A stretch of DNA of 64,000 bases from Anaeromicropila populeti (lineage in GTDB: Bacteria > Bacillota > Clostridia > Lachnospirales > Lachnospiraceae). The translations under genes and the position numbers were made by a program. Of this stretch, positions 1 through 64,000 are shown piece after piece. The notes below the pieces were generated by a model that did no database searches, was not told where the DNA came from, and was given only the letters and a program-made list of their open reading frames with translations. Location: assembly GCF_900112775.1 (NCBI RefSeq), contig NZ_FOYZ01000007.1, forward strand, positions 111,445 to 175,444, written 5' to 3'. How positions within the stretch are numbered: the first letter of the stretch is position 1; the number at the start of each line of letters is the position of its first letter.

Positions 1-850
1 ACACCTTATTCTCCAGCTGCTTCACTAACATTTCAGGAGAACTGCCAATGACTTCAAAACCGCCAAAATTGAAATAATAGAGATATGGAGAAGGGTTCAG
101 CTCCCTCAACGCTTTATATAGAATAAATCCTTCTTGTTCTGTTTCGATTGTCCACCTTTGGGAAAGTACTGTCTGAAAAATATGTCCTTCGATAATATAC
201 TCTTTTATCTTCTCCACTTTTTGACTGTATTCTTCAAGTGTGTCTGATTTTTTAATAATTTTCCCATCCAGTCTCAGTGCTGTCTGCGCTTTCTGTTTAA
301 CTTCTTCATAACCCTCCGTTACTGCTTCCACAAGTTCCTTAGCCATTGACATCCCCAGCTCTCTTCCTGCTTCAGAATCCTCCTCCAAAACGACTGCTGT
401 CAATGTTTCTGCCACATGATCGATTACAAAAAATTCTTTTGTATACATTAAATAAATCGTTTCAATTCCAATCTCATCGCTATTATCATCTGGAATATCC
501 TCTGTATAACGTACAAAATCATAACCCATATTACCAACTAATCCGCCTATAAATGCTAGTTCTCCATCATCTTTTGTTACCTGAAAATTGCTGTAATATT
601 CCTTCAACAAAAGAAATGGATTTCCTTCCTTCACTTCTTTTGTGCCATCTCTCTTTTCAATTACAAGCTGATTTCCTTCCGAATGAATGATTTCAGCTGG
701 CTCTTTTCCAAAAATAGAGTATCGGCCATTATTTTTATCGTAACTTTCTAGTAAAAAACCTAGTTTGTTTCCTACAAATCCTTCATATAACCCAATCGTT
801 GTTTCGTTTACAATACTGACTGTTTTTCGATATGCTCTTAATTTTCTCAT
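1..850 (-). CDS. trpE: anthranilate synthase component I, N-terminal part (cut by window edge)
   Basis: Aminase/synthase subunit that turns chorismate into anthranilate, the first committed step of tryptophan synthesis. About 283 residues are visible, starting at an ATG at 848-850 behind a GAGAGGAG ribosome site; the C-terminal catalytic half lies left of the window. Family landmarks seen are GHIFQTVLSQR, LRELNPSPYLYY and IGSSPEMLV, the usual order in TrpE/PabB proteins. TrpE is preferred over PabB because the gene follows a T-box leader whose features fit tRNA-Trp. The rest of a trp operon would be expected to the left. Confidence 0.9.
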   Translation of the reverse strand, partial: MRKLRAYRKTVSIVNETTIGLYEGFVGNKLGFLLESYDKNNGRYSIFGKEPAEIIHSEGNQLVIEKRDGTKEVKEGNPFLLLKEYYSNFQVTKDDGELAFIGGLVGNMGYDFVRYTEDIPDDNSDEIGIETIYLMYTKEFFVIDHVAETLTAVVLEEDSEAGRELGMSMAKELVEAVTEGYEEVKQKAQTALRLDGKIIKKSDTLEEYSQKVEKIKEYIIEGHIFQTVLSQRWTIETEQEGFILYKALRELNPSPYLYYFNFGGFEVIGSSPEMLVKQLENKV

Positions 851-869
851 AGTAACTCCTCTCTTTCTC

Positions 870-912
870 AATCAATTAGAAATCGTGTGTTCCACACACA
901 CACTTTGCCACA
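870..912. repeat. partial, diverged copy of the 58-nt interspersed palindrome
   Basis: Between the T-box terminator and the trpE start lies gtgtgttcc joined to acacacactttgcc, with an aatcaa block to its left. The same words make up the palindromes at 56308-56365 and 62482-62539, but this copy is rearranged or internally deleted. It is placed in the translated message upstream of the trpE ribosome site. Confidence 0.5.
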
Positions 913-919
913 AACAAAA

Positions 920-1305
920 AAGTCCCTAATAGACTGCATAACACAGACTATTAGGGACGAACGTATCGTGGTGCCACCCTGCTTTCTATCACGAACTGGC
1001 TCTTTATCCCAGCAGTTCTAGTTAATTAAACTGCATTCTATAAAAAAGCACAAAAAAAGTATTCTCCAAACCGGAAAATACCTGCCACCAATTCATATGA
1101 TAACTTTTTCGATACAGAAAAAATCGATATCTACCTCTATAACGTGAGGACACGGCCACAGCTACTTACGCTCTACACGGTTCACCTGGCATCTCCCAAA
1201 CCCATTCCTGACAGACTTCCATACCGGTTTCCACCCTCCCGGCTCTCTGCAATGTACCTTCTGAAAGTACTACTTTTGATCGCTGATTTTCTATTCATCT
1301 TTATT
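920..1305 (-). promoter_or_regulatory. T-box riboswitch leader controlling trpE (tryptophan type)
   Basis: The minus strand holds a classic T-box leader. The conserved antiterminator block AGGGTGGCACCACG is at 967-980, followed by a terminator hairpin with a T-run. The antiterminator bulge reads UGGC; C would pair with a G discriminator base, which bacterial tRNA-Trp carries. Upstream, an AGAGAG...GGTGG...ACCGG region looks like the stem I distal part, and a GAATGG sequence (TGG at 1202-1204) is the likely specifier codon. Uncharged tRNA-Trp should stabilise the antiterminator and allow trpE transcription. The specifier position is inferred, not folded. Confidence 0.88.
921..958 (-). terminator. 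attenuator hairpin of the trpE T-box
   Basis: Arms 922-936 and 944-958 pair over 15 bases with one mismatch, and the minus strand continues into a TTTTTTG tract (912-920). It lies directly behind the T-box consensus, so it is the regulated terminator of the leader. Confidence 0.88.
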
Positions 1306-1311
1306 GACTTA

Positions 1312-1340
1312 ATGATATCATTCTTTTATTTGTATGTCAA
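1312..1340 (-). promoter_or_regulatory. promoter of the trpE leader
   Basis: On the minus strand TTGACA (1335-1340) and TATCAT (1312-1317) are 17 bases apart. The predicted start near 1305 matches the 5' end of the T-box structure. Confidence 0.7.
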
Positions 1341-1426
1341 TTACTTTTATTAATAAAAATATCACTGGCACATTACGCAATCTAATGATATACTTAAAAC
1401 GACAGTATTAGAAATGAGGAGATAGC

Positions 1427-2863
1427 GTGTACAAAAAGAGAAAACGTATTATTATTATCACTTGCATAATATTAATTTTTCTAGTGATTTATTTTAGCAT
1501 TAGCTTATTTTTCAAAGAACGGTTTTATTTTGGTTCTGTCATTAATGGTGTGAATTACTGTGGAAAAACTGCTGATGAGGTTGAACGGAGCATTAATGAA
1601 ACTGTTCAGACTTATCAACTTACAATAGAAGGGCGGAATGGACTGATCGACTACATAAGTGCCGAAGATATTGATTATCATTATATACCAGATGGAACCA
1701 TTGAAAGACTTATGGAAACCCAAAATCCTTTTAAGTGGCCCATTGCCTTATTTGGAATGAATGACCTGGAAATGCATATTGAAGCTGGCTATGATTCTGA
1801 CTTATTATCAGATTTGGTGAATCATTTAGTTTTTCTTCAGGAAAAAAACAATATACCACCTGTTGATGCTTATATTAACTATAATGACACCGAGTATACT
1901 ATCATTCCAGAGGAAACTGGTGCTTACATTACCGAGAATGCCTTATATCAAAGCGTAAAACAGGCTGTGGAAGACGGCGCAGAACATTTATCTCTTGAGG
2001 AACTTGATATTTATGCTGTACCAAAGTATACCCAGAATTCTCCTGTGTTACTTCAGCTTACCAAAAAACTAAACACTTATCTGAATGTGGTAATTACCTA
2101 TGACTTTGATGACCGCAGTGAAATACTTGACCGCGTTTTTATTAAAGACTGGATGTACGTTACCTCTGATTTTGATGTGGATTTCAGCCTTGAGAAGGTC
2201 AGGGAATATGTAGACTATCTTGCCCGTACCTATAATACTTTTGGCTCAAAAAGAGAATTTATTGCTCATGACAATAGTCAGCTTACAGTCAGCGGCGGAG
2301 ATTATGGGTGGCTAATTAATCGAGCTCAGGAAACAGAAGCTATTGTTGAAATTATTAAAGAAGGTAAAAGTGTAACCAGAGAACCTGTCTATCAGCAAGT
2401 GGCTGTTTCACGGGCAACCAACGATATTGGCAACAGCTATGTTGAGATTGACCTTACCAATCAGCACCTTTGGGTATATAAAGAAGGCAACCTTGTCATT
2501 GATTCCGATTTGGTCAGTGGTAATATTAGCAAAAATCTAGGTACTCCAACTGGAATTTACCAGATTACTTACAAAGAACGAGAGGCTACTTTAGTTGGTG
2601 AGGATTATAGTTCCGCAGTAAAATACTGGATGCCTTTTTACTACAATGTTGGAATGCATGATGCCAGCTGGCGTAATGAATTTGGCGGGGACATTTATAA
2701 GACAAAAGGCTCCCACGGCTGTGTTAACCTCCCTCCCAAGGTTGCAAAGATTGTATTTGAAAACATTGAAAAGGGAACTCCTGTCGTTTGCTACAACGGT
2801 AAATTGATTAAAAAAACTGCTGAAGAAAATACAAGTAATTTAAGTAACAAAAAAAATAATTGA
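1427..2863 (+). CDS. membrane-anchored L,D-transpeptidase (YkuD)
   Basis: Cell-wall enzyme that makes or exchanges 3-3 type peptide crosslinks in peptidoglycan. 478 residues: one N-terminal membrane segment (about 8-29), a long extracellular region of the peptidoglycan-binding PG_binding_4 type (about 35-330), and a C-terminal YkuD domain with the catalytic motif SHGCVNLP near residue 436, where Cys is the nucleophile. The start is GTG at 1427, behind GAGGAG. A plausible promoter is CTGGCA (1365-1370) with TATACT (1389-1394). It is a single gene between the trpE leader and amtB; the next promoter overlaps its stop codon. Confidence 0.88.
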   Translation: MYKKRKRIIIITCIILIFLVIYFSISLFFKERFYFGSVINGVNYCGKTADEVERSINETVQTYQLTIEGRNGLIDYISAEDIDYHYIPDGTIERLMETQNPFKWPIALFGMNDLEMHIEAGYDSDLLSDLVNHLVFLQEKNNIPPVDAYINYNDTEYTIIPEETGAYITENALYQSVKQAVEDGAEHLSLEELDIYAVPKYTQNSPVLLQLTKKLNTYLNVVITYDFDDRSEILDRVFIKDWMYVTSDFDVDFSLEKVREYVDYLARTYNTFGSKREFIAHDNSQLTVSGGDYGWLINRAQETEAIVEIIKEGKSVTREPVYQQVAVSRATNDIGNSYVEIDLTNQHLWVYKEGNLVIDSDLVSGNISKNLGTPTGIYQITYKEREATLVGEDYSSAVKYWMPFYYNVGMHDASWRNEFGGDIYKTKGSHGCVNLPPKVAKIVFENIEKGTPVVCYNGKLIKKTAEENTSNLSNKKNN

Positions 2864-2887
2864 CATTTCCGAAAAAATATGTATACT
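2860..2887 (+). promoter_or_regulatory. promoter of the first amtB-glnB operon
   Basis: Consensus TTGACA (2860-2865) and TATACT (2882-2887) are separated by 16 bases. The -35 box overlaps the stop codon of the L,D-transpeptidase gene. Transcription should start around 2894-2896, only a few bases before the hairpin at 2902. Confidence 0.75.
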
Positions 2888-2901
2888 TTTGTTATATCGA
2901 A

Positions 2902-2950
2902 GGCGATAACCCATTATGTTTTAATAACATAAAGTTATTCGCCTTTTTTT
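2902..2950 (+). terminator. intrinsic-terminator-like leader hairpin upstream of amtB (possible attenuator)
   Basis: GGCGATAAC (2902-2910) pairs with GTTATTCGCC (2934-2943), enclosing a second perfect 7-bp stem (2914-2920 with 2926-2932), and is followed by seven T. It may also end the upstream gene. Because it begins just after the predicted amtB start point, read-through must be allowed for amtB expression, which suggests regulated antitermination. Confidence 0.7.
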
Positions 2951-2986
2951 GTTTACAAAAAGAACCTAAGAAGGGAATGTATTATC

Positions 2987-4234
2987 ATGGAAATTAGTTT
3001 AGCAAACAGCGCATTTATTATAATGTGCTCAGCATTTGTCTTTCTTATGACTCCAGGATTAGCATTATTTTATTCTGGACTGGAAAGAAGAAAAAATACT
3101 TTGAACACCTTAATGTCCTGTTTCTTTATTTGCGGAGTTGGCTCTATTCTCTGGGTAGCGTTTGGGTATTCGTTATCCTTTGGAACCGATCACGGTGGAT
3201 TCATTGGCAGTTTAAGCAATGCTTTTTTTAACGGAGTTGGTGCCGAACCAAATCCTGCTTACTCCAGTACACTTCCAGAAAGCCTATTTGCTGTATTTCA
3301 AATGATGTTTGCTATTATCACACCTGCTCTTATATGTGGTGCTGTAGCAGGAAGAATGAAGTTTTCTGCACTGTTCATTTTTATCACTGCATGGTCTATC
3401 ATTGTATACTATCCTTTAGCACATATGGTGTGGGGCGATGGTGGATTTATAAGAGAGTTAAATTGTATTGATTTTGCCGGCGGAAACGTAGTGCATATCA
3501 GTTCTGGTATTTCAGGGCTTGTTGCATGTATTATGCTTGGAAAGAGACGCGGATTCGGAATGGTATCCTATAAGCCACATAACATTCCATTTGTGATTCT
3601 CGGTGCTGGTCTTCTATGGTTTGGCTGGTTCGGATTTAATGGCGGAAGTGCTTTAGCAGCAGACGGTTTAGCAGTTCATGCCATTCTTACTACAAATACT
3701 TCAGCAGCAACAGCCATGCTTTCATGGATGCTTCTAGAAAGAATTATACATGGAAAGCCTACTGCTTTAGGTACAGCTACAGGCGCAGTTGTTGGTCTTG
3801 TAGCAATTACACCAGGTGCTGGGTTTGTATCCATTTGGGCTTCCATGATTATTGGTGCATTAGTCAGCCCGATCTGCTATTTTACTATGACAAAGATAAA
3901 GGAAAAGTTTGGATATGATGACGCACTTGATGCTTTTGGATGTCATGGAATCGGCGGTGTCTGGGGCGGTATTGCAACTGGCATATTTGCACAGAGATCC
4001 ATTAACAGCACAGCGAAATGGGATGGTCTGTTCTTTGGAGAAACCAAGCTATTTGTTGCACAAATTATAAGTATTGTTATTACTATGGTTTTTGCAGGCG
4101 CTGCAACCTTTGTTATTCTATTTATTATGAAAAAATTTATGAGTATTCGTGTTACTCCTGAAGAAGAAGCACAGGGACTTGATATTACAGAACACAGTGA
4201 ATCTGCATACCCTGCTTTTACAGGTTTAGATTAA
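2987..4234 (+). CDS. amtB: ammonium transporter (Amt family), first copy
   Basis: Membrane channel for ammonium/ammonia uptake. 415 residues with about 11 hydrophobic segments. The conserved pore histidines are visible in DFAGGNVVH and DAFGCHGIGG, and the C-terminal tail ends in the GLDITEH block typical of Amt proteins that bind PII. The start has an AAGAAGGGA ribosome site. The gene is followed after 30 bases by a PII gene, the normal operon in which PII plugs the channel when nitrogen is plentiful. Only about 30-35% like the second Amt in this window by eye. Confidence 0.93.
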   Translation: MEISLANSAFIIMCSAFVFLMTPGLALFYSGLERRKNTLNTLMSCFFICGVGSILWVAFGYSLSFGTDHGGFIGSLSNAFFNGVGAEPNPAYSSTLPESLFAVFQMMFAIITPALICGAVAGRMKFSALFIFITAWSIIVYYPLAHMVWGDGGFIRELNCIDFAGGNVVHISSGISGLVACIMLGKRRGFGMVSYKPHNIPFVILGAGLLWFGWFGFNGGSALAADGLAVHAILTTNTSAATAMLSWMLLERIIHGKPTALGTATGAVVGLVAITPGAGFVSIWASMIIGALVSPICYFTMTKIKEKFGYDDALDAFGCHGIGGVWGGIATGIFAQRSINSTAKWDGLFFGETKLFVAQIISIVITMVFAGAATFVILFIMKKFMSIRVTPEEEAQGLDITEHSESAYPAFTGLD

Positions 4235-4264
4235 ACTAATAAAAATTGAAAAGAAGGTGATTAC

Positions 4265-4603
4265 ATGAAAAAAATTGAAGCCATCATTCGTCCTGAGAAA
4301 CTGGAGCCATTAAAGACAGCATTGCTTCAAAGGGAATTCAACGGTCTTACTATTAATCAGGTACTTGGCTGCGGAAAGCAGATGGGATTTACAGAATCCA
4401 TTCAGGGAAATACCATAATGCTGAATACTTTATCCAAAGTTGAAATTCGTATTGTTGTACCAGATGAGCGGCTAGCTGAAATTATTGAAACTATCACCTC
4501 TGTTGCTGAAACTGGTGAGTATGGTGATGGTAAGATTTTTATATCCGATGTATTGGACTGCATTAGAATCCGTACAAAAGAACACGGTGACAAAGCACTG
4601 TAA
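4265..4603 (+). CDS. PII-family nitrogen regulator, divergent T-loop
   Basis: Trimeric signal protein that senses ATP/ADP/2-oxoglutarate and gates the Amt channel. 112 residues with the PII start (MKKIEAIIRPEKLEPLK) and the C-terminal signature YGDGKIFISDVLDCIRIRT. The T-loop (about residues 37-55) lacks the RGAEY tyrosine that is uridylylated in GlnB/GlnK; it reads ESIQGNTIML instead, so covalent control at that site is not possible. It is co-transcribed with the upstream amtB. GlnK-like or NifI-like naming is not decided from sequence alone. Confidence 0.88.
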   Translation: MKKIEAIIRPEKLEPLKTALLQREFNGLTINQVLGCGKQMGFTESIQGNTIMLNTLSKVEIRIVVPDERLAEIIETITSVAETGEYGDGKIFISDVLDCIRIRTKEHGDKAL

Positions 4604-4632
4604 CATTTTTTATCATGTACTTTCAAAAAAGT

Positions 4633-4660
4633 TTGACTTTTATTTTTTTCTATGTAGAAT
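4633..4660 (+). promoter_or_regulatory. probable promoter of the 11-residue-repeat protein
   Basis: TTGACT (4633-4638) with TAGAAT (4655-4660), spacing 16; an alternative -10, TATAAT, lies at 4661-4666 but would give an overlong spacer. Confidence 0.45.
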
Positions 4661-4709
4661 TATAATAGGTAATTGAGGATATAATTATTATAGAAAGGAA
4701 GTAGAGTAC

Positions 4710-5273
4710 ATGAAAAAAATCATTAAGTTTCTATTTACCGCTTTTTCTCTTGTTGCTGTTGCTGGCAGCATATATTACTTTATGAAAAATGGTCATAAAA
4801 GGAATGATACTGATTTTGATGATTTTGACGATTTCGATGATAATGAATTTGGTGAACATCCTAATCTCTCAAATGATTCAGACAAAAACTCTTCAAATGC
4901 TTCTGCTGAAAGAGAATATGTTACGTTGAATTTGGATAATGTGAAGGAAACTGCTTCTCAAGTAGCAGATAATGTGAAAGAGGCAGCTTCCCAGGTGGCT
5001 GGAGATGTAAAAGAATCTGCCTCTAAAATTGCCGACGAGGTAAAAGATTCGGCCTCTATTATTGCAAATGATGTGAGGATTTCTGCTTCTATTATTGCCG
5101 ACGAAGTTAAGGATTCTGCTTCTAAAATTGCTTATGATGTAAAAGATGGCGCAAAAGACATCATTTCACATGTTAAAAATTCAGAAGAGGATACAAATGT
5201 TACCGTAATAGACTTAGACGAAGAGATTTCAGACAGCACAGAACAAGATAAAGAGAATATAGCAAGTATGTAA
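4710..5273 (+). CDS. membrane-anchored protein with eight 11-residue amphipathic repeats
   Basis: Function unknown. 187 residues: an N-terminal membrane segment (about 5-25), an acidic DFDD-rich stretch (34-46), then about residues 78-156 in near-perfect 11-residue units of the pattern VK-x-x-AS-x-(I/V)A-x-(D/E), and an acidic tail. Such undecad helices occur in YtxH-like, LEA-like and apolipoprotein-like proteins that lie along membranes. The repeat is also visible in DNA as 33-bp units (about 4941-5174), implying recent tandem expansion. AGAAAGGAAGT precedes the ATG. It has its own terminator and probably its own promoter. Confidence 0.7.
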   Translation: MKKIIKFLFTAFSLVAVAGSIYYFMKNGHKRNDTDFDDFDDFDDNEFGEHPNLSNDSDKNSSNASAEREYVTLNLDNVKETASQVADNVKEAASQVAGDVKESASKIADEVKDSASIIANDVRISASIIADEVKDSASKIAYDVKDGAKDIISHVKNSEEDTNVTVIDLDEEISDSTEQDKENIASM

Positions 5274-5276
5274 TAA

Positions 5277-5313
5277 GAAGACAGATTCAGTCAAGCTGAA
5301 TCTGTCTTCTTGC
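5277..5313 (+). terminator. intrinsic terminator after the repeat protein
   Basis: Perfect 14-bp stem (5277-5290 with 5296-5309), 5-base loop, then TTGCTTT. It separates this plus-strand gene from the convergent ABC exporter. Confidence 0.8.
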
Positions 5314-5331
5314 TTTAAAATAAAAGTCATT

Positions 5332-7065
5332 CTATTTTGTCATGGTATATAGTTTGCTGTAAATGCCACCTTTTTTCAGCAGTTCTTCATGTGTTCCCTG
5401 CTCCTTAATTCCATCTTCGGTCAATACAATAATATGTTTTGCATTACGTATTGTGGTTAACCTATGTGCTATCACAAACGTCGTTCTATTTTTAGCTAAC
5501 TTTTCTAAAGACTCCTGAACAATTTTTTCACTTTCATTATCTAATGCAGAGGTTGCTTCGTCAAAAATCAGAATAGACGGATCTTTTAAAAATACCCTGG
5601 CGATACTAAGGCGCTGCTTCTGGCCCCCTGAAAGCTTAATTCCCCTTTGTCCTATATACGTATCATATCCATCTGGCAGTTCCATTATAAAATCATGGGC
5701 ATTGGCATTCTTTGCAGCCTCGATTACCTGCTCCCTGGTTGCTTCTAGCTTTCCATATCGTATATTATCTATTACAGTACCTGCAAACAAATAAACATCT
5801 TGCTGCACAACACCTATATTTTTTCTTAGTGATTTTAATTGAATATCCCGAATATTTATTCCATCTATTTTAATCTCACCTGATGTAGTCTCGTAAAATC
5901 TGGGAATTAAACTGCACATGGTTGTTTTTCCTACACCGGAAGAACCAACCAAAGCCATGTATTCTCCTGCTTTTACCTTTAAGTTAATATTTCGGAACAC
6001 TTCATTTATAGTATCCTGATATTTAAAAGCTACGTCTGAAAACTCAATATCCCCTTTGGGATTAACTAACTCGATGGCACCCTTACTATCTATAATATCA
6101 GGCTCAATCTCCAGTATATCCATAAACCGGTTAAATCCCGTAATTCCATTTTGAAATTGTTCTGTAAAATTTATTAACTTTTGGACTGGTTCAATCAGGT
6201 TATTAATATATAGTAAAAATGTAATCAAATCCGCCATGTTAATGGTATCCTTGCTAATGAACGCAGCCCCTCCAATAATAACAGCAATATTTAATAATGA
6301 AATAAAAAAACCAAGTCCTGCATGAAAATTTGCCATATTTAAATAACTGCTTCTCTTACTATTAACAAATCTGTCATTACCCATTTTGAAATGTTCTATT
6401 TCCAGTTCTTCGTTTGCAAAAGATTTCACCACCCTTATTCCTGATAAGTTATCCTCTACCTGTGCATTTATTTCTGCTACCCGTTCTCTGTTTCTCTTAA
6501 AGGCCGCATGCATCTTTTTTCGAATAAACATTGCAAACAAAACCATAATAGGAATAAATGCAAATACAACCAGTGTAAGCCACGGATTTACATTTAATAA
6601 AATAACAAAGGCGCCTGTTATTTTGATAAAGGATATCACTACATCTTCTGGTCCATGATGGCATAGTTCTGTAATATCAAATAAGTCATTTGTTATTCTT
6701 GACATAAGCTGGCCTGTCTTTTGATTATCATAGAAATTAAATGACAACTTTTGATAGTGCTCAAATAACTCATTTCTCATGTCATATTCCATATAAGCAC
6801 CCATCATATGGCCTTTATAGGTAACAAAATAATTACAGACAAATTGAATTACGGCAAGTCCAAGCATAATCAGTCCCAGCCTGGCTATGATGGTAACAGC
6901 GTCATTACTGTTATAGTCAGGTAATACTGTATTGGTAATATATCGAATAATTAATGGGTTTACTAATGTTATGCCTGCCACAATGAATGCACAAAACATA
7001 TCTAATAGGAACAATCCCATATATGGCTTATAAAAAGAAAAAAACTTCTTTGTTCTATTATTCAT
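5332..7065 (-). CDS. ABC-type exporter, fused membrane and ATPase domains
   Basis: Half-transporter expected to work as a dimer, exporting lipid, peptide or drug; the substrate cannot be read from sequence. 577 residues: six membrane helices in the first 310 residues (ABC_membrane type), then an ATPase domain with Walker A GSSGVGKT (374-381), Q-loop VVQQDV, signature LSGGQ (478-482), Walker B ILIFDE (498-503) and the switch His in IAHRL. The start has an AAAGGATG ribosome site. It is a monocistronic minus-strand gene behind the pfkA terminator, so no partner half-transporter is evident. Confidence 0.9.
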   Translation of the reverse strand: MNNRTKKFFSFYKPYMGLFLLDMFCAFIVAGITLVNPLIIRYITNTVLPDYNSNDAVTIIARLGLIMLGLAVIQFVCNYFVTYKGHMMGAYMEYDMRNELFEHYQKLSFNFYDNQKTGQLMSRITNDLFDITELCHHGPEDVVISFIKITGAFVILLNVNPWLTLVVFAFIPIMVLFAMFIRKKMHAAFKRNRERVAEINAQVEDNLSGIRVVKSFANEELEIEHFKMGNDRFVNSKRSSYLNMANFHAGLGFFISLLNIAVIIGGAAFISKDTINMADLITFLLYINNLIEPVQKLINFTEQFQNGITGFNRFMDILEIEPDIIDSKGAIELVNPKGDIEFSDVAFKYQDTINEVFRNINLKVKAGEYMALVGSSGVGKTTMCSLIPRFYETTSGEIKIDGINIRDIQLKSLRKNIGVVQQDVYLFAGTVIDNIRYGKLEATREQVIEAAKNANAHDFIMELPDGYDTYIGQRGIKLSGGQKQRLSIARVFLKDPSILIFDEATSALDNESEKIVQESLEKLAKNRTTFVIAHRLTTIRNAKHIIVLTEDGIKEQGTHEELLKKGGIYSKLYTMTK

Positions 7066-7080
7066 TTTTCATCCTTTCAA

Positions 7081-7122
7081 GTAAAAACAAGGCCTACAAC
7101 AGATATTACTCTGTCATAGACC
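7081..7122 (-). terminator. intrinsic terminator of the dnaE-pfkA operon
   Basis: On the minus strand GGTCTATGACAGA (7122-7110) pairs, with some mismatches and wobble pairs, with TCTGTTGTAGGCC (7103-7091) and is followed by TTGTTTTT. Confidence 0.65.
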
Positions 7123-7145
7123 CTCACATTATCTTCAGAAAATAA

Positions 7146-8120
7146 TTATCTAGATAACTTCCTAGACATATCATACATGTACTGATCAATATCCTTTGTC
7201 ATTGAAAGTGCTTCTTGAATATCAAAGTCTACAAAACTGCCTTCTTTATATCCAACCACTCTGTTTGAGGCACCTTGACATAATAAATCTACTGCTCTTG
7301 CTCCCATCATAGAGGCATATACCCTGTCCTTACACGTTGGACTTCCGCCACGCTGAATATGTCCAATAATGGTAGCTCTTGCTTCCATACCTGTAGCAGC
7401 TTCTACCTTTTTCGCAAGTTCTTCGGATCGTCCAATTCCTTCCGCATTTACAATAATATAGTGCTTCTTTCCTTTATTTCTTTTTTCAATAATATTATTG
7501 ATAATTGCCTGCTCGTCGAAATCATATCGCTCGGTAATTAAAATCTGCTCTGCTCCATTTGCTATACCGCACCATAATGCAATATATCCTGCATTTCTTC
7601 CCATTACCTCAATAACACTACATCTTTCATGTGAAGTAGACGTGTCACGGATTTTATCAATTGCTTCCATCGCTGTATTAACAGCTGTGTCAAAGCCAAT
7701 GGTATATTCCGTACAGGCAATGTCAAGGTCAATTGTTCCTGGAAGGCCAATGGTGTTAATACCTAAATTAGCCAGTTTTCTGGCACCTTGAAAGGAACCA
7801 TCTCCACCAATTACAACTAATCCATCAATACCGTGTTTTTCACAGATTTCTGCACCCTTTTTCTGCCCTTCCTCAGTTCTGAATTCAGCACATCTTGCTG
7901 TGTAAAGAATAGTACCGCCTCTTCCAATAATATCAGCCACACTATATGCGTCCATATCGAAAATATCTTCTTCTAACAGACCACTATAGCCTCTGCGGAT
8001 ACCCTTCACCTTTTTTCCATTCGCTAATGCTGTTCTTACAACTGCACGAATCGCTGCATTCATACCTGGTGCATCTCCACCACTTGTCAAAACACCTATT
8101 GTATTTATTTCCTTTGTCAT
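7146..8120 (-). CDS. pfkA: ATP-dependent 6-phosphofructokinase
   Basis: Phosphorylates fructose 6-phosphate at the committed step of glycolysis. 324 residues from the ATG at 8118-8120, chosen because GGAGG lies just upstream and the family start (INTIGVLTSGGDAPGMN) follows at once; an upstream in-frame ATG would add 21 atypical residues. GGDGS in the nucleotide site marks the ATP type. The catalytic loop is PGTIDLD where most family members have PGTIDND, so the catalytic Asp is kept but the next Asn is Leu. It lies 111 bases downstream of dnaE, a common Firmicute arrangement. Confidence 0.95.
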   Translation of the reverse strand: MTKEINTIGVLTSGGDAPGMNAAIRAVVRTALANGKKVKGIRRGYSGLLEEDIFDMDAYSVADIIGRGGTILYTARCAEFRTEEGQKKGAEICEKHGIDGLVVIGGDGSFQGARKLANLGINTIGLPGTIDLDIACTEYTIGFDTAVNTAMEAIDKIRDTSTSHERCSVIEVMGRNAGYIALWCGIANGAEQILITERYDFDEQAIINNIIEKRNKGKKHYIIVNAEGIGRSEELAKKVEAATGMEARATIIGHIQRGGSPTCKDRVYASMMGARAVDLLCQGASNRVVGYKEGSFVDFDIQEALSMTKDIDQYMYDMSRKLSR

Positions 8121-8231
8121 TTTTATACCTCCACACGAATTATATATAGTAAAAAATAAGTAAATCATTGTTAAAAAATTCACTTATCACAATACATGCC
8201 CTGCAAAAATTAATCATTTACCATTTTACCT

Positions 8232-11200
8232 CTAAATTGTATTATTTTCAATACTCTTTTCAACAACTTTTATATTTTCGTCAAAAAAGTCATTTTTTAA
8301 TCTATCCAGTACTTGATTTTCAACAGTAATGCCGTATTGCAATGGTAATTTCTTCTTAATTTTTTCCTCACGGCAATAAATCATTACCTCTTCACTGCCT
8401 GGAAACTGTTTTAATATCTGCAACAGATGGTACTCGTTATCTAAAAATTCCTGCTTATTTTTAAATTGAATCCATACTTCCTTGGGAATCTGGGCAAACC
8501 TCATTATTTTCTGTCCGATTAATTTGGCTGGCTTATCTTCTTCTACTGTAACCTTCCCTTTTATAAAAAGCTTTTCATCCTCTGTCAGATATTCTTTATA
8601 CTTTTCATATACTCTTGGAAACAATATTACTTCAACAGCTCCAAACAAATCTTCTATCATAACAAATGCCATCATATTATTATCTCTAGTAGACTTAATT
8701 GTCTTGGAGACCATCATACCTCCAATTGTTTCAAAACTGCCGTCCTGAACTTTAACATATCCCGTTTCATCTAAAGCAAAATCGGCAGATGTTTTCGTTA
8801 TATTTTTTGTCCACACACTTTCATACTTTTCCAGCGGATGTCCACTTACATAGATTCCTAAAACTTCTTTTTCAAATGCAAGCAATTGTTCCCTTTCAAA
8901 CTCTCCTACATCAGGAAAAGCAATTTCATTTTCAAAACCATCTTCCTTCCCTACAAAATCAAACAAGGAAATCTGGCCTGTCATACTGCTTTTCTTCTCC
9001 TGGTTTACAGAATCAATTACCTGAACATACACCTGCATCTTCTGCTTTCTAGTTCCTTCTAAACTATCCAGTGCACCTGCCTTAATAAAATTCTCCATTG
9101 TCCTCTTATTCACTTCTTTTCCTGACAAACGCAGTACTACATCTTTTAATGAAGTGAATTTACCATTCTGCTCCCGCTCCTCTACAATAGCATGAATTAC
9201 TGGTTTCCCAAGACCTTTGATTGCCGATAAGCCATAACGGATTGCATTCCCTGAAACGGAAAAAACTGCTTCTCCTTCATTAATATCAGGCGGCAAAATG
9301 GGAATCCCCATCTGACGGCAGGTTAGTATATACTCAGAAACCTTGCTGGTATTATCGATTACAGAAGTCATAAGAGCCGCCATATATTCAACTGGAAAAT
9401 AATATTTTAGATATGCCGTCTGATAAGACACTACTGCATATGCTGCTGCATGAGACTTATTAAATGCATATTTTGCAAAATCTGTCATTTCATCGAAAAT
9501 CCGGTTAGCTACTTCCTCTGATATTCCATTTACTACACAGCCTAATACACCTTCTGCTTCATTTCCATAAACAAAATTCTGACGTTCCTTCGCCATAACA
9601 GAAGCTTTTTTCTTTGACATAGCACGACGAACCAAATCACTTCTACCATAACTGTAGCCCGCTAAATCCCGGACAATCTGCATAACCTGTTCTTGATAAA
9701 CAATACAGCCATAGGTAGGCGATAAGATTGGCTCCAGTTCTGGGCAATCATAAGCAATGGTATCCTGTTGGTTTTTTCCTTTAATGTACTTTGGTATAAA
9801 GTCCATTGGACCTGGACGATATAAAGAAATACCCGCTATAATGTCTTCAATACTTTCTGGCTTTAGCTCCTTCATAAAGCTTTTCATTCCTGCACTTTCC
9901 AGCTGGAATATTCCTTCTGTCCTGCCTGTTCCAATCAGTTCAAATACCTTTTTGTCATCATAATTAATATTATAAACTGATAGTTCTTTTCCGTCAGTCA
10001 GCATTTTTCTGTTAATCAGCCTTACTGCATTTTGAATAACAGTTAAAGTTCTGAGTCCAAGAAAATCCATTTTTAAAAGTCCCAATTCTTCCAGTGTTGT
10101 CATGGTAAACTGGGTTGTAATTGTATTATCCGATGCTCTTGATAAAGGTACATATTCATCTACTGCTTCTTTGCTGATTACAACTCCTGCTGCATGCATA
10201 GAAGTATGACGTGGCAGCCCTTCTAAACGCATAGACATATCAATCAAATATTTTGCTTCGTCTTCTTGATCATATAGCTGCTTTAATTCCTTATTTATCT
10301 TTAATGCTTTTTCAATTGTAATTCCTAACTCCGTTGGAATCATTTTGGCAATCGAATCTACATATGCATATGGCAAATCCAATGCTCTGCCTACATCTCG
10401 AATTACCGCCTTTGCTGCCATGGTTCCAAAGGTTACAATTTGAACCACCCGGTCACTTCCATATTTTTGCACTACATAATCAATCACCTCTTGCCTTCTT
10501 TCAAAACAAAAGTCAATATCGATATCTGGCATTGTAAGCCGCTCAGGGTTTAGAAAACGTTCAAACAAAAGATTGTAACGTATCGGGTCAATATCCGTAA
10601 TTTCCAGGCAATAGGATACAATACTACCCGCAGCGGAGCCTCTTCCTGGACCTACCATTATACCATGATCCTTAGCATACTTTATAAAGTCCCACACAAT
10701 AAGAAAATAATCCACAAATCCCATACTATGAATCGTTTCTAATTCGTACTCCAGTCTTTCTGTTAGTATATGATCTGGATTCTGATAACGCCTGGAAAGT
10801 CCCTCAAAACACTGCTTCCTTAAATACTCCCAAGCTGTATAGCCCTCTGGCACATCAAATTTTGGAAGCTTATAATTACCAAATTCAATTTCTACATGAC
10901 ATCTACTGGAAATTTTCCATGTGTTCTCCAGTGCTTCCTTTGCATATGGAAATAATTCCAGCATTTCCTCTGGTGATTTTAAATAAAATTGTCCACCCTC
11001 ATATTTCATCCTGTTTTCATCTGAAACCTTTTTCTGCGTCTGAATGCACAATAAAATATCGTGGGGTGTCATATCTTTATCGTAAATATAATGAATATCA
11101 TTTGTAGCAACCAGTCCTATTCCCGTTTCCTGGCTCATACGTATTAACTGCTGATTCACCACCTGCTGTTCCGATAATCCATGATCTTGTAGTTCAAGGA

Positions 11201-11714
11201 AAAAATTATTCTCTCCAAATAAATTGTTCAGCCGGACTGCCTCTTTTTTCCCTTCTTCATAAAATCCTTTTCTCAGCTGGGTTGCTACTGCTCCAGCTAA
11301 ACAGGCACTTAAAGCAATAATGCCTTCATGGTATTGTTCCAGTACCTCATAATCAACTCGCGGTTTATAATAAAAACCCTCTGTAAAACCTTTTGAAACA
11401 ATTTTCATAAGATTGCTATAGCCTTGATTATTTTCTGCCAGAAGAACAAGATGATTATACCTTGTTTCACTTTGCCCTGCTTCACGGTCAAAACGAGAAT
11501 TTGGAGCCACGTAAACTTCACATCCAATAATAGGATTAATTCCTTCTGCTTTCGCTGCCTTATAAAAATCAATTACACCGTACATTACACCATGATCGGT
11601 AATGGCAATGCTGTCCATACCAATCTCTTTCGTGCGGGTTATCAGTTCCTTTATTTTACTTGAACCATCTAGCAGACTGTACTCAGTATGTACGTGTAAA
11701 TGTGTGAAATTCAT
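8232..11714 (-). CDS. dnaE: DNA polymerase III alpha subunit, DnaE type
   Basis: Replicative DNA polymerase subunit; in Firmicutes DnaE usually extends RNA primers and hands over to PolC. 1160 residues: N-terminal PHP domain (HLHVHTEYSLLDG at 4-16), PGRGSAAGS near 355, catalytic DIDIDF near 396-401, helix-hairpin-helix region, and a C-terminal OB-fold region (about 980-1070). There is no inserted exonuclease domain, which separates it from PolC. GAAAGGGGA precedes the ATG. It is followed by pfkA in the same direction. Confidence 0.96.
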   Translation of the reverse strand: MNFTHLHVHTEYSLLDGSSKIKELITRTKEIGMDSIAITDHGVMYGVIDFYKAAKAEGINPIIGCEVYVAPNSRFDREAGQSETRYNHLVLLAENNQGYSNLMKIVSKGFTEGFYYKPRVDYEVLEQYHEGIIALSACLAGAVATQLRKGFYEEGKKEAVRLNNLFGENNFFLELQDHGLSEQQVVNQQLIRMSQETGIGLVATNDIHYIYDKDMTPHDILLCIQTQKKVSDENRMKYEGGQFYLKSPEEMLELFPYAKEALENTWKISSRCHVEIEFGNYKLPKFDVPEGYTAWEYLRKQCFEGLSRRYQNPDHILTERLEYELETIHSMGFVDYFLIVWDFIKYAKDHGIMVGPGRGSAAGSIVSYCLEITDIDPIRYNLLFERFLNPERLTMPDIDIDFCFERRQEVIDYVVQKYGSDRVVQIVTFGTMAAKAVIRDVGRALDLPYAYVDSIAKMIPTELGITIEKALKINKELKQLYDQEDEAKYLIDMSMRLEGLPRHTSMHAAGVVISKEAVDEYVPLSRASDNTITTQFTMTTLEELGLLKMDFLGLRTLTVIQNAVRLINRKMLTDGKELSVYNINYDDKKVFELIGTGRTEGIFQLESAGMKSFMKELKPESIEDIIAGISLYRPGPMDFIPKYIKGKNQQDTIAYDCPELEPILSPTYGCIVYQEQVMQIVRDLAGYSYGRSDLVRRAMSKKKASVMAKERQNFVYGNEAEGVLGCVVNGISEEVANRIFDEMTDFAKYAFNKSHAAAYAVVSYQTAYLKYYFPVEYMAALMTSVIDNTSKVSEYILTCRQMGIPILPPDINEGEAVFSVSGNAIRYGLSAIKGLGKPVIHAIVEEREQNGKFTSLKDVVLRLSGKEVNKRTMENFIKAGALDSLEGTRKQKMQVYVQVIDSVNQEKKSSMTGQISLFDFVGKEDGFENEIAFPDVGEFEREQLLAFEKEVLGIYVSGHPLEKYESVWTKNITKTSADFALDETGYVKVQDGSFETIGGMMVSKTIKSTRDNNMMAFVMIEDLFGAVEVILFPRVYEKYKEYLTEDEKLFIKGKVTVEEDKPAKLIGQKIMRFAQIPKEVWIQFKNKQEFLDNEYHLLQILKQFPGSEEVMIYCREEKIKKKLPLQYGITVENQVLDRLKNDFFDENIKVVEKSIENNTI

Positions 11715-11760
11715 ATCGGTTCCCCTTTCTCTTATCTCATTATATCATTACCTTGCTTAC

Positions 11761-12375
11761 TTACTGAATCCGATCCTTTACAATCTGAGAACCTGCCCAG
11801 TCCAAATCAATACAGCAGAACCCGATCTCCTCTTCATCTATATACTCAGGAATTGTTTCACATAACTCCTCATATATTTTCCCTGAAACCGCTATGCCAT
11901 CCGGTCTATCTCCCTTCCTGATGGTAAATTCAAAGCTGCCGTCTTCTGCTATCTGATAGAAAAAGATGTCCGTCAGTTCTGGTTCCTTTAAATGAATCTG
12001 CGCAAATAACAGCAGTTTTAATATTTCTATTATTTTATCCTGTAATCTTAAATCTAAAACTCGAATTTTCTCTGAAAATTCTTCTATTGTTCTGCAAATA
12101 CGTTTTGTATATCCATCCAGCTTCCAGTCTGATTCATCCAGCATGGTTTCCACACCCTGCCCCTGAAGAAGGACAATAATCTTTTTATCCTTGTCCACAT
12201 AAAAGCAGGGATACACCAGTTTTTGAACCTTTCCACACTGGGGACATTTCCACTGAAAAATGGACATATCCTTCACCTTTTCCTTTTGAACTGGTTCTAT
12301 TCGATGTACGATACTGTATTCTTCTTTTCTGCCACATTGTGAGCAGACTAGTACAATTTCCTCTTTATTATCCAT
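11761..12375 (-). CDS. CpXC-domain zinc-ribbon protein, function unknown
   Basis: About 204 residues from the ATG at 12373-12375, chosen because AGAGGA sits just upstream; longer in-frame starts add 35 residues without family character. Two Cys pairs, CSQCG (11-14) and CPQCG (44-47), form a zinc ribbon of the CpXC type; the pattern and the following YPCFYVDKDKKI block fit that domain. The C-terminal 130 residues have no recognised fold. It lies directly upstream of dnaE in the same direction (47-base gap). Confidence 0.7.
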   Translation of the reverse strand: MDNKEEIVLVCSQCGRKEEYSIVHRIEPVQKEKVKDMSIFQWKCPQCGKVQKLVYPCFYVDKDKKIIVLLQGQGVETMLDESDWKLDGYTKRICRTIEEFSEKIRVLDLRLQDKIIEILKLLLFAQIHLKEPELTDIFFYQIAEDGSFEFTIRKGDRPDGIAVSGKIYEELCETIPEYIDEEEIGFCCIDLDWAGSQIVKDRIQ

Positions 12376-12598
12376 AATTATCCTCTTATTTATCATGCTA
12401 TCATTTACTATTCGTACTAAAATCATATCCCTTTTACACTTTACTGTCAATTCTTCTGTGTATCTTTTGTAAAATCGCAAGCCTGTTCTCCTGCGTGTTA
12501 AGATTTTTTTAATATATTAGTCAGAAATATTTATTACTTTATTTTATCATATATGTTACTTTGAATTATATATATTAATTTAGGAAAGAGAGGATATT

Positions 12599-13480
12599 AT
12601 GAGAAAAATAACGTATATTTTATTTTTAATTCTAATTTCATGTTGTCTATTTGGATGTTCACCACAAAAAAACGCCGAAACTACACCCACCTCCAGTACC
12701 CCGTCTGCCACACCAGAATCCAAAGGCTCTGACTTTCGCCAAAGAGCATTACAAGGTGAAATCGTAGAGATTCCCTCAGGCAGTTCTGTAGATTTGGATG
12801 GTGATTCCAAGGACGAAACCATTGAACTTCTTGTCCCAGCTGATGACGAAGAAAGCTATTCTCTTACTGTAGGTGATTACACTCTGGATAACTCATGCTA
12901 TGGTCTGACTGGAAAAATATTTCTTGCTAATTTATACGGTAAAGATTTATTTGTTTTAATTGGTGAATATGGTCCCAGCAACGATGATGCCACCTATATT
13001 TATAGCTATATAGGTCATGTTCTTACCTATCTCGGAGTTTGTGCAGGACTTCCTGACGTATTTGAGATTAATTCAGATAACACTTTTTCTACTACTGTAC
13101 GTGGGAATACCTTACAGACATGGTTTCATAGAGCGACCTATGTCATCACCATGTTTCAGACATCTGATACGCGTGATTTTGAGTATATCGGTTTTTCCGA
13201 AGTACCTAAAGGCATGTATCCTGTCGGTACAATGGTTTCTGCTAATATTGAGATTCCTGTTTCAAAATCAAGGTATGACCAATCCATTGCATTTGACATA
13301 CAGCCTGGCGAAATTGTAATGTTTTCGGCTTCTGATGATTCTGACTGGATCTATGTTACTACCTTAGTGGATAGAAAGAGTGGATATATTAGAATAGGCT
13401 CTGATACCAATAATCTGGTTGTGGATGGAACCGAAGTAAGTGGTGGTGACTGCTTTAACGGACTTTGCTATGCAGATTAA
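12599..13480 (+). CDS. secreted lipoprotein with an acidic DxDGDxxxE calcium-type motif
   Basis: 293 residues. Signal peptide with lipobox LFGC, so Cys20 should be lipidated and the protein held at the outer face of the membrane. A Ser/Thr/Pro-rich linker (about 23-45) follows, then DLDGDSKDE (65-73), a motif seen in FG-GAP/VCBS-like and dockerin-like calcium loops. The remaining region is beta-rich with no family recognised. AGAGAGGA precedes the ATG. Divergent from the CpXC gene and closed by a bidirectional terminator. Confidence 0.72.
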   Translation: MRKITYILFLILISCCLFGCSPQKNAETTPTSSTPSATPESKGSDFRQRALQGEIVEIPSGSSVDLDGDSKDETIELLVPADDEESYSLTVGDYTLDNSCYGLTGKIFLANLYGKDLFVLIGEYGPSNDDATYIYSYIGHVLTYLGVCAGLPDVFEINSDNTFSTTVRGNTLQTWFHRATYVITMFQTSDTRDFEYIGFSEVPKGMYPVGTMVSANIEIPVSKSRYDQSIAFDIQPGEIVMFSASDDSDWIYVTTLVDRKSGYIRIGSDTNNLVVDGTEVSGGDCFNGLCYAD

Positions 13481-13497
13481 CTTACATACCCTATGAA

Positions 13498-13537
13498 CGA
13501 AAAAAGTCATCCCGTATTTTATTGGATGACTTTTTTA
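13498..13537. terminator. bidirectional intrinsic terminator
   Basis: AAAAAAGTCATCC (13500-13512) pairs with GGATGACTTTTTT (13524-13536). T-runs on both strands let it serve the lipoprotein gene and the minus-strand HPr/whiA cluster. Confidence 0.85.
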
Positions 13538-13555
13538 ACTTACCATAGCCGATTA

Positions 13556-13810
13556 CTATTTGCTGCTTAAATATTTCTCAATATTCTCCATGGCTTCTTC
13601 TTCATCTGCCCCAGATGCTGAAACTATCACTTCTTCACCTGCTGCTAAGCCTAAACTCATCATTCCCATAATACTTTTAGCATTCACCTTTTTTTCTTCA
13701 CATTCTACATAAATAGCACTTTCATATTGACTGGCAACTTGAACAAGTATTGCAACTGGTCTGGCTTCTAAACCAGTTGGAATCTTAATCGTAATTTTCT
13801 TTGTAACCAT
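13556..13810 (-). CDS. HPr-like protein lacking the phosphotransfer histidine (Crh-like)
   Basis: 84 residues with full HPr length and fold pattern. At the active-site loop the sequence is GLEARPVA: position 15, His in PTS HPr proteins, is Glu (codon GAA). The regulatory Ser46 is present in AKSIMGM. This is the logic of Bacillus Crh, which has Gln15 and works only through Ser46 phosphorylation by HprK. As in Bacillus it lies next to whiA and rapZ, and hprK is in the same cluster. It therefore probably acts in catabolite control rather than sugar transport. The next gene upstream, whiA, ends 5 bases away. Confidence 0.88.
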   Translation of the reverse strand: MVTKKITIKIPTGLEARPVAILVQVASQYESAIYVECEEKKVNAKSIMGMMSLGLAAGEEVIVSASGADEEEAMENIEKYLSSK

Positions 13811-13815
13811 ACTTC

Positions 13816-14769
13816 CTATTCCTCCTTCTGTTCCCTCAAACTATCAGCAATTTTACTGATTTTTCTTAACCTATGATTAACACCTGACTTCCCTATAGGT
13901 GGATTCAGCATTGCACCTAATTCCTTTAATGACATGTCAGGACGTTCAATGCGTAATGTTGCCACATCCTCAAGTCCTTCTGTCAACTCACTCAATCCAA
14001 TGGTATCACGTATAAATATAATGTCCTCAATCTGCTTTGTTGCTGCAATTACTGTTTTATTGATATTTGCTGTTTCACAATTTACCTTACGATTTATGGA
14101 GTTACGCATTTCCTTTAAAATTCTAACATTTTCCAAGTCCATAAGAGCCACATGTGCTTCCATGATATTCAACAAATCAACAATTTGTGACCCCTCTTTT
14201 ATATATACCACAAAATACTTCTTTCTTACAACAATTTTCGAGTCAATTTCAAAAAAATGAATCATTTCACTAAGCATTGCCGCTTTATCAGGAGACATAG
14301 TTACTATTTCAAAATGATAAGTCTTGGCAGGATCACTGATTGAACCTGATGCCAAAAAAGCACCCCGGATAAATGCCCGCTTACAGCAGGTATTTTGAGC
14401 AACCAGAACACTTGGTAATAATGATTCTGATACACGGATTGAATCATCCACCAGCTTTGTAGCAAGAAGTATTTTTTCAACATCAGCCTTTGTTCTTACC
14501 AGTACACAATAACTGTTATTTTTCCTTAATGCCACATTTCTTTTTACTGAAATCTCTGCTTTTACATGAAATGTATTCTTTAATAAAATAAAATATTTTC
14601 TAGCAACTGTCAAGTTCTCTGTTGTAATTTTTATCTGATGTCCTCCAGTATTACTATTTGTAATCTCACCAGAAAAACTGATAATTGCAGCTAACTCTGC
14701 TATACAACAATGTCTGGCACTAGGAACTTCTCTTGATATTTCTTCTTTAACCTTTAACGAAAATGACAT
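13816..14769 (-). CDS. whiA: WhiA, conserved DNA-binding regulator
   Basis: 317 residues. WhiA proteins combine a LAGLIDADG homing-endonuclease-like N-terminal fold without nuclease activity and a C-terminal helix-turn-helix; they affect sporulation in Streptomyces and cell division in Bacillus. Visible here are the start MSFSLKVKEEISRE, the RGAFLASGS core near residue 130 and the C-terminal GVNHRLRKI. It abuts rapZ upstream (2 bases) and the HPr-like gene downstream, the standard Firmicute order. Confidence 0.95.
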   Translation of the reverse strand: MSFSLKVKEEISREVPSARHCCIAELAAIISFSGEITNSNTGGHQIKITTENLTVARKYFILLKNTFHVKAEISVKRNVALRKNNSYCVLVRTKADVEKILLATKLVDDSIRVSESLLPSVLVAQNTCCKRAFIRGAFLASGSISDPAKTYHFEIVTMSPDKAAMLSEMIHFFEIDSKIVVRKKYFVVYIKEGSQIVDLLNIMEAHVALMDLENVRILKEMRNSINRKVNCETANINKTVIAATKQIEDIIFIRDTIGLSELTEGLEDVATLRIERPDMSLKELGAMLNPPIGKSGVNHRLRKISKIADSLREQKEE

Positions 14770-14771
14770 TT

Positions 14772-15677
14772 CTAAACATCCTTTGCAATATCTCTATGTT
14801 CTACCTTAAGCCCATAACCATATTCACCTAGTTTATCACCAATCGCTCTTGCAATTGTAACAGAACGATGTTTTCCACCAGTACAGCCTATTCCAACTAC
14901 TAGCTGGTTCTTCCCTTCCAAAATATAACTTGGAATAAGAAACTTCAGCATATCCTCTAGTTTGCTTAAAAAAACCTCTGCTTGCTCTGATTTCATTACA
15001 AAATCGTATACATCTTGCTCCTGACCTGTTTTTCTTTTTAATTCTGGTACATAATAAGGATTTGGTAAAAATCTCACATCAAATACAAGATCTGCATCTT
15101 GCAGAATTCCGTACTTAAAGCCAAATGAAACAATAGAGATAAAAAAGTTCTGATACGATTCGCCTTTTACAAAAATTTTATCTATCTCTGTTTTCAAATC
15201 GCGAACCAACATTCTGCTTGTATCAATAATATAATCTGCTCTTGTTTTTAAAAACTCAAGCTTCTCTCTTTCCAGTTCAATCCCTGCATCAATTCTTCCA
15301 GCACTTATTAATGGATGCGTTCTTCTTGTTTCTTTATAACGTTTCACCAGTACCTCTGTATTACAGTCTAGAAACAGAATTTCTGGCTTAACTTCAAATT
15401 GTTTTAATTGATTTAATATTTCGTCCAATTCCTCTAATGCCTGTCCGCTGCGGATATCCACACCAAGAGCTGCTTTAGATATAGCTTTTCCATGTAGTCC
15501 TTCCGCTATTGCCATCCCATCCTGCTCTTCTTTCCTTCCGCCAATTGTCAGCTTTGTCAACACTGGAATCAGTGGAATAGGAAGATTATCTACACAAAAG
15601 TACCCTGCATCCTCTAACATTTTTAAGACTGAACTTTTTCCCGCGCCAGACATGCCCGACACTATGACAAACCTCAT
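14772..15677 (-). CDS. rapZ: RapZ/YvcJ nucleotide-binding protein
   Basis: About 301 residues. The N-terminal P-loop GMSGAGKS (about 8-15) and the C-terminal GIGCTGGKHRSV block are family hallmarks. In E. coli RapZ is an RNA-binding adaptor for small-RNA decay; in Bacillus YvcJ hydrolyses GTP and affects competence. The start is taken at the ATG ending at 15677, 9 bases after AAGGTG; a GTG four codons earlier overlaps that ribosome site. It lies between murB and whiA in one tight minus-strand operon. Confidence 0.93.
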   Translation of the reverse strand: MRFVIVSGMSGAGKSSVLKMLEDAGYFCVDNLPIPLIPVLTKLTIGGRKEEQDGMAIAEGLHGKAISKAALGVDIRSGQALEELDEILNQLKQFEVKPEILFLDCNTEVLVKRYKETRRTHPLISAGRIDAGIELEREKLEFLKTRADYIIDTSRMLVRDLKTEIDKIFVKGESYQNFFISIVSFGFKYGILQDADLVFDVRFLPNPYYVPELKRKTGQEQDVYDFVMKSEQAEVFLSKLEDMLKFLIPSYILEGKNQLVVGIGCTGGKHRSVTIARAIGDKLGEYGYGLKVEHRDIAKDV

Positions 15678-15703
15678 CCTTTGTTTCACCTTCTCTGCAA
15701 CAC

Positions 15704-16639
15704 CTAATTTTCTATAAATTCACCAATTAACCTTACTTCTGGCTCTAAGTGAACACCAAATTTCTCATATACAATTATATCTACCTTGTTCATTAATTGC
15801 ACTGCATCATAAGCTGTTCCATTGCCAACGTTAATCATAAAACCACAGTGCTTATCCGATATCATCATATCTCCCACTCGAAATCCTTTTAGTCCTGCGT
15901 CCATAATTAACTTGCCCGCAAAATTCCCCTCTGGCCTCTTAAAAGTACTTCCTGCACTAGGGTATTCCAGTGGCTGCTTTTCCCGACGTCTTTGATTAAA
16001 ATCCTGCATCTTCTGTCGTATAGCTGACTCATATCCATTTTTAAGAGAAAAAACTGCCTCTATTACAATGTAGCCTTCCTTTTGAATGATGCTTTTCCTA
16101 TAAGACAGTTCCAACTGTTCTCTGGTTAAAACTAGTATCTCACCTTGTCTTGTCATAACTTTTGCACTCACAATACAGTCCTTTATTTCTCCATCATAAG
16201 CGCCTGCATTCATTGCAACTGCTCCTCCAAGAGTTCCAGGTATACCTGCTGCAAACTCAAGCCCAGTAAGAGCATTTCTAGCAGCTTCACCAGAAAGCTT
16301 TGACAACATAATACCAGCTCCAGCTGTAATTCTTTTCGTTGCTCCCTCCCATGGTTCTATCTGAATCTTGCTAAACTGATTCTGCATTTCGATTATTACA
16401 CCACGAAAGCCATTATCTCCAACTAACAGATTGCTCCCATTTCCAATTACATAAAAAGGAATCTCATATTCATTACAGACTTTTATCAATTCACTAAGCG
16501 ATTCTTCCTTTTCGGGAGAAATAAAATAATCAGCAGGTCCTCCTATTTTAAACGTCGTGTGTTTTGATAACGGTTCGCCCTTTTTGATTTGACTTTTTCC
16601 TATCACCTGGGACAACTTTGTTTCAAATTCCTGATACAC
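15704..16639 (-). CDS. murB: UDP-N-acetylenolpyruvoylglucosamine reductase
   Basis: FAD enzyme that makes UDP-N-acetylmuramate, the second committed step of peptidoglycan precursor synthesis. 311 residues, short type II form. Visible are HTTFKIGGPADYF, the FAD region VIGNGSNLLVGDNG, AGIPGTLGGAVAMNAGAY and the catalytic-site SAGSTFKRP and LEPEVRLIG. The start is GTG after AGAGGT. The spacing to rapZ is 26 bases. Confidence 0.96.
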   Translation of the reverse strand: MYQEFETKLSQVIGKSQIKKGEPLSKHTTFKIGGPADYFISPEKEESLSELIKVCNEYEIPFYVIGNGSNLLVGDNGFRGVIIEMQNQFSKIQIEPWEGATKRITAGAGIMLSKLSGEAARNALTGLEFAAGIPGTLGGAVAMNAGAYDGEIKDCIVSAKVMTRQGEILVLTREQLELSYRKSIIQKEGYIVIEAVFSLKNGYESAIRQKMQDFNQRRREKQPLEYPSAGSTFKRPEGNFAGKLIMDAGLKGFRVGDMMISDKHCGFMINVGNGTAYDAVQLMNKVDIIVYEKFGVHLEPEVRLIGEFIEN

Positions 16640-16694
16640 TTTTTACCTCTTCTATGATTCATTTATAAGCCTAATATATGCTATGATTCTATAT

Positions 16695-17636
16695 TTATTC
16701 AAGCACCATTTTTGCACAACCAAAAATGCCTGCGTCATTTTCCAATTTTGCCAAAAGAAATTCTTTATTTTTTAATGCAAACATTGTGTTCTGCTCATAA
16801 TATTTTTTAACAACAGTTGTTAGGATTTCACCTGCTCTGGATACACCGCCACCAATGACAAAGGCATCTGGATCTACAACTGCTGCAATATGAGAAGCAG
16901 CCATTCCAAGGTAATAACCTAATTGTTCTACAAGAACATTTGCTAATTCATCACCCTCTTTTGCACAATCGAATATTGCCTTTGCTGACAAATATTGAAC
17001 CTCTCGGAGCATAGATGGCTTTTCTGAAGTAATTAACAGACGTTTTGCTTCTTTCACAATACCAGTTGCCGATGCAAACTGCTCTAAACAGCCTCGTTTC
17101 CCACAGCCACAAGTATCTTCTTCTTGATAATTAACAGTAATATGTCCAATTTCTCCAGCAGCGCCCTTTGACCCAGTCAAAATTTTCCCACCAATAATTA
17201 CACCACCACCAACTCCTGTGCCTAATGTAATCATTACAATGTCCTGGTAACCTTTTCCGCCGCCTTTCCACATTTCTCCAAGTGCAGCAACATTTGCATC
17301 ATTTCCAACTTTTACATTGTCAATACCTGTCAGATTCCTCACCTCATCTGCTACATTAAAGACTCCCCATCCAAGATTAGCACATTTCAATACTGTACCA
17401 TCCTCTTTGATTGGTCCTGGAATTCCAATACCTATACCAATTATATCTTCCTTCTGAATGCCCATGGTATTCCACTTTTCTAAAAGAGAGGCAGCAATAT
17501 CACTTAAAATATAGGAGCCTCCTTCATCCTTTCTAGTAACAATTTCCCAATTATCTTGTAAATTGCCTTCTGTATCAAATAAACCAATTTTAACTGTAGT
17601 ACCTCCTACGTCAACTCCCATGCAGTATTTTCCCAT
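16695..17636 (-). CDS. glcK: ROK-family glucokinase
   Basis: Phosphorylates glucose to glucose 6-phosphate. 313 residues: ATP-binding GVDVGGTTVKIGLFD at the start, the ROK zinc motif CGCGKRGCLEQFAS (about 178-191) and the catalytic GNDANVAALGE. There is no helix-turn-helix, so it is a kinase rather than a ROK repressor. It could receive glucose released by the GH94 phosphorylase or imported sugar. It sits between hprK and murB; AAAGGTGG precedes the ATG. Confidence 0.92.
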   Translation of the reverse strand: MGKYCMGVDVGGTTVKIGLFDTEGNLQDNWEIVTRKDEGGSYILSDIAASLLEKWNTMGIQKEDIIGIGIGIPGPIKEDGTVLKCANLGWGVFNVADEVRNLTGIDNVKVGNDANVAALGEMWKGGGKGYQDIVMITLGTGVGGGVIIGGKILTGSKGAAGEIGHITVNYQEEDTCGCGKRGCLEQFASATGIVKEAKRLLITSEKPSMLREVQYLSAKAIFDCAKEGDELANVLVEQLGYYLGMAASHIAAVVDPDAFVIGGGVSRAGEILTTVVKKYYEQNTMFALKNKEFLLAKLENDAGIFGCAKMVLE

Positions 17637-17668
17637 ACGAATCCACCTTTCTAAACCTACCGTTCTAT

Positions 17669-18595
17669 TTATTTTTTCATTATGTTATTTGTTACTCTGT
17701 TATAAAGCTCTCTGGCTGCATTATAACCCATCTTTTTCTGTCTGTAGTTAACTGCTGCGGACTCACAGATAACGGCTAAATTACGCCCTGGGCGAATAGG
17801 AATAGAATGACACACTACTTTATTTCCCAAAAATTCTGTATACTGCTCTTCTAGTCCCAGACGGTCATATTCCTGTTCCTTATTCCATTCCTCCAGCTTA
17901 ATGACTAAATCTATCGATTGAATATTTTTTACACTTTCCACACCAAAAAGTGTCTTTACATCAATAATTCCAATACCCCTCAACTCAATAAAATGACGTG
18001 TAATATCTGGTGCAGTACCAATCAATGTTTCATCGCTTACTTTTTTTATCTCCACAACATCATCCGAAACCAAACGGTGACCACGTTTAATTAATTCCAA
18101 TGCTGCCTCACTTTTACCAATTCCACTTTCCCCCATGATTAGTAATCCTTCTCCGTATACATCCACCAATACTCCATGAATGGATATTCGAGGAGCCAGT
18201 TCAACTTTCAGCCATCTGATTACTTCTGCCATGAAGGACGAGGTTGTCTTACTGGTTTTAAAAATAGGCACACCATACCGGGTACTTAATTCTACAAATT
18301 CAGGGGAAATGTCTAAATTTCGACACATAACTATGCAGGGAACCTTTGCTTGCATAATTCGTTCCATCATAGCTACACCATGGTCTTTATCCATTTTCTG
18401 CATATAAGTATACTCAACCTGACCGATTATTTGAATCCGGTTAGCATCAAAATAATCAAAAAAACCAGCCAGCTGTAAGGCAGGTCTGTTGACATCAGAT
18501 TGTGATACTTTAATTTCGTCTATATCAACCTCAGGAGTACAATTTTCCAAATTCATTTTTTCAATTACTTTTGATAAATCAACTGTATATGACAT
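17669..18595 (-). CDS. hprK: HPr kinase/phosphorylase
   Basis: Bifunctional enzyme that adds phosphate to, or removes it from, Ser46 of HPr-type proteins in response to glycolytic state. 308 residues from the ATG ending at 18595, chosen for the AAGGAAGGA site; longer in-frame starts add 26 residues. Walker A GESGIGKS is at 155-162 and the HprK signature LELRGIGIIDV-like block (IELRGIGIIDVK) follows near 205. Its substrate in this cluster is likely the Glu15/Ser46 HPr-like protein, plus a normal HPr encoded elsewhere. Confidence 0.95.
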   Translation of the reverse strand: MSYTVDLSKVIEKMNLENCTPEVDIDEIKVSQSDVNRPALQLAGFFDYFDANRIQIIGQVEYTYMQKMDKDHGVAMMERIMQAKVPCIVMCRNLDISPEFVELSTRYGVPIFKTSKTTSSFMAEVIRWLKVELAPRISIHGVLVDVYGEGLLIMGESGIGKSEAALELIKRGHRLVSDDVVEIKKVSDETLIGTAPDITRHFIELRGIGIIDVKTLFGVESVKNIQSIDLVIKLEEWNKEQEYDRLGLEEQYTEFLGNKVVCHSIPIRPGRNLAVICESAAVNYRQKKMGYNAARELYNRVTNNIMKK

Positions 18596-18687
18596 ATATA
18601 AAATCCTTCCTTTCTTGATACATTCTATAAATCCATCTTTAGCCATTCTAACATATGTCCTTTTGCTGCGCAATAACAGGAACTTAT

Positions 18688-20562
18688 CTAGTGAAAAAAC
18701 TGATACACCTTTTGTGCCACCTGTTCGTTCATGGATGGAACTTCCGCCAGCTCCGAAACCGTAGCCTCCCGAATTTTCTCTACTGATTTAAAATATCTTA
18801 GAAGTGCTTTTCTGCGTACCTCTCCCACACCCTCGATTTCGTCCAGCACCGATTTTACTTGTGCTTTCCCCCGTAAAGAGCGGTGATATTCAATGGCGAA
18901 CCGATGAGTTTCATCTTGTATTCTGGTGATTAATCGAAATACTTCACTATTTTCTGTAATAGATAATTCAACATTATTATAATACAATCCTCTGGTTCTA
19001 TGGTTATCATCCTTTACCATACCACAAACCGGAATATTTAATTTTAATTCATCTAACACCTTTAATGCAATATTTACTTGACCCCTTCCGCCATCCATAA
19101 GTATGAGCTCTGGAAACTTAGTAAAACTTCCTAATGATTCATCCTTATGATTCCTTCTTAACTCTTCCCGCTCACGAATACCGTGCGCCAGACGGCGAGT
19201 CAGAACTTCATACATACTGGCATAATCATCTGGTCCTTTTACAGATTTAATCTTAAACTTCCGGTAATCTGCCCTTTTGGGTTTTCCATTCTCAAAAACC
19301 ACCATAGATCCAACAGATTCAAAACCATTTGTATTGGAAATATCAAAGGATTCTATTCTATTTAATCCTATCAGGTTCAATATGTCTCCAAGCTGCTTTA
19401 ACGCTCCTTTTGTTTTAGCCTCTTCTCTCTGTATACGTTCTGCATCCTTTTGCAAAACAATAGATGCATTCTTGATAGCCAGCTCAACAAGCCGTTCTTT
19501 CTCCCCTTTTTTAGGAACCTTAATCAATACCTTCTGCCCTTTTTTTGTGGTAAGCCAGTCTGCCAGCAACTCTCCTTCCTCAATCTCTTCTTGAATATAA
19601 AGTTCCCTGGGAATATACGGAGTTCCTGCATAAAACTGTTTGATAAAAGCAGTAATTATTTCTACATTTGTTTCTCCAGAAATATTTTTAAAATAGAAAT
19701 GCTCTCTGCCTATTAATTTTCCACTTCGAATAAAAAAAACCTGCACTACTGCCTCATCTTTTGTCCTTGCTAGTCCTACCATATCCCGATCTGCCAGTTC
19801 AGAACTTGTAATCTTCTGCCTTTGAGCAATATGTCTGACACTATTGATTAAATCACGATACTCTGCGGCTTCTTCATATTCCATTCTTTCAGAAGCATTT
19901 TTCATCTTCTCTTCCAGCATGGACAATATTTCACCAAAGTTTCCATTCAAAAAATCCAGTACCTGACCAAAATTTTTCCGATACTCTTCCTTGCTGATAT
20001 ACCCGGCACAAGGAGCCTTGCATTGGTGGATATCGTAATATAGACAAGGCCGTTGCTTCCCAATATCTTTTGGTAGATTTCTTGAGCAGGTCCGGACACA
20101 GAATATTTTCCGGATTAGTTCGATAATATCCTTTACGGCAGTCATGCTTGTATATGGTCCAAAATACTTCACCTTATTCCGTTCTTCCTTTTTTGTCCGC
20201 TCAATCTCATAAGCAAGCATAATTCTCGGATAAGCTTCTCCTAAAGTAACTTTTATAAAGGGATATCCCTTTCCGTCCTTTAGCATCGTGTTATATTTGG
20301 GACTGTGTTCCTTAATTAAATTGCATTCTAATACCAGTGCCTCCAACTCAGAGTCTGTTACAATATATTCAAAATGATCAATTAATGAAATCATCTGCTC
20401 AATTTTTGATGTGACATTCCGGCCTGCTTGAAAATACTGGCGTACCCGGTTTTTTAAGTTGACCGCTTTTCCAACATAAATAATCTGATCTTGCTTATCA
20501 TGCATTAGATAAACCCCTGGACTATTGGGCAGTTTTTTCAATTCTTCTTCCAAATCAAACAT
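18688..20562 (-). CDS. uvrC: UvrABC system protein C
   Basis: Makes both incisions around DNA lesions in nucleotide excision repair. 624 residues: GIY-YIG nuclease (GVYLMHD and [11 protein letters not shown] in the first 40 residues), Cys-rich segment (about 155-185), UvrB-interaction helix [11 protein letters not shown], RNase-H-like nuclease ([15 protein letters not shown]) and a C-terminal helix-hairpin-helix ([17 protein letters not shown]). Full length and intact. Confidence 0.97.
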
Positions 20563-20590
20563 TTGCTATCCTCCGCCAGCTCATTTTATC

Positions 20591-21391
20591 TTACATAAAT
20601 TTTTCTATTACATGGGCAACTCCATCGTTATCATTGGTTAATGTAATATAATCTGCTGCTTCCTTAACAATTTCTTGTGCATTTCCCATTGCCACACCCA
20701 TACCTGCATATTGAATCATTGTCAAATCATTAAATCCGTCTCCACAGCTAATCATCTGTTCTTTTGTCATTCCCAGGTGCTCCAAAAGCCGCTCTAACGA
20801 ATAGGCTTTATCAATATTCATTGGCATAATCTCCAAAAAAAACGGCTCAGAACGGAAAATGCTCAGTCGGTCACCAAATCTCTCTTTCATTTTCTTTTCT
20901 ACCTCTGCCAGATACATTCCATCCCCTGTCATAATACATTTATTTACCGGGCTATCTACGTGGCTAATGAGGTTGTCCACACTTTTCACTGATAGATGGT
21001 TAATTCGCCCTTCCAATTCAATGTATTCATCCACATGAAATCCTATCACTCCTTCTGTGTCATAGGTCAGCATTCCTACTTTGTATTCCTTTGCTGCCTC
21101 AAACAATTCTGGTAACAGTTCCATTGGCAATGTCTTTTCATATATAGTTTTTCCTGATTTGCAATCTAATACCTTTGCTCCATTATATGCCAGAATAAAA
21201 CCCCCGTATTCATCCAGCTTTAACATTTTTGCAAGATTCAGAATACCTGGTGTAGGTCTTCCAGAAGCCAGTACAACTCTGTGTCCTCTCTCCTGAATCT
21301 GAAAAATCGCATTTAATGTCCTTTCCGAAACTTTCTTTTCAGATGTTGTCAATGTTCCGTCAATATCTAGTACTAAAATCTCGTATGCCAT
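20591..21391 (-). CDS. Cof-type HAD-superfamily phosphatase
   Basis: 266 residues from the ATG ending at 21391, preceded by GGAGAGATAAGG. Motif I DIDGTLT, motif II ASGRP, and motif III/IV region ISCGDGFNDLTM followed by GVAMGNA place it in the Cof/type IIB haloacid dehalogenase family, which dephosphorylates sugar phosphates or cofactors. The substrate is not predictable. It is separated from ftsH by a terminator-like hairpin. Confidence 0.88.
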   Translation of the reverse strand: MAYEILVLDIDGTLTTSEKKVSERTLNAIFQIQERGHRVVLASGRPTPGILNLAKMLKLDEYGGFILAYNGAKVLDCKSGKTIYEKTLPMELLPELFEAAKEYKVGMLTYDTEGVIGFHVDEYIELEGRINHLSVKSVDNLISHVDSPVNKCIMTGDGMYLAEVEKKMKERFGDRLSIFRSEPFFLEIMPMNIDKAYSLERLLEHLGMTKEQMISCGDGFNDLTMIQYAGMGVAMGNAQEIVKEAADYITLTNDNDGVAHVIEKFM

Positions 21392-21431
21392 CCTTATCTC
21401 TCCTTTTCTTAAAACACTGTTGATCGAGAAT

Positions 21432-21460
21432 AAAGACCGCACAATTGCACGGTCTTTTTT
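21432..21460. terminator. hairpin between ftsH and the HAD gene
   Basis: AAAGACCG (21432-21439) pairs with CGGTCTTT (21450-21457). The best T-run is on the plus strand; the minus strand continues TTTATT. It lies right after the ftsH stop codon, so it probably ends ftsH transcription, perhaps with leakage into the HAD gene. Confidence 0.6.
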
Positions 21461-21467
21461 ACTCAAA

Positions 21468-23357
21468 TCAATCTACCTCTTTGATTCCCTTAAATATTTC
21501 CATAAATTGTTTTCCTGTAATAGTTTCCTTCTCATACAGGTACTCTGCAATTCTATCCAAAGCCTCTGTATTTTCCAGGATCATTCTTTTTGCCTCACCA
21601 TAGCATTCATTAATAATGCGCATTACTTCCTTATCTATTTCCGTAGCAGTTTCTTCACTGCATGTACGAACCGATCTGCCATCTAAGTACTTGCTTTCAA
21701 TTGATTCTAAGCTAACTAAACCAAACTTCTCTGACATACCATAATGGGTTATCATAGCCCTGGCTATTGCAGTTGCTCTTTCAATATCATTAGATGCCCC
21801 ACTTGTGACGGAATGAAATTTAATTTCTTCTGCTGCCCTTCCTGCACAAAAGGTGGTGATTTCCGCCATCATTTCTTCTTTTGATTTTAAGTACTTCTCC
21901 TCCTCAGGTGCCTGCATTACATATCCTAAAGTTCCCATTGTTCTAGGTACAATTGTAATCTTCTGAACAGGCTCTGTATCCTTCTGGAGAGCTGTTACTA
22001 ATGCATGACCCACTTCATGATAGGCAACAATTTCTTTTTCCTTTTTGCTCAATATTCTGTCTTTCTTTTCTTTACCAGCAATTACAACTTCTACTGCTTC
22101 AAATAAATCGTTTTGTGATACAGCCATTCTACCGCCTTTTACTGCCATAATCGCTGCTTCATTAATCATATTTGCCAAATCAGAGCCCACCGCTCCTGAT
22201 GTTGCCAGAGCAATTGCATCTAAGTCTACGGTATCATCCATCGATACATTTTTTGCATGTACCTTCAGTATTTCAACCCTTCCCTTTAAATCAGGACGAT
22301 CTACAATTACTCTTCTGTCAAATCGACCCGGACGCAATAATGCTTTATCTAAAACCTCTGGACGATTTGTTGCTGCTAAAATAACCAGACCTTTTGAAGA
22401 ATCAAAGCCATCCATTTCAGCTAATAACTGGTTTAATGTCTGCTCTCTCTCATCATTTCCTCCTCCGGAATGGGAATCTCTGCTCTTTCCTATTGCATCG
22501 ATTTCGTCAATAAAAACGATACAAGGTGCCATTTGCTGTGCCTGTTTAAATAAATCCCTTACTCTAGAAGCACCTACACCAACAAACATTTCAACAAAGC
22601 TTGATCCTGATAAGGAAAAAAATGGCACATTAGCTTCTCCAGCAACTGCTTTTGCTAATAATGTCTTACCTGTTCCAGGAGGTCCAACTAACAATGCACC
22701 TTTTGGCAGCTTCGCGCCTATTTTGGTGTATTTCCCTGGATTATGCAAAAAATCAACCAGCTCAGTTATCGAATCTTTTGCTTCATCCTGCCCAGCAACG
22801 TCTTTGAAAGTAACACCTGTTTCTTTTTCTACATAAATCTTGGCATTGCTTTTGCCAACTCCCATCACTCCGCTGCTGCTTTTGGAAACCATACGGAATA
22901 AAAACCATGCTACTCCCCAAAGCATTGCTATTGGAAAAATATACACTAATACAAATTCCAAGATACTGGTTCCCGTATCTTGAACCTCTGCACGGAACGT
23001 AATATTTTTTTCTTCCAGCTTAGCAATAACCTCTCTGTCCAATCCAATTATTCCCGTATAATACGTTTTTTCAAATCCAAACGCACTTTCTGCCTGCTTC
23101 TTTGGATTGATTAAAATTCGATTGCTCTCAAATACAACTGACTTTATCTCTTCCTTATCTATCATATCGAGGAACTCACTATATTCCACCTCAACATAAC
23201 GTTCCTTTTCGATTTGATCATTTATATAAGAAATCCCTACAATGGTTAATAACGTAATAATAAGGCCTAAAAAAATCCCCATTCTGCTGTTCTTGTTATT
23301 CTTGTCATTATTATTTTTATTATTGGTATTCCTATTTATATTGCTTCCGTTATTCAT
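21468..23357 (-). CDS. ftsH: ATP-dependent zinc metalloprotease FtsH
   Basis: Membrane-bound AAA+ protease for quality control of membrane and regulatory proteins. 629 residues from the ATG ending at 23357 (perfect AAAGGAGGTC site). An unusual Asn-rich cytosolic tip (about 2-24) precedes two membrane helices with an external domain between them; then Walker A GPPGTGKT, Walker B IVFIDEIDAIG, SRH region ATNRPEVLDKALLRPGRFD and the zinc motif HEVGH. Transcribed divergently from pyrG. Confidence 0.97.
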   Translation of the reverse strand: MNNGSNINRNTNNKNNNDKNNKNSRMGIFLGLIITLLTIVGISYINDQIEKERYVEVEYSEFLDMIDKEEIKSVVFESNRILINPKKQAESAFGFEKTYYTGIIGLDREVIAKLEEKNITFRAEVQDTGTSILEFVLVYIFPIAMLWGVAWFLFRMVSKSSSGVMGVGKSNAKIYVEKETGVTFKDVAGQDEAKDSITELVDFLHNPGKYTKIGAKLPKGALLVGPPGTGKTLLAKAVAGEANVPFFSLSGSSFVEMFVGVGASRVRDLFKQAQQMAPCIVFIDEIDAIGKSRDSHSGGGNDEREQTLNQLLAEMDGFDSSKGLVILAATNRPEVLDKALLRPGRFDRRVIVDRPDLKGRVEILKVHAKNVSMDDTVDLDAIALATSGAVGSDLANMINEAAIMAVKGGRMAVSQNDLFEAVEVVIAGKEKKDRILSKKEKEIVAYHEVGHALVTALQKDTEPVQKITIVPRTMGTLGYVMQAPEEEKYLKSKEEMMAEITTFCAGRAAEEIKFHSVTSGASNDIERATAIARAMITHYGMSEKFGLVSLESIESKYLDGRSVRTCSEETATEIDKEVMRIINECYGEAKRMILENTEALDRIAEYLYEKETITGKQFMEIFKGIKEVD

Positions 23358-23511
23358 ATTCGACCTCCTTTGCGCTAAACCCATTATAAAGGTAGTTTTA
23401 CCATAAATCAATATGCTATTATCTTAACTTTGTCTAAAATTTTTATTTTTTATGGGTAGATTTTTTATTTTCAAAGAGTTATAATGGAACAGTTAATGTT
23501 GACAAAGAGCC

Positions 23512-23540
23512 ATTATAACTATAGATAGGTAAACAGCCAA
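23512..23540 (-). promoter_or_regulatory. probable ftsH promoter within a divergent control region
   Basis: On the minus strand TTGGCT (23535-23540) and TATAAT (23512-23517) are spaced by 17 bases. The -10 lies in the right arm of an 11-bp dyad: AGTTATAATGG (23477-23487) and CCATTATAACT (23510-23520). Between the arms on the plus strand is TTGACA (23499-23504), a possible pyrG -35 with a poor -10 at 23520-23527. Confidence 0.5.
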
Positions 23541-23552
23541 GGAGGAAAAGAA

Positions 23553-25160
23553 ATGTCTGTGAAATATGTCTTTGTAACAGGTGGCGTAGTTTCTGGATTA
23601 GGAAAAGGTATCACTGCTGCTTCATTAGGACGATTACTGAAAATGCGTGGTTACAATGTAACGATGCAAAAATTTGACCCTTACATTAATATTGATCCTG
23701 GTACCATGAATCCAATACAGCATGGAGAAGTATTTGTTACGGATGATGGTGCGGAAACTGATTTAGATCTTGGCCATTATGAACGTTTTATTGATGAAAG
23801 CTTAACCAAGCAGTCCAATGTTACAACAGGTAAGATTTACTGGTCCGTTTTGTCTAAAGAACGAAGAGGTGACTTTGGTGGTGGTACAGTTCAAGTAATC
23901 CCCCATATTACGAATGAAATTAAAAGCCGTTTTTATCGCAATGATGGCTGTAAAGATACCCAGATAGCAATTATCGAAGTTGGTGGTACAGTTGGTGATA
24001 TTGAAAGCCAGCCATTTTTAGAATCTATTCGCCAGTTTCAGCATGATGTTGGTCATAAAAATGTTATTTTAATTCATGTTACTTTAATTCCATATTTAAA
24101 AGCTTCTGGTGAAATCAAAACAAAACCAACACAAGCCAGTGTAAAAGAACTTCAAGGAATGGGAATTCAGCCTGATATTATTGTTTGCCGTACTGAGGTA
24201 GGATTATCACAAGGAATTAAAGACAAAATTGCTTTATTCTGTAATGTGCCTTCTAACCATGTGATTCAAAATTTAGATGTTGAAACTTTATATGAAGCTC
24301 CACTCGCCATGGAACAGGAGCATTTAGCTGATATTGCATGTGAATGTCTGCAACTAGACTGTCCTGCTCCTGATTTAGCCGAATGGGAGGACATGGTACA
24401 TGCTTTGAAGAACCCTGAAAAAGAAGTTACAATTGCCCTTGTTGGTAAATATACACAATTACATGATGCTTATATCAGTGTCGTTGAATCTTTAAAGCAT
24501 GGTGCAGTAGCTCATAATGCAAGTGTAAATATTAAATGGATTCCTTCTGAAACAGTAACAGCTGAAAATGCTGCTTCTATTCTTCAGGATGTTCATGGTA
24601 TTCTTGTTCCTGGAGGATTTGGTGACAGGGGAATTGATGGTAAAATATTAGCCATACAATATGCCCGTGAGAATAAAATTCCATATCTTGGACTTTGCCT
24701 TGGAATGCAGCTTGCTATTGTTGAATTTTCAAGGAATGTAATTGGTTTTCGTGATGCACACAGTGCTGAATTAGATCCTGGCACAACTCACCCAGTCATT
24801 CATTTAATGCCTGAACAGGATGGTATTGAAGATATTGGTGGTACTTTAAGACTAGGTTCTTATCCATGTATACTGGAAGAAGGTACAAAGGCATTTGAAG
24901 TATATGGTAAAAAAGAAATATTTGAGCGCCACAGACACCGTTATGAGGTAAATAATTATTATCGTGAAGATTTAGAAAAAGGTGGTTTAACGTTATCTGG
25001 ACTGTCTCCTAATGGCAGAATCGTTGAGATGTGTGAAATATCCTCTCACCCATGGTTTGTAGCCACACAGGCTCATCCAGAATTTAAGTCCAGACCTAAC
25101 CGTCCACATCCACTGTTTAAAGGATTTATTGGTGCTTCCATTGAACATATGGAAAAATAG
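23553..25160 (+). CDS. pyrG: CTP synthase
   Basis: Amidates UTP to CTP with glutamine as nitrogen donor. 535 residues: synthetase domain with [14 protein letters not shown] (15-28) and [13 protein letters not shown], followed by a class I glutamine amidotransferase domain with LCLGMQLA carrying the nucleophile Cys and the HPEF triad end near 515. AAGGAGG precedes the ATG. The gene is single and closed by its own terminator. Confidence 0.97.
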
Positions 25161-25180
25161 AATTAGAATGTTAAAAATAC

Positions 25181-25213
25181 AAGGTTGCCAGATGAAATGG
25201 CAGCCTTATTTTT
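25181..25213 (+). terminator. intrinsic terminator of pyrG
   Basis: AAGGTTGCCA (25181-25190) pairs with TGGCAGCCTT (25198-25207), then ATTTTTAG. Confidence 0.75.
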
Positions 25214-25257
25214 AGTTTGAAGTGTGTTTCTTTACTATTACAAATTAGCATAACAAC

Positions 25258-25995
25258 TTATTCATCATATATGAATTCTTTAAAAATAAGCCCTACATTT
25301 GTTTTCCTATGTAACGAATGGCAACCCTGCATTATAAATTTCCATGTTGCCACATAATCACCAGAAACCTTTATCTCTGGATTATTTATATAAAGTATAA
25401 ATTCCTTTTCTCTATCTATATACTGATCTGAAAACTGCTCTGCTAGCTGTACTTTTCTATTTTTATCAACTTCCTCAACTATATTATATAGAACATGCTC
25501 CAAATTTCTGGAAAAGTAATATATTCTATAATTTAATTTGTACACTATACCATCATTCTCTTTATTTGGTATTTGCTTAATAATATAAGTCTTTTTTATT
25601 AAAAAGGATAAAATATCTCTTTTTCTTATATTTCGAGCAATCATCCGATTTCTATCTTTTGCATAAATAAAGTCCAAAGTATAACTCGTTACCTGATTCT
25701 TTGATTTTAATACCTTTTCTGGTGCAACCCCAGCACCATCCATATCTGTTAGCTGAATGATCTGCAAAATATCACTTGCCGTTACTTGTGGATTCTTTTC
25801 TAAAAACTTGTCAATTTTGCTAATTATAACTGAGTCAATATTATTTTTCCCAATATTCTCGTCTGCTGTTATATCTGTTTTTATTATTTCAAATTTAATC
25901 CTTTCATGTTCAAAAATAACTTCAAAAATAGTCTCCAAAGCTTCTACATCTGATTTTCCTTCCACTAAAAAAAGAACTATTTTCTTTTCCCTCAA
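25258..25995 (-). CDS. TOPRIM-domain protein, partner of an ATPase (putative phage defence)
   Basis: 245 residues. FLVEGKSD (9-16) with Glu12 and LTDMDGAG with Asp84 and Asp86 form the acidic triad of TOPRIM nucleases. No other domain is recognised; the C-terminal 150 residues are basic and aromatic. The start codon overlaps the end of the upstream ATPase gene by 4 bases, so the two are translated together. ATPase plus separate TOPRIM protein is the layout of split OLD-type systems such as AbiL (AbiLi/AbiLii), RloAB and PARIS (AriA/AriB). Which of these it belongs to, if any, cannot be settled by eye. Confidence 0.68.
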   Translation of the reverse strand: MREKKIVLFLVEGKSDVEALETIFEVIFEHERIKFEIIKTDITADENIGKNNIDSVIISKIDKFLEKNPQVTASDILQIIQLTDMDGAGVAPEKVLKSKNQVTSYTLDFIYAKDRNRMIARNIRKRDILSFLIKKTYIIKQIPNKENDGIVYKLNYRIYYFSRNLEHVLYNIVEEVDKNRKVQLAEQFSDQYIDREKEFILYINNPEIKVSGDYVATWKFIMQGCHSLHRKTNVGLIFKEFIYDE

Positions 25996-27395
25996 TCCTC
26001 ATTCCTCCCAGACTTTCTAAATGCTCGTTTAATTTTTGCTTGACTTGTAGATTTGTAAAAATGTTCTTCTGTTCCCAGATAGATTTCCCTTAAATATGAT
26101 AACCTTTTATTTTGAGTATTTTTAATATATTTAAGTCCACCATAACAATTTTCTGAATCTGTTGTTGTAAATATTAACGATTCGTTGTCCAATACCTCTA
26201 ATGGTCTTAAATTATGTGAAGTAAAAATCATTTGTCCTTGAGCTGATTCCTGCATTATTTCTATTAATTGTCCTAATAAATATTCAAAAATACCCGAATC
26301 CAATTCATCTATTATTAAACAAACAGATGCTCTATTATAACAAGCTATTATTGCATTGCATACTGAAATAAGTTTCTTAATACCAGCCGATTCACATTCT
26401 AAAGGTATTAGACTTCCATTTCTTTTTGTTGCAAGTTCAAAGCTAACGCCAGGCTCTCCATTATCCAAAAGTTTATTTTCCACATTACTTACTTGTAAAA
26501 CTAAATCTGGAATTAAGGCACTGATAACTGCATTCGTCTGATTAACAACTTTTTCAAATACAATGAATAACTCTTTGGACAAAATAGCTTTTTTTTCAAT
26601 ATCTATTGATAACTGCCCTACTAATTGACTAGATTCCTTTTTCATATTTAAATGAAATACCATTTTAGATAAATTCAGATCTATTAAACCCAGATCCTCA
26701 TTTTGAATTACAATTAAATCTTTAGTTGCATAGTCTACTAGGCTATTTATTATCTCATAAACTTCTTTCAACTCTATTATTTTAGAAAATACTTCTCCCA
26801 CAATTTTTGAAAATATAATAGATTTATTGTGAGATATTCCTGTTTTGTCATCATATATATTGGCTAACTCTTGTGCCATCTTTACACGAACAAAATTATC
26901 TAAATCAGACTTTAAAAGATCCGTTATCTCTTTTTGTCTAAAAACTAACTCTCTATCATCTTCATCATAACTCAAAATCTTTTTGTTTGATTTCCATATA
27001 CCACTTTTACAGACTGCACCATAGAGCTTTTCTTCTGTTAAAACAATTCTTTTATTATCTTCCTTTTTAATTGCAAAAGAATACTCTATATTATACTTAT
27101 CACTTCCTCTTTCCACGTAAAACCAAAATCCTAATCTCGCTTCATTTTTACTACTTTTTATATATTTATAGGTATTAGGTGGTAACGTATCTCCCACAAG
27201 AATATTTTTAAGCATATACATAACATCTACAACTGCCGTTTTTCCTGAGCCATTTTGTCCATATATTCCTAATATACTATTTTCTCCTTTATATTCGTTG
27301 TTCTTGCTGTATTTGGATAAAACAATTGTACCATTTGTAACATTTTTTATATTATTTATACTTATTTTTTGTAATCTGACAAAATTGCTTTCCAT
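25992..27395 (-). CDS. SMC/ABC-like AAA ATPase of a two-gene defence-type module
   Basis: 467 residues. N-terminal Walker A GQNGSGKT (46-53), a central region of about 250 residues of helical character, an ABC-signature-like ESAGIKKL, Walker B CLIIDELDSG (acidic pair about 363-364) and the H-loop FTSHN. This is the AAA_15/AAA_21 pattern found in OLD nucleases, AbiLi and AriA. The protein has no nuclease domain of its own; the TOPRIM protein downstream supplies one. The pair is strikingly A+T-rich and has no housekeeping neighbours, consistent with horizontal gain. Function is inferred from architecture only. Confidence 0.72.
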   Translation of the reverse strand: MESNFVRLQKISINNIKNVTNGTIVLSKYSKNNEYKGENSILGIYGQNGSGKTAVVDVMYMLKNILVGDTLPPNTYKYIKSSKNEARLGFWFYVERGSDKYNIEYSFAIKKEDNKRIVLTEEKLYGAVCKSGIWKSNKKILSYDEDDRELVFRQKEITDLLKSDLDNFVRVKMAQELANIYDDKTGISHNKSIIFSKIVGEVFSKIIELKEVYEIINSLVDYATKDLIVIQNEDLGLIDLNLSKMVFHLNMKKESSQLVGQLSIDIEKKAILSKELFIVFEKVVNQTNAVISALIPDLVLQVSNVENKLLDNGEPGVSFELATKRNGSLIPLECESAGIKKLISVCNAIIACYNRASVCLIIDELDSGIFEYLLGQLIEIMQESAQGQMIFTSHNLRPLEVLDNESLIFTTTDSENCYGGLKYIKNTQNKRLSYLREIYLGTEEHFYKSTSQAKIKRAFRKSGRNED

Positions 27396-27489
27396 TATAC
27401 TACCTCCAATATTTTAACCAATACTATTATATCACTTTATTATACGAAAACAACATGAATTTGTTAAAAAAATTAACACTTTGTTCACA

Positions 27490-28470
27490 TTACCCCCAAT
27501 AGCATTCTTTTTCCTTCTCTGTTAATTGTTCCACAAACTCCTTCTTTCTCCTTAAAAACTGCTCTAAATCTGCCAATATTTGAAACAGCACTGCCCTGCT
27601 TTCAAATTCCATCCTGCTCTTTGGCAGTTCATCTTGCTTATAAAAGGCTTTTAGCTTTGCCAGTTCATCTAATAAAGCAGCCGCATTATTAGATTCGTGT
27701 AAACTTTCTGCAATGTGCTTCAGAAGAAGGGCGATTCCCTCTGCCTGCAATGGAACACCCGATAGCATTAAAATATGCTGATATATATTTTTCAAAATGT
27801 CTACTTGTTTTTTCCGCATTTCCATATATTCAATAAAATATTTGGTATCGGCAAAAAAATGGTTATTCATATTTTCAAATGCCTTTTTTGTTGCAGTATG
27901 AATCAGCCTTTCCAATGGGATAAAGCAGTCATCGGTATAGTTACCTTTATCAACCTGCAACACATAAAATGCCATTCTATCTAAAATAGCTTTAAAAGCT
28001 GTTTCAATTTCCATTTGACTTCTTCTGATATCTTTTATATTTCTTGGATTATAAAGATTAAGAATAACACCCATTCCTGCACCAACCAAAAGAAGCCCCA
28101 CCTCATTTTGTATCAGTGAAGCCTTCATATTGCCCTGTGCCAGAAAATGCGTGGCAAGAACAGCATTCATTGCAATTGCATCCTGTACGTTCAATACATC
28201 ACATATAAGAATAAAGAGAAATATAAAAATTCCAAATGAAACACCTTGATATCCAAACACATAAAAAATAATGCTGCAAAGAAATAGCATGATGAGAAAG
28301 GCGCCCATTCTTTTTAGCACAAGATAAATTGTTTCCTTCTTTGTATCCTGAATTGTCAGAAGTGTTATGATCCCTGCCGATGGGGCAAATATCAAATTAC
28401 ATTTATATGCAATCAGAATACTTAAAGTTGCCCCTACTGCTATTTTTAGAAACTTAAAATACTTTATCAT
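27490..28470 (-). CDS. aromatic-acid-exporter-family membrane protein (ArAE/FUSC-like)
   Basis: About 326 residues from the ATG ending at 28470, preceded by AGGGGGAA. Four to five hydrophobic segments occupy the first 150 residues (SAGIITLLTIQDTKKET after the second, as in PF06081-type proteins), and a helical cytoplasmic region of about 170 residues follows. The family is named for aromatic acid efflux in Gram-negative relatives; the substrate of Firmicute members is not established. The preceding gene on this strand stops 29 bases upstream, so they may be co-transcribed. Confidence 0.72.
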   Translation of the reverse strand: MIKYFKFLKIAVGATLSILIAYKCNLIFAPSAGIITLLTIQDTKKETIYLVLKRMGAFLIMLFLCSIIFYVFGYQGVSFGIFIFLFILICDVLNVQDAIAMNAVLATHFLAQGNMKASLIQNEVGLLLVGAGMGVILNLYNPRNIKDIRRSQMEIETAFKAILDRMAFYVLQVDKGNYTDDCFIPLERLIHTATKKAFENMNNHFFADTKYFIEYMEMRKKQVDILKNIYQHILMLSGVPLQAEGIALLLKHIAESLHESNNAAALLDELAKLKAFYKQDELPKSRMEFESRAVLFQILADLEQFLRRKKEFVEQLTEKEKECYWG

Positions 28471-28498
28471 GCTTCCCCCTTGTGTATCTGACTCTGTT

Positions 28499-29722
28499 TC
28501 ACATATCATTAGTATTCATTAAAAAATCAACTGCGTTTATCCATTTGATTCCCTCAACTTTAAAAGTAAGCTCTTTGTCAAAGGAAATTACCAGTTTTAC
28601 AAAATTATCACGAATAGCTTTTAACGATGCCAGTTCTTTTTCCACTGTTGTTTCACTATCCAGCAAATCCACAACTTGTATATAAATTCTTTCCATTTCT
28701 TTCATTGCTACAAAGTCAATTTCCTTTGCATTAAATTTTCCAACATAAACCTTATATCCTCGCCGCAATAGTTCTAAATAGACTGCATTTTCAAGTAGCG
28801 CTTCTCTTGTCAATATCTGATATCCTAAAACCCCATAACTGATTCCTGCATCACACAAGAAATATCTTTCCAATGTTTCCAAAACCCGTTCTCCCTTAAT
28901 ATCATATCTGGGGGCCTTATAAAACAGAAAGCTTTCTTCCAGTACCTTTACATAGCTGTATACCGTATCCATTCCCAGCTTCTTCCCCTGACTTTTCATA
29001 AAGTCACAAATACTCTTCACAGACATTGTTTTGCCGATATTCTGCACCAGATACCGGACAATCTCTTCCATTAAAACAGCATCCCGAATTTTGTTTCTCT
29101 GAATTACATCCTTTAACATGACATATGCATAAATACCTTTTAAATGCTGGCTTACTAACTCTTCATCCGAACTCATCCAATGAACTCCTGGAAACCCTCC
29201 ATACTTTAAAAATCTTAAAAATAAATCATAAAACATATCTGAATCACAGTACTTTTCCCCACAGTCCACTTCTAAATATTCAAGATATTCCCAAAAACAA
29301 AATGGATAAATCGGAATCTCCACATATTTATCCCTCCATTCTTCCAACACCCTCATTTGCCCCGTCGAACGTGTTACATATATCTCACAATCTATATTTT
29401 CCTGAAGCCTAAAAACAGCATTTTCCCAATCTTCAACTTCCTGAATTTCATCTAATAAAAAATAGTATTTTTCTTCCTGCTCCTCTGCCTTGTTTATCAG
29501 ATACTGAAACAGACTTTCTGCGTCTTTGTCCATATACTGAATGTCAGCCTCAAAATTAATTGAAATAATATGATCTGGCAAAATTCCTCCTGCTTGTAAT
29601 CTGTCTGCCAGAAGTGCCAAAACACTGCTTTTTCCCGTTCTCTTAATACCAACCAGCATCTTTACAAGTGGCGAGTCAAAATGCTTTTCTAATAGGTCCA
29701 TATAATGTGGTCTCTGAATCAT
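28499..29722 (-). CDS. AAA_14/DUF4143 ATPase
   Basis: 407 residues. Walker A VGIKRTGKSS (about 24-33), Walker B FLLDEIQEV (about 92-100) and the arginine-sensor region VTRSTGQMRVL, followed by the C-terminal DUF4143 domain with a restriction-nuclease-like fold (ENAVYLELLRRGYKV, then EIDFVAM). Such proteins are widespread, often in accessory regions, and their role is unknown; a toxin-antitoxin-like or defence role has been proposed for some. Start chosen by family alignment of MIQRPHYMDLL; a GAGGAT site lies upstream. Confidence 0.82.
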   Translation of the reverse strand: MIQRPHYMDLLEKHFDSPLVKMLVGIKRTGKSSVLALLADRLQAGGILPDHIISINFEADIQYMDKDAESLFQYLINKAEEQEEKYYFLLDEIQEVEDWENAVFRLQENIDCEIYVTRSTGQMRVLEEWRDKYVEIPIYPFCFWEYLEYLEVDCGEKYCDSDMFYDLFLRFLKYGGFPGVHWMSSDEELVSQHLKGIYAYVMLKDVIQRNKIRDAVLMEEIVRYLVQNIGKTMSVKSICDFMKSQGKKLGMDTVYSYVKVLEESFLFYKAPRYDIKGERVLETLERYFLCDAGISYGVLGYQILTREALLENAVYLELLRRGYKVYVGKFNAKEIDFVAMKEMERIYIQVVDLLDSETTVEKELASLKAIRDNFVKLVISFDKELTFKVEGIKWINAVDFLMNTNDM

Positions 29723-29923
29723 GTCGATCCTCCTGATGATGTTATATAGTTATAATAGAACATTTTCATTTATTCTATTCTACCTTAAAAGCAAATACCA
29801 AAAATAATTTTAGCACTTTTTCAAAAAGCTCCCTGCCATAAGAATACAAAATTTAAATTTTATTATCCTACAGCAAAGAGCCTCCTCTTTTTATTTTATA
29901 CTAAAAATTATTTTTAATTCAGT

Positions 29924-32900
29924 TTATTTTGCAGCTACTACCGCATTCAAGATTGGTTCATTTGCAGTTCCTGCTCCTGCCTGAAATCCAAATGTAACAG
30001 ATTCTCCATCTCGAATAACTTTATTCCAGTCTGGATTTGAAATAACATAATGACTGGCATCCTGACTAACAAGATTAGCACACCATATTCCACTTATTTG
30101 TCGATTATAGTCAAATGCAGCAGTCCATCCATTAGTAATGTCTTCACCACTTACATTTGTAATGGTAACGGATACGACACAACCATCACCCCAGTCAGAT
30201 GAATAGGAAGCGCTGATTGTAAACTTTGGTTTTTGAATGTCAAATGTAATTTCTGTTACATCCGTATTTACCGCAGTAATATCATCATAATAAATGGTAG
30301 ATTGCAATGGAAAAGTAATATTTTCATTAGGAACTGCATTTACCCATAAACCAAATCCGTCAATGGAGGATGGATCAAATACAGCATTTTTATCATCACG
30401 GCCAACAAATTCGCTAAATGGTATTGTAACCAGAATAGGTGATGTACAATCTTTATACTCATCATAAAGATTCAAATATACTTCAAATACATTGCCTCCA
30501 CTTGTGATTTGAATGACAGTCTTCTGGTTTTTACCATCTGGAAGTGTCCAGAACTGAATTGCATTAGCATCTGCCCAAGAAGTACCAAGAGTTCTTGTCA
30601 TTCCTGCATACCCATTTTCTACTAATGTATAGTTAAATGCAATACCAAATTCTCCATCACTTTCCTTAAACGTACCTGCTTCACTTGTCAGTATTGGATT
30701 ACTTACATTTCCAGCACCCTTTTGTGGTGTCCATACACTCTTCATCTGCTCATTATATCCATAATATGATTCAAAACTATCTACAGAAAGTGGTGATTCC
30801 ACAATTTCAGGCATATTAAATTTTGCATTTACTACAGAAACAACCTCACCCTTCACCAACAGTTCAATTGTTCCTAATGCATGTGGCATCTGGGCAATTA
30901 CTTCTGCTGGTAATTGGTATGAAACATTTACTGTCTCATCTGTTGTCTCGTATAATCCTGTTTCTGCACTTAATTGAGTCAGTACATCAGCCCCAGCATT
31001 TACAATAATGTCATCTGTGTTATCTGCGGTAATTTTGAACTGTACATCTGTAGCGGCTGGTACACCTGTAAATGCAGCATCAATATGAGCTTTTAATTCA
31101 TAACCTGTCGTTCCATCTATATCATCTACGTTGTTACCAGAGTAAGGAGAAATGATATACCCACTGACATCATCCTGTTCAATTGATGTTTCAATTTGTT
31201 TATAGTCTCCTGTCTGCTTTGCAAACACAGTGCTGTCCTGATTATAAAAATCAATAAAGCTGTCCAACATCTCATGTCCATGCAGTGTATCACCATCTTT
31301 CGAAACTACAAATGGTGTGTAGAAACCACTGTTCACTCCAAAGTTTGCCCAAACAAGGAAATAGCTTGCTTTTGTGTCCTTGACTGCTGCTAATACCTTT
31401 TGATACCAGTCCATTACCTGATTACCTGATTTTAATAGTGCAGTTCCTTCGCCATTTGCCACACCTGTTTCCGTTACGGCAAACAATTTATTATGTGCAA
31501 CAGCAAAGGTTTCCACTATATCAAGTTCGTTTGCAAAGTTTGCGAAATAACTGTCATCCATAGTTGGATTCTGATGGTACATATCAAAACCGACCATATC
31601 AACATAATCATCCCCCGGATATCTAGCTTCATACTCTGCTGTTGACTGTGCTTCACTGCTTGGTCCATATACATAAAGGAAGTTATGAACTTCTTTTGTA
31701 TCTCTCAGATAATCCACTGTATAGCGGTATAGTTGTTTATATGCCTCTTCATCACAAGAAGATGAGCCCCACCAGAACCATGCACCTGTGTTTTCGTGGA
31801 ATGGTCTGAACAAAACAGCAATATCATCCTTTGCCAATTCCTGTGCATACTCCGCTATTAAATCTAAGTATGCTGTATAATATTTATTATACTCTCCACC
31901 AGGCATAATATTTTCTACAACATTGCCTGTTAGCGTATTTGGTGAATATCCTGACAAATTATAAGAACCATCTGATAAATATCCAACTTCATTTTGATTG
32001 GTAGATCCTTCTACATGATTTTCCACTCTGTCTTTAATCAGCTTGAAGTTTGGCATATGAGCTGATAACGTAATAATAGCACCTTGATTGACTGCCTCAC
32101 GAGTAGATTGTGCACACAATGCAACACGCTCACTCTGTGTCATATCCCAGCTTCCTAATTCAGCTCCTGTTAAAGATAACGCATCAACTCCCACAACACC
32201 TGAAATGGAACCTGTAATGTCTTTTACATCAGAACTCGTAAAATCAGCGCCCTTTGTTCCTGCTTTATTGTTAGTATCATTTTGGTGGCCGAACATTACG
32301 CTGGAAGTATCCCCATACGCCTGCAAATACGCATATAATTGAGCCACATAATCTTCTGCTTTATCATCTGCCAGGTTTACAGAAGGACTTACGGAAACAG
32401 TTTCTCCATTTGCTGTAACGGTATTTGCCGTAACCTGAACCGCTGCCTCATCTGTCCTAGCCGTTAATGTAGCATCTACATATCCATCGGACTCTTTTGT
32501 CTGCTTAAATGTAATATTATCTAATAAAACACTTCCATAATAGTCAGTACTCTGTCCAACGATCCCCAGAACAAAGTTGCTAATCGTTCCTTCTGTACCT
32601 ACCAGGTCAATTGTTACTTTTCCCTTCTTAAACCCATTCACAATTACTCCGGTATCTTCAATTTTTGCATTTTGGTCAATTGACTCTCCATTGGAACAGC
32701 TTGCGAATAATTTTATTGCCATAGAACCTGTAGTCTTAGCTGCTTCATCATAATAAACATCCATCACAATCTGATTATAGCCTGTCATATCCAGCGGACT
32801 GGAAAAATTATAAAATATTTTAGGTTCGCTCCAACTCTCTGTAACATTTTCTCTATAGTCCAATGCTACACCTAATAAATTATTTCCATCTATTGTCCTT

Positions 32901-34177
32901 GGATCAAGAGAAATTGTACCCGTATAGCAATATGCATCTGAAGTGCTGCCTGCCGTAAATCCAGAAACATCATCCATCGTTAGTACAAAGTCCTCAACCT
33001 CTGGAACCTCTGGCTGACTTTCAGCTGTAAGTGCAAGATTGTCAATAGCAACTGTTCCATTTAAGTTACATGCGTAACCAATTAAATTAATTACTGCGGA
33101 TTTGATTTCCATAGAACCGTCGTAATCAGCAATACTGCATGATCCGTCTGCTCCATAGCAGGTCGCTTGGCTAAATGGAAATGTAACCGTTGCTTTGCAG
33201 TAGCCATTACCCATGTCTGTAAAGCTGCTCCATGAAAGCTCTGGTATTACATCACATTGTGTCCACATCCAGGAATCACCTAATTTGAATACTCCCTGAG
33301 CCTTTATAACTCCTTCAAATGCTGCATCCGCTGGCACTATTACATCAAATGTATAGTCAGAACCCTTTTTTAAGGTTACACCAGCAAAAGGCGTTGATAA
33401 CTCATGGGAAATCTGATCCACACCCCAGTCTGTTGCACTTGTGAATGCTGCATCTGCTGAAAGTGCCATATCTCCAGCTACTTCAGATGCTCCATCATAT
33501 CCGTCAAAATTATATGTAAAATATGTATCTGCTTCTTGTGTAACTTCCGCAGAAAATTCCAAATCATCTATATATAGATTTGAATTCAAATCACATGCAT
33601 ATCCAATAAAGTTTAAAACAACTTTTTGAATGTTTTGTCCCCCTGTATAATCTGCATAGCTGACTGCTTCATCAGCTCCATAGCAGGTTGCCTGGCTAAA
33701 TGGAAATGTTACAGTTGCTTTACAATATCCATCTCCCATGTCCGTAAAGGAATCCCAGGTCAGTTCCGGAATCAAATCGCATTGAGTCCATACCCAGGAA
33801 TCGCCTATCTGTGCTACACCCTGCACCTTGAGTGTACCCTGAAATGCTGCATCTGCTGGTAAAATCACATCAACTTTCATTGTCGCATTTTTCTCCAGGG
33901 TAATTGCTCCCAGATTATCTGTTGACAAAGAAAATCCTACACTATCTGTTCCCCATTCTGTTGAACTAGTGAATGCGGCTTCTCCAGCCAGCATCATATT
34001 ATCATTGACAGACACCGCTCCTGTGTAGTTATCAAAACCGCACGTATAATATGCTGTCTCTGCCGCTAATACCTTATATGCATTTTTCCACACTGCATAT
34101 TGTGTTCCCTGAACAACCATTGCCGTAGAAAGTGCAATGGTCAAGCCCCTCTTAACTCCTTTTCTCAATTTAACCAT
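29924..34177 (-). CDS. secreted modular beta-mannanase (GH26) with several carbohydrate-binding modules
   Basis: Endo-acting enzyme that cuts beta-1,4-mannan chains outside the cell. 1417 residues: signal peptide (about 1-38); two near-duplicate modules of about 175 residues (about 40-390); a third binding-type module (about 395-565); GH26 catalytic domain (about 600-1000) with FGHQND, acid/base FRPFHE (Glu about 794) and nucleophile VTETG (Glu about 903); an Ig-like linker; another jelly-roll-like module (about 1105-1260); and a C-terminal CBM2-type module with the NGWTAAFDY...DWNKVI...FGFQ pattern. No dockerin or sortase motif is seen, so it is probably free or held by binding. GGAAGGGAA precedes the ATG. 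Confidence 0.88.
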   Translation of the reverse strand: MVKLRKGVKRGLTIALSTAMVVQGTQYAVWKNAYKVLAAETAYYTCGFDNYTGAVSVNDNMMLAGEAAFTSSTEWGTDSVGFSLSTDNLGAITLEKNATMKVDVILPADAAFQGTLKVQGVAQIGDSWVWTQCDLIPELTWDSFTDMGDGYCKATVTFPFSQATCYGADEAVSYADYTGGQNIQKVVLNFIGYACDLNSNLYIDDLEFSAEVTQEADTYFTYNFDGYDGASEVAGDMALSADAAFTSATDWGVDQISHELSTPFAGVTLKKGSDYTFDVIVPADAAFEGVIKAQGVFKLGDSWMWTQCDVIPELSWSSFTDMGNGYCKATVTFPFSQATCYGADGSCSIADYDGSMEIKSAVINLIGYACNLNGTVAIDNLALTAESQPEVPEVEDFVLTMDDVSGFTAGSTSDAYCYTGTISLDPRTIDGNNLLGVALDYRENVTESWSEPKIFYNFSSPLDMTGYNQIVMDVYYDEAAKTTGSMAIKLFASCSNGESIDQNAKIEDTGVIVNGFKKGKVTIDLVGTEGTISNFVLGIVGQSTDYYGSVLLDNITFKQTKESDGYVDATLTARTDEAAVQVTANTVTANGETVSVSPSVNLADDKAEDYVAQLYAYLQAYGDTSSVMFGHQNDTNNKAGTKGADFTSSDVKDITGSISGVVGVDALSLTGAELGSWDMTQSERVALCAQSTREAVNQGAIITLSAHMPNFKLIKDRVENHVEGSTNQNEVGYLSDGSYNLSGYSPNTLTGNVVENIMPGGEYNKYYTAYLDLIAEYAQELAKDDIAVLFRPFHENTGAWFWWGSSSCDEEAYKQLYRYTVDYLRDTKEVHNFLYVYGPSSEAQSTAEYEARYPGDDYVDMVGFDMYHQNPTMDDSYFANFANELDIVETFAVAHNKLFAVTETGVANGEGTALLKSGNQVMDWYQKVLAAVKDTKASYFLVWANFGVNSGFYTPFVVSKDGDTLHGHEMLDSFIDFYNQDSTVFAKQTGDYKQIETSIEQDDVSGYIISPYSGNNVDDIDGTTGYELKAHIDAAFTGVPAATDVQFKITADNTDDIIVNAGADVLTQLSAETGLYETTDETVNVSYQLPAEVIAQMPHALGTIELLVKGEVVSVVNAKFNMPEIVESPLSVDSFESYYGYNEQMKSVWTPQKGAGNVSNPILTSEAGTFKESDGEFGIAFNYTLVENGYAGMTRTLGTSWADANAIQFWTLPDGKNQKTVIQITSGGNVFEVYLNLYDEYKDCTSPILVTIPFSEFVGRDDKNAVFDPSSIDGFGLWVNAVPNENITFPLQSTIYYDDITAVNTDVTEITFDIQKPKFTISASYSSDWGDGCVVSVTITNVSGEDITNGWTAAFDYNRQISGIWCANLVSQDASHYVISNPDWNKVIRDGESVTFGFQAGAGTANEPILNAVVAAK
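33005..34070 (-). repeat. tandem duplication inside the mannanase gene
   Basis: Two units of about 525 bases encode modules that keep the same words in order: AAFTS near the start, FSQATCYGAD in the middle, IGYAC near the end. DNA identity is also high (for example around 33150-33240 against 33680-33760), so the duplication is fairly recent or under homogenisation. Confidence 0.75.
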
Positions 34178-34306
34178 TTAATTCCCTTCCTTTCAATTTG
34201 ATAAAAGTATGCATACCTAGCACCATTTAATCATAGCATAAAATATTATACTTTCCTATCTGTTTTACCATTATGTAAACAAAAATATGGTATTATGAAA
34301 TTATAG

Positions 34307-34360
34307 AAAAAGAGCAGTCACATAAGACCCTCCAAAGTCTTATCACAACTGCTCTTTTTA
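34307..34360 (-). terminator. intrinsic terminator after cellobiose phosphorylase
   Basis: AAAAAGAGCAGT (34307-34318) pairs with ACTGCTCTTTTT (34348-34359), with an inner TAAGAC/GTCTTA stem; the minus strand runs into TTTTTC. It separates the GH94 gene from the mannanase gene, so they are independent units. Confidence 0.85.
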
Positions 34361-34376
34361 CATTGTTCTGATTTAA

Positions 34377-36815
34377 TTATCCCATGATAACTGTTACTGA
34401 ATGTTCTTTTCCGTCTCCCACAACTGGAATAACATTACCTGCAACCTCAGAACCATCCACAATCATTTTCACAACTCCTTTTGAAACATGATTAGGATTT
34501 TGAATCTCTATTTTAAATACATCCCCTCGAAATTCTCTTGTTACCTTAAAGCCATTCCAATCCTTAGGAATTGCTGGATTTACCATCAACCCATCATAAT
34601 CTGGCTGAATTCCTAAAATGAACTGTGAAATGGCAATAAAGTTCCAAGACGCTGTACCTGTCAGCCATGAATTTTTAGCCTCACCAAAACGCTTCGCATC
34701 TTTACCAGCTACCATTTGTGGATATACATAAGGTTCTGTTCTGTGAACATCACTTACATCTTCCAAATATGCTGGAGCAATTCTTGTATAATAGTCAAAT
34801 GCCTTATCTCCGCGTCCGACTACTGCTTCTGCACACATAATCCAAGCATTGTTATGGCAGAAAATACCTGCATTTTCTTTATAACCTGCTGGATAAGTAG
34901 AAATCTCACCATATTCTACAACATACTTTGTAAAAGCAGGATTATTCAATACCAATCCATACTTTGTACCCAATTTTTCTTCTACAGAATCTAATGCTTC
35001 AATGGCTTTTCCATCTTCTATACCACAGCTGCCCATTACACAGAAACCTTGAGATTCAATAAAAATCTTTCCTTCTTCGCATTCATCACTACCAATTTTT
35101 TTACCAAAATCATCATAAGCACGAATAAACCATTTGCCATCCCATCCGTCCTTCATGATAACCTGACGCATCTTAGCAACCTCGCTGTCTGCACGATCAG
35201 CCTCTTCCTGTTTTCCGATTTTCTCCATCAATCTTGCGTATAACTCACCAATGTATGTGAACATACCAGCAATCATAACAGATTCTGCAACCTTGCCATC
35301 CTTACTAGTTGTTGTCTGGAAGGACTCCCCTGGTTCAGTTGAGAAACAATTCAGATTTAAACAATCGTTCCAGTCTGCTCGTCCAATTAATGGTAAGCCG
35401 TGAGGTCCCAGATTATTAATTACATGATCAAATGATCTCTTTAAGTGGTCTGCAAGTGGAGTTGCCTTACTCATATCATTGTCAAACGGAGTCATAACAT
35501 CTAAAATACTATAATCTCCTGTTTCTTTCACATAAGCAACTACTGCAAGAATAAGCCAAAGTGGATCATCATTAAAATTACCACCAATTGCATCATTACC
35601 ACGTTTTGTTAATGGCTGATATTGATGATATGCCCCACCACTTTCTAGTTGTGTTGATGCCAAATCAATAATTCTCTCTCTTGCACGATCTGGAATCTGA
35701 TGTACAAATCCAAGAATATCCTGATTAGAATCGCGGAAGCCCATACCCCTTCCTACACCTGATTCAAAATAAGAAGCACTTCTGGATAAATTAAATGTAA
35801 CCATACATTGATACTGGTTCCAGATATTTACCTGTCTGTTTAATTTATCATCCTCAGATTCTAAAATGTATTTAGACAGTAATTTTTCCCAGCTTTCTTT
35901 TAACTCTGCTAGTCCTTTGTCCGCATCAGCAACTGTTGCATATTTTGCAATCATCTCTTCTGCTTTCTTCTTATTAATAACTCCTTTTGATTCCCACTTG
36001 TCCTCAACTGGGTTTTCTACATAACCTAAAATAAATACAAGTTCCTTTGTTTCACCTGGCTCCAGGGAAATTTCAACTGAATGGGATGCACATGGTGACC
36101 AGCCATCTGCTACCGAGTTAGTTGACTGACCTGCTACTACTGCCTTTGGCGCATCAAATCCGCCATATGTTCCAATAAAACTTTCACGATCGGAATCAAA
36201 TCCTGCAATTGGGGCATTTACAGAGAAAAATGCATAGTGATTTCTTCTCTCTTTGTATTCTGTTTTATGATAAATAACAGAACCCTTTACCTCTACTTCA
36301 CCTGTACTAAAGTTTCTTTGAAAGTTACGATCGTCATCATCTGCATTCCACAAGCACCACTCTAAAAACGAAAATAATTTCAAATTCTTCTTACTTTCAC
36401 CTTCATTTTTAACAATAACTTTATGCACCTCACCATTAAAATCCATAGGTACAAAAAAAGTCACTTCTGTGGAAACATCATTTCTCTTTCCCTTAATAAT
36501 AGTGTAACCCATACCATGACGGCATTCATAAGAATCAAGTTCTTTCTTGGCAGGTGAAAAACCAGGTGACCAGAAATCCCCTTCGTCATATAGATAATAG
36601 TAACGTCCTCCGCCTAAGTCTAAAGGAACATTGTTATAACGAAAACGAGTGATTCTTCTTAACTTCGCATCCTTGTAAAAGGAATATCCACCAGCAGTGT
36701 TTGAAATTAATGAAAAAAACTCTTGAGAACCTAAGTAATTAATCCAAGGATAAGGTGTAGTAGGAGTCGTAATTACGTACTCTTTACGAACATCATCAAA
36801 ATATCCAAACTTCAT
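34377..36815 (-). CDS. cellobiose phosphorylase (GH94)
   Basis: Cytoplasmic enzyme that splits cellobiose with phosphate to glucose 1-phosphate and glucose, saving one ATP. 812 residues, the usual length for cellobiose (not chitobiose) phosphorylases. Visible are the N-terminal [31 protein letters not shown] and the catalytic-acid region [10 protein letters not shown] with Asp about 484. No signal peptide, as expected. AAGGAGA precedes the ATG. A CGAAA-AC-TTTCG dyad at about 36849-36860 upstream may be an operator, but this is weak. No sugar transporter gene lies next to it. Confidence 0.93.
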
Positions 36816-37118
36816 TGTTATTCTCCTTTAAAATAAAAATTGTATCCACGAAAACTTTCGGAAATATTAGAGAAAAAAATTGTTCGTGATTTATATTAAC
36901 TATATTATATAATACCTGTATTCCATTTTCAATTAGTATTTATGACTATTTTGCAAAAAAATAGTTGTTCAAGTTTTATAGTTTTTATTTAAAACTCTTA
37001 CTAAACCCTTTTCGAAACATTCTGGTTTATTTTCAATTGCTTGACAAATTTCTTTTTTCATTATACCATTATAAAAATTGGAAACCATACTATACAAACG
37101 ATTTTGGAGGCTTACTTA
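36816..37118. other. divergent intergenic region between GH94 and uracil permease genes
   Basis: A+T-rich. Minus side: a TATATAAT-like block near 36905-36912 that could be the GH94 -10, and a short CGAAA-AC-TTTCG dyad nearer the gene. Plus side: TTGACA (37041-37046) with TATACC (37062-37067), spacing 15, a modest permease promoter. No terminator, riboswitch or convincing small gene was seen. Confidence 0.5.
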
Positions 37119-38426
37119 ATGAAAGAAAAAACTATGAAAATTGGCGAAGAACCTATCTTCGACGTTAAAAAGCTTGGTGTATCCCGAATTCTTATTTTAG
37201 GCTTACAGCATGCTTTTGCTATGTTTGGGGCTACTGTGCTGGTTCCTCTTATCACAGGTCTTAGTGTTTCCACCACTTTATTTATGGCTGGTGCCGGAAC
37301 TCTGTTGTTTCATTTAATTACAAAAGGAAAGGTTCCTGCTTTCTTAGGTTCCTCTTTTGCTTTTCTTGGCGGCTATGCTGCGGTTGCTCCATTAATTGAC
37401 GACAAACTTCCTAATACCGAGATGCTTCCTTATGCTTGCGGGGGTGTATTTATGGCCGGACTGGTATATGTAGTTTTAAGTGCATTTATTAAACTTTTTG
37501 GAGTTAAAAAAGTAATGCGTTTCTTCCCTCCTGTTGTCACAGGACCTATTATCATTTCCATCGGTTTGATTTTAGCGCCAACTGCCATTGCAAGCTGTCA
37601 AAAAAACTGGCCTCTTGCTATTATTGCTCTAGTGGTGATTATCATATGTAACATATGGGGAAAAGGAATGGTAAAAATTGTACCTATTATGCTTGGGATA
37701 CTTATCTCTTATCTAGCTGCCCTGCTAATGCGCCAGGTGGATTTTACCAGTTTAAAAAGTGCAGATTTTATTGCCCTTCCACTTCATATGAATCAGTTTG
37801 CCAAATTTGACATTAGTGCAATTATTACCATAGTTCCTATTGCTTTGGCAACTATGATGGAACACATTGGAGATATTTCAGCTATTGGTGCTACTACAGG
37901 AAAAAACTATATTGAAAAACCAGGTCTTCACCGAACCTTGTTAGGTGACGGACTGGCTACCAGTATTTCAGCCCTGTTTGGGGGACCTGCCAATACTACC
38001 TATGGCGAAAATACTGGTGTACTTGCCCTAACTAAGGTTTATGATCCATTGGTTATGCAGATAGCTGCCGTTTTTGCTATTCTTCTATCTTTCTCACCAG
38101 TTGTCAGTGAATTAATCCGTTCTATTCCAACTGCAATTATTGGAGGTGTTTCCCTGATCCTTTATGGTATGATTTCTGCGGTGGGAATCAGAAATATAGT
38201 GGATAATAAGGTGGATTATACAAATAGCAGAAATTTAATTATTTCAGCAGTAATTCTTGTCTGTGCATTAGGTTTCAGCCAAGTCGGCGGTATTAGTTTT
38301 CAAGTTTTCGATGTTACTATCACACTGTCTGGTTTAGCTATTGCTGCCTTGTCTGGAATCATACTAAATGCTATTTTACCTGGAAACGATTATGTATTTC
38401 AATCAGCAGAAACGAACCAGTTATAA
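37119..38426 (+). CDS. uracil/xanthine permease (NCS2 family)
   Basis: Proton-coupled nucleobase uptake. 435 residues from the ATG at 37119, preceded by TTGGAGG; an upstream in-frame start would add 26 unrelated residues. About 13-14 hydrophobic segments. LQHAFAMFGATVLVP at the first helix and MMEHIGDISAIGATTG plus GGPANTTYGENTG in the core are typical of UraA-type carriers, favouring uracil over xanthine. Stands alone; the next promoter starts 75 bases downstream. Confidence 0.9.
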   Translation: MKEKTMKIGEEPIFDVKKLGVSRILILGLQHAFAMFGATVLVPLITGLSVSTTLFMAGAGTLLFHLITKGKVPAFLGSSFAFLGGYAAVAPLIDDKLPNTEMLPYACGGVFMAGLVYVVLSAFIKLFGVKKVMRFFPPVVTGPIIISIGLILAPTAIASCQKNWPLAIIALVVIIICNIWGKGMVKIVPIMLGILISYLAALLMRQVDFTSLKSADFIALPLHMNQFAKFDISAIITIVPIALATMMEHIGDISAIGATTGKNYIEKPGLHRTLLGDGLATSISALFGGPANTTYGENTGVLALTKVYDPLVMQIAAVFAILLSFSPVVSELIRSIPTAIIGGVSLILYGMISAVGIRNIVDNKVDYTNSRNLIISAVILVCALGFSQVGGISFQVFDVTITLSGLAIAALSGIILNAILPGNDYVFQSAETNQL

Positions 38427-38501
38427 TGCACAAATATTTTATTTTCTTAAGTAATCTATTTGTTATTTTTATTGAAAGAATAATTTTTTTTAATTTTTTA
38501 A

Positions 38502-38529
38502 TTGACATTGAATGAATTTCATGTATAAT
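38502..38529 (+). promoter_or_regulatory. promoter of the second PII gene
   Basis: TTGACA (38502-38507) and TATAAT (38524-38529) with a 16-base spacer, the same geometry as the first amtB promoter. Confidence 0.8.
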
Positions 38530-38544
38530 AGAACCATCAAAAGC

Positions 38545-38580
38545 AAAGACGTTTCTTGAAGAGGAAGCGTCTTTTTTTTA
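38545..38580 (+). terminator. intrinsic-terminator-like leader hairpin upstream of the second PII gene
   Basis: AAAGACG (38545-38551) pairs with CGTCTTT (38568-38574), extended by a TTTC/GGAA inner stem, then eight T. It begins about 10 bases after the predicted transcription start. A second imperfect hairpin (about 38584-38619, AAAAGC/GCTTTT core) follows before the ribosome site. Confidence 0.7.
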
Positions 38581-38665
38581 TAACGAGACACAAAAAGCTG
38601 CTTCGTGCTTTTGGTTTCTCTACCAGTTTATCACAAAAAAAGTATTCTAGGAGGAGGTAATATTT

Positions 38666-39004
38666 ATGAAAAAGCTCGAAATTATTATTAAGCCTGAAAA
38701 GCTTGAAGATCTAAAAATGATTTTAGATGAATGCAAGGCGAATGGTATTATGATTACCAATATTATGGGTTATGGTAATCAGAAAGGGTATAAACAAGTA
38801 TATAGAGGTGCTGAATATAATGTAAATCTCTTGCCAAAAGTAAAAGTTGAAACAGTTGTTGACAACCCAATTGCTGAAACAATTGTTACAAAAGTTGTGA
38901 ATGAAATAAACACTGGTAATTATGGTGATGGAAAAATCTTTATTTATGACTTAGAAGATGCTGTTCGTATTCGTACAGGCGAACGTGGTACAGAAGCTCT
39001 ATAA
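38666..39004 (+). CDS. PII-family nitrogen regulator with canonical T-loop
   Basis: 112 residues; MKKLEIIIKPEKLEDLK start and YGDGKIFIYDLEDAVRIRTGE end signature. The T-loop contains YRGAEY, so the tyrosine uridylylated in GlnB/GlnK is present, unlike in the other PII of this window. The gene precedes an Amt gene, the reverse order of the first pair. AGGAGGAGG is its ribosome site. It probably senses 2-oxoglutarate and controls the downstream channel; whether a uridylyltransferase exists is not visible here. Confidence 0.92.
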   Translation: MKKLEIIIKPEKLEDLKMILDECKANGIMITNIMGYGNQKGYKQVYRGAEYNVNLLPKVKVETVVDNPIAETIVTKVVNEINTGNYGDGKIFIYDLEDAVRIRTGERGTEAL

Positions 39005-39038
39005 AAAATTGCGAATATCATTTTATATAAATTATCAT

Positions 39039-39109
39039 ATAATTATTTAATAATTATCAACGGAGATAATGGATTGTCAGTTTGCACAAACATTATGCTC
39101 CGTTTTTTT
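39039..39109 (+). terminator. hairpins between the second PII gene and its amtB
   Basis: A perfect AT-only stem (39039-39046 with 39050-39057) is followed by ACGGAG-ATAATG (39060-39071) pairing with CATTAT-G-CTCCGT (39091-39103) and seven T. It can end the PII transcript before amtB, or act as a regulated attenuator. Confidence 0.7.
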
Positions 39110-39162
39110 GTTACACATCAACATAATAATTTTAGGAAATAACAACTAAAGGAGGACTTTTT

Positions 39163-40428
39163 ATGGAAAATTTAGATCTTCAGACATTGGCAGATATGCC
39201 GTTATTAATTAATATAGTGTGGACTATGCTTGCTGCCGTTTTAGTATACTTTATGCAGGCTGGTTTCGCAATGGTAGAGGCTGGTTTTACAAGGGCCAAA
39301 AATGCTGGTAACATTATTATGAAAAACATGATGGACTTTGTTATGGGTTCTCTTTTCTTCTTTATGATTGGGTTTAGCTTAATGTTTGGTGACTCTATAG
39401 GTGGTTTTCTTGGTGGTTCTGGATTCTTTAATCCAACCTCACTGGCTGATGAAGCTGGTATGTTTAACGGATTGCCAATTGGTGTATATATGATTTTCCA
39501 AACAGTATTTTGTGCAACTGCTGCTACTATCGTTTCTGGTTCCATGGCAGAAAGAACTAAGTTTTCAGCTTATCTCGTATATAGTGCATGCATCTCTGTA
39601 TTTATTTACCCTATTACAGGTCACTGGATTTGGGGTGGTGGATGGTTATCCCAATTAGGTTTCCATGATTTTGCTGGTTCTACAGCAGTTCATGCTCTTG
39701 GTGGATGGTGTGCCTTAGTTGGTGCCAAAATTCTTGGACCTAGAATTGGAAAATACAAAGACGGAGTGCCTCAGGCTATTCCAGGACACAACCTTCCAAT
39801 TGGTGCTTTAGGTGTATTTATCTTATGGTTCTGCTGGTTTGGATTTAACTGTGGTTCTACAACTGCTGCTACAACAACACTTGGTGATATTGCCATGACA
39901 ACAAACTTAGCTGCTGTTGCTGCAACTCTTGCTACATTAATTTTAACATGGGTTCGTTATGGAAAACCTGATGTTTCCATGACATTAAACGGTTCTCTTG
40001 CAGGTCTTGTTGGTATTACTGCTGGCTGTGATGTGGTTTCCTACTGGGGCGCAATTGCTATTGGTCTGATTTGTGGTATTTCAGTAGTGTTTGTAATTGA
40101 ATTCGTAGATAAAGTATTAAAAATTGATGACCCTGTTGGTGCAACTGGTGTTCACTGGGCTTGTGGTATTATCGGAACTTTATTAGTAGGTTTCTTCTCC
40201 ACAAGTGAAGAAGTTGGCTTAGGTATATTCTACGGCGGTGGCGAATTATTCTTAAAACAATTAGCTGGTGTTGCTTCTGTTGGTGCTTATACCCTTGTTG
40301 CTGCATTTATTATCTTTACTATTATAAATAAGACAATTGGCTTACGTGTAAGCGCACAAGAGGAAGAAGATGGTCTTGATATTCACGAACATGGTTGTTC
40401 CGCATATACTGACTTCCCTTCAAAATAA
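39163..40428 (+). CDS. amtB: ammonium transporter (Amt family), second copy
   Basis: 421 residues with about 11-12 hydrophobic segments; longer N-terminus than the first copy. Pore histidines lie in DFAGSTAVH and GATGVHWACG, and the cytoplasmic tail ends with EEEDGLDIHEHG. Preceded by AAAGGAGG. The arrangement PII-hairpin-Amt differs from Amt-PII at 3-4.6 kb, and the two channels differ clearly in sequence, so they are not a recent duplication. Confidence 0.94.
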   Translation: MENLDLQTLADMPLLINIVWTMLAAVLVYFMQAGFAMVEAGFTRAKNAGNIIMKNMMDFVMGSLFFFMIGFSLMFGDSIGGFLGGSGFFNPTSLADEAGMFNGLPIGVYMIFQTVFCATAATIVSGSMAERTKFSAYLVYSACISVFIYPITGHWIWGGGWLSQLGFHDFAGSTAVHALGGWCALVGAKILGPRIGKYKDGVPQAIPGHNLPIGALGVFILWFCWFGFNCGSTTAATTTLGDIAMTTNLAAVAATLATLILTWVRYGKPDVSMTLNGSLAGLVGITAGCDVVSYWGAIAIGLICGISVVFVIEFVDKVLKIDDPVGATGVHWACGIIGTLLVGFFSTSEEVGLGIFYGGGELFLKQLAGVASVGAYTLVAAFIIFTIINKTIGLRVSAQEEEDGLDIHEHGCSAYTDFPSK

Positions 40429-40488
40429 GTTGTTTCATAAGTCTTAATGACTTGACATATATTTTGTAATACCCTTAATTAATCTAAC

Positions 40489-40525
40489 AAAAGAATCCTT
40501 GTGTCTGACAAGGATTCTTTTGTTT
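40489..40525 (+). terminator. intrinsic terminator after the second amtB
   Basis: Perfect 14-bp stem (40489-40502 with 40508-40521), 5-base loop, then TGTTTT. Confidence 0.85.
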
Positions 40526-40623
40526 TATAGTTTTTTTAGAATAATTATATTTCATAAAACTTTAAAATGTGATAAACTATTCACTAAAGTATTTATGTAA
40601 GATAGATAAAGGATGAGAAGGTA

Positions 40624-41409
40624 ATGACAAAAAATAGTACAAGTGAACCAACGAATACTAAACCAGAAGTGCAGGATCTGACTAGTCCGGACAGTTCTAA
40701 AAAGCCTACTGCTTTAGAGGATGACGCAGACATCTATACCAGGCGTAATGTACCCGTTTCAGAAAAGCAAAAATGGAACGAATTGAATCGTTCTCAAAAA
40801 TGGCAGTATTTTAAAGATTATTATTTACTGAAAGTAATTGTCACTGTTATAGCCGTTGCTTTTCTATGTAACGTTCTATGGGAAACGTTTGGACCACAAA
40901 TTGACACTGTATATTATGGAGCTGTTTTATACGATGATATTGATGATGAAAAATTAAAGGAATTGGAAACAGCATTTAGCGAGTATTTGAACATTTCCAC
41001 TAAAAAGCAGAGGGTGACAATTGATGATAACTTTAATTTTACCAATAACTCAACCGCTCTTTCTGGTGAAGAAAAACTTACTACTTATATGTATGCTGAA
41101 CAAGTAGACACCATTACGGTAGGAGCAGAGGAATTTGCTGCAATGTCGTACAATGGCATATTTAAGGACTTAGATGTGATTTTACCAGAAGACTTAAAAA
41201 GTGCTTTATCTGAGTATTTTGTAACTGGAACAGTAGAAGATTATGCCGATACAGAATTTATTATGGGAATTGATTTATCCAAATGTGAAAAATACCAGTC
41301 TCTTTCTCCTTATGTGGAAAATCCGGTTATTGGAATTGCTTATAACTCACAGCATGTGGAGAACACCATTGCATATTTAAGATATTTATTTGATTTAACA
41401 GAAGATTAA
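40624..41409 (+). CDS. single-pass membrane protein of unknown function
   Basis: 261 residues. A hydrophilic, Ser/Thr-rich cytosolic N-terminus (1-60), one membrane helix (about 69-86) and an external domain of about 170 residues with regular alpha/beta character (YYGAVLYDDI, VDTITVGAEEFAAMS). The external part resembles no family I can name. It is downstream of the amtB terminator with its own leader, so no link to nitrogen is implied. A GATGAGAAGGTA site precedes the ATG. Confidence 0.65.
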   Translation: MTKNSTSEPTNTKPEVQDLTSPDSSKKPTALEDDADIYTRRNVPVSEKQKWNELNRSQKWQYFKDYYLLKVIVTVIAVAFLCNVLWETFGPQIDTVYYGAVLYDDIDDEKLKELETAFSEYLNISTKKQRVTIDDNFNFTNNSTALSGEEKLTTYMYAEQVDTITVGAEEFAAMSYNGIFKDLDVILPEDLKSALSEYFVTGTVEDYADTEFIMGIDLSKCEKYQSLSPYVENPVIGIAYNSQHVENTIAYLRYLFDLTED

Positions 41410-41438
41410 AATGACTTAACAGAACCTGCACACTAAGA

Positions 41439-41475
41439 AAAAACCACAGTCTTATTTAACTGTGGTTTTATTTTT
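41439..41475. terminator. bidirectional intrinsic terminator
   Basis: AAAACCACAGT (41440-41450) pairs with ACTGTGGTTTT (41459-41469); T-rich on the plus side and TTTTTTC on the minus side, so it serves both the membrane-protein gene and asd. Confidence 0.85.
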
Positions 41476-41481
41476 TATTCA

Positions 41482-42570
41482 TTATTTTTTAGAAATATAT
41501 CCCTGAGCTTTTAGTAATTCTGCGCACAGCACTGCACCGCCTGCTGCCCCTCTCACTGTATTATGAGATAAACCAATAAACTTATAGTCATATACAGAAT
41601 CTTCTCTAAGTCGTCCTAATGTTACACCAAAACCATTTTCATAATCCACATCCAATGCCACCTGTGGGCGATTATCTTCTTCAAAATAGTGAAGAAACTG
41701 CTTTGGAGCACTTGGAAGTTCTAGTTCTTGTGGTAAGCCCTTATAATTCTTCCATGCTTCAATGATAGCTTCCTTAGAAGGCTTCTTTTCAAAGCTTACA
41801 AATACAGCGGCTGTATGGCCATTTAAAACAGGTACACGAATACATTGTGTTGTAATAACAGGTCCGTCTGCTTTTACAATAACACCGTCTTCAATGTGTC
41901 CCCAGATTCTTAATGGTTCCTGCTCACTTTTTTCTTCTTCCCCACCAATAAATGGAATAATATTACCTTCCATCTCTGGCCAGTCCTTAAAATTCTTTCC
42001 AGCTCCTGAAATTGCCTGATAAGTTGTTGCTACCACAACCTTTGGACCATATTCCTTTAATGCATCCAATGCTGGTGTATAACTTTGAATAGAACAATTA
42101 GGCTTTACTGCAATAAATCCTCTTGTTGTTCCAAGACGCTTCTTCTGATAAGGAATAACCTCATTGTGCTGTGGATTTACCTCTGGTATAATCATTGGAA
42201 CGTCTGGTGTCCATCTATGAGCACTGTTATTTGAAACAACAGGTGTTTCTGCTTTTGCATAAGCCTCTTCAATTGCCTTAATCTCATCCTTTGTCATATC
42301 TACTGCACTAAAAACAAAATCAACTGTTTCACAAACAGCTTCTACTTCATTCACATTTTTTACAACCATCTTTTTAACCGCTTCTGGCATAGGTGTTGTC
42401 ATCTTCCAACGGTCTCCCACCGCTTCTTCATAAGTCTTTCCTGCACTTCTTGGACTTGCAGCAAGAGTCACAACTTCAAACCATGGGTGATTCTCAAGTA
42501 GCGCTATAAAACGCTGTCCTACCATACCAGTTGCACCTAAAATACCAACTCTTAACTTGTCACTCATCAT
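41482..42570 (-). CDS. asd: aspartate-semialdehyde dehydrogenase, archaeal/yeast-type subfamily
   Basis: NADPH enzyme that makes aspartate semialdehyde for lysine, methionine and threonine. 362 residues: LGATGMVGQRF nucleotide loop (10-20), catalytic Cys in VKPNCSIQ and His in LNGHTAAVFVS. Length and motif spacing fit the form common in archaea and fungi, which many Clostridia carry, rather than the E. coli type. Two adjacent ATG codons follow AGAGGT; the second may be the true start. Confidence 0.92.
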   Translation of the reverse strand: MMSDKLRVGILGATGMVGQRFIALLENHPWFEVVTLAASPRSAGKTYEEAVGDRWKMTTPMPEAVKKMVVKNVNEVEAVCETVDFVFSAVDMTKDEIKAIEEAYAKAETPVVSNNSAHRWTPDVPMIIPEVNPQHNEVIPYQKKRLGTTRGFIAVKPNCSIQSYTPALDALKEYGPKVVVATTYQAISGAGKNFKDWPEMEGNIIPFIGGEEEKSEQEPLRIWGHIEDGVIVKADGPVITTQCIRVPVLNGHTAAVFVSFEKKPSKEAIIEAWKNYKGLPQELELPSAPKQFLHYFEEDNRPQVALDVDYENGFGVTLGRLREDSVYDYKFIGLSHNTVRGAAGGAVLCAELLKAQGYISKK

Positions 42571-42799
42571 TCTACCTCTTTCTCATAAAATTTTGCGTTC
42601 CGGTCAACCATAAACAGTTTACAAACAAATATATTTATGTGTTTTTCTCTCGCGAACATTTGTCTTTCTGTTAAGTATATTACCTTGTTTTATTAAAAAA
42701 AGCAAATAAAAAATACATAAAACTTAAATTTTGTTACATTTGAATAAGGTCATATAGTATAACACAATGATTTTGTATATTTCGACTAAATCTTTTATT

Positions 42800-44035
42800 T
42801 TATATTTCTGATTTTTCCTTACAAAAAATATATTGTGGGATTCCATTTAAATACGGTATTTTTGTTTCTCCAACAATTAATGGCATTAAATATTCTCTCA
42901 TTTCCTCTGTCACATTATTTCCATCTTCTGAAATCCATTTCAACGGAATTTTTCGCTCAAAATTTGCAACCTGATTCACTGCCACCGTATCAATTTCGAT
43001 GGCATATGGCTGACTTGAAACTCTTTTCATCGTCACCATCTGACTGTTTTTCCCTTCCAAAACAAAGGAAACACCCTTTTCACCTAGTAGAAATGCTTCT
43101 GAAAGATCTGTCTCTGAAGATAAATGACTTGCACAGCGCTGTAATACATTTAATTCAATGGAACGCACCTTGCATCCAATTGTATCCTTAATTAGGTTTT
43201 CCAAATATTTTCCTGTCCCACTAAGCATCACATGGCCAAATTGATCCTGATCCATAGAGCGGGATGATATATAAATCCCCTCCTTATCTTTAATCCCCTC
43301 TGATACTGCAACAATTACCTGTTTCCTCTGCTTTAGCTGTTCTTTCACATCCTGCACAAATCTAGCAGTAGAAAATGAATACTCTGGCAAATATATCAGG
43401 TGAGGTGCACTGCTGTAGGTGGTTCTTGCAAGCACACTGGCAGCAGTCAGCCAGCCTGCATTACGTCCCATTATTTCAACAATTAGCACACTTTCCATAT
43501 TATAAATAGAGGTATCATGTGCCATCTCTAAAATTGAAGTTGCAATAAACTTAGCAGCTGATCCAAACCCTGGTGTATGATCAATTTCCATTAAGTCATT
43601 ATCAATGGTTTTTGGAATTCCCATAATTTTAATATCATAGTTCTGGCTTTCTGCATAGCAGGACAACTTATCAACCGTATCCATACTATCATTCCCACCA
43701 ATATAAAGAAAATACTTAATATTATACTTTAAAAAAAGCTGAAAAATTTTGTGATAGGTCTCCTGATCCTGATCAAATGGTTTCAATTTATGACGACATG
43801 ATCCCAAATACATAGACGGTGTATACTTCAACTGATCTAGTCCTTCTTCTCCCTTAAAAACCTGGGAAAGCTCAACCAGTTCTTCCTTAAGTAAACCGCT
43901 AATTCCGTTTCTTGCCCCATAGATCTTATGAATTTCATCCCTTTTTAATGCACAACTAATTACCCCTGCCAGACTGGAATTTATTGCTACCGTAGGTCCT
44001 CCAGACTGTCCAACTAACAGGTTTCTTTCTTCCAT
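42800..44035 (-). CDS. PPi-type 6-phosphofructokinase
   Basis: Reversible phosphorylation of fructose 6-phosphate, probably with pyrophosphate as donor. About 411 residues from the ATG ending at 44035, which is 8 bases after GGAGG; an upstream start would run into dus. Motifs: NLLVGQSGGPTVAIN start, GGNDS where ATP enzymes have GGDGS, and PKTIDND where they have PGTIDND; both substitutions are the known marks of PPi-dependent enzymes. It complements the ATP-type pfkA at 7.1-8.1 kb. Confidence 0.88.
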   Translation of the reverse strand: MEERNLLVGQSGGPTVAINSSLAGVISCALKRDEIHKIYGARNGISGLLKEELVELSQVFKGEEGLDQLKYTPSMYLGSCRHKLKPFDQDQETYHKIFQLFLKYNIKYFLYIGGNDSMDTVDKLSCYAESQNYDIKIMGIPKTIDNDLMEIDHTPGFGSAAKFIATSILEMAHDTSIYNMESVLIVEIMGRNAGWLTAASVLARTTYSSAPHLIYLPEYSFSTARFVQDVKEQLKQRKQVIVAVSEGIKDKEGIYISSRSMDQDQFGHVMLSGTGKYLENLIKDTIGCKVRSIELNVLQRCASHLSSETDLSEAFLLGEKGVSFVLEGKNSQMVTMKRVSSQPYAIEIDTVAVNQVANFERKIPLKWISEDGNNVTEEMREYLMPLIVGETKIPYLNGIPQYIFCKEKSEI

Positions 44036-44082
44036 TATCATTTCCTCCATTACACTCTTTATAACACATCCATTTTTACTTC

Positions 44083-45063
44083 TTAATCCCATTCCATCTG
44101 CATATCCAAAAATGCTTTCATAAGCACTTGTAAATCCTCATAAGTCTCAATCTCATTCACTTTACTTCTTAGTTTTGCCGAATTTTTATATCCTGATGTA
44201 TACCATGCCACATGCTTACGCATTTCTCTGATTCCTACATATTCCCCTTTGAATTCTGCTTGCAACTTCCCGTGGCGCAAAATCATATCTACCACTTGCT
44301 TCCCATCCGGTCTTTGCAGATGCTCTCCTGTTTTAAAGTAATGCTTTATTTGCTGAAAAATCCACGGATTTCCCCTTGCTCCTCGTGCAATCATAACTCC
44401 GTCACATCCTGTATGCTCTAGCATTGCCTTTGCATCCTCCGGAGTCACCACATCTCCATTTCCAATCACAGGTACTGACACCGCCTCTTTTACCGCAGCA
44501 ATACTGTCCCAGTCCGCTTTTCCGCTATAGTATTGTTCCCTGGTACGTCCATGCACCCCAATTGCTTTCGCTCCGCTATCCTCTAGACGCTTTGCCAAAT
44601 CCACAATTTTACAGTCCTTTTCTCCAAATCCAATTCGTATTTTTACGGTAACAGGCTTTTCAATGGCTTTGGTGACAGAAGAAACAATCTTTCCAGCCAG
44701 TTGGTGGTTTTTCAAAAGTGCAGAACCTTCTCCATTGTTCACAACCTTAGGAACTGGACAGCCCATATTAATATCTAGTATATCAAAATTACGTTCTTCT
44801 ATTTTTGCCGCCATAGATCCCATTATATCTGGATCTGCTCCAAAAAACTGCAATGCAACAGGTCTTTCCTTTTCCTCTACCTCTAACAGCAATCCAGTAT
44901 TTTTATTATTATAGTAAATCCCTTTTGCACTGACCATCTCCGTGTAAATTAAGTCAGCACCCATTTCTTTGCATAACAAACGATATGGCAGGTCTGTTAC
45001 TCCTGCCATTGGTCCAAGAACTAAAGTTCCATTAATATTCACATTTCCAATCTTAAAACTCAT
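44083..45063 (-). CDS. dusB: tRNA-dihydrouridine synthase
   Basis: Flavin enzyme reducing uridine in tRNA D-loops. About 326 residues: FMN site LGPMAGVTDLPYR, catalytic Cys in NMGCPVPKVVNNGEGSALL, and VIGNGDVVTPEDA with GVMIARGARGNPW. The ATG ending at 45063 is favoured (8 bases after AAAGG); another ATG two codons upstream overlaps the coaX stop. The DusB subgroup is assigned from overall look and Firmicute context. Confidence 0.9.
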   Translation of the reverse strand: MSFKIGNVNINGTLVLGPMAGVTDLPYRLLCKEMGADLIYTEMVSAKGIYYNNKNTGLLLEVEEKERPVALQFFGADPDIMGSMAAKIEERNFDILDINMGCPVPKVVNNGEGSALLKNHQLAGKIVSSVTKAIEKPVTVKIRIGFGEKDCKIVDLAKRLEDSGAKAIGVHGRTREQYYSGKADWDSIAAVKEAVSVPVIGNGDVVTPEDAKAMLEHTGCDGVMIARGARGNPWIFQQIKHYFKTGEHLQRPDGKQVVDMILRHGKLQAEFKGEYVGIREMRKHVAWYTSGYKNSAKLRSKVNEIETYEDLQVLMKAFLDMQMEWD

Positions 45064-45068
45064 TGTCA

Positions 45069-45836
45069 TTACCTTTTATTTTTATCATAAATTATTTTTA
45101 GTCCATGTAATGTTAAATCTGGGTCATAAATCTCAATTGCATCTGTTTCATCTGCAATAATTTTACCCAAACCACCTGTAGCAACTACTTTCATATATTC
45201 CAGTCCAAGCTCTTCTTTCACCTTACGGATAATATATTCTGTCTGTCCAATATAACCATATACTAATCCAGCCTGCATACTTGTTATAGTCTCCTTAGCC
45301 AAAATGGACTCTGGCTTCTTGATTTCAATCTCTGGAAGCTTTGCCGTCTCTCTCCAAAGAGCATTGGCTGATATTTTAATTCCTGGACTGGTCACACCCG
45401 CCAAAAACGCACCATCTGCTGAAATAATATCGTAGGTGGTTGCCGTTCCATAATCAATCACTAAAATTGGTCCGCCATATATCTCATACGCAGCAACTGC
45501 ATCCACAATTCTGTCTGCTCCTATTTCAGAAGGATGTGCTGTAACAATTCGAAGTCCTGTCTTTGTTCCAACCCCAACCTTTACTGGGTTTACGCCTAAA
45601 TATTTTTTTATCCCACTTTCAAAGGAATACATAATATTGGGAACTACGCTGGAAATAACAACTCCTTCAACCTTTGATGTTAATCCTTTTACTTTTAAAG
45701 CTTCGCATATGAAAATTCCATATTCATCTGATGTTCTGGGTATATCTGTTGTCATACGGAATGTTCCAATCAGGTTCTCGCCTTCAAACATTCCAAACGT
45801 AATATTTGTATTCCCTATGTCAATAGTAAGTATCAT
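45069..45836 (-). CDS. coaX: type III pantothenate kinase
   Basis: First step of coenzyme A synthesis. 255 residues: phosphate loop [10 protein letters not shown] (5-14), [13 protein letters not shown] and the [11 protein letters not shown] motif with the catalytic Asp, then a TGGLG loop. Stop codon abuts the dus start, and the order coaX-dus-PFK suggests one transcript. The start has no strong ribosome site, but the ATG is the family start. Confidence 0.94.
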
Positions 45837-45884
45837 ACCATTTCATCCTCTACTTATTTCTTATCCTGATTCCATATCTTATAT

Positions 45885-46196
45885 TTATTCATTCACTTCA
45901 TAATCTACACAGGCTCTGCTTAACTTAACCTTAGCTATAAAAGCTGCAACCTCCAAGTGTTCCGGATGATTCTGATATACCTGCAAATCATCTATGGTTT
46001 CAAAGTCACACACCAAGCATAACGTATAATTTGTAGCATCTGCCTCTCCGTCATTAATCCCTACTTCCATACGTTTCAGACAATCAATCTTATCCTTCAG
46101 TGCTAATAACTTGTCCTTTGCCTTTACTGCGTTTTCAATAGCAGATTTGCCTTCACTTTCTTTCATAAACTCAAACAAAACCACATGTCTAACCAT
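45885..46196 (-). CDS. Dabb (stress-responsive alpha/beta-barrel) domain protein
   Basis: 103 residues covering a whole Dabb domain: start MVRHVVLFEFM, central LVCDFETIDDLQVYQNHPEH and the C-terminal VDYEV. Such small ferredoxin-like barrels dimerise; their roles are mostly unknown. Two bases separate it from the next gene upstream, and AGAGAGGAG is its ribosome site. Confidence 0.85.
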   Translation of the reverse strand: MVRHVVLFEFMKESEGKSAIENAVKAKDKLLALKDKIDCLKRMEVGINDGEADATNYTLCLVCDFETIDDLQVYQNHPEHLEVAAFIAKVKLSRACVDYEVNE

Positions 46197-46197
46197 A

Positions 46198-46551
46198 TTA
46201 TTTCTCCTCTCTATGGACTTCTGTAATATCTTGTTTCAAAATAAATGCTTTATAGTAAAGTTCAAGGGCTTCAAAAAATTCACTCTTTGTCCGCTGAAGT
46301 TCCTTTATCTTTAACCCACTTCCAATTTCATCATATAACAAGTCACCTTCATCTGCTGTAACAGACAAGATTAGTGTTCCCTCCGCGTCAAATTCCATGG
46401 TTAAAATCCCACCAACATCTGAAGTAAACATAACACACATTATTTTCAATTCTTCCTGTATAGCGGCAGGCAGCCCTGCATATGCTTCATTTAAATAGAA
46501 TTTCTCTTCATATGCGCTGGATGCACATAATATCTTACTGTTATCACTCAT
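46198..46551 (-). CDS. conserved small protein of unknown function
   Basis: 117 residues, acidic, without signal peptide or membrane helix. Visible elements are MSDNSKILCASSAYEEKFYLN, a central MEFDAEGTLILSV beta strand and a helical C-terminus. I recognise the general look of short Clostridial proteins found beside birA, but no named domain. It sits between birA and the Dabb gene in tight spacing, so translation as part of that operon is likely. Confidence 0.65.
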   Translation of the reverse strand: MSDNSKILCASSAYEEKFYLNEAYAGLPAAIQEELKIMCVMFTSDVGGILTMEFDAEGTLILSVTADEGDLLYDEIGSGLKIKELQRTKSEFFEALELYYKAFILKQDITEVHREEK

Positions 46552-46566
46552 AGCTGGTTCCCTTTC

Positions 46567-47547
46567 CTACACATATCCATATAATCCTCTTACGGACACT
46601 TCGCCTGACATCACTTCTGTAATCTGACCTGCTGCATCCTTTACCAAAAGCCTTCCTTCAGAATCAATTCCCAGTGCTTCCCCAGTAAATGTATGATTGC
46701 TGTCTATTATTTTAACTTCTTTTCCTCTATTGATCAATAATAAATTGTATTCTTTTACAAAATCCCTCAAATCCCCATAATTACAAAATTTTTCATAGTG
46801 TTTTTCCAAATAGAATAATATCTTTGCAGCAATCTGGTTTCTCATATAATTTTGCTTGCCTTCAAGCTTTAACGAAGTTGCCACATGACAAATATCATCT
46901 GGAAAAAAATCTGCATTTACATTAATCCCCATTCCGATTATAACATAGTGAATGTAATCAATCTCAGAACTCATTTCTGTTAGTATCCCACATACTTTTT
47001 TTCCATTCACGACTAAATCATTGGGCCACTTAATCCTACAGTCTAAGCCTGTACAATCTTTAATTGCCTCTGCTCCAGCTAATGCACCAAGCAGAGTCAG
47101 CATGGATGCCTTCTCAGGAGCAAATTCCGGCTTTAAAATTAATGACATCCAAATTCCTGTTCCTTTAGGAGAAACCCAATTCCTTCCACGCCTTCCTTTT
47201 CCCGCATTTTGCTGCTCAGCAAGAATAACCATGCCGTGGCTCTCATGAGCTTCAGCATGGCGTCTTGCTTCCATGTTAGTTGAATCTATTTCATCATAAA
47301 AACGTACTTCTTTTCCAAATATTTTTGTCTGAAGTAATGATTTCACAGCCTCAGCTGTAATCAAATCCGGATACTCTATAATTTTATAGCCTCTGTTAGG
47401 AACTGCCTCTATCTGATATCCCTCTGCCTTTAGCTGATTGATTACCTTCCAGACAGCAGTTCTCGAAACTCCCAGGCTGTCAGACAACTGTTGTCCTGAT
47501 ACTGATTCCTGTGTGTTGGTTAACATCTTTAGAATTTTTTCTTTCAT
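46567..47547 (-). CDS. birA: biotin-protein ligase and biotin repressor, BirA
   Basis: Attaches biotin to carboxylases and, as a dimer with biotinyl-AMP, represses biotin genes. 326 residues: N-terminal winged helix (SGQQLSDSLGVSRTAVWKVINQL, about 18-40), catalytic GRRGRNWVSPKGTGIW (about 118-133), KWPNDL and GMGINVN, and a C-terminal SH3-like domain. The DNA-binding domain means it is the bifunctional type. Confidence 0.95.
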   Translation of the reverse strand: MKEKILKMLTNTQESVSGQQLSDSLGVSRTAVWKVINQLKAEGYQIEAVPNRGYKIIEYPDLITAEAVKSLLQTKIFGKEVRFYDEIDSTNMEARRHAEAHESHGMVILAEQQNAGKGRRGRNWVSPKGTGIWMSLILKPEFAPEKASMLTLLGALAGAEAIKDCTGLDCRIKWPNDLVVNGKKVCGILTEMSSEIDYIHYVIIGMGINVNADFFPDDICHVATSLKLEGKQNYMRNQIAAKILFYLEKHYEKFCNYGDLRDFVKEYNLLLINRGKEVKIIDSNHTFTGEALGIDSEGRLLVKDAAGQITEVMSGEVSVRGLYGYV

Positions 47548-47582
47548 ACGTCTTTACATAGCCTTTCCACATAAAATAGAAT

Positions 47583-48947
47583 CTATCTTTCATCTAATCC
47601 TGTATAACTCTTATGCTTTGCTACACTCTTATATCCTGGTCTGATTATTTTACCTGCATTGATTAATTCCTCTAATCTATGGGCAGACCATCCAGAAATT
47701 CTTGCAATTGCAAAAATCGGAGTAAATAATTCTGTTGGAAGACCAAGCATATTATATACAAATCCACTATAAAAGTCTACATTTGCACTAACACCCTTAT
47801 AAATCTTACGTTCCTTGGCAATGACCTCTGGTGCCAGTCTTTCTACCATAGAATAAAGTCCAAATTCCTGATCCATTCCTTTTTCCTTTGATAGAGTTTC
47901 CACAAACTTTTTAAAAACATTTGCTCTTGGATCGGAAATAGAGTATACTGCATGACCCATGCCATAGATTAACCCTGCATGATCAAAAGCCTTTTTATTT
48001 AACAAATCGGACAGGTATTGTTTTACCTCATCTTCATCTTCCCAGTTTTTTATTGTAGTCTTCATATCTTCAAACATCTTAACAACTTTGATATTAGCAC
48101 CACCATGCTTTGGTCCTTTTAAGGAACCAAGAGATGCTGCTACAACGGAATACGTATCTGTCCCTGACGAAGATACCACATGAGTGGTAAAGGTTGAATT
48201 ATTACCACCTCCATGCTCCGCGTGTAAAACAAGAGCTAAATCAAGAATCTTTGCCTCCAGCGGTGTAAAGCTGCTGTCAGGACGCAGCATATGAAGAATA
48301 TTCTCCGCAGTGGAATACTCCTTCATTGGAGCATGAATAAACAAACTATTTCCATCGTGATAATGACTATACGCTTGATAACCATATACTGATAATAATG
48401 GAAATAATGCAATCAAATGCAGACACTGGTTCAGTACATTTTCAACACTTGTATCATCAGCGGCATCATCATAAGCATAAAGCGTCAGCACACCTCTTGC
48501 CAAAGTATTCATCATGTCCTTACTTGGTGCTTTCATAATAACATCACGCACAAAACTGGTAGGAAGCTCTTCCCGATATTCCGCCAATAATTCTTCAAAA
48601 ACTGCTAATTCTTCTTTATTTGGTAATTTCCCGAAAAGCAGAAGATACGACGTTTCTTCAAATCCAAAACGATCTTCCTTTATAAATCCATCTACAATTT
48701 CTTCTATATCAATTCCATGATAGAAGAGCTTTCCTTCGCAAGGAACCACTTCACTATCTACAATTGTATAAGAACGTATCTCAGAAATATCTGTAAGACC
48801 TGCAAGTACAGCCTTTCCATTAATATCCCGAAGTCCACGCTTTACCTCATACTTCGTATAAAGTTCTGGATCAATATGAAATTTTGTTATACACTGTTCT
48901 GAATATTTCTTAATTAATTCTAAATTTTTTTCACTGCCATGTAACAT
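47583..48947 (-). CDS. gltA: citrate synthase
   Basis: Condenses acetyl-CoA and oxaloacetate; in a fermenter it mainly feeds 2-oxoglutarate and glutamate synthesis. 454 residues. Catalytic residues lie in LHAEHGGGNNSTFT (His), GMGHAVYSISDPRA (His) and NVDFYSGFVY (Asp). The N-terminal 45 residues are longer than in E. coli, as in many Clostridia. AAAGGAGAA precedes the ATG. Spacing to birA is 35 bases. Confidence 0.92.
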   Translation of the reverse strand: MLHGSEKNLELIKKYSEQCITKFHIDPELYTKYEVKRGLRDINGKAVLAGLTDISEIRSYTIVDSEVVPCEGKLFYHGIDIEEIVDGFIKEDRFGFEETSYLLLFGKLPNKEELAVFEELLAEYREELPTSFVRDVIMKAPSKDMMNTLARGVLTLYAYDDAADDTSVENVLNQCLHLIALFPLLSVYGYQAYSHYHDGNSLFIHAPMKEYSTAENILHMLRPDSSFTPLEAKILDLALVLHAEHGGGNNSTFTTHVVSSSGTDTYSVVAASLGSLKGPKHGGANIKVVKMFEDMKTTIKNWEDEDEVKQYLSDLLNKKAFDHAGLIYGMGHAVYSISDPRANVFKKFVETLSKEKGMDQEFGLYSMVERLAPEVIAKERKIYKGVSANVDFYSGFVYNMLGLPTELFTPIFAIARISGWSAHRLEELINAGKIIRPGYKSVAKHKSYTGLDER

Positions 48948-49037
48948 ATAGTTCTCCTTTCAAAATAGGTGATTTCCAGTTCCAAAATTACTCCCGTTCA
49001 CGGATTTTTCATGGGATACACTACTCATAGCAAAAGT

Positions 49038-49973
49038 TTAATTTCCTAACGTAGCTACCATTACCGCTTTAATTGTATGCATCCGATTTTCAGCTTCGTC
49101 AAAAATCACATCTGCAAACTTCTCAAACAACTCTTCTGTAACCTCATACCCTTTTACGGCTGGCAGACAATGAAGTAAAACTGTACTTTCCTTACCAGTC
49201 ATTTCAAACAACTCTTTATTTACCTGGTATGGCTTCAGCATTGCTATTCTCTCCGCTGCCTTGTCTTCTTCTCCCATGGAGCACCAGACATCTGTGTAAA
49301 TAGCATCTGCATCCTTTACTGCAAGCAAATCCTTGGTTACTGTTATTTTACTATTCCACTGTAATGCATACTCTTTACATTGAGCAACTAATTCATTTGA
49401 TGGCCATAATGCCTCTGGAGCAAGGATTGTAAAATCAATTCCCAGCTTGGACGCACCAATCATCAGACTGTTAGCCATGTTATTTCTTCCATCTCCTACA
49501 AAAACTAATTTCAATCCTTCTAGTTTTCCAAACTGCTCCTTAAGAGTTAGAAAATCTGCTAGAATCTGAGTAGGATGATACTCATCTGTCAAACCATTCC
49601 ACACGGGAACCTTACTGTATTTTGCAAGCTTCTCAACTGTCTCCTGCTTAAATCCTCTGAATTGTATTCCGTCAAACATTCTTCCTAGAACTCTCGCAGT
49701 ATCTTCAACACTTTCCTTATGTCCTAATTGTATATCGTTGGTTCCCAGATATTCTGGATATCCTCCTTCATCTACACAGCCAACCGTAAAAGAACATCTC
49801 GTTCTAGTGGATGGTTTTTCAAAAATTAATGCAATATTTTTCCCTTTTAAACTGTTTCCAGTAATTCCATGCTTTTTCTTATCTTTTAAATCTGCTGCCA
49901 ACTCTAATAAATACCCAATCTCTTCAGATGTAAAATCCTTTAAGGTTAAAAAACTACGGCCTTTTAAATTCAT
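49038..49973 (-). CDS. argF: ornithine carbamoyltransferase
   Basis: Makes citrulline in arginine synthesis. About 311 residues from the ATG ending at 49973, which is 8 bases after AAGGAG; a GTG three codons upstream is less well placed. Motifs: carbamoyl-phosphate site [12 protein letters not shown], ornithine site DVWCSMGEE, and HCLPA. No neighbouring arginine gene. A catabolic (arcB) role is possible but the lack of arcA/arcC favours synthesis. Confidence 0.9.
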
Positions 49974-50089
49974 ATATACCACTCCTTGTATATTTATTCA
50001 ATAATGATACTATTTATACAATACTCTGAATTTATTATTTCGTCAAGTGAAACTAAAAAATAAGGCCCAATAAATATTATTAAATATCT

Positions 50090-50158
50090 ATAACATAAAA
50101 GATACCTACTTCGTTAAGAGTAGGTACCTTACCTAAGCATTCTCAAGTTATGCTTACC
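50090..50158 (-). terminator. tandem hairpins ending the SPFH-NfeD operon
   Basis: Minus strand: a TAAGCAT/ATGCTTA stem just after the stop codon, then GGTACCTACT (50128-50119) pairing with AGTAGGTATC (50110-50101) and TTTTATG. The second hairpin is the likely terminator. Confidence 0.7.
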
Positions 50159-51091
50159 TTAGTCATCCTTTCCAACTTCAGTAAGTGACTTAACTAAACC
50201 AACCATCCCCTGAATTTCAGAAGGAATAATAATTTTGGTTGCTTTTCCATCTGCTGCCTTTGCAAATGCCTCCAAAGCTTTTAATTCTATTACACCTTTG
50301 GCTGGATTAGCATCATTCAGATAACGGATACCCTCTGCTTTTGCCTGCTGAACCTTTAAAATCGCCTCAGCTTCACCCTCCGCCTCTCGAATCATGGCTT
50401 CTTTCTTTGCCTCTGCTCGAAGAATAGCTGCTTCTTTTTCTGCTTCTGCTTCCAAAATAGCGGATTGTTTCTTACCCTCTGCTACCAATACGGTAGACTT
50501 TTTCTCACCTTCTGCAATCAAAATAGATTCTCTTCGTTCTCTTTCTGCCTTCATCTGCTTCTCCATTGCATCTTGAATCGCAGCTGGTGGAATAATATTT
50601 TTAAGTTCAACCCTGTTCACTTTAATTCCCCATGGATCTGTTGCTGTATCAAGAGAAACTCTCATTTTTGTATTAATAATCTCTCTGGATGTTAATGTTT
50701 CATCTAACTCTAAGTCACCAATAATATTTCTTAAAGTAGTAGCTGTCAGATTCTCAATTGCCATAATAGGATTCTCTACCCCATAGGTATAAAGCTTTGG
50801 ATCCGTAATTTGAAAATAAATAACAGTATCTATTCTCATGGTTACATTATCCTTTGTAATAACTGGCTGCGGTGGAAAATCCACTACTTGCTCTTTCAAT
50901 AAAACCCTTTTAGATACCCGGTCTACAAAAGGCCATTTCCAGTGAATACCCACATCCCAAGTTGCCTGATATCCTCCTAATCGCTCTAGTATATACGCGT
51001 GTGCCTGTGGCACAATCTTAACACAGGATGTAATAAGAAGTAAAATAACTACTGCAATAATAATACCTGATACTAATGCTGCTCCTGGCAT
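50159..51091 (-). CDS. SPFH/band-7 (stomatin-like) membrane protein
   Basis: 310 residues: one N-terminal membrane helix (about 5-24), the SPFH domain (about 28-200, with IVPQAHAYILERLGGY and PQPVITKDNVTMRID), then an Ala/Glu-rich coiled coil (about 190-265, EAEKEAAILRAEAKKEA). Members form large rings in the membrane and act as scaffolds, often with an NfeD protein, as here. QmcA-like by length. Not a flotillin, which is longer. Confidence 0.9.
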   Translation of the reverse strand: MPGAALVSGIIIAVVILLLITSCVKIVPQAHAYILERLGGYQATWDVGIHWKWPFVDRVSKRVLLKEQVVDFPPQPVITKDNVTMRIDTVIYFQITDPKLYTYGVENPIMAIENLTATTLRNIIGDLELDETLTSREIINTKMRVSLDTATDPWGIKVNRVELKNIIPPAAIQDAMEKQMKAERERRESILIAEGEKKSTVLVAEGKKQSAILEAEAEKEAAILRAEAKKEAMIREAEGEAEAILKVQQAKAEGIRYLNDANPAKGVIELKALEAFAKAADGKATKIIIPSEIQGMVGLVKSLTEVGKDD

Positions 51092-51108
51092 ATTTTTTCC
51101 TCCTTTAT

Positions 51109-51537
51109 TTATTTTTTAACTTTTACAATTAATTTAACACCTTCTACTTTAACAACCTCAACCTTACTTCCAGTAGATATAACCTGATTTGTCTCAGAAC
51201 GTGCTGTCCATTCAAGCCCATTTATCATAGCGGCACCCTTCTCAGCAAAATTGTCTATATCCTCCGTCACCTTTGCATCCTGCCCTATCAGACTCATTAC
51301 ATTGGTTTTTGTCCTTTTTAAATTAAACTTTCGTGCTACATAAGGTCTTACTGTTAACAGAGAAGCAAGGGAAACAACTATAAACACCATTAGCTGTACA
51401 TAAATATTACCTCCCAAAAGAGTAACAACAACTGCAGCCAATGCTCCACAGGCAAACCACACTGTTGCCAGCCCAAGTGTTGCTATTTCAACTATAATAA
51501 AGACGGCTAGTGCAATCAGCCAAATATAAAGATACAT
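51109..51537 (-). CDS. NfeD-family membrane protein
   Basis: 142 residues: membrane helices in the first 75 residues and a C-terminal OB-fold domain (about 88-142, GQDAKVTEDI to VKVEGVKLIVKV). NfeD proteins accompany SPFH proteins and are thought to anchor or tune them. Spacing of 17 bases to the SPFH gene supports an operon. Short form, without the serine-protease domain of long NfeD. Confidence 0.9.
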   Translation of the reverse strand: MYLYIWLIALAVFIIVEIATLGLATVWFACGALAAVVVTLLGGNIYVQLMVFIVVSLASLLTVRPYVARKFNLKRTKTNVMSLIGQDAKVTEDIDNFAEKGAAMINGLEWTARSETNQVISTGSKVEVVKVEGVKLIVKVKK

Positions 51538-51604
51538 ATAATCACCCCATATCTTTTAAATGCTACCCTTATTTTACTTCATATAATTAGTTATTACAAG
51601 CAAA

Positions 51605-52264
51605 TTATTCATTTAATATTCTTACAAAAGCATGAAACAAAAAATTTTTTGTCATTTCATCTGTAGTATCTGCATATTTTTCTTTATTGAGCAAAAAATT
51701 AGAATAGCTTATTACAATATATAATACAGCAGAGTCACTTATGAATTTATTTACAGGTTTTTGAATTAACTTTTCTGCAATTCCTGCTTCCATTACATTA
51801 TCAATGATATCCTGATACGCTCCACACTCTAAAACCTGCCCTTCCAGCTCTATTTTAAATAATTTGCCAATCTCCTGGGGTTCCTTTTTTCGGTATCCGT
51901 TCTGATATGCCGCCTGAAACAGTACATATCTTTTTTCAAAGTTTTCCTTAATCCAGTTAAGTCCACAATCGATTTTATTGCGAAAAGATTCTCCATTTAT
52001 AATTACTTTACGTAATTTTTCCAGACCTACAATCAAATCATATGTCAGCGCTTTAATGATAAGATCCTCTTTCGTATCAAAATACTCATAAACCGTTCCT
52101 TTTCCTACTCCTGCGGCCTGGGCAATTTCTGCAACGGTAATACTTTTTATATCCTGTCTTTTATTACACACTTCAATTACACCGTCAAATATCATAAATA
52201 CTTTGGGAGGTAAATTTTGCTGCAAATTATACAGAGCATTTTCTATTTCACCTGATTTACTCAT
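51605..52264 (-). CDS. TetR-family repressor of the RND pump operon
   Basis: 219 residues. N-terminal helix-turn-helix ITVAEIAQAAGVGKGTVYEYF (about 41-61), then a helical ligand domain of no clear subtype. The ATG ending at 52264 is 6 bases after GGAGG, which itself lies inside the end of the RND gene, so the two genes overlap by 8 bases and are co-transcribed. The palindrome upstream of the pump gene is the likely operator, giving autoregulation. The ligand is probably a pump substrate. Confidence 0.88.
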   Translation of the reverse strand: MSKSGEIENALYNLQQNLPPKVFMIFDGVIEVCNKRQDIKSITVAEIAQAAGVGKGTVYEYFDTKEDLIIKALTYDLIVGLEKLRKVIINGESFRNKIDCGLNWIKENFEKRYVLFQAAYQNGYRKKEPQEIGKLFKIELEGQVLECGAYQDIIDNVMEAGIAEKLIQKPVNKFISDSAVLYIVISYSNFLLNKEKYADTTDEMTKNFLFHAFVRILNE

Positions 52265-55200
52265 CTTCATCCTCCAATAATACTAAATCCTGCTCACGAA
52301 GAACCTTCATCTCTTTTCTGTTTAAGATATCATATAGCACCGGAATTACAAACAATGTTGTTATTGTTCCATAAAGCAGCCCCCCTATTGTAACAATTGC
52401 AATAGGCTGCATCATGTCCGAGCCCATTCCTACACCCACAGCCATTGTAGAAAGACCTAGAATTGTAGTAAGCGCTGTCATTAGTACCGGACGCATTCGT
52501 GTTACACAAGCTTCCACAATAGCTTCTTTTTTTGTAATCCCCTCTTGTCTAAGCTGATTTGTATAATCTACTAACACAATACCATTGTTTACAATAATAC
52601 CAGAAAGCATTACGAAACCAATCATACCAATTACACTTATTTCATTTCCTGTCATCCATAAGCCCAGGAATCCGCCTGTAAATGCCAGTGGAATAGTAAA
52701 TAACACAATAAAAGGTGATCCTAAGGACTGGAATTGGGCAACCATTATTAAATAAATAAAAGCAACTGCCAGCAACAGCATTTTCCCCAGTTCTCCCAGG
52801 GAATCATTAATATTTTCGTTTTCACCATTGTACTCTATTTCATAGCCTGATGGCACTTTATAATCCTTAAATGCCTTTGTAACCTCTCTGGAAACCAGCC
52901 CCACATTATATCCTTCCGCTATTTCAGCAGAAACTGTAATATACCTCTGCTGGGAAGCCCTGTTAATTTCTGAAAATCCTACAGTATCCGTAATTTCTGC
53001 AATATCCTTTAGTTTTACCAGTTTCTTTTCTCCTTTAGCATCAGTTACTTCAAATTCATGGGTACGGATGTCGTCTCGAACCAATTCTTTTGATAAATCC
53101 GTATCTACAAGTACAGAATAGGAGTTTCCGTCAACACTCAAGGTCGTTGCTTCCGCACTATCTGCCAGCATTGTCTGGATTTCCATATATGCCTGTGCAA
53201 CTGTCAAACCTTTCAACATTGCCTTTTCTTTGTTAATCACGATTCTAAGTTCTGGCGCAGGCTCCTCTAATCCACTGCTGACATCTGCTGTTCCTTTAAT
53301 AGTAGCCAGCTTTGCCGCCACATCCTCTGCAATACTACGAAGTTCGTCTAGCTCCAGACCCTTAATCTGTATCTGTATGCCAGTACCACCTAAAACACTT
53401 AAGTCCATGGAAGAACCACTTACTGTCAATTCACAATCAAAAGCTGCACATTTTTCTTCAATTTCCTTTGCAATTTCCTGGCTGGTACGCTTTTTATTTT
53501 CCTTCAGAATCACATACATATCCACTGCATCTGTGGATGCATCGTTTACCGAAGATAGTCCTAAAGAGGAAGCCTGCCCCAATGAAAACATTGCCCCTAC
53601 TACATCCACTTCCTTTATCTTTCTGATTTCTTCAATAACCGCATCGGACATCTTAACGGTATCTTCTTTTTTACTACCTTCTGGCATCTGCATTGTTACT
53701 GTAATTTGCGTACTGTCCATATCTGGCATAAATGCAGTTCCATTACTCACTGCCCCAAAAATACTAATTATTAACAGTCCTATAATACCAACCAATACAA
53801 TCGGTTTCCATCTTAATGCAGTTCTCAGAAGCCTTTCATATCCTCCTACAAATAATTCAAAAAACTTGTGCTGTTTTTCTTTTGTACTCTTCAATAAGCT
53901 GGATGACATTGCAGGAACTAACGTTAATGCTACTATTAAGCTTGCTAATAGTGAATAGCCAATTGTTAATGCCATATCCGTAAACAATTCTCTTGTAATT
54001 CCTTTTACAAAAACTATAGGAAGGAATACACAAACCGTTGTCAACGTAGATGCAATAATGGCTCCTCCAACCTGGGCTGCCCCATTCACCGCCGCCTTGG
54101 CTGCGGAAATTCCTTTACTCCTTAAACGGTAAATATTTTCAATAACTACTACCGAGTTATCCACTAACATTCCCACCCCAACTGCAAGTCCTGATAGGGA
54201 AATAATATTTAATGTTACTCCTGAAAAATACATTAGTACAATGGCAAAAACCACACTAATTGGTATAGAGCAGGCAATGATAAAAGTCGGCTTTAAATCT
54301 CTTAAAAATAGAAGCAAAATAATAACAGCTAAGATACCTCCCATAATTAAATTATTTAAAACTGAATTTACTACTAAGTCAATATACATCCCCTGATCCA
54401 TTAAGTTATTTACATGAATATTTTCATTTTCATTCATTATATCTGTAAACTTTACATTAATTCTATTTGCCACTTCTGCTGTTGAATACGTCGTCTGCTT
54501 TTGCATAGAAAGAATGATACCATTATTATCATTGACTTTAGCATAAATATTTTCCAAATTATCTGACCAGAAAACATCTGCTACATCCTGCAACGTAACT
54601 GGTTCCATATCTTCTATATCTAAATCAAACAGTATCAGGTTTTTCATTTCCTCTTCATCTTCAATTTTATTTCCAACCCGTACCATATAATCGGTTCCAT
54701 CTTCTGTTACATATCCTGCTGGCATTGAAAAATTTTGCGCCTTCAAAATCTGCTGAATCATATCCGTAGTAATTTTGTCCTCTATTGTTGCCTGAGATAA
54801 TGCATCTTCCTTAGTATCATCAAATTGATCTAATTGATTCGTTAATTCCTTCTCCCCAGCTTTTAATTCACTTTCAGCTGAATTCAACTCTGAAGAAACC
54901 GTACTTTTTGTTTTTGCCAACTCTTTTTCTTTCTCATCAATTTGAGTCTTGCCCTCTTCTAATTGCTCCTTTCCAGCGCTCATCTGCTGTTTCGCAGAAG
55001 CCAATGCTGCTTTTCCCTCTGCAATTTTAACCTTTCCTGATGCAATGGCCGTCTTTCCTGTTGCAATTTCTTCTTTTTTTGTTGCAATTTCTTTAAGACC
55101 AGACTCCAGCTGTGCTTTTGACTCTTGCATTGTTGTCTGAGAAGCAAGGGCATTTTCCAACCCAGTGCTCACTTCTGCTAACTGGCTGTTTAAGGTAAGT

Positions 55201-56255
55201 AGTGCCGTTTCTTTTTCTTCTATCGTTAATTGTGTACTATTTTCTGTATCCTTAATTGTTTGTTCTAAATTTGATTTGGTTGTAGTTAATTGCTCAATTG
55301 TTTCTGTTAGTACTAATTCCTGTTCCTTAATCACATCTAAGGAATCATTCGCTTCCTTTTCATTTGCTAACAGCGTTTTTTCTCCTTCCAGCAAAGTTTT
55401 TTCCTGCTCATTTAACTCTTTTTCAGATGCAAGCAGCTCGTCTTCCTTTGCTTGTAATTCTTCTTCACTCTTAGCAAGCTCTATTTCCTTTTTTAATAAC
55501 TCCAGGCGGGCATCTGTTATTCCTTGTTCACCCTGTATCATTCCTTCTTCAAATTCTGCTTTTTTCTGATTCAGTTCTTGTTTTCCTTCTGAAATTTCCA
55601 CTTTAGCATCGTCCAGCTTATCTTTTCCGTCCTCTAACTGTTCTTCCACATGGTCTTTCAGTTTTTCATTAATACTATCAATTTTATCTTGATTAATCAC
55701 AACATTTAACTGCTTTTCATACATTCCCATTGGTGTCACACTTGCTACACCTGCCAATGCCTCTAGTTGAGGAATAATTTTATCCTCTGTGTACTGGGTC
55801 ACTTCCTCTGGTGTCATGTTTTCACCATCAATTGCCGTAACCATGACAGGCATCATATTGGGATTGATTTTAATAATCATAGGTGCTCCCACAGAATCAC
55901 TCCAGTAGCCTTCTATCAGATCCAGCTTTTCCCTGACATCCAGTGAAACCGAATCCATATTCGTTCCATCCGTAAACTCCAGCATTACCATAGACACGTT
56001 TTCGCTGGAGGTAGATGAAATTTCCTTGATATTGCTTACAGTAGCCATAGACTGCTCAATTGGCTTTGTCACTACTTCTTCAATTTCCTCAGGACTTGCA
56101 CCAATGTAGCTTGTCACCACCACTACATAAGGTAAATCAATGCTAGGAAGTAAATCTGTTGTCATTTCTGTAAACGATACAAATCCTAGAATTAGTATTA
56201 ATACAACAGTAACAACTACAGTATATGGCTTTTTTACACTAAACTTTGATAACAT
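52257..56255 (-). CDS. RND-family efflux transporter with a long coiled-coil insertion
   Basis: Proton-driven exporter. 1332 residues from the ATG ending at 56255 (AAGGAGGAG site); an upstream start would read through a repeat and operator. First helix 12-29; the AcrB-like PN1 domain follows; then about residues 195-485 are a heptad-like, Glu/Lys/Leu/Ala-rich coiled coil placed where AcrB has only the short link before QNxxxPAG (here QNFSMPAGYV at 507). Twelve membrane helices and motifs such as GMLVDNSVVVIENIYR follow. No membrane-fusion protein gene is near, and a Gram-positive cell has no outer channel; the insertion may do part of that work. Confidence 0.88.
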   Translation of the reverse strand: MLSKFSVKKPYTVVVTVVLILILGFVSFTEMTTDLLPSIDLPYVVVVTSYIGASPEEIEEVVTKPIEQSMATVSNIKEISSTSSENVSMVMLEFTDGTNMDSVSLDVREKLDLIEGYWSDSVGAPMIIKINPNMMPVMVTAIDGENMTPEEVTQYTEDKIIPQLEALAGVASVTPMGMYEKQLNVVINQDKIDSINEKLKDHVEEQLEDGKDKLDDAKVEISEGKQELNQKKAEFEEGMIQGEQGITDARLELLKKEIELAKSEEELQAKEDELLASEKELNEQEKTLLEGEKTLLANEKEANDSLDVIKEQELVLTETIEQLTTTKSNLEQTIKDTENSTQLTIEEKETALLTLNSQLAEVSTGLENALASQTTMQESKAQLESGLKEIATKKEEIATGKTAIASGKVKIAEGKAALASAKQQMSAGKEQLEEGKTQIDEKEKELAKTKSTVSSELNSAESELKAGEKELTNQLDQFDDTKEDALSQATIEDKITTDMIQQILKAQNFSMPAGYVTEDGTDYMVRVGNKIEDEEEMKNLILFDLDIEDMEPVTLQDVADVFWSDNLENIYAKVNDNNGIILSMQKQTTYSTAEVANRINVKFTDIMNENENIHVNNLMDQGMYIDLVVNSVLNNLIMGGILAVIILLLFLRDLKPTFIIACSIPISVVFAIVLMYFSGVTLNIISLSGLAVGVGMLVDNSVVVIENIYRLRSKGISAAKAAVNGAAQVGGAIIASTLTTVCVFLPIVFVKGITRELFTDMALTIGYSLLASLIVALTLVPAMSSSLLKSTKEKQHKFFELFVGGYERLLRTALRWKPIVLVGIIGLLIISIFGAVSNGTAFMPDMDSTQITVTMQMPEGSKKEDTVKMSDAVIEEIRKIKEVDVVGAMFSLGQASSLGLSSVNDASTDAVDMYVILKENKKRTSQEIAKEIEEKCAAFDCELTVSGSSMDLSVLGGTGIQIQIKGLELDELRSIAEDVAAKLATIKGTADVSSGLEEPAPELRIVINKEKAMLKGLTVAQAYMEIQTMLADSAEATTLSVDGNSYSVLVDTDLSKELVRDDIRTHEFEVTDAKGEKKLVKLKDIAEITDTVGFSEINRASQQRYITVSAEIAEGYNVGLVSREVTKAFKDYKVPSGYEIEYNGENENINDSLGELGKMLLLAVAFIYLIMVAQFQSLGSPFIVLFTIPLAFTGGFLGLWMTGNEISVIGMIGFVMLSGIIVNNGIVLVDYTNQLRQEGITKKEAIVEACVTRMRPVLMTALTTILGLSTMAVGVGMGSDMMQPIAIVTIGGLLYGTITTLFVIPVLYDILNRKEMKVLREQDLVLLEDEDE

Positions 56256-56276
56256 ATTTCTCCTCCTTATTATACA

Positions 56277-56292
56277 GACTGACCAGTCAGTC
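56277..56292. promoter_or_regulatory. probable TetR operator upstream of the RND gene
   Basis: GACTGAC-CA-GTCAGTC is a perfect 7-bp dyad with a 2-base centre, the size and style of TetR-family sites. It lies 22 bases before the pump start. A TATAAA (about 56301-56306, minus) inside the flanking repeat would put the operator just downstream of the start point; a closer TATAAT (56269-56274) overlaps the ribosome site and is unlikely to be used. Confidence 0.7.
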
Positions 56293-56307
56293 GGTTTTGT
56301 TTTATAA

Positions 56308-56405
56308 AAAGTGTGTGTTCCACATACTCCCGCGGTTCTAATCAACTATACGGAACACACACTTTGCCGCGCCTTTTGCTGTGGCTGTCTTTAGCCACAA
56401 TATTC
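56308..56405. repeat. interspersed palindromic repeat, copy A
   Basis: A 14-bp perfect inverted repeat, AAAGTGTGTGTTCC (56308-56321) and GGAACACACACTTT (56352-56365), spaced by 30 bases, then gccgcgcctt and a small hairpin GTGGCT/AGCCAC (56381-56398) followed by acaatattc. Copy B at 62482-62580 keeps the same 58-nt length and the same following hairpin. Confidence 0.85.
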
Positions 56406-56413
56406 TTTACTAA

Positions 56414-57205
56414 TCAATTTTCTCTTCTTTCTTGCCGATATACCTCGTAAAGCATAACGGCGGCTGCTACTGCTGCGTTCAGAGATTCCACCTGTCCACA
56501 CATAGGAATCCGAATCAGCTGATCGGCTTTTTCTGCGACGGCATCTGAAATACCTCTCGCTTCATTCCCTACTATAAAAGCAGCTTTTTTTGCATAGTCC
56601 ACGTTATCATACTCTTGATTTCCATTTAAATGAGTGGCATAAAAAATAACTCCTTCTAACTGGGCTTTCCTGATTGTTCCTGGAAAATCATCTACGTAGA
56701 CATGGGGAACCCGGAAAATAGAACCCATCGTGGATCGAACCACCTTCGGATTATATATATCTACAGATTCCTTACTTAAAACAATTCCTGTTACACCAGT
56801 TCCCTCTGCGGTTCGAATCATCGTACCAAAATTCCCTGGATCTCTTATATCCTCTAGAAAAAGCAGTCTACATGCAGGTTTGCTAATAAACTCTTCTATG
56901 GTACAGGATTTTACAGAACAAACCCCCATAACACCCTGAGGGGTTACGGTATCGGCTATCTCCCGAAATACTTTGTCTGTCACTACCTCATAGTCCAGTT
57001 CGTTCAGTGCTTCTTTATTGACTATTTTCCATTCCTCATGCAGCTCATCTGAAAAAAATGCCTTTCTGATTAGTCCCAGTTTCCTGGCTTCCTCAAACAT
57101 TTTTATGCCTTCCACCACAAAACTGCCTGTTTCTCGTCTTTCCTTTGCGCTTTTCAATAACTTATTAATATTTTTAATTTGAGCATTATTTGCACTGCTT
57201 ATCAT
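56414..57205 (-). CDS. SpoU/TrmH-family RNA 2'-O-methyltransferase
   Basis: Methylates ribose in rRNA or tRNA using S-adenosylmethionine. 263 residues from the ATG ending at 57205 (GGAG 6 bases upstream). N-terminal substrate-binding domain (KLLKSAKERRETGSFVVEG), then the knotted domain with LEDIRDPGNFGTMIRTAEG, VVRSTMGSIFRVP, VGNEARGI and SLNAAVAAAV. RlmB/TsnR-like; exact target not assignable. It starts right after trkA, in the same direction. Confidence 0.9.
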   Translation of the reverse strand: MISSANNAQIKNINKLLKSAKERRETGSFVVEGIKMFEEARKLGLIRKAFFSDELHEEWKIVNKEALNELDYEVVTDKVFREIADTVTPQGVMGVCSVKSCTIEEFISKPACRLLFLEDIRDPGNFGTMIRTAEGTGVTGIVLSKESVDIYNPKVVRSTMGSIFRVPHVYVDDFPGTIRKAQLEGVIFYATHLNGNQEYDNVDYAKKAAFIVGNEARGISDAVAEKADQLIRIPMCGQVESLNAAVAAAVMLYEVYRQERREN

Positions 57206-57217
57206 ACTTAACTCCAA

Positions 57218-57883
57218 TTACTTTTCCATTTTACTCTTAAAACGGTTCAGTACTTCATTTTCACCAATTACTACTAATGTATCATTTTTAGAAATCACTT
57301 TTTCTGCTGACGGATTAATATCTAAAGTATTCCCTTTTTTCACACCTATTACATTAATTTTATACTTAGCACGTATATTTAATTCCATTAGGTTGTGACC
57401 ATCCCATTCCTCTAATGCATCTATTTCCATTAGGCTAAATGTAGAAGAAAGCTCTACCGCGTTAAAAAAGTTACCCATTACCAAATTATGTGCAATGCGT
57501 ACTCCTGTCTCCTTCTCTGGAAAAACAACTGCATCCGCGCCAACCTTCTTTAATATTTTAGCATGTAGTTCATTTTGTGCTTTAGCCAAAACGTATGGAA
57601 TCCCTAACTCCTTTGCCAGAATTGTTACCATAACGCTTGCTTCTAAATTCTGTCCAATGGCAACAACTGCCCCATCAAAATTACTAATTCCCAGACTCTC
57701 CATTGTCTCACTGTCTGTAACATCTGCTTTTACTGCATAAGTCACAATGTCTGCCATTTCTTGAATTTTTTCCTGTGTATCATCTACTACCAGCACCTCA
57801 CAGCCGCTTTCCGCTAAAGTAACTGCTACGCTTCTACCAAATCTTCCAAGTCCAAATACAACAAATTCTTTCTTACTCATCAT
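57218..57883 (-). CDS. potassium-uptake regulatory subunit TrkA/KtrA (RCK)
   Basis: Cytosolic nucleotide-gating ring subunit for the TrkH/KtrB-type channel. About 221 residues: Rossmann TrkA_N domain with FGLGRFGRSVA (about 6-16) and DDTQEKI, then a TrkA_C domain from about 140. Either of two adjacent ATG codons after GAGAAGGATA could be the start. Single RCK unit as in KtrA, not the double unit of E. coli TrkA. Partner trkH lies 20 bases upstream. Confidence 0.93.
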   Translation of the reverse strand: MMSKKEFVVFGLGRFGRSVAVTLAESGCEVLVVDDTQEKIQEMADIVTYAVKADVTDSETMESLGISNFDGAVVAIGQNLEASVMVTILAKELGIPYVLAKAQNELHAKILKKVGADAVVFPEKETGVRIAHNLVMGNFFNAVELSSTFSLMEIDALEEWDGHNLMELNIRAKYKINVIGVKKGNTLDINPSAEKVISKNDTLVVIGENEVLNRFKSKMEK

Positions 57884-57903
57884 TATCCTTCTCTCTTCCA
57901 AAA

Positions 57904-59277
57904 TTAGCCAACTATAATTCTTTCCTCTGGCAGTCTAACCATCTTAGGTTTTGACTTCTTCACATTAAATGTCAACATCATAGTAATAGGACCAACCCTT
58001 CCTATATACATGGTAGCTATAATAATAAGCTTACCTAGCGTTGACAGCCTTCCCGTTAACCCTCTGGTCAATCCAACCGTTGCAATTGCAGAAGTTGCTT
58101 CAAAAAGAGTATCTAAGAAATCAGCCTTTTCGACAATTAACAAGAGCATAGTGGAAAGCATAAGCCATCCAATAAAAATTATAACTACAGCAAGCGCTTT
58201 ACGTATATATTCTGCACGTATTTTGCGGTGAAAAATCTCTGTATCTTCCTTTCCCCTTATAATGCTCATTGCAGTAAGGAGTAAAATACCAACGGTTACT
58301 GTCTTTACACCACCAGCAGTACCAGACGGTGAACCACCTACAAACATTAAAAGCATAAATAGCAGGTTACTGGAGTTTGTAAAGTTTTCTTGCGGAATTG
58401 TTAGAAATCCTGCTGTCCTGGTTGTTACAGACTGGAACATTGCTGCCATTCCCTTTTCCCACCAAGGAAACCTTCCAATTGTATTAGGATTATTCCATTC
58501 AAAAATTAAAATAAATACAGTACCAGTTAAAATAAGAATTGCTGTAATACACAATGCCAGTTTTGAGTGTAGTTGAAACTTCCGGAGTATTCCTCTGATT
58601 CCTATTTTATCCTTCTCTTTCATCTTGAATATCCGTATTACATCCCACCAAACTGGGAACCCTATACCACCTATTACAATCAATGCCATCGTTACTACAT
58701 TAATCAAAACATTCCGACAGTATGGTACAAAACTGGATGGTCCCACCAAATCAATTCCGGCATTACAAAAAGCAGAAATTGAAGTAAAAACAGATACAGC
58801 AATTCCTTTTATAAGTCCGTGCTCTGGAATAAACTGAAAGGAATATAAAAGGGCTCCTGCTAACTGTACAATAACTGTTCCTTTCATAACCCGCATGGTG
58901 AGCTTAACCAAGCCTCTTAAGGTATCCAGATTATACGCATCCTGAATTAATAAACGATCCTTTAAAGTAATTCTTTTCCCCATTATGAGAAACATGGACG
59001 TAGTAAAGGTTACTACACCAAGACCACCAAACTCCATTAATATAGCAATAATTATTTTTCCAAACACACTCCAATGGTCTGCGGTTACAACTGTTGTTAA
59101 TCCCGTCACACAAATAGCAGTTGTTGTTGTAAACATAGCATCAACCAAATTGGTTCCCTGCCCACTATTAGATGAAATAGGCAGCATCAGCAAAATGGTT
59201 CCTGCCAAAATTGCAACAAAAAAACCAATTGCAATGGTTTGCGTTGTCGTAAAAATACTTTTTTTCACCCGAAACAC
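57904..59277 (-). CDS. potassium uptake protein TrkH/KtrB
   Basis: Pore-forming subunit for K+ (or Na+-linked K+) uptake. 457 residues with four membrane-pore-membrane repeats; the selectivity-filter loops are visible as TTTAICVTGLTT, SAFCNAGID, TTRTAGF and ATVGLTRGL, and GGSPSGTAGGVKT is the conserved third-pore extension. Start MFRVKKSIFTTTQ. Paired with the downstream RCK gene. Confidence 0.93.
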   Translation of the reverse strand: MFRVKKSIFTTTQTIAIGFFVAILAGTILLMLPISSNSGQGTNLVDAMFTTTTAICVTGLTTVVTADHWSVFGKIIIAILMEFGGLGVVTFTTSMFLIMGKRITLKDRLLIQDAYNLDTLRGLVKLTMRVMKGTVIVQLAGALLYSFQFIPEHGLIKGIAVSVFTSISAFCNAGIDLVGPSSFVPYCRNVLINVVTMALIVIGGIGFPVWWDVIRIFKMKEKDKIGIRGILRKFQLHSKLALCITAILILTGTVFILIFEWNNPNTIGRFPWWEKGMAAMFQSVTTRTAGFLTIPQENFTNSSNLLFMLLMFVGGSPSGTAGGVKTVTVGILLLTAMSIIRGKEDTEIFHRKIRAEYIRKALAVVIIFIGWLMLSTMLLLIVEKADFLDTLFEATSAIATVGLTRGLTGRLSTLGKLIIIATMYIGRVGPITMMLTFNVKKSKPKMVRLPEERIIVG

Positions 59278-59299
59278 TTTTTTCTCCTCCCAACCAATA

Positions 59300-60373
59300 C
59301 TATGCTTCTTGCATTTTGCTCAGCTTAGCTGCTTGGTCTGCGGCAGTTAAGTTGTCAATTATTTCTGATAAATCGCCATTCAGAACTTCTTCCAGTCTGT
59401 GGGAAGTAAACTTGATTCTATGATCCGTTACGCGCCCTTGTGGGAAGTTGTACGTTCTTATTTTTTCAGAGCGATCCCCTGTACCAACCTGACTCCGTCT
59501 TGCCTCTGCCTCTGCATCGTGTGCCTTCTGTTGTTCCATTTCATATAATCTGGAGCGCAATACTTTAAGTGCCTTATCTTTATTCTTAAGCTGTGACTTT
59601 TCGTCCTGGCATGAAATTACGATTCCGGTTGGAATATGAGTCAATCGTACCGCTGAATCAGTTGTATTGACACACTGTCCTCCATTTCCAGAAGCACGGA
59701 AAACATCGAATTTACAATCATTCATGTCCAGCTGTACATCTACCTCTTCTGCCTCTGGCATAATAGCCACAGTTGCTGTTGAAGTATGAATCCTGCCGCC
59801 TGATTCCGTAACTGGAATACGCTGTACACGATGTACACCACTTTCATACTTCAGCTTAGAGTAAGCCCCTGCTCCATTGATCATAAAAATAACTTCTTTA
59901 AAACCACCAATTCCATTTTCATTTAAATTCATCATATCAACCTTCCAACGGTTGCCTTCTGCATACATGGAATACATTCGGAACAGCTCAGCTGCAAATA
60001 AGGCAGCTTCATCTCCTCCTGCTCCACCACGTATTTCAACAATAACATTTTTTTCATCATTGGGATCCTTCGGAAGCAGCAATATTTTAATTTCCTGTTC
60101 TAAGGTAACTACTTTTTCCTTACATTCTGCAAGTTCTTCCTTCGCCAGTTCCCTTAATTCCTCGTCACTTTCCTCATTCAGCATTACCAGGCTTTCTTCA
60201 ATTCCATCTTTTGCCGCTTTGTACTCCAGATATTTTTCTACAATAGGGCTTAAATCGGTCTGTTCCTTCATTAATCTGCGAAATCGCTCCTGATCGTTAA
60301 CTACTGTAGGTTCATTTAATTCATTCAAAATTTCCTGATGTCTTTGAACAATATCCTCTAATTTATCAAACAT
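59300..60373 (-). CDS. prfA: peptide chain release factor 1
   Basis: Recognises UAA/UAG and releases the finished protein. 357 residues. The tripeptide anticodon PVT is at 187-189 (RIPVTESGG), and GGQ at 231-233 in [13 protein letters not shown]; the residue after GGQ is Cys where many bacteria have His. PVT rather than SPF separates it from RF2. Directly follows prmC, its modifying enzyme. Confidence 0.97.
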
Positions 60374-60395
60374 GCTAATTCTCCTCTTATTTCAT

Positions 60396-61226
60396 TTATC
60401 TCAAAAAACCAAAAACAACCCTGTCTAAGGAAGCTAAATCCCCAATGACCGAAACCCTTTCAAATCCAGACTCTTCCAATATATTTTTAACAGCCCTGCC
60501 TTGATTATAACCAATTTCAAAAAATATCATGCCGCCCTGCTTCAGATAGCCTGGTGCTTCCTTGGCTATCCTTCTATAATAATATAACCCATCTTCCTTT
60601 CCGTCAAGTGCCAACAAAGGTTCATGTTCCTTTACCTCTGGCATTAATGTGGATATCACATCTGTCTCTATATAGGGCGGATTAGCCACAATCAAGTCAA
60701 ATTTTTCATCAACCGCCTGAAACAAATCACTTATTATAAATGTAACAGAAACCTGATTTTGCTCTGCATTTTTTTTTGCTGTCTCAAGTGCACCTGGAGA
60801 AATATCTACTCCTACAGCGTTTCCAATATCACCCATTTTCTTCAGGCTAATAATAATGCATCCCGATCCTGTGCACATGTCCAAAACATGCTTTCCACGG
60901 CAATGTTTTAAAACCTCTTCCACCAAAACTTCTGTATCCTGTCTTGGAATCAGCACTTGCTCATTCACTTGAAACACAAGTCCCATAAATTCCTGGGTAC
61001 CTATGATATATTGCAGTGGAATTCTTTCCGCTCTTTTTCTTACACACTTCTGAAACTCTTTATAGTGTACCTCTTCTGCCTCTTTTTTACAATTAAGCAA
61101 ATAGGTAACCCGGTTCATTTTTGTACAATAAGAAAACAGGTACCAGGCATCTAGTGCTGCCTCTTCAATTCCTGCATCTGTCAGACAGTCTGTACCTTCC
61201 TTCAAAATCTCTTCATAAATTTTCAT
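60396..61226 (-). CDS. prmC: release-factor glutamine methyltransferase
   Basis: Methylates the Gln of the GGQ motif in release factors. 276 residues: N-terminal helical substrate domain, SAM motif VLDMCTGSGCIIISL (about 114-128) and the catalytic ANPPYIE (about 182-188). Spacing to prfA is 22 bases and to the DUF1385 gene 15 bases, so the three form one operon. Confidence 0.95.
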   Translation of the reverse strand: MKIYEEILKEGTDCLTDAGIEEAALDAWYLFSYCTKMNRVTYLLNCKKEAEEVHYKEFQKCVRKRAERIPLQYIIGTQEFMGLVFQVNEQVLIPRQDTEVLVEEVLKHCRGKHVLDMCTGSGCIIISLKKMGDIGNAVGVDISPGALETAKKNAEQNQVSVTFIISDLFQAVDEKFDLIVANPPYIETDVISTLMPEVKEHEPLLALDGKEDGLYYYRRIAKEAPGYLKQGGMIFFEIGYNQGRAVKNILEESGFERVSVIGDLASLDRVVFGFLR

Positions 61227-61241
61227 ACTTCATAATTCTTT

Positions 61242-62366
61242 CTATTCTTGCTTTTCAGCATCAAAAAAGCGATCCAGTGCCATCAGAATTTCGTCTTCTT
61301 CCTCTTCAATCTCATCTGGTTTTGGTTCCATGTAGCCTGCTTTTAACACTGCCTTCTTTTCTGCTTCAAGATCACTTTTTTCATTTTTTTTATCAGCTGC
61401 TTTTTTCTTACCATGACTTATTTTCTTATTGCTTTTTGTCTTAGGAAATTCCTTTTCCAAAAAACTTTTCCAATCAAATACACCCTCAACTGATGCTATG
61501 GCCACTTCAATCATAGAATCATCTGGTTCTCTTGTAGTAAGATTTTGCAGCCATAATCCTGGCTTACTCAAAACAGTCATAAACTTCGACTCGTTCTTTC
61601 CTGCCAGCCGTATAAATTCATATGATACGCCTGCAATTACTGGAACTAATATAATACGCATTAAAAACCTCAGCCACATCTGCTCTACTTGAATACACGT
61701 AAAAAATATAATGCTAAAAAACATAACATATAGTAAAAAGCTAGTTCCACAACGCTTATGCTGTTTAGATTGTTTTCTTACGTTTTTAACAGTCAGCTCG
61801 TAGCCCTGTTCCAGACAGTTTATTGTTTTATGCTCTGCTCCATGATACATAAACACTCTTTTTATGTCATTCATTCTGGATATTATTACAATATATGCAA
61901 TAAAGATTGTGAGCCTCATAATTCCTTCTACTACTGCCAGAAGTAATTCTGACTGAATCTGCTTTTCTAAAATGCTGGCTATAAAAAATGGAAGAATCAT
62001 AAACAACCCCACTGCAAAGCAAATAGCGATTACTATGGTAATTCCCATTATAACAGCTTCCGCTTTCTCCTTAAACACTTTCCCCAGTGCTTTGTCCAGC
62101 TTACTTTCTTTTACTTCCTCTTCTTCAAAATAGCCTGCTGACACTGTCAACGTTTTCATCCCTACTGCCATTGACTCAATAAATGCCACAACGCCCCTTA
62201 AAATAGGCATTCCAAGAAATTTATACTTCTTTGTGGCACTAACATACTGATTCTTCTCTACTACTATTTCGTTATTTGGTTTTCGGATAGCAACGGCATA
62301 TTCATCCTTATTTTTCATCATAACGCCTTCAATTACTGCTTGTCCCCCAATGCCAGACGGTTTCAT
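61242..62366 (-). CDS. DUF1385 membrane protein with charged C-terminal extension
   Basis: 374 residues. Start GIGGQAVIEGVMMKN is the family signature; about four membrane helices follow (105-160 and 205-260), with YHGAEHKTINCLEQG and KRCGTSFLLYV between. The last 75 residues are very rich in Lys and Glu and probably disordered. Role unknown; the gene is almost always beside rpmE, prmC and prfA in Clostridia. GTGAGGAA precedes the ATG. Confidence 0.9.
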   Translation of the reverse strand: MKPSGIGGQAVIEGVMMKNKDEYAVAIRKPNNEIVVEKNQYVSATKKYKFLGMPILRGVVAFIESMAVGMKTLTVSAGYFEEEEVKESKLDKALGKVFKEKAEAVIMGITIVIAICFAVGLFMILPFFIASILEKQIQSELLLAVVEGIMRLTIFIAYIVIISRMNDIKRVFMYHGAEHKTINCLEQGYELTVKNVRKQSKQHKRCGTSFLLYVMFFSIIFFTCIQVEQMWLRFLMRIILVPVIAGVSYEFIRLAGKNESKFMTVLSKPGLWLQNLTTREPDDSMIEVAIASVEGVFDWKSFLEKEFPKTKSNKKISHGKKKAADKKNEKSDLEAEKKAVLKAGYMEPKPDEIEEEEDEILMALDRFFDAEKQE

Positions 62367-62446
62367 TTCCTCACCACTTTCTTAACTTCTATTGTCAGAT
62401 TATCTTTATCTTACCAAACTTAGCCTTACATTACAATAATATCTTA

Positions 62447-62475
62447 ATTATATCGCATCCTTTTATTCTTCGCAA
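62447..62475 (-). promoter_or_regulatory. promoter of the DUF1385-prmC-prfA operon
   Basis: Minus strand TTGCGA (62470-62475), 17 bases, TATAAT (62447-62452). It lies next to repeat copy B. Confidence 0.75.
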
Positions 62476-62481
62476 CAGAAC

Positions 62482-62593
62482 AAAGTGTGTGTTCCACACA
62501 CTCTCGCGATTTCAATCAACTATAAGGAACACACACTTTGCCGCGCCTTGTGGGTGTGGCTGTCCTTTAGCCACAATATTCCTTGCCCACAAG
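62482..62593. repeat. interspersed palindromic repeat, copy B, with nested hairpin
   Basis: Inverted arms AAAGTGTGTGTTCC (62482-62495) and GGAACACACACTTT (62526-62539), 58 bases overall as in copy A, then gccgcgcctt and GTGGCT/AGCCAC (62556-62561 with 62569-62574). Here the small hairpin sits inside a further stem CTTGTGGG/CCCACAAG (62547-62554 with 62586-62593). Confidence 0.85.
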
Positions 62594-62606
62594 TGCGCAG
62601 CATCCT

Positions 62607-62633
62607 GCACCCTGTTTTTTAGGGTGCTTTTTT
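62607..62633 (+). terminator. terminator-like hairpin downstream of repeat copy B
   Basis: GCACCCT (62607-62613) pairs with AGGGTGC (62621-62627) and is followed by six T on the plus strand. No plus-strand gene precedes it, so it may belong to a transcript made from the repeat or be a relic. Confidence 0.5.
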
Positions 62634-62672
62634 ATGTAATAGGATATGCGGAGCAATTTCCTATTACATAAA
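62631..62672. repeat. 14-bp perfect inverted repeat
   Basis: TTTATGTAATAGGA (62631-62644) and TCCTATTACATAAA (62659-62672) with a 14-base loop. It overlaps the T-tracts of the hairpins on both sides. Confidence 0.75.
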
Positions 62673-62702
62673 AATAGGTTGAGATTTATTAACCTCAACC
62701 TA
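62667..62702 (-). terminator. intrinsic terminator of rpmE
   Basis: Minus strand TAGGTTGAG (62702-62694) pairs with CTCAACCTA (62683-62675), then TTTTTATG. Confidence 0.85.
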
Positions 62703-62714
62703 CATTTAATTCGA

Positions 62715-62924
62715 CTAATTATCCTGCTTAATTCCATATCTACGATTAAATTTATCAATAGCTCCACGCGCAGCAGCAGCTTTTTGTTGACCTGTATAGA
62801 AAGGATGGCACTTAGAACAAATTTCTACGTGAATATCTTCTTTCGTTGAACCTGTAACGTATTCATTTCCACAGTTACAAATAACCTTTGCTTGATAATA
62901 ATTAGGATGGATTCCTTCTCTCAT
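62715..62924 (-). CDS. rpmE: 50S ribosomal protein L31, zinc-binding type
   Basis: 69 residues from the ATG ending at 62924, with the family start [10 protein letters not shown] and AGAGGTGA upstream; a longer frame adds 11 unrelated residues. CNCG and CSKC form the zinc site of the Cys+ (type A) L31, a form that can release zinc in starvation. The C-terminus [12 protein letters not shown] is typical. It has its own promoter and terminator. Confidence 0.95.
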
Positions 62925-62946
62925 ACTTTCACCTCTTCTTATATTT

Positions 62947-62962
62947 ATCGGTTCCAACCGAT
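62947..62962 (-). promoter_or_regulatory. hairpin in the rpmE 5' leader (possible L31 leader element)
   Basis: ATCGGTT-CC-AACCGAT is a perfect 7-bp dyad in the approximately 75-base leader, 23 bases before the start codon. Ribosomal protein leaders for L31 are known in Firmicutes; I cannot tell from memory whether this one fits that motif. Confidence 0.45.
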
Positions 62963-63006
62963 CATATCATATGATTTCTCTTGTATCATATAAATAGCTT
63001 TTTAAT

Positions 63007-63035
63007 TATAGCATAGGAGAAATTTATATGCAACA
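63007..63035 (-). promoter_or_regulatory. rpmE promoter
   Basis: Minus strand TTGCAT (63030-63035), 17 bases, TATAAT (63007-63012), with an extended -10 TG. It lies just beyond the rho stop codon. Confidence 0.8.
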
Positions 63036-63043
63036 CCCTTTTT

Positions 63044-64000
63044 CTATATCAATTTAATTTTTTTCACCATATCAATAAATTCATTATTATTCTTTGTTTT
63101 CACAAACAAATCTATAATTTTTTCAACCGCATCATCAGATTTCATACTATTTAATGCTTTTCGCATCAAATAATTAGCCTCCAGTTCATTTTGGTTCAAG
63201 AGCAAATCGTCACGCCTTGTACTGGATTTTGGCAAATCAATGGCAGGAAAAATTCTTCTCTCTGATAAATTACGATCTAGAACTAATTCCATATTTCCTG
63301 TACCCTTAAATTCCTCAAATACTACATCATCCATTCTGCTTCCTGTGTCTACCAATGCTGTTGCCAGCACAGTCAGGCTTCCACCTTCACGCATACACCG
63401 GGCAGCGCCAAAAAACTTCTTCGGCATATGAAGGGCAGCTGGATCCAAACCTCCTGACAACGTTCTTCCACTAGACTGAACTGTCAGATTATATGCTCTT
63501 GCAAGTCTTGTTATACTATCCAGCAGAATAACCACATCCTTCTGATGCTCTACAAGACGTCTTGCTCTTTCAATTACCATTTCAGAAACACGCTTATGAT
63601 TCTCTGGAAGTTCGTCAAACGTAGAATAAATTACCTCTACATTTTTACCTTCAATAGATTCCTTCATATCTGTCACTTCTTCTGGTCTTTCATCTATTAG
63701 TAAAATAATCAAATACATCTCTGGATGATTCGTTGTAATCGCTTTTGCTATTTGTTTCAGCAATGTGGTTTTACCTGCCTTAGGCTGGGATACAATCATC
63801 CCTCTTTGTCCTTTTCCAATAGGGCTGATAACATCTACCATTCGAAGCCCCACACCACCGCCTGCATATTCAAGATGTATTCTTTGATTAGGATAAATCG
63901 GCGTTAAATCTTCAAACTTTTTTCTTCTGAGAGCTTCACCAGGATGAAAACCGTTTACTGACTTCACATAAAGTAAAGCGCTGAATTTTTCATTTTGGTT
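63044..64000 (-). CDS. rho: transcription termination factor Rho, C-terminal part (cut by window edge)
   Basis: RNA-dependent ATPase that ends transcription. The frame is open to the right edge (before the first in-frame GTG it reads [10 protein letters not shown]), so the N-terminus lies outside. Visible are [10 protein letters not shown], Walker [13 protein letters not shown], Walker [17 protein letters not shown], the Q/R-loop region [10 protein letters not shown] and the C-terminal [10 protein letters not shown] and RRDDLLL. About 318 residues are present; Clostridial Rho often has a long N-terminal insertion, which cannot be checked here. Confidence 0.97.

What the first reader, a model, noticed from the sequence alone, without database searches (positions are those of the whole stretch)
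25258..27395. ATPase + TOPRIM gene pair with the layout of a split OLD-type phage-defence system
Seen: a 467-residue ATPase with GQNGSGKT, ABC-signature-like and DELDSG motifs, overlapping by 4 bases a 245-residue protein with VEGKSD...TDMDG, a TOPRIM acidic triad. Known: AbiL, RloAB and PARIS pair an AAA_15/21 ATPase with a separate TOPRIM protein, while OLD fuses them. Inference: this is an abortive-infection-type module, possibly a new subtype because the TOPRIM partner is short and its C-terminal 150 residues match nothing I recognise. It lies in an A+T-rich accessory block between pyrG and the mannanase gene.
Basis: partly seen in the sequence, partly recalled or inferred. Interest (0 to 1): 0.78.

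Follow-up and report, generated by a model that had tools for sequence, protein, structure and literature searches.

The report
Two-gene ATPase plus TOPRIM defence cassette
This is a self-contained pair of genes, an ATP-driven sensor-type protein and a separate TOPRIM-type nuclease, that jumps between gut and soil Clostridia and most likely shuts down cells infected by viruses; it works like known systems such as AbiL and PARIS, but its nuclease belongs to a family that no reference library I searched has named.

Summary
A 467-aa ABC/OLD-type ATPase (25992-27395, minus strand) overlaps by 4 bases a 245-aa TOPRIM-like protein (25258-25995). The pair is a real, conserved two-gene unit. All 85 relatives fetched independently carry the ATPase directly upstream. 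Across 115 TOPRIM homologues the acidic residues E12, D41, D84 and D86 are never substituted. The ATPase is recognisably AbiLi-like (PADLOC 7e-28; 30/30 homologues). The TOPRIM partner is not AbiLii/RloB, AriB or any other named family. Profile-profile comparison gives at most 16% probability against six AbiLii subgroups, which recognise each other at 95-100%. It has its own hallmark, SxN[LM][ED]H, followed by a conserved ~60-residue tail. AlphaFold models it well (pLDDT 90), but no solved structure matches confidently. The unit moves as a bare cassette: near-identical copies sit in unrelated flanks, with homology ending about 60-140 bp outside the genes. It also occurs on plasmids, a phage-like plasmid and viral contigs, and the two genes decay together. 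The best reading is an abortive-infection-type defence module that works like split OLD systems (AbiL, PARIS) with a new effector family. Defence itself, the trigger and the nuclease substrate are inferred, not shown.

The parts
25992..27395 (-). ABC/OLD-type ATPase (467 aa): Walker A GQNGSGKT, signature-position ESAGIKK, Walker B/D-loop IIDELDSG, H-switch TSHN; presumed sensor/regulator subunit
   Evidence: AAA_21 2.1e-9; AbiLi 7.3e-28; motif columns invariant or nearly so in 65 homologues; AF2 pLDDT 85.8; Foldseek: Rad50 and retron PtuA ATPases, E about 1e-12
25258..25995 (-). TOPRIM-like effector (245 aa, TTG start, 4-base overlap with the ATPase): N-terminal TOPRIM core (E12, D16, D41, D84, D86) plus a family-specific C-terminal half (SxN[LM][ED]H at 162-167, K181, W218, R230, N233)
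   Evidence: conservation in 115 sequences; AF2 pLDDT 90.3, pTM 0.88; 60% profile match to OLD TOPRIM
27439..27467 (-). promoter-like site TTAACA-17-TATAAT (11/12) just upstream of the ATPase gene; would make the pair an independent transcription unit
   Evidence: the best-scoring site in the region, but the total number of sites is no more than in shuffles
25181..25207 (.). intrinsic terminator-like hairpin between the convergent ends of pyrG (+) and the TOPRIM gene (-)
   Evidence: 2 found, one per strand, 0.4 expected

Best explanation
A mobile two-gene anti-phage (abortive-infection-type) module. The ABC/OLD-type ATPase forms the sensing and scaffolding complex and holds the small TOPRIM protein inactive. 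A phage-derived trigger changes the ATPase state and releases or activates the TOPRIM protein. That protein then cleaves nucleic acid by a metal-dependent TOPRIM reaction (E12/D16/D41/D84/D86, with E/D166-H167 probably completing the site), stopping growth before the phage matures. Shown here: the strict pairing, the gene order, the invariant catalytic-type residues in both proteins, the relationship of the ATPase to AbiLi, the mobility as a bare cassette and the joint decay. Inferred from AbiL and PARIS: defence function, inhibition by the ATPase, the trigger, and the substrate (tRNA as for AriB or DNA as for OLD/GajA; I lean slightly to RNA because the effector is a separate, releasable protein).
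For: Pairing: 85 of 85 relatives found through the TOPRIM protein have the ATPase gene immediately upstream on the same strand, most often overlapping (with L186 overlapping by more; for a further set). Conservation: E12, D41, D84, D86, H167, K181, W218, R230 and N233 are never substituted in 112-115 sequences; Walker A, Walker B and signature residues are invariant in 65 ATPases. Relationship: ATPase vs AbiLi profile probability 99.3%. Mobility: Lachnospira MAG L155 and Mediterraneibacter agrestimuris L169 share a 95% block running only from 139 bp before the ATPase gene to 57 bp after the TOPRIM gene; Fusibacter tunisiensis and F. paucivorans likewise (92% over 2352 bp). The pair is found on three plasmids, one phage-like plasmid and five viral contigs. 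Presence is patchy: 32/299 genomes of the family, 6/200 in the phylum. Joint decay: in Paenibacillus plasmid pART37 the TOPRIM gene is a frame-broken relic and the ATPase has lost the Walker B glutamate (E364K), while sister plasmid pY5S7-1 is intact at the same site. Literature: AbiLii of Fusobacterium is toxic in E. coli (PMC3985639), AAA-TOPRIM pairs behave as toxin-neutraliser pairs (PMC10440598), AriB is a tRNA-cutting TOPRIM nuclease that dies with E26A (PMC12409363).
Against: No functional data exist for any member that I could find. The window copy is not in a defence island: its neighbours are ftsH, pyrG, an aromatic-acid exporter, an AAA_14/DUF4143 gene and a GH26 mannanase. Across 20 loci, neighbours match specific defence models only a little more than matched control regions from the same genomes (one Septu-type PtuA and PtuB match, one PDC-S01 and AriAB-type matches, against mostly generic ATPase hits). 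In AbiL from Fusobacterium, AbiLi did not neutralise AbiLii (PMC3985639), so inhibition by the ATPase may not apply.
Confidence: 0.66

Rival explanations
1. It is simply AbiL (AbiLi + AbiLii), already described, with an AbiLii too divergent for the model.
For: The ATPase matches PADLOC AbiLi in 30/30 homologues and at 99.3% by profile-profile. The best viral structural match of the TOPRIM model is an RloB-like protein (Foldseek prob 0.89 over 266 columns, TM 0.36-0.40), and AbiLii is RloB-like (PMC10440598).
Against: No AbiLii match in any of 30 homologues. Profile comparison with six AbiLii subgroups gives at most 16% and only the TOPRIM core, although those subgroups find each other at 95-100%. 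The downstream motif differs (SxN[LM][ED]H, spacing mode 67, range 66-86, from DxD, against SNPxFE, spacing 27-36). The ATPases separate from AbiLi with support 0.993 on a long branch. AbiLii itself occurs elsewhere in 45/150 genomes of the family.
Confidence: 0.12
2. A DNA repair or chromosome-maintenance pair (RecF/Rad50-like ATPase with a RecR- or MksG-like TOPRIM) rather than defence.
For: The ATPase fold matches Rad50 (Foldseek 5e-13). TOPRIM occurs in RecR and MksG/JetD. An archaeal OLD-type ATPase (Cran1) acts in the cell cycle (PMC12796447). The window locus lies among metabolic genes.
Against: RecF model 18.3 bits vs cut-off 172. Equally good structural matches are the PtuA ATPases of defence retrons. 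Presence is patchy, the cassette is mobile, it occurs on plasmids and viral contigs, and it decays: not the pattern of a housekeeping gene.
Confidence: 0.07
3. A plasmid-addiction toxin-antitoxin pair (TOPRIM toxin, ATPase antitoxin) with no phage trigger.
For: Overlapping two-gene layout, plasmid carriage, and toxicity of TOPRIM partners in related pairs with AAA neutralisers (PMC10440598).
Against: Found mostly on contigs with no sign of being plasmids. Size and ATP-hydrolysis motifs suggest active sensing. AbiLi of Fusobacterium did not act as an antitoxin (PMC3985639). In pART37 the TOPRIM gene decayed while most of the ATPase stayed, which neither supports nor excludes this.
Confidence: 0.15

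Closest known systems
AbiL (AbiLi/AbiLii; RloA/RloB-type) of Lactococcus
   Same: Two adjacent genes, ATPase first, TOPRIM second; ATPase clearly homologous (PADLOC 7e-28, hhalign 99.3%)
   Different: TOPRIM partner not recognised by AbiLii models or profiles; different downstream motif and spacing; ATPases form a separate clade
PARIS (AriA/AriB, DUF4435)
   Same: Split ATPase + TOPRIM; the AriA model also matches the ATPase (1.1e-11); weak 20%-identity alignment of the TOPRIM model to a chain of a PARIS structure (8ux9_A, rank 45, E=0.24)
   Different: No AriB match in 30 homologues (DUF4435 not among the families shown); AriB-type proteins show a different motif after the TOPRIM core; Ocr sensing not tested
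OLD family class 1 and GajA (class 2)
   Same: ABC/OLD ATPase with TOPRIM; VEGxxD...DxD core, 60% profile match to OLD TOPRIM
   Different: Not fused: 85/85 loci keep two genes; no GajB helicase next to the window pair
Septu (PtuAB) and retron-associated PtuA
   Same: ATPase fold (Foldseek 1e-12)
   Different: Partner is TOPRIM, not HNH; no reverse transcriptase among the genes next to the window pair

Membership tests
AbiL | AbiLi-type ATPase | tested here: met
   PDLC02335 7.3e-28, 30/30 homologues; but a sister clade with split support 0.993
AbiL | AbiLii (RloB-type TOPRIM) partner | tested here: not met
   No AbiLii hit in 30 members at E<=1; hhalign 0.2-16% vs 95-100% among AbiLii subgroups
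PARIS | AriB (DUF4435) TOPRIM partner | tested here: not met
   No AriB hit in 30 members at E<=1; DUF4435 absent from the 25 of 36 Pfam families shown; own genome has no DUF4435 match
PARIS | Triggered by Ocr-type anti-restriction proteins; tRNA cleavage | not testable with these tools
   Needs experiment
OLD (class 1) | ATPase and TOPRIM fused in one protein | tested here: not met
   Two ORFs in the window and separate adjacent genes in all 85 relatives
OLD / TOPRIM superfamily | TOPRIM core: Glu at the end of strand 1, DxD after strand 3, Rossmann-like order | tested here: met
   E12, D84, D86 never substituted in 112-113 sequences; strands 5-11, 33-39, 76-84 alternating with helices; 60% to OLD TOPRIM; Pfam Toprim hit below cut-off
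Gabija | Adjacent GajB UvrD-like helicase | tested here: not met
   Window neighbours are pyrG and an ArAE_1 exporter; no helicase
Septu | PtuB HNH partner | tested here: not met
   Partner is TOPRIM-like
Abortive infection systems generally | Protects the population from phage by arrest or death of infected cells | not testable with these tools
   No functional data

The most novel reading that the evidence does not exclude
A separate, unnamed class of split OLD systems whose effector is a new TOPRIM nuclease subfamily: a TOPRIM core completed by the invariant SxN[LM][ED]H element and a W/S/R/N-bearing helical tail, with its own trigger and substrate, common in gut Clostridia and missed by current detection models for the effector.
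Probability: 0.5. Interest if true: 0.65.

Novelty: new variant of a known kind. Interest (0 to 1): 0.5.

Why it matters
About one in ten genomes of this bacterial family (32 of 299) carries the pair. Of its two genes only the ATPase matches a defence model (AbiLi), so the effector would be overlooked. It gives a clean, testable example of how one ATPase scaffold has been paired with TOPRIM effectors that diverged beyond sequence recognition. It also names the residues (E12, D16, D41, D84, D86, E166, H167, K181, R230) that a mechanistic study would mutate first, which bears on the open question of what TOPRIM effectors in uncharacterised defence pairs cut.

Tried and rejected
Single-sequence search of genome contigs with the TOPRIM protein found nothing; the alignment found 318 relatives. 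PDB sequence searches found no relative of the TOPRIM protein. A weak PADLOC AbiD match (7.7e-4) occurs in only 1 of 30 homologues and was rejected as chance. PDC-M12B and HEC-01B gave weak hits in a few homologues, but the fetched members share only the VEG segment. Foldseek of the TOPRIM model against PDB and viral models gave nothing at E<=0.001. A defence-island test on 20 loci against 20 control regions gave only a weak signal. Within-genus comparison was impossible: the genus holds one genome. The broad ABC-ATPase classification paper I wanted to check for this family is not held, so an earlier catalogue entry for this pairing cannot be excluded.

Full report
Observation. On the minus strand an ATPase gene (25992-27395, 467 aa) is followed, with a TTGA overlap, by a gene for a 245-aa protein (25258-25995). 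The ATPase carries a Walker A (GQNGSGKT), an ABC-signature-position element (ESAGIKK), a Walker B with D-loop (IIDELDSG) and a TSHN switch. It matches Pfam AAA_21 (2.1e-9, above the curated cut-off) and PADLOC AbiLi (7.3e-28). The small protein alone gives only a sub-threshold Pfam Toprim match (0.03) and no NCBIfam match.

The pair is real and strictly conserved. Homologues of the small protein were found in 32 of 299 genomes of the same family (most full-length, a few fragments at lower scores), in 6 of 200 genomes across the phylum and as 318 relatives in the species-level genome collection (named loci mostly Lachnospiraceae and other Clostridia). In 85 of 85 fetched relatives the ATPase gene lies immediately upstream on the same strand, usually overlapping (L186 counted by hand, its called start overlaps further). 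The conserved acidic positions fall at or just after the predicted strands of a Rossmann-like order (strands 5-11, 33-39, 76-84), and the SxN[LM][ED]H element follows a further long strand (150-161), in an AlphaFold2 model of high confidence (pLDDT 90.3, pTM 0.88).

What it is related to. By profile-profile comparison the ATPase family matches AbiLi ATPases at 99.3% yet forms its own clade, separated from 28 AbiLi ATPases and one HEC-01A ATPase with split support 0.993 on a long branch. The TOPRIM family does not match AbiLii. Against six AbiLii/RloB subgroups taken from genomes of the same family the probabilities are 0.2-16%, the best of them aligning only the TOPRIM core, whereas those subgroups find one another at 95-100%, so the test had power. 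None of 30 homologues hits AbiLii or AriB in PADLOC, and DUF4435 and RloB are not among the 25 of 36 Pfam families shown for them. Its best known-family profile match is the OLD TOPRIM (60%, 32 columns), similar to that of the closest AbiLii subgroup (60%). RloB-type proteins carry SNPxFE 27-36 residues after DxD; this family carries SxN[LM][ED]H 66-86 residues after it, mode 67. Foldseek found no confident match in the PDB (best E 0.045; a PARIS chain at rank 45 with 20% identity). Its best viral match is an RloB-like protein at probability 0.89 with TM 0.36-0.40, which suggests a remote common architecture. The ATPase model matches Rad50 and the PtuA ATPases of defence retrons equally well.

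How it behaves in genomes. The pair travels as a bare cassette. A Lachnospira MAG and Mediterraneibacter agrestimuris share a 95%-identical block that begins 139 bp before the ATPase gene and ends 57 bp after the TOPRIM gene, with unrelated flanks. Fusibacter tunisiensis and F. paucivorans share a 92% block with similar limits. Copies lie on plasmids of Ruminococcus, Lysinibacillus and Paenibacillus, on a Clostridioides phage-like plasmid and on five viral contigs. In Lacrimispora and relatives it sits at one stable site whose downstream flank is better conserved (84%) than the pair (68%), consistent with fast evolution of the pair. In Paenibacillus plasmid pART37 the TOPRIM gene is a broken relic (57 residues recognisable) and the ATPase has E364 replaced by K, while the sister plasmid pY5S7-1 is intact at the same site: the two genes lose function together. 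In the window the two genes stand out at 28% GC against 36.6%. They have a strong promoter-like site upstream (11/12) and a hairpin terminator between their end and the convergent pyrG. The neighbours are ftsH, pyrG, an ArAE_1 exporter, an AAA_14/DUF4143 ATPase and a GH26 mannanase, so this copy is not in a defence island. Over 20 loci the neighbourhood scan showed only a weak excess of specific defence genes over matched controls.

Mechanism. The best reading is a split OLD-type abortive-infection module: ATPase as sensor and restraint, TOPRIM protein as metal-dependent nuclease released or activated on infection. Published parallels: AbiLii of Fusobacterium nucleatum is toxic in E. coli, though AbiLi did not neutralise it (PMC3985639); AAA-TOPRIM pairs act as toxin-neutraliser pairs (PMC10440598); AriB of PARIS is a two-metal tRNase abolished by E26A (PMC12409363). 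Steps shown here: pairing, residues, relationships, mobility, joint decay. Steps inferred: defence, restraint by the ATPase, trigger, substrate.

Verdict. It works like AbiL and PARIS, but is not a member of either: the defining TOPRIM partner test failed for both. It is not a fused OLD protein, Gabija or Septu. I file it as a new variant of a known kind (split ATPase-TOPRIM defence modules). Whether an earlier catalogue of ABC-ATPase conflict systems already lists this pairing without naming it could not be checked, as that paper is not held.

Noticed in passing
window 28499-29722 (-): AAA_14/DUF4143 ATPase gene whose end overlaps the ArAE_1 exporter gene (27490-28509); AAA_14 1.3e-19, DUF4143 1.1e-14.
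   Followed up: no
   Followed up: partly
L076 (own genome, contig C27:262067-262771): The window's own genome also holds an AbiLii-type gene next to an AbiLi-type ATPase, but the AbiLii reading has 5 in-frame stops in the matched stretch, so it may be degraded or the model match may run past the gene end.
   Followed up: no
L035 vs L033: Two Paenibacillus plasmids with the same flanks: one has the intact pair, the other a relic TOPRIM gene and an ATPase with E364K.
   Followed up: yes
L115, L121, L123: MAG contigs labelled Paenibacillaceae carry the pair; L121 and L123 match Lacrimispora at 93-96% in pair and flank, so the labels look wrong or the bins are mixed.
   Followed up: no
L177: A contig binned as Bacteroides carries a Clostridia-type pair (73% DNA identity to a Lachnospiraceae copy over about 2 kb); likely mis-binned or a recent transfer.
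   Followed up: no
L036: Lachnospira eligens megaplasmid carries an intact-looking ATPase of this family with no TOPRIM partner or relic detectable downstream.
   Followed up: partly

Follow-up and report, generated by a model that had tools for sequence, protein, structure and literature searches.

AcrB-type RND pumps are described, in the available part of PMC8277102, as active only together with an adaptor and an outer-membrane channel. The locus studied here raises the question of how a pump of this fold might work in a cell that appears to have a single membrane, and what the long heptad-rich segment does that an earlier note had placed in the first external domain of this Anaeromicropila populeti transporter. 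We analysed the pump gene and its surroundings within a stretch of 64,000 nucleotides, hereafter called the window, together with homologous loci from other genomes.

Results

The pump is encoded on the minus strand by an open reading frame of 1,332 aa (52257..56255), with its ATG at 56255, its stop at 52257 and no internal stop, and a ribosome-binding site, AGGAGGA, can be read just 5′ of the ATG on the same strand (56261..56267). The Pfam profile ACR_tran is matched almost completely in two stretches that flank aa ~193-494 (E 2.5e-215), scoring 718 bits compared to 35 bits for the MMPL profile, which is thus not the best family. The predicted pump body aligns to AcrB-type chains with Z up to 31.3 and an rmsd of 4.7 over 774 residues (best Foldseek E 2.5e-45), and the top entries from the fold library were AcrB-type chains only; these fold comparisons concern the pump body, not the insertion. 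The gene is thus an HAE-1-like RND transporter of AcrB fold; that it is an RND transporter with a long insertion had been stated in the earlier note, with coordinates right to within a few residues. No other AcrB-type RND gene was found in its genome, where two further matches are ORFs of ~700 aa at the cut-off; separately, in that genome (L004), an ORF for an MMPL-like transporter overlaps the end of a 489-aa ORF with no Pfam match. Asp-Asn occupies pump residues 699-700 in 159/159 rows of the insert-bearing clade described below and Val-Asn-Asn residues 1222-1224 in 150/159, with coil-less relatives mostly the same at both positions. The proton relay of AcrB, which we take to consist of two adjacent Asp and a Lys at the matching positions, differs from these residues, so coupling may differ from that of AcrB.

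The insertion was mapped by phmmer against the PDB chain of MdtB (9lyq), in which aa 4-192 of the pump aligned with MdtB 14-203 and aa 495-1314 with MdtB 208-1025. The alignment breaks off at MdtB 203 and picks up again at 208, so that about 300 residues stand where MdtB has about 4, in agreement with the earlier expectation that an AcrB-type pump has only a few residues at this site; the segment first placed at residues ~195-485 was measured at aa ~196-490 (54786..55670, minus strand), a shift of a few residues. These ~295 residues stand in for a short loop connecting a strand to a helix that aligns with the AcrB helix presumably reading ...DVITAIKAQN, within the AcrB DN subdomain, whose boundaries we take to be ~181-273. 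By this numbering and the domain description in the available text of PMC8277102, the insertion belongs to the DN docking/funnel subdomain and not to PN1. Accordingly, VINQDKID, read previously as the PN1 strand, turned out from the MdtB alignment and AlphaFold2 to be a strand plus a short helix of the DN subdomain.

Proline and cysteine are absent from the insert (aa 196-490), which has two aromatic residues and is rich in Glu (19%), Lys (13%) and Leu (13%). Its hydrophobic residues recur with periods of 7 (z = 9.6) and 3.5 (z = 4.4), and none of 500 shuffled sequences reached either value, which upholds the earlier description of a heptad region. One heptad position is 85% Leu/Ile/Val/Met/Phe, compared to 50% after shuffling and the same fitting, and the position three further on is 63% Gly/Ala/Ser/Thr; the means of 132 other long inserts are similar (0.78 and 0.51, respectively). 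A chance low-complexity match is ruled out by the heptad signal, which exceeds that of composition in the shuffles. Pfam found no barrel-sandwich/lipoyl domain in the pump protein, and a search of its own genome at E 0.01 returned no second similar coil.

An AlphaFold2 model of the window pump (aa 1-1200, single chain, 66 sequences, mean pLDDT 77.7, pTM 0.58) predicted an antiparallel hairpin emerging from the DN subdomain. In this model an ascending base helix (aa 189-222; 55590..55691) is followed by an ascending distal arm formed by one helix (aa 240-339; 55239..55538), with block pLDDT mostly 72-89 and a length of ~15 nm if straight, then by the tip (aa 340-344; 55224..55238), a descending distal arm with GKxx(I/L) heptads (aa 345-453; 54897..55223) and a descending base helix (aa 461-488; 54792..54875) that precedes the AcrB-like helix TTDMIQQILKAQN, all on the minus strand. 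Model confidence is low at aa 222-243 and 447-465, where the stalk may therefore be hinged or misfolded. Hairpin topology was also predicted for a shorter full-length homologue, L088 (57 sequences, pLDDT 79.2, pTM 0.70), with unbroken helices at 188-257 and 264-326 and one turn. Independently of any model, the 133 long inserts contain 425 prolines, 84% of which lie in the central 40% of their insert (0.84 compared to 0.40 at random, with a maximum of 0.46 in 200 trials), as expected of a hairpin with a central turn, although the 133 inserts are related and hence do not count as 133 independent cases; in the window protein the predicted tip corresponds to this mid-insert proline cluster. Sequence identity is 0.47 and 0.38 at the two bases of the insert and lowest at the tip (0.15-0.16). 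The heptads form one strong Leu seam faced by small residues (G/A/S/T), a pattern that fits a two-helix hairpin, and packing into a barrel would need further contacts. With a helix rise of 0.15 nm per residue, arms of ~150 residues each would reach ~20 nm if straight. Collectively, two structure models, heptads and proline clustering support a long antiparallel two-helix hairpin growing from the DN subdomain, in line with the coiled-coil hairpin first proposed, and neither a compact bundle nor disorder was predicted.

We then considered how widely the insertion is distributed. By hand count among the matches listed for 150 genomes of the same family, ~43, including the pump's own, have a core match in an ORF of more than 1,100 aa, and ~22 have coil-less RND genes of ~1,010-1,055 aa. 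When 391 genomes of the class and 398 of the phylum were searched, coil-bearing and nearly coil-less relatives appeared at equal identity (46-51%). The relatives with names belong for the most part to Lachnospiraceae, Oscillospiraceae and other Clostridia, and one record each is labelled Erysipelotrichaceae and Coriobacteriia. An assembly artefact or an oddity of one genome is ruled out by inserts at the same site in dozens of genomes. The many coil-less relatives likewise rule out a universal feature of Firmicute RND pumps, an outcome that the earlier note had named as fatal to its reading.

Insert length was measured as the distance between fixed anchors, at which 17 means no insert, and among the RND proteins mapped in this way it ranged from 17 to 664. 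The inserts themselves run from ~18 extra residues in basal lineages to ~650. The largest distance (664) was seen in a 1,679-aa member (L103:6001-11037) whose insert would span ~48 nm as a straight hairpin. In a tree of insert-free cores (176 rows), a single branch with support 100 separates all insert-bearing rows from the rest, and a 70-row IQ-TREE agrees (one insert clade, support 100). The 176 rows comprise 22 with no insert (counting L165, whose length is uncertain), 17 mini (35-76), 8 mid (98-168) and 129 long (195-664); mini inserts are basal, long coils sit within one clade, and several rows have shortened again. Exact lengths are common to many rows (247 in 9, 231 in 6, 230-231 in 10, and 280, 327 and 351 in 5 each); strict heptad multiples, judged by eye, did not stand out among the length steps. 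L083 and L042 are close relatives (path ~0.22) with anchor distances of 168 and 392, and their comparison indicates a recent shortening by 224 residues. As judged from these trees, the insertion marks one well-supported Bacillota clade with graded lengths that are often fixed within subclades.

The coil might be a low-complexity expansion that is tolerated but serves no particular function, as could be read from its more than 30-fold variation in length, the sequence drift of the distal arms and the renewed shortening in some subclades (L083 beside L042). Such an expansion, however, would hardly keep heptads throughout the inserts, exclude prolines from both arms or hold exact lengths across subclades (247 in 9 rows, 230-231 in 10), and we regard it as very improbable.

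The genes around the pumps differ with the presence of the insert. An HMM for HlyD-type adaptors was built from 16 adaptors of coil-less loci, nine of them verified by Pfam, and applied to 20 coil-less, 18 mini/mid and 80 named insert-bearing loci. An adaptor ORF lies directly upstream of the pump in 17/20 coil-less loci and in 5/5 further ones with short flanks (L190-L194), giving 22/25, a sample drawn from many more coil-less matches listed in the genome searches. An adaptor ORF was detected upstream in 0/18 mini/mid loci, of which ~2 have a short upstream region, and in 0/80 named loci, at least 10 of which are partial or have less than 1.5 kb upstream (total 0/98). The HMM also found no HlyD-type gene in the 64-kb window, consistent with the earlier remark that no adaptor gene is near. 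Fisher's exact test on a subset (17/20 vs 0/88) gave P = 4e-17, a value that is overstated given a single tree event; adaptor loss and insertion each occurred once on the tree, which gives their link a sample of one. The three adaptor-less coil-less exceptions (L201, L202 and L204, which are tree rows L150, L151 and L153) form the sister group of the insert clade and have neither adaptor nor coil, which shows that an adaptor-free pump is possible without a coil. One-step replacement of the adaptor by the coil is weakened as a scenario, since this sister group lost the adaptor without gaining a coil; the order that we infer from the sequences is adaptor loss, then a mini-insert, then the long coil.

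The adaptor HMM also matched some RND coils weakly (L006, L011, L025, L034, L075, L112 and L135, of which L075 and L112 are among the 80 named loci), with L006 best at E 2.2e-6 and the others at 1.5e-4 to 8.2e-4. These matches likely reflect shared coil composition rather than homology, and descent of the RND coil from an adaptor hairpin is conceivable from the sequences.

No match to OEP/TolC (PF02321) and no Omp85 protein was found in the pump's own genome, which is 97% complete, while control genomes were positive for both; a single-membrane cell is the simplest reading, as had been expected from the start. HlyD-type ORFs are encoded elsewhere in this genome, one of them beside an ABC ATPase, and such adaptors could act in trans on the pump. 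The hairpin might therefore be a docking arm for an unlinked partner, such as one of the genome's HlyD-type proteins or a wall or S-layer protein, and helical hairpins are indeed the means by which adaptors meet their partners. The ABC ATPase adjoining one HlyD-type ORF nevertheless suggests that this ORF serves another transporter, and conservation in the insert is lowest at the tip (0.15-0.16 vs 0.38-0.47 at the base), contrary to what a specific docking tip would show, which makes a docking arm an improbable explanation.

Immediately downstream of the pump, and overlapping its stop by 14 nt, is a gene for a TetR-family regulator (51605..52270, minus strand; PF00440, E 3.8e-10). Upstream of the pump lies a perfect palindrome, GACTGACCAGTCAGTC (56277..56292), which has no other match at up to 2 mismatches in the 64 kb (0.02 expected), and when up to 3 mismatches are allowed, 53/154 homologues have a similar site in the preceding 200 nt, compared to 0/154 shuffled regions; on this evidence the palindrome is a probable TetR operator. 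A 19-nt inverted repeat, 89% complementary with 20 nt between its arms (56308..56365), sits between the palindrome and the upstream gene and could be a second operator or a hairpin. TetR genes recur beside insert-bearing pumps (25/87 nearest neighbour ORFs scanned, from 148 candidates) and at mini/mid loci (9/40), both counts covering ORFs on the same strand only. By Pfam, neighbours in the window encode TetR, NfeD, SPFH, SpoU methylase, TrkA and TrkH proteins, the TetR gene being followed directly, on the same strand, by an NfeD-like gene and then an SPFH/band-7 gene (50159-51537). No MmpS gene adjoins the window pump, and none was seen among the commonest neighbour families of the homologues.

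Discussion

We consider it somewhat probable that the locus encodes an adaptor-independent, one-gene RND pump, repressed by TetR, whose exit stalk is part of the same polypeptide. The built-in tube or wall-spanning arm of the earlier note is supported in part, by the predicted hairpin and by the finding of neither an adaptor gene nearby nor an outer channel in the genome. The pump would be repressed by its own TetR neighbour and would form a trimer like AcrB, with three hairpins that stand next to each other over the funnel and together make up a stalk or tube. Substrates, presumably hydrophobic or amphiphilic compounds, would be collected by the funnel and travel along or inside this stalk to a point ~20 nm off the membrane, either past the Gram-positive periplasm or within the wall. 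In a diderm cell, adaptor and TolC would take this part.

A broader and distinctly more tentative idea is that a monoderm Clostridia lineage swapped the tripartite pump for a single protein, by loss of the adaptor and then gain of the DN stalk, whose length (for straight hairpins ~1 to 48 nm, with a cluster near 20 nm and fixed values in subclades) would be a ruler tuned to the thickness of the periplasm or wall, independently of the MmpL tubes, which grow from the opposite half of the protein. The median long insert (283) gives ~133 residues per arm, or ~20 nm. A review gives the periplasm as 22 nm in Bacillus subtilis and 16 nm in Staphylococcus aureus by cryosectioning, and adds that tomography disagrees with these values (PMC8141598, available text); the match with stalk length is suggestive only.

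The mycobacterial MmpL4, MmpL5 and MmpL10 (RND, HAE-2) offer the nearest architectural likeness, since they too carry a long antiparallel helical hairpin in an extracytoplasmic domain, 196 aa or ~13 nm in MmpL5, in an organism which, like ours, is without a TolC-type channel (available parts of PMC12501195, PMC12346298 and PMC12183618). In a solved trimer of the MmpL5 type, three hairpins of ~125 Å form a needle-like channel (PMC12346298), deletion of the MmpL5 coil abolishes efflux (PMC12501195), and the MmpL10 coil drives trimer formation (PMC12183618), as far as the accessible text of these sources goes. The MmpL hairpin, however, is located in PD2, the second extracytoplasmic loop (PMC12501195, in the part available), whereas that of the window pump (aa 189-488) is in the first loop (DN), before TM2, and the different sites argue for independent origin. 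The window pump further differs from MmpL proteins in being an AcrB-type docking-domain protein with a TetR neighbour, no adjacent MmpS, a Bacillota host and inserts of ~18-650 residues among its relatives. It is best read as convergent with the MmpL hairpin pumps, not as a member of that family.

The same precedents bear on whether the hairpins conduct at all. They could instead form a solid stalk, i.e. a trimer clamp, spacer or wall anchor that holds the trimer together or sets its distance from peptidoglycan while substrate exits at the funnel. A lone Leu seam faced by small residues would suit a closed two-helix rod of this kind, the MmpL10 coil drives oligomerisation (PMC12183618, available text), coil-less relatives without an adaptor exist, and with ~18-60 residues the mini inserts could not span anything. 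Lengths of up to ~650 residues, however, are more than a clamp requires, and the published account of the MmpL5-type precedent speaks of a channel (PMC12346298, in the part available). We hold this solid stalk to be rather unlikely, and continue to prefer the exit stalk described above.

The window pump shares fold and domain order with AcrB/MdtB/MexB-type HAE-1 pumps, its closest sequence family, but differs from them in the missing adaptor gene and outer-membrane factor, the ~300-residue DN insertion and the proton-relay pair Asp-Asn in place of Asp-Asp. SwrC/YerP of Bacillus subtilis is likewise an RND pump of a monoderm member of the Bacillota and exports the amphiphile surfactin, a kind of substrate similar to that proposed here; compared by size alone, at what we take to be ~1,065 aa, it would leave no room for a long coil. 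HlyD/AcrA-type adaptors (MFP) resemble the insert in extending a pump by a helical hairpin, whereas the insert is part of the transporter chain and, by Pfam, is without a barrel-sandwich/lipoyl domain. In the same bacterial family, FtsX/MacB-type ABC permeases of 1,122-1,225 aa (L196:781-4248, L197:397-4071, L198:633-4220 and L199:3-3368) have an unrelated transporter fold and long coil stretches of their own that match the RND insert weakly. This similarity is probably compositional, and carrying coils may be a general trait of exporters in such cells.

In the open-access literature, with subscription journals mostly outside the search, we found no account of RND pumps of the Bacillota that carry this insertion. 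New here is the finding that an adaptor gene stands upstream of coil-less relatives (22/25) and of none of the insert-bearing loci (0/98). The first reading also lacked two further points, namely the large clade of graded insert lengths that the insertion defines, and the solved precedent of the MmpL pumps. A large pump lineage common in gut Clostridia thus has neither adaptor nor outer channel and has a hairpin built in. Adaptor-dependent, adaptor-free and coil-bearing pumps form a natural series, which makes it testable how such a pump works in a single-membrane cell, whether its coils conduct substrate or act as a clamp, and whether thicker envelopes go with longer stalks.
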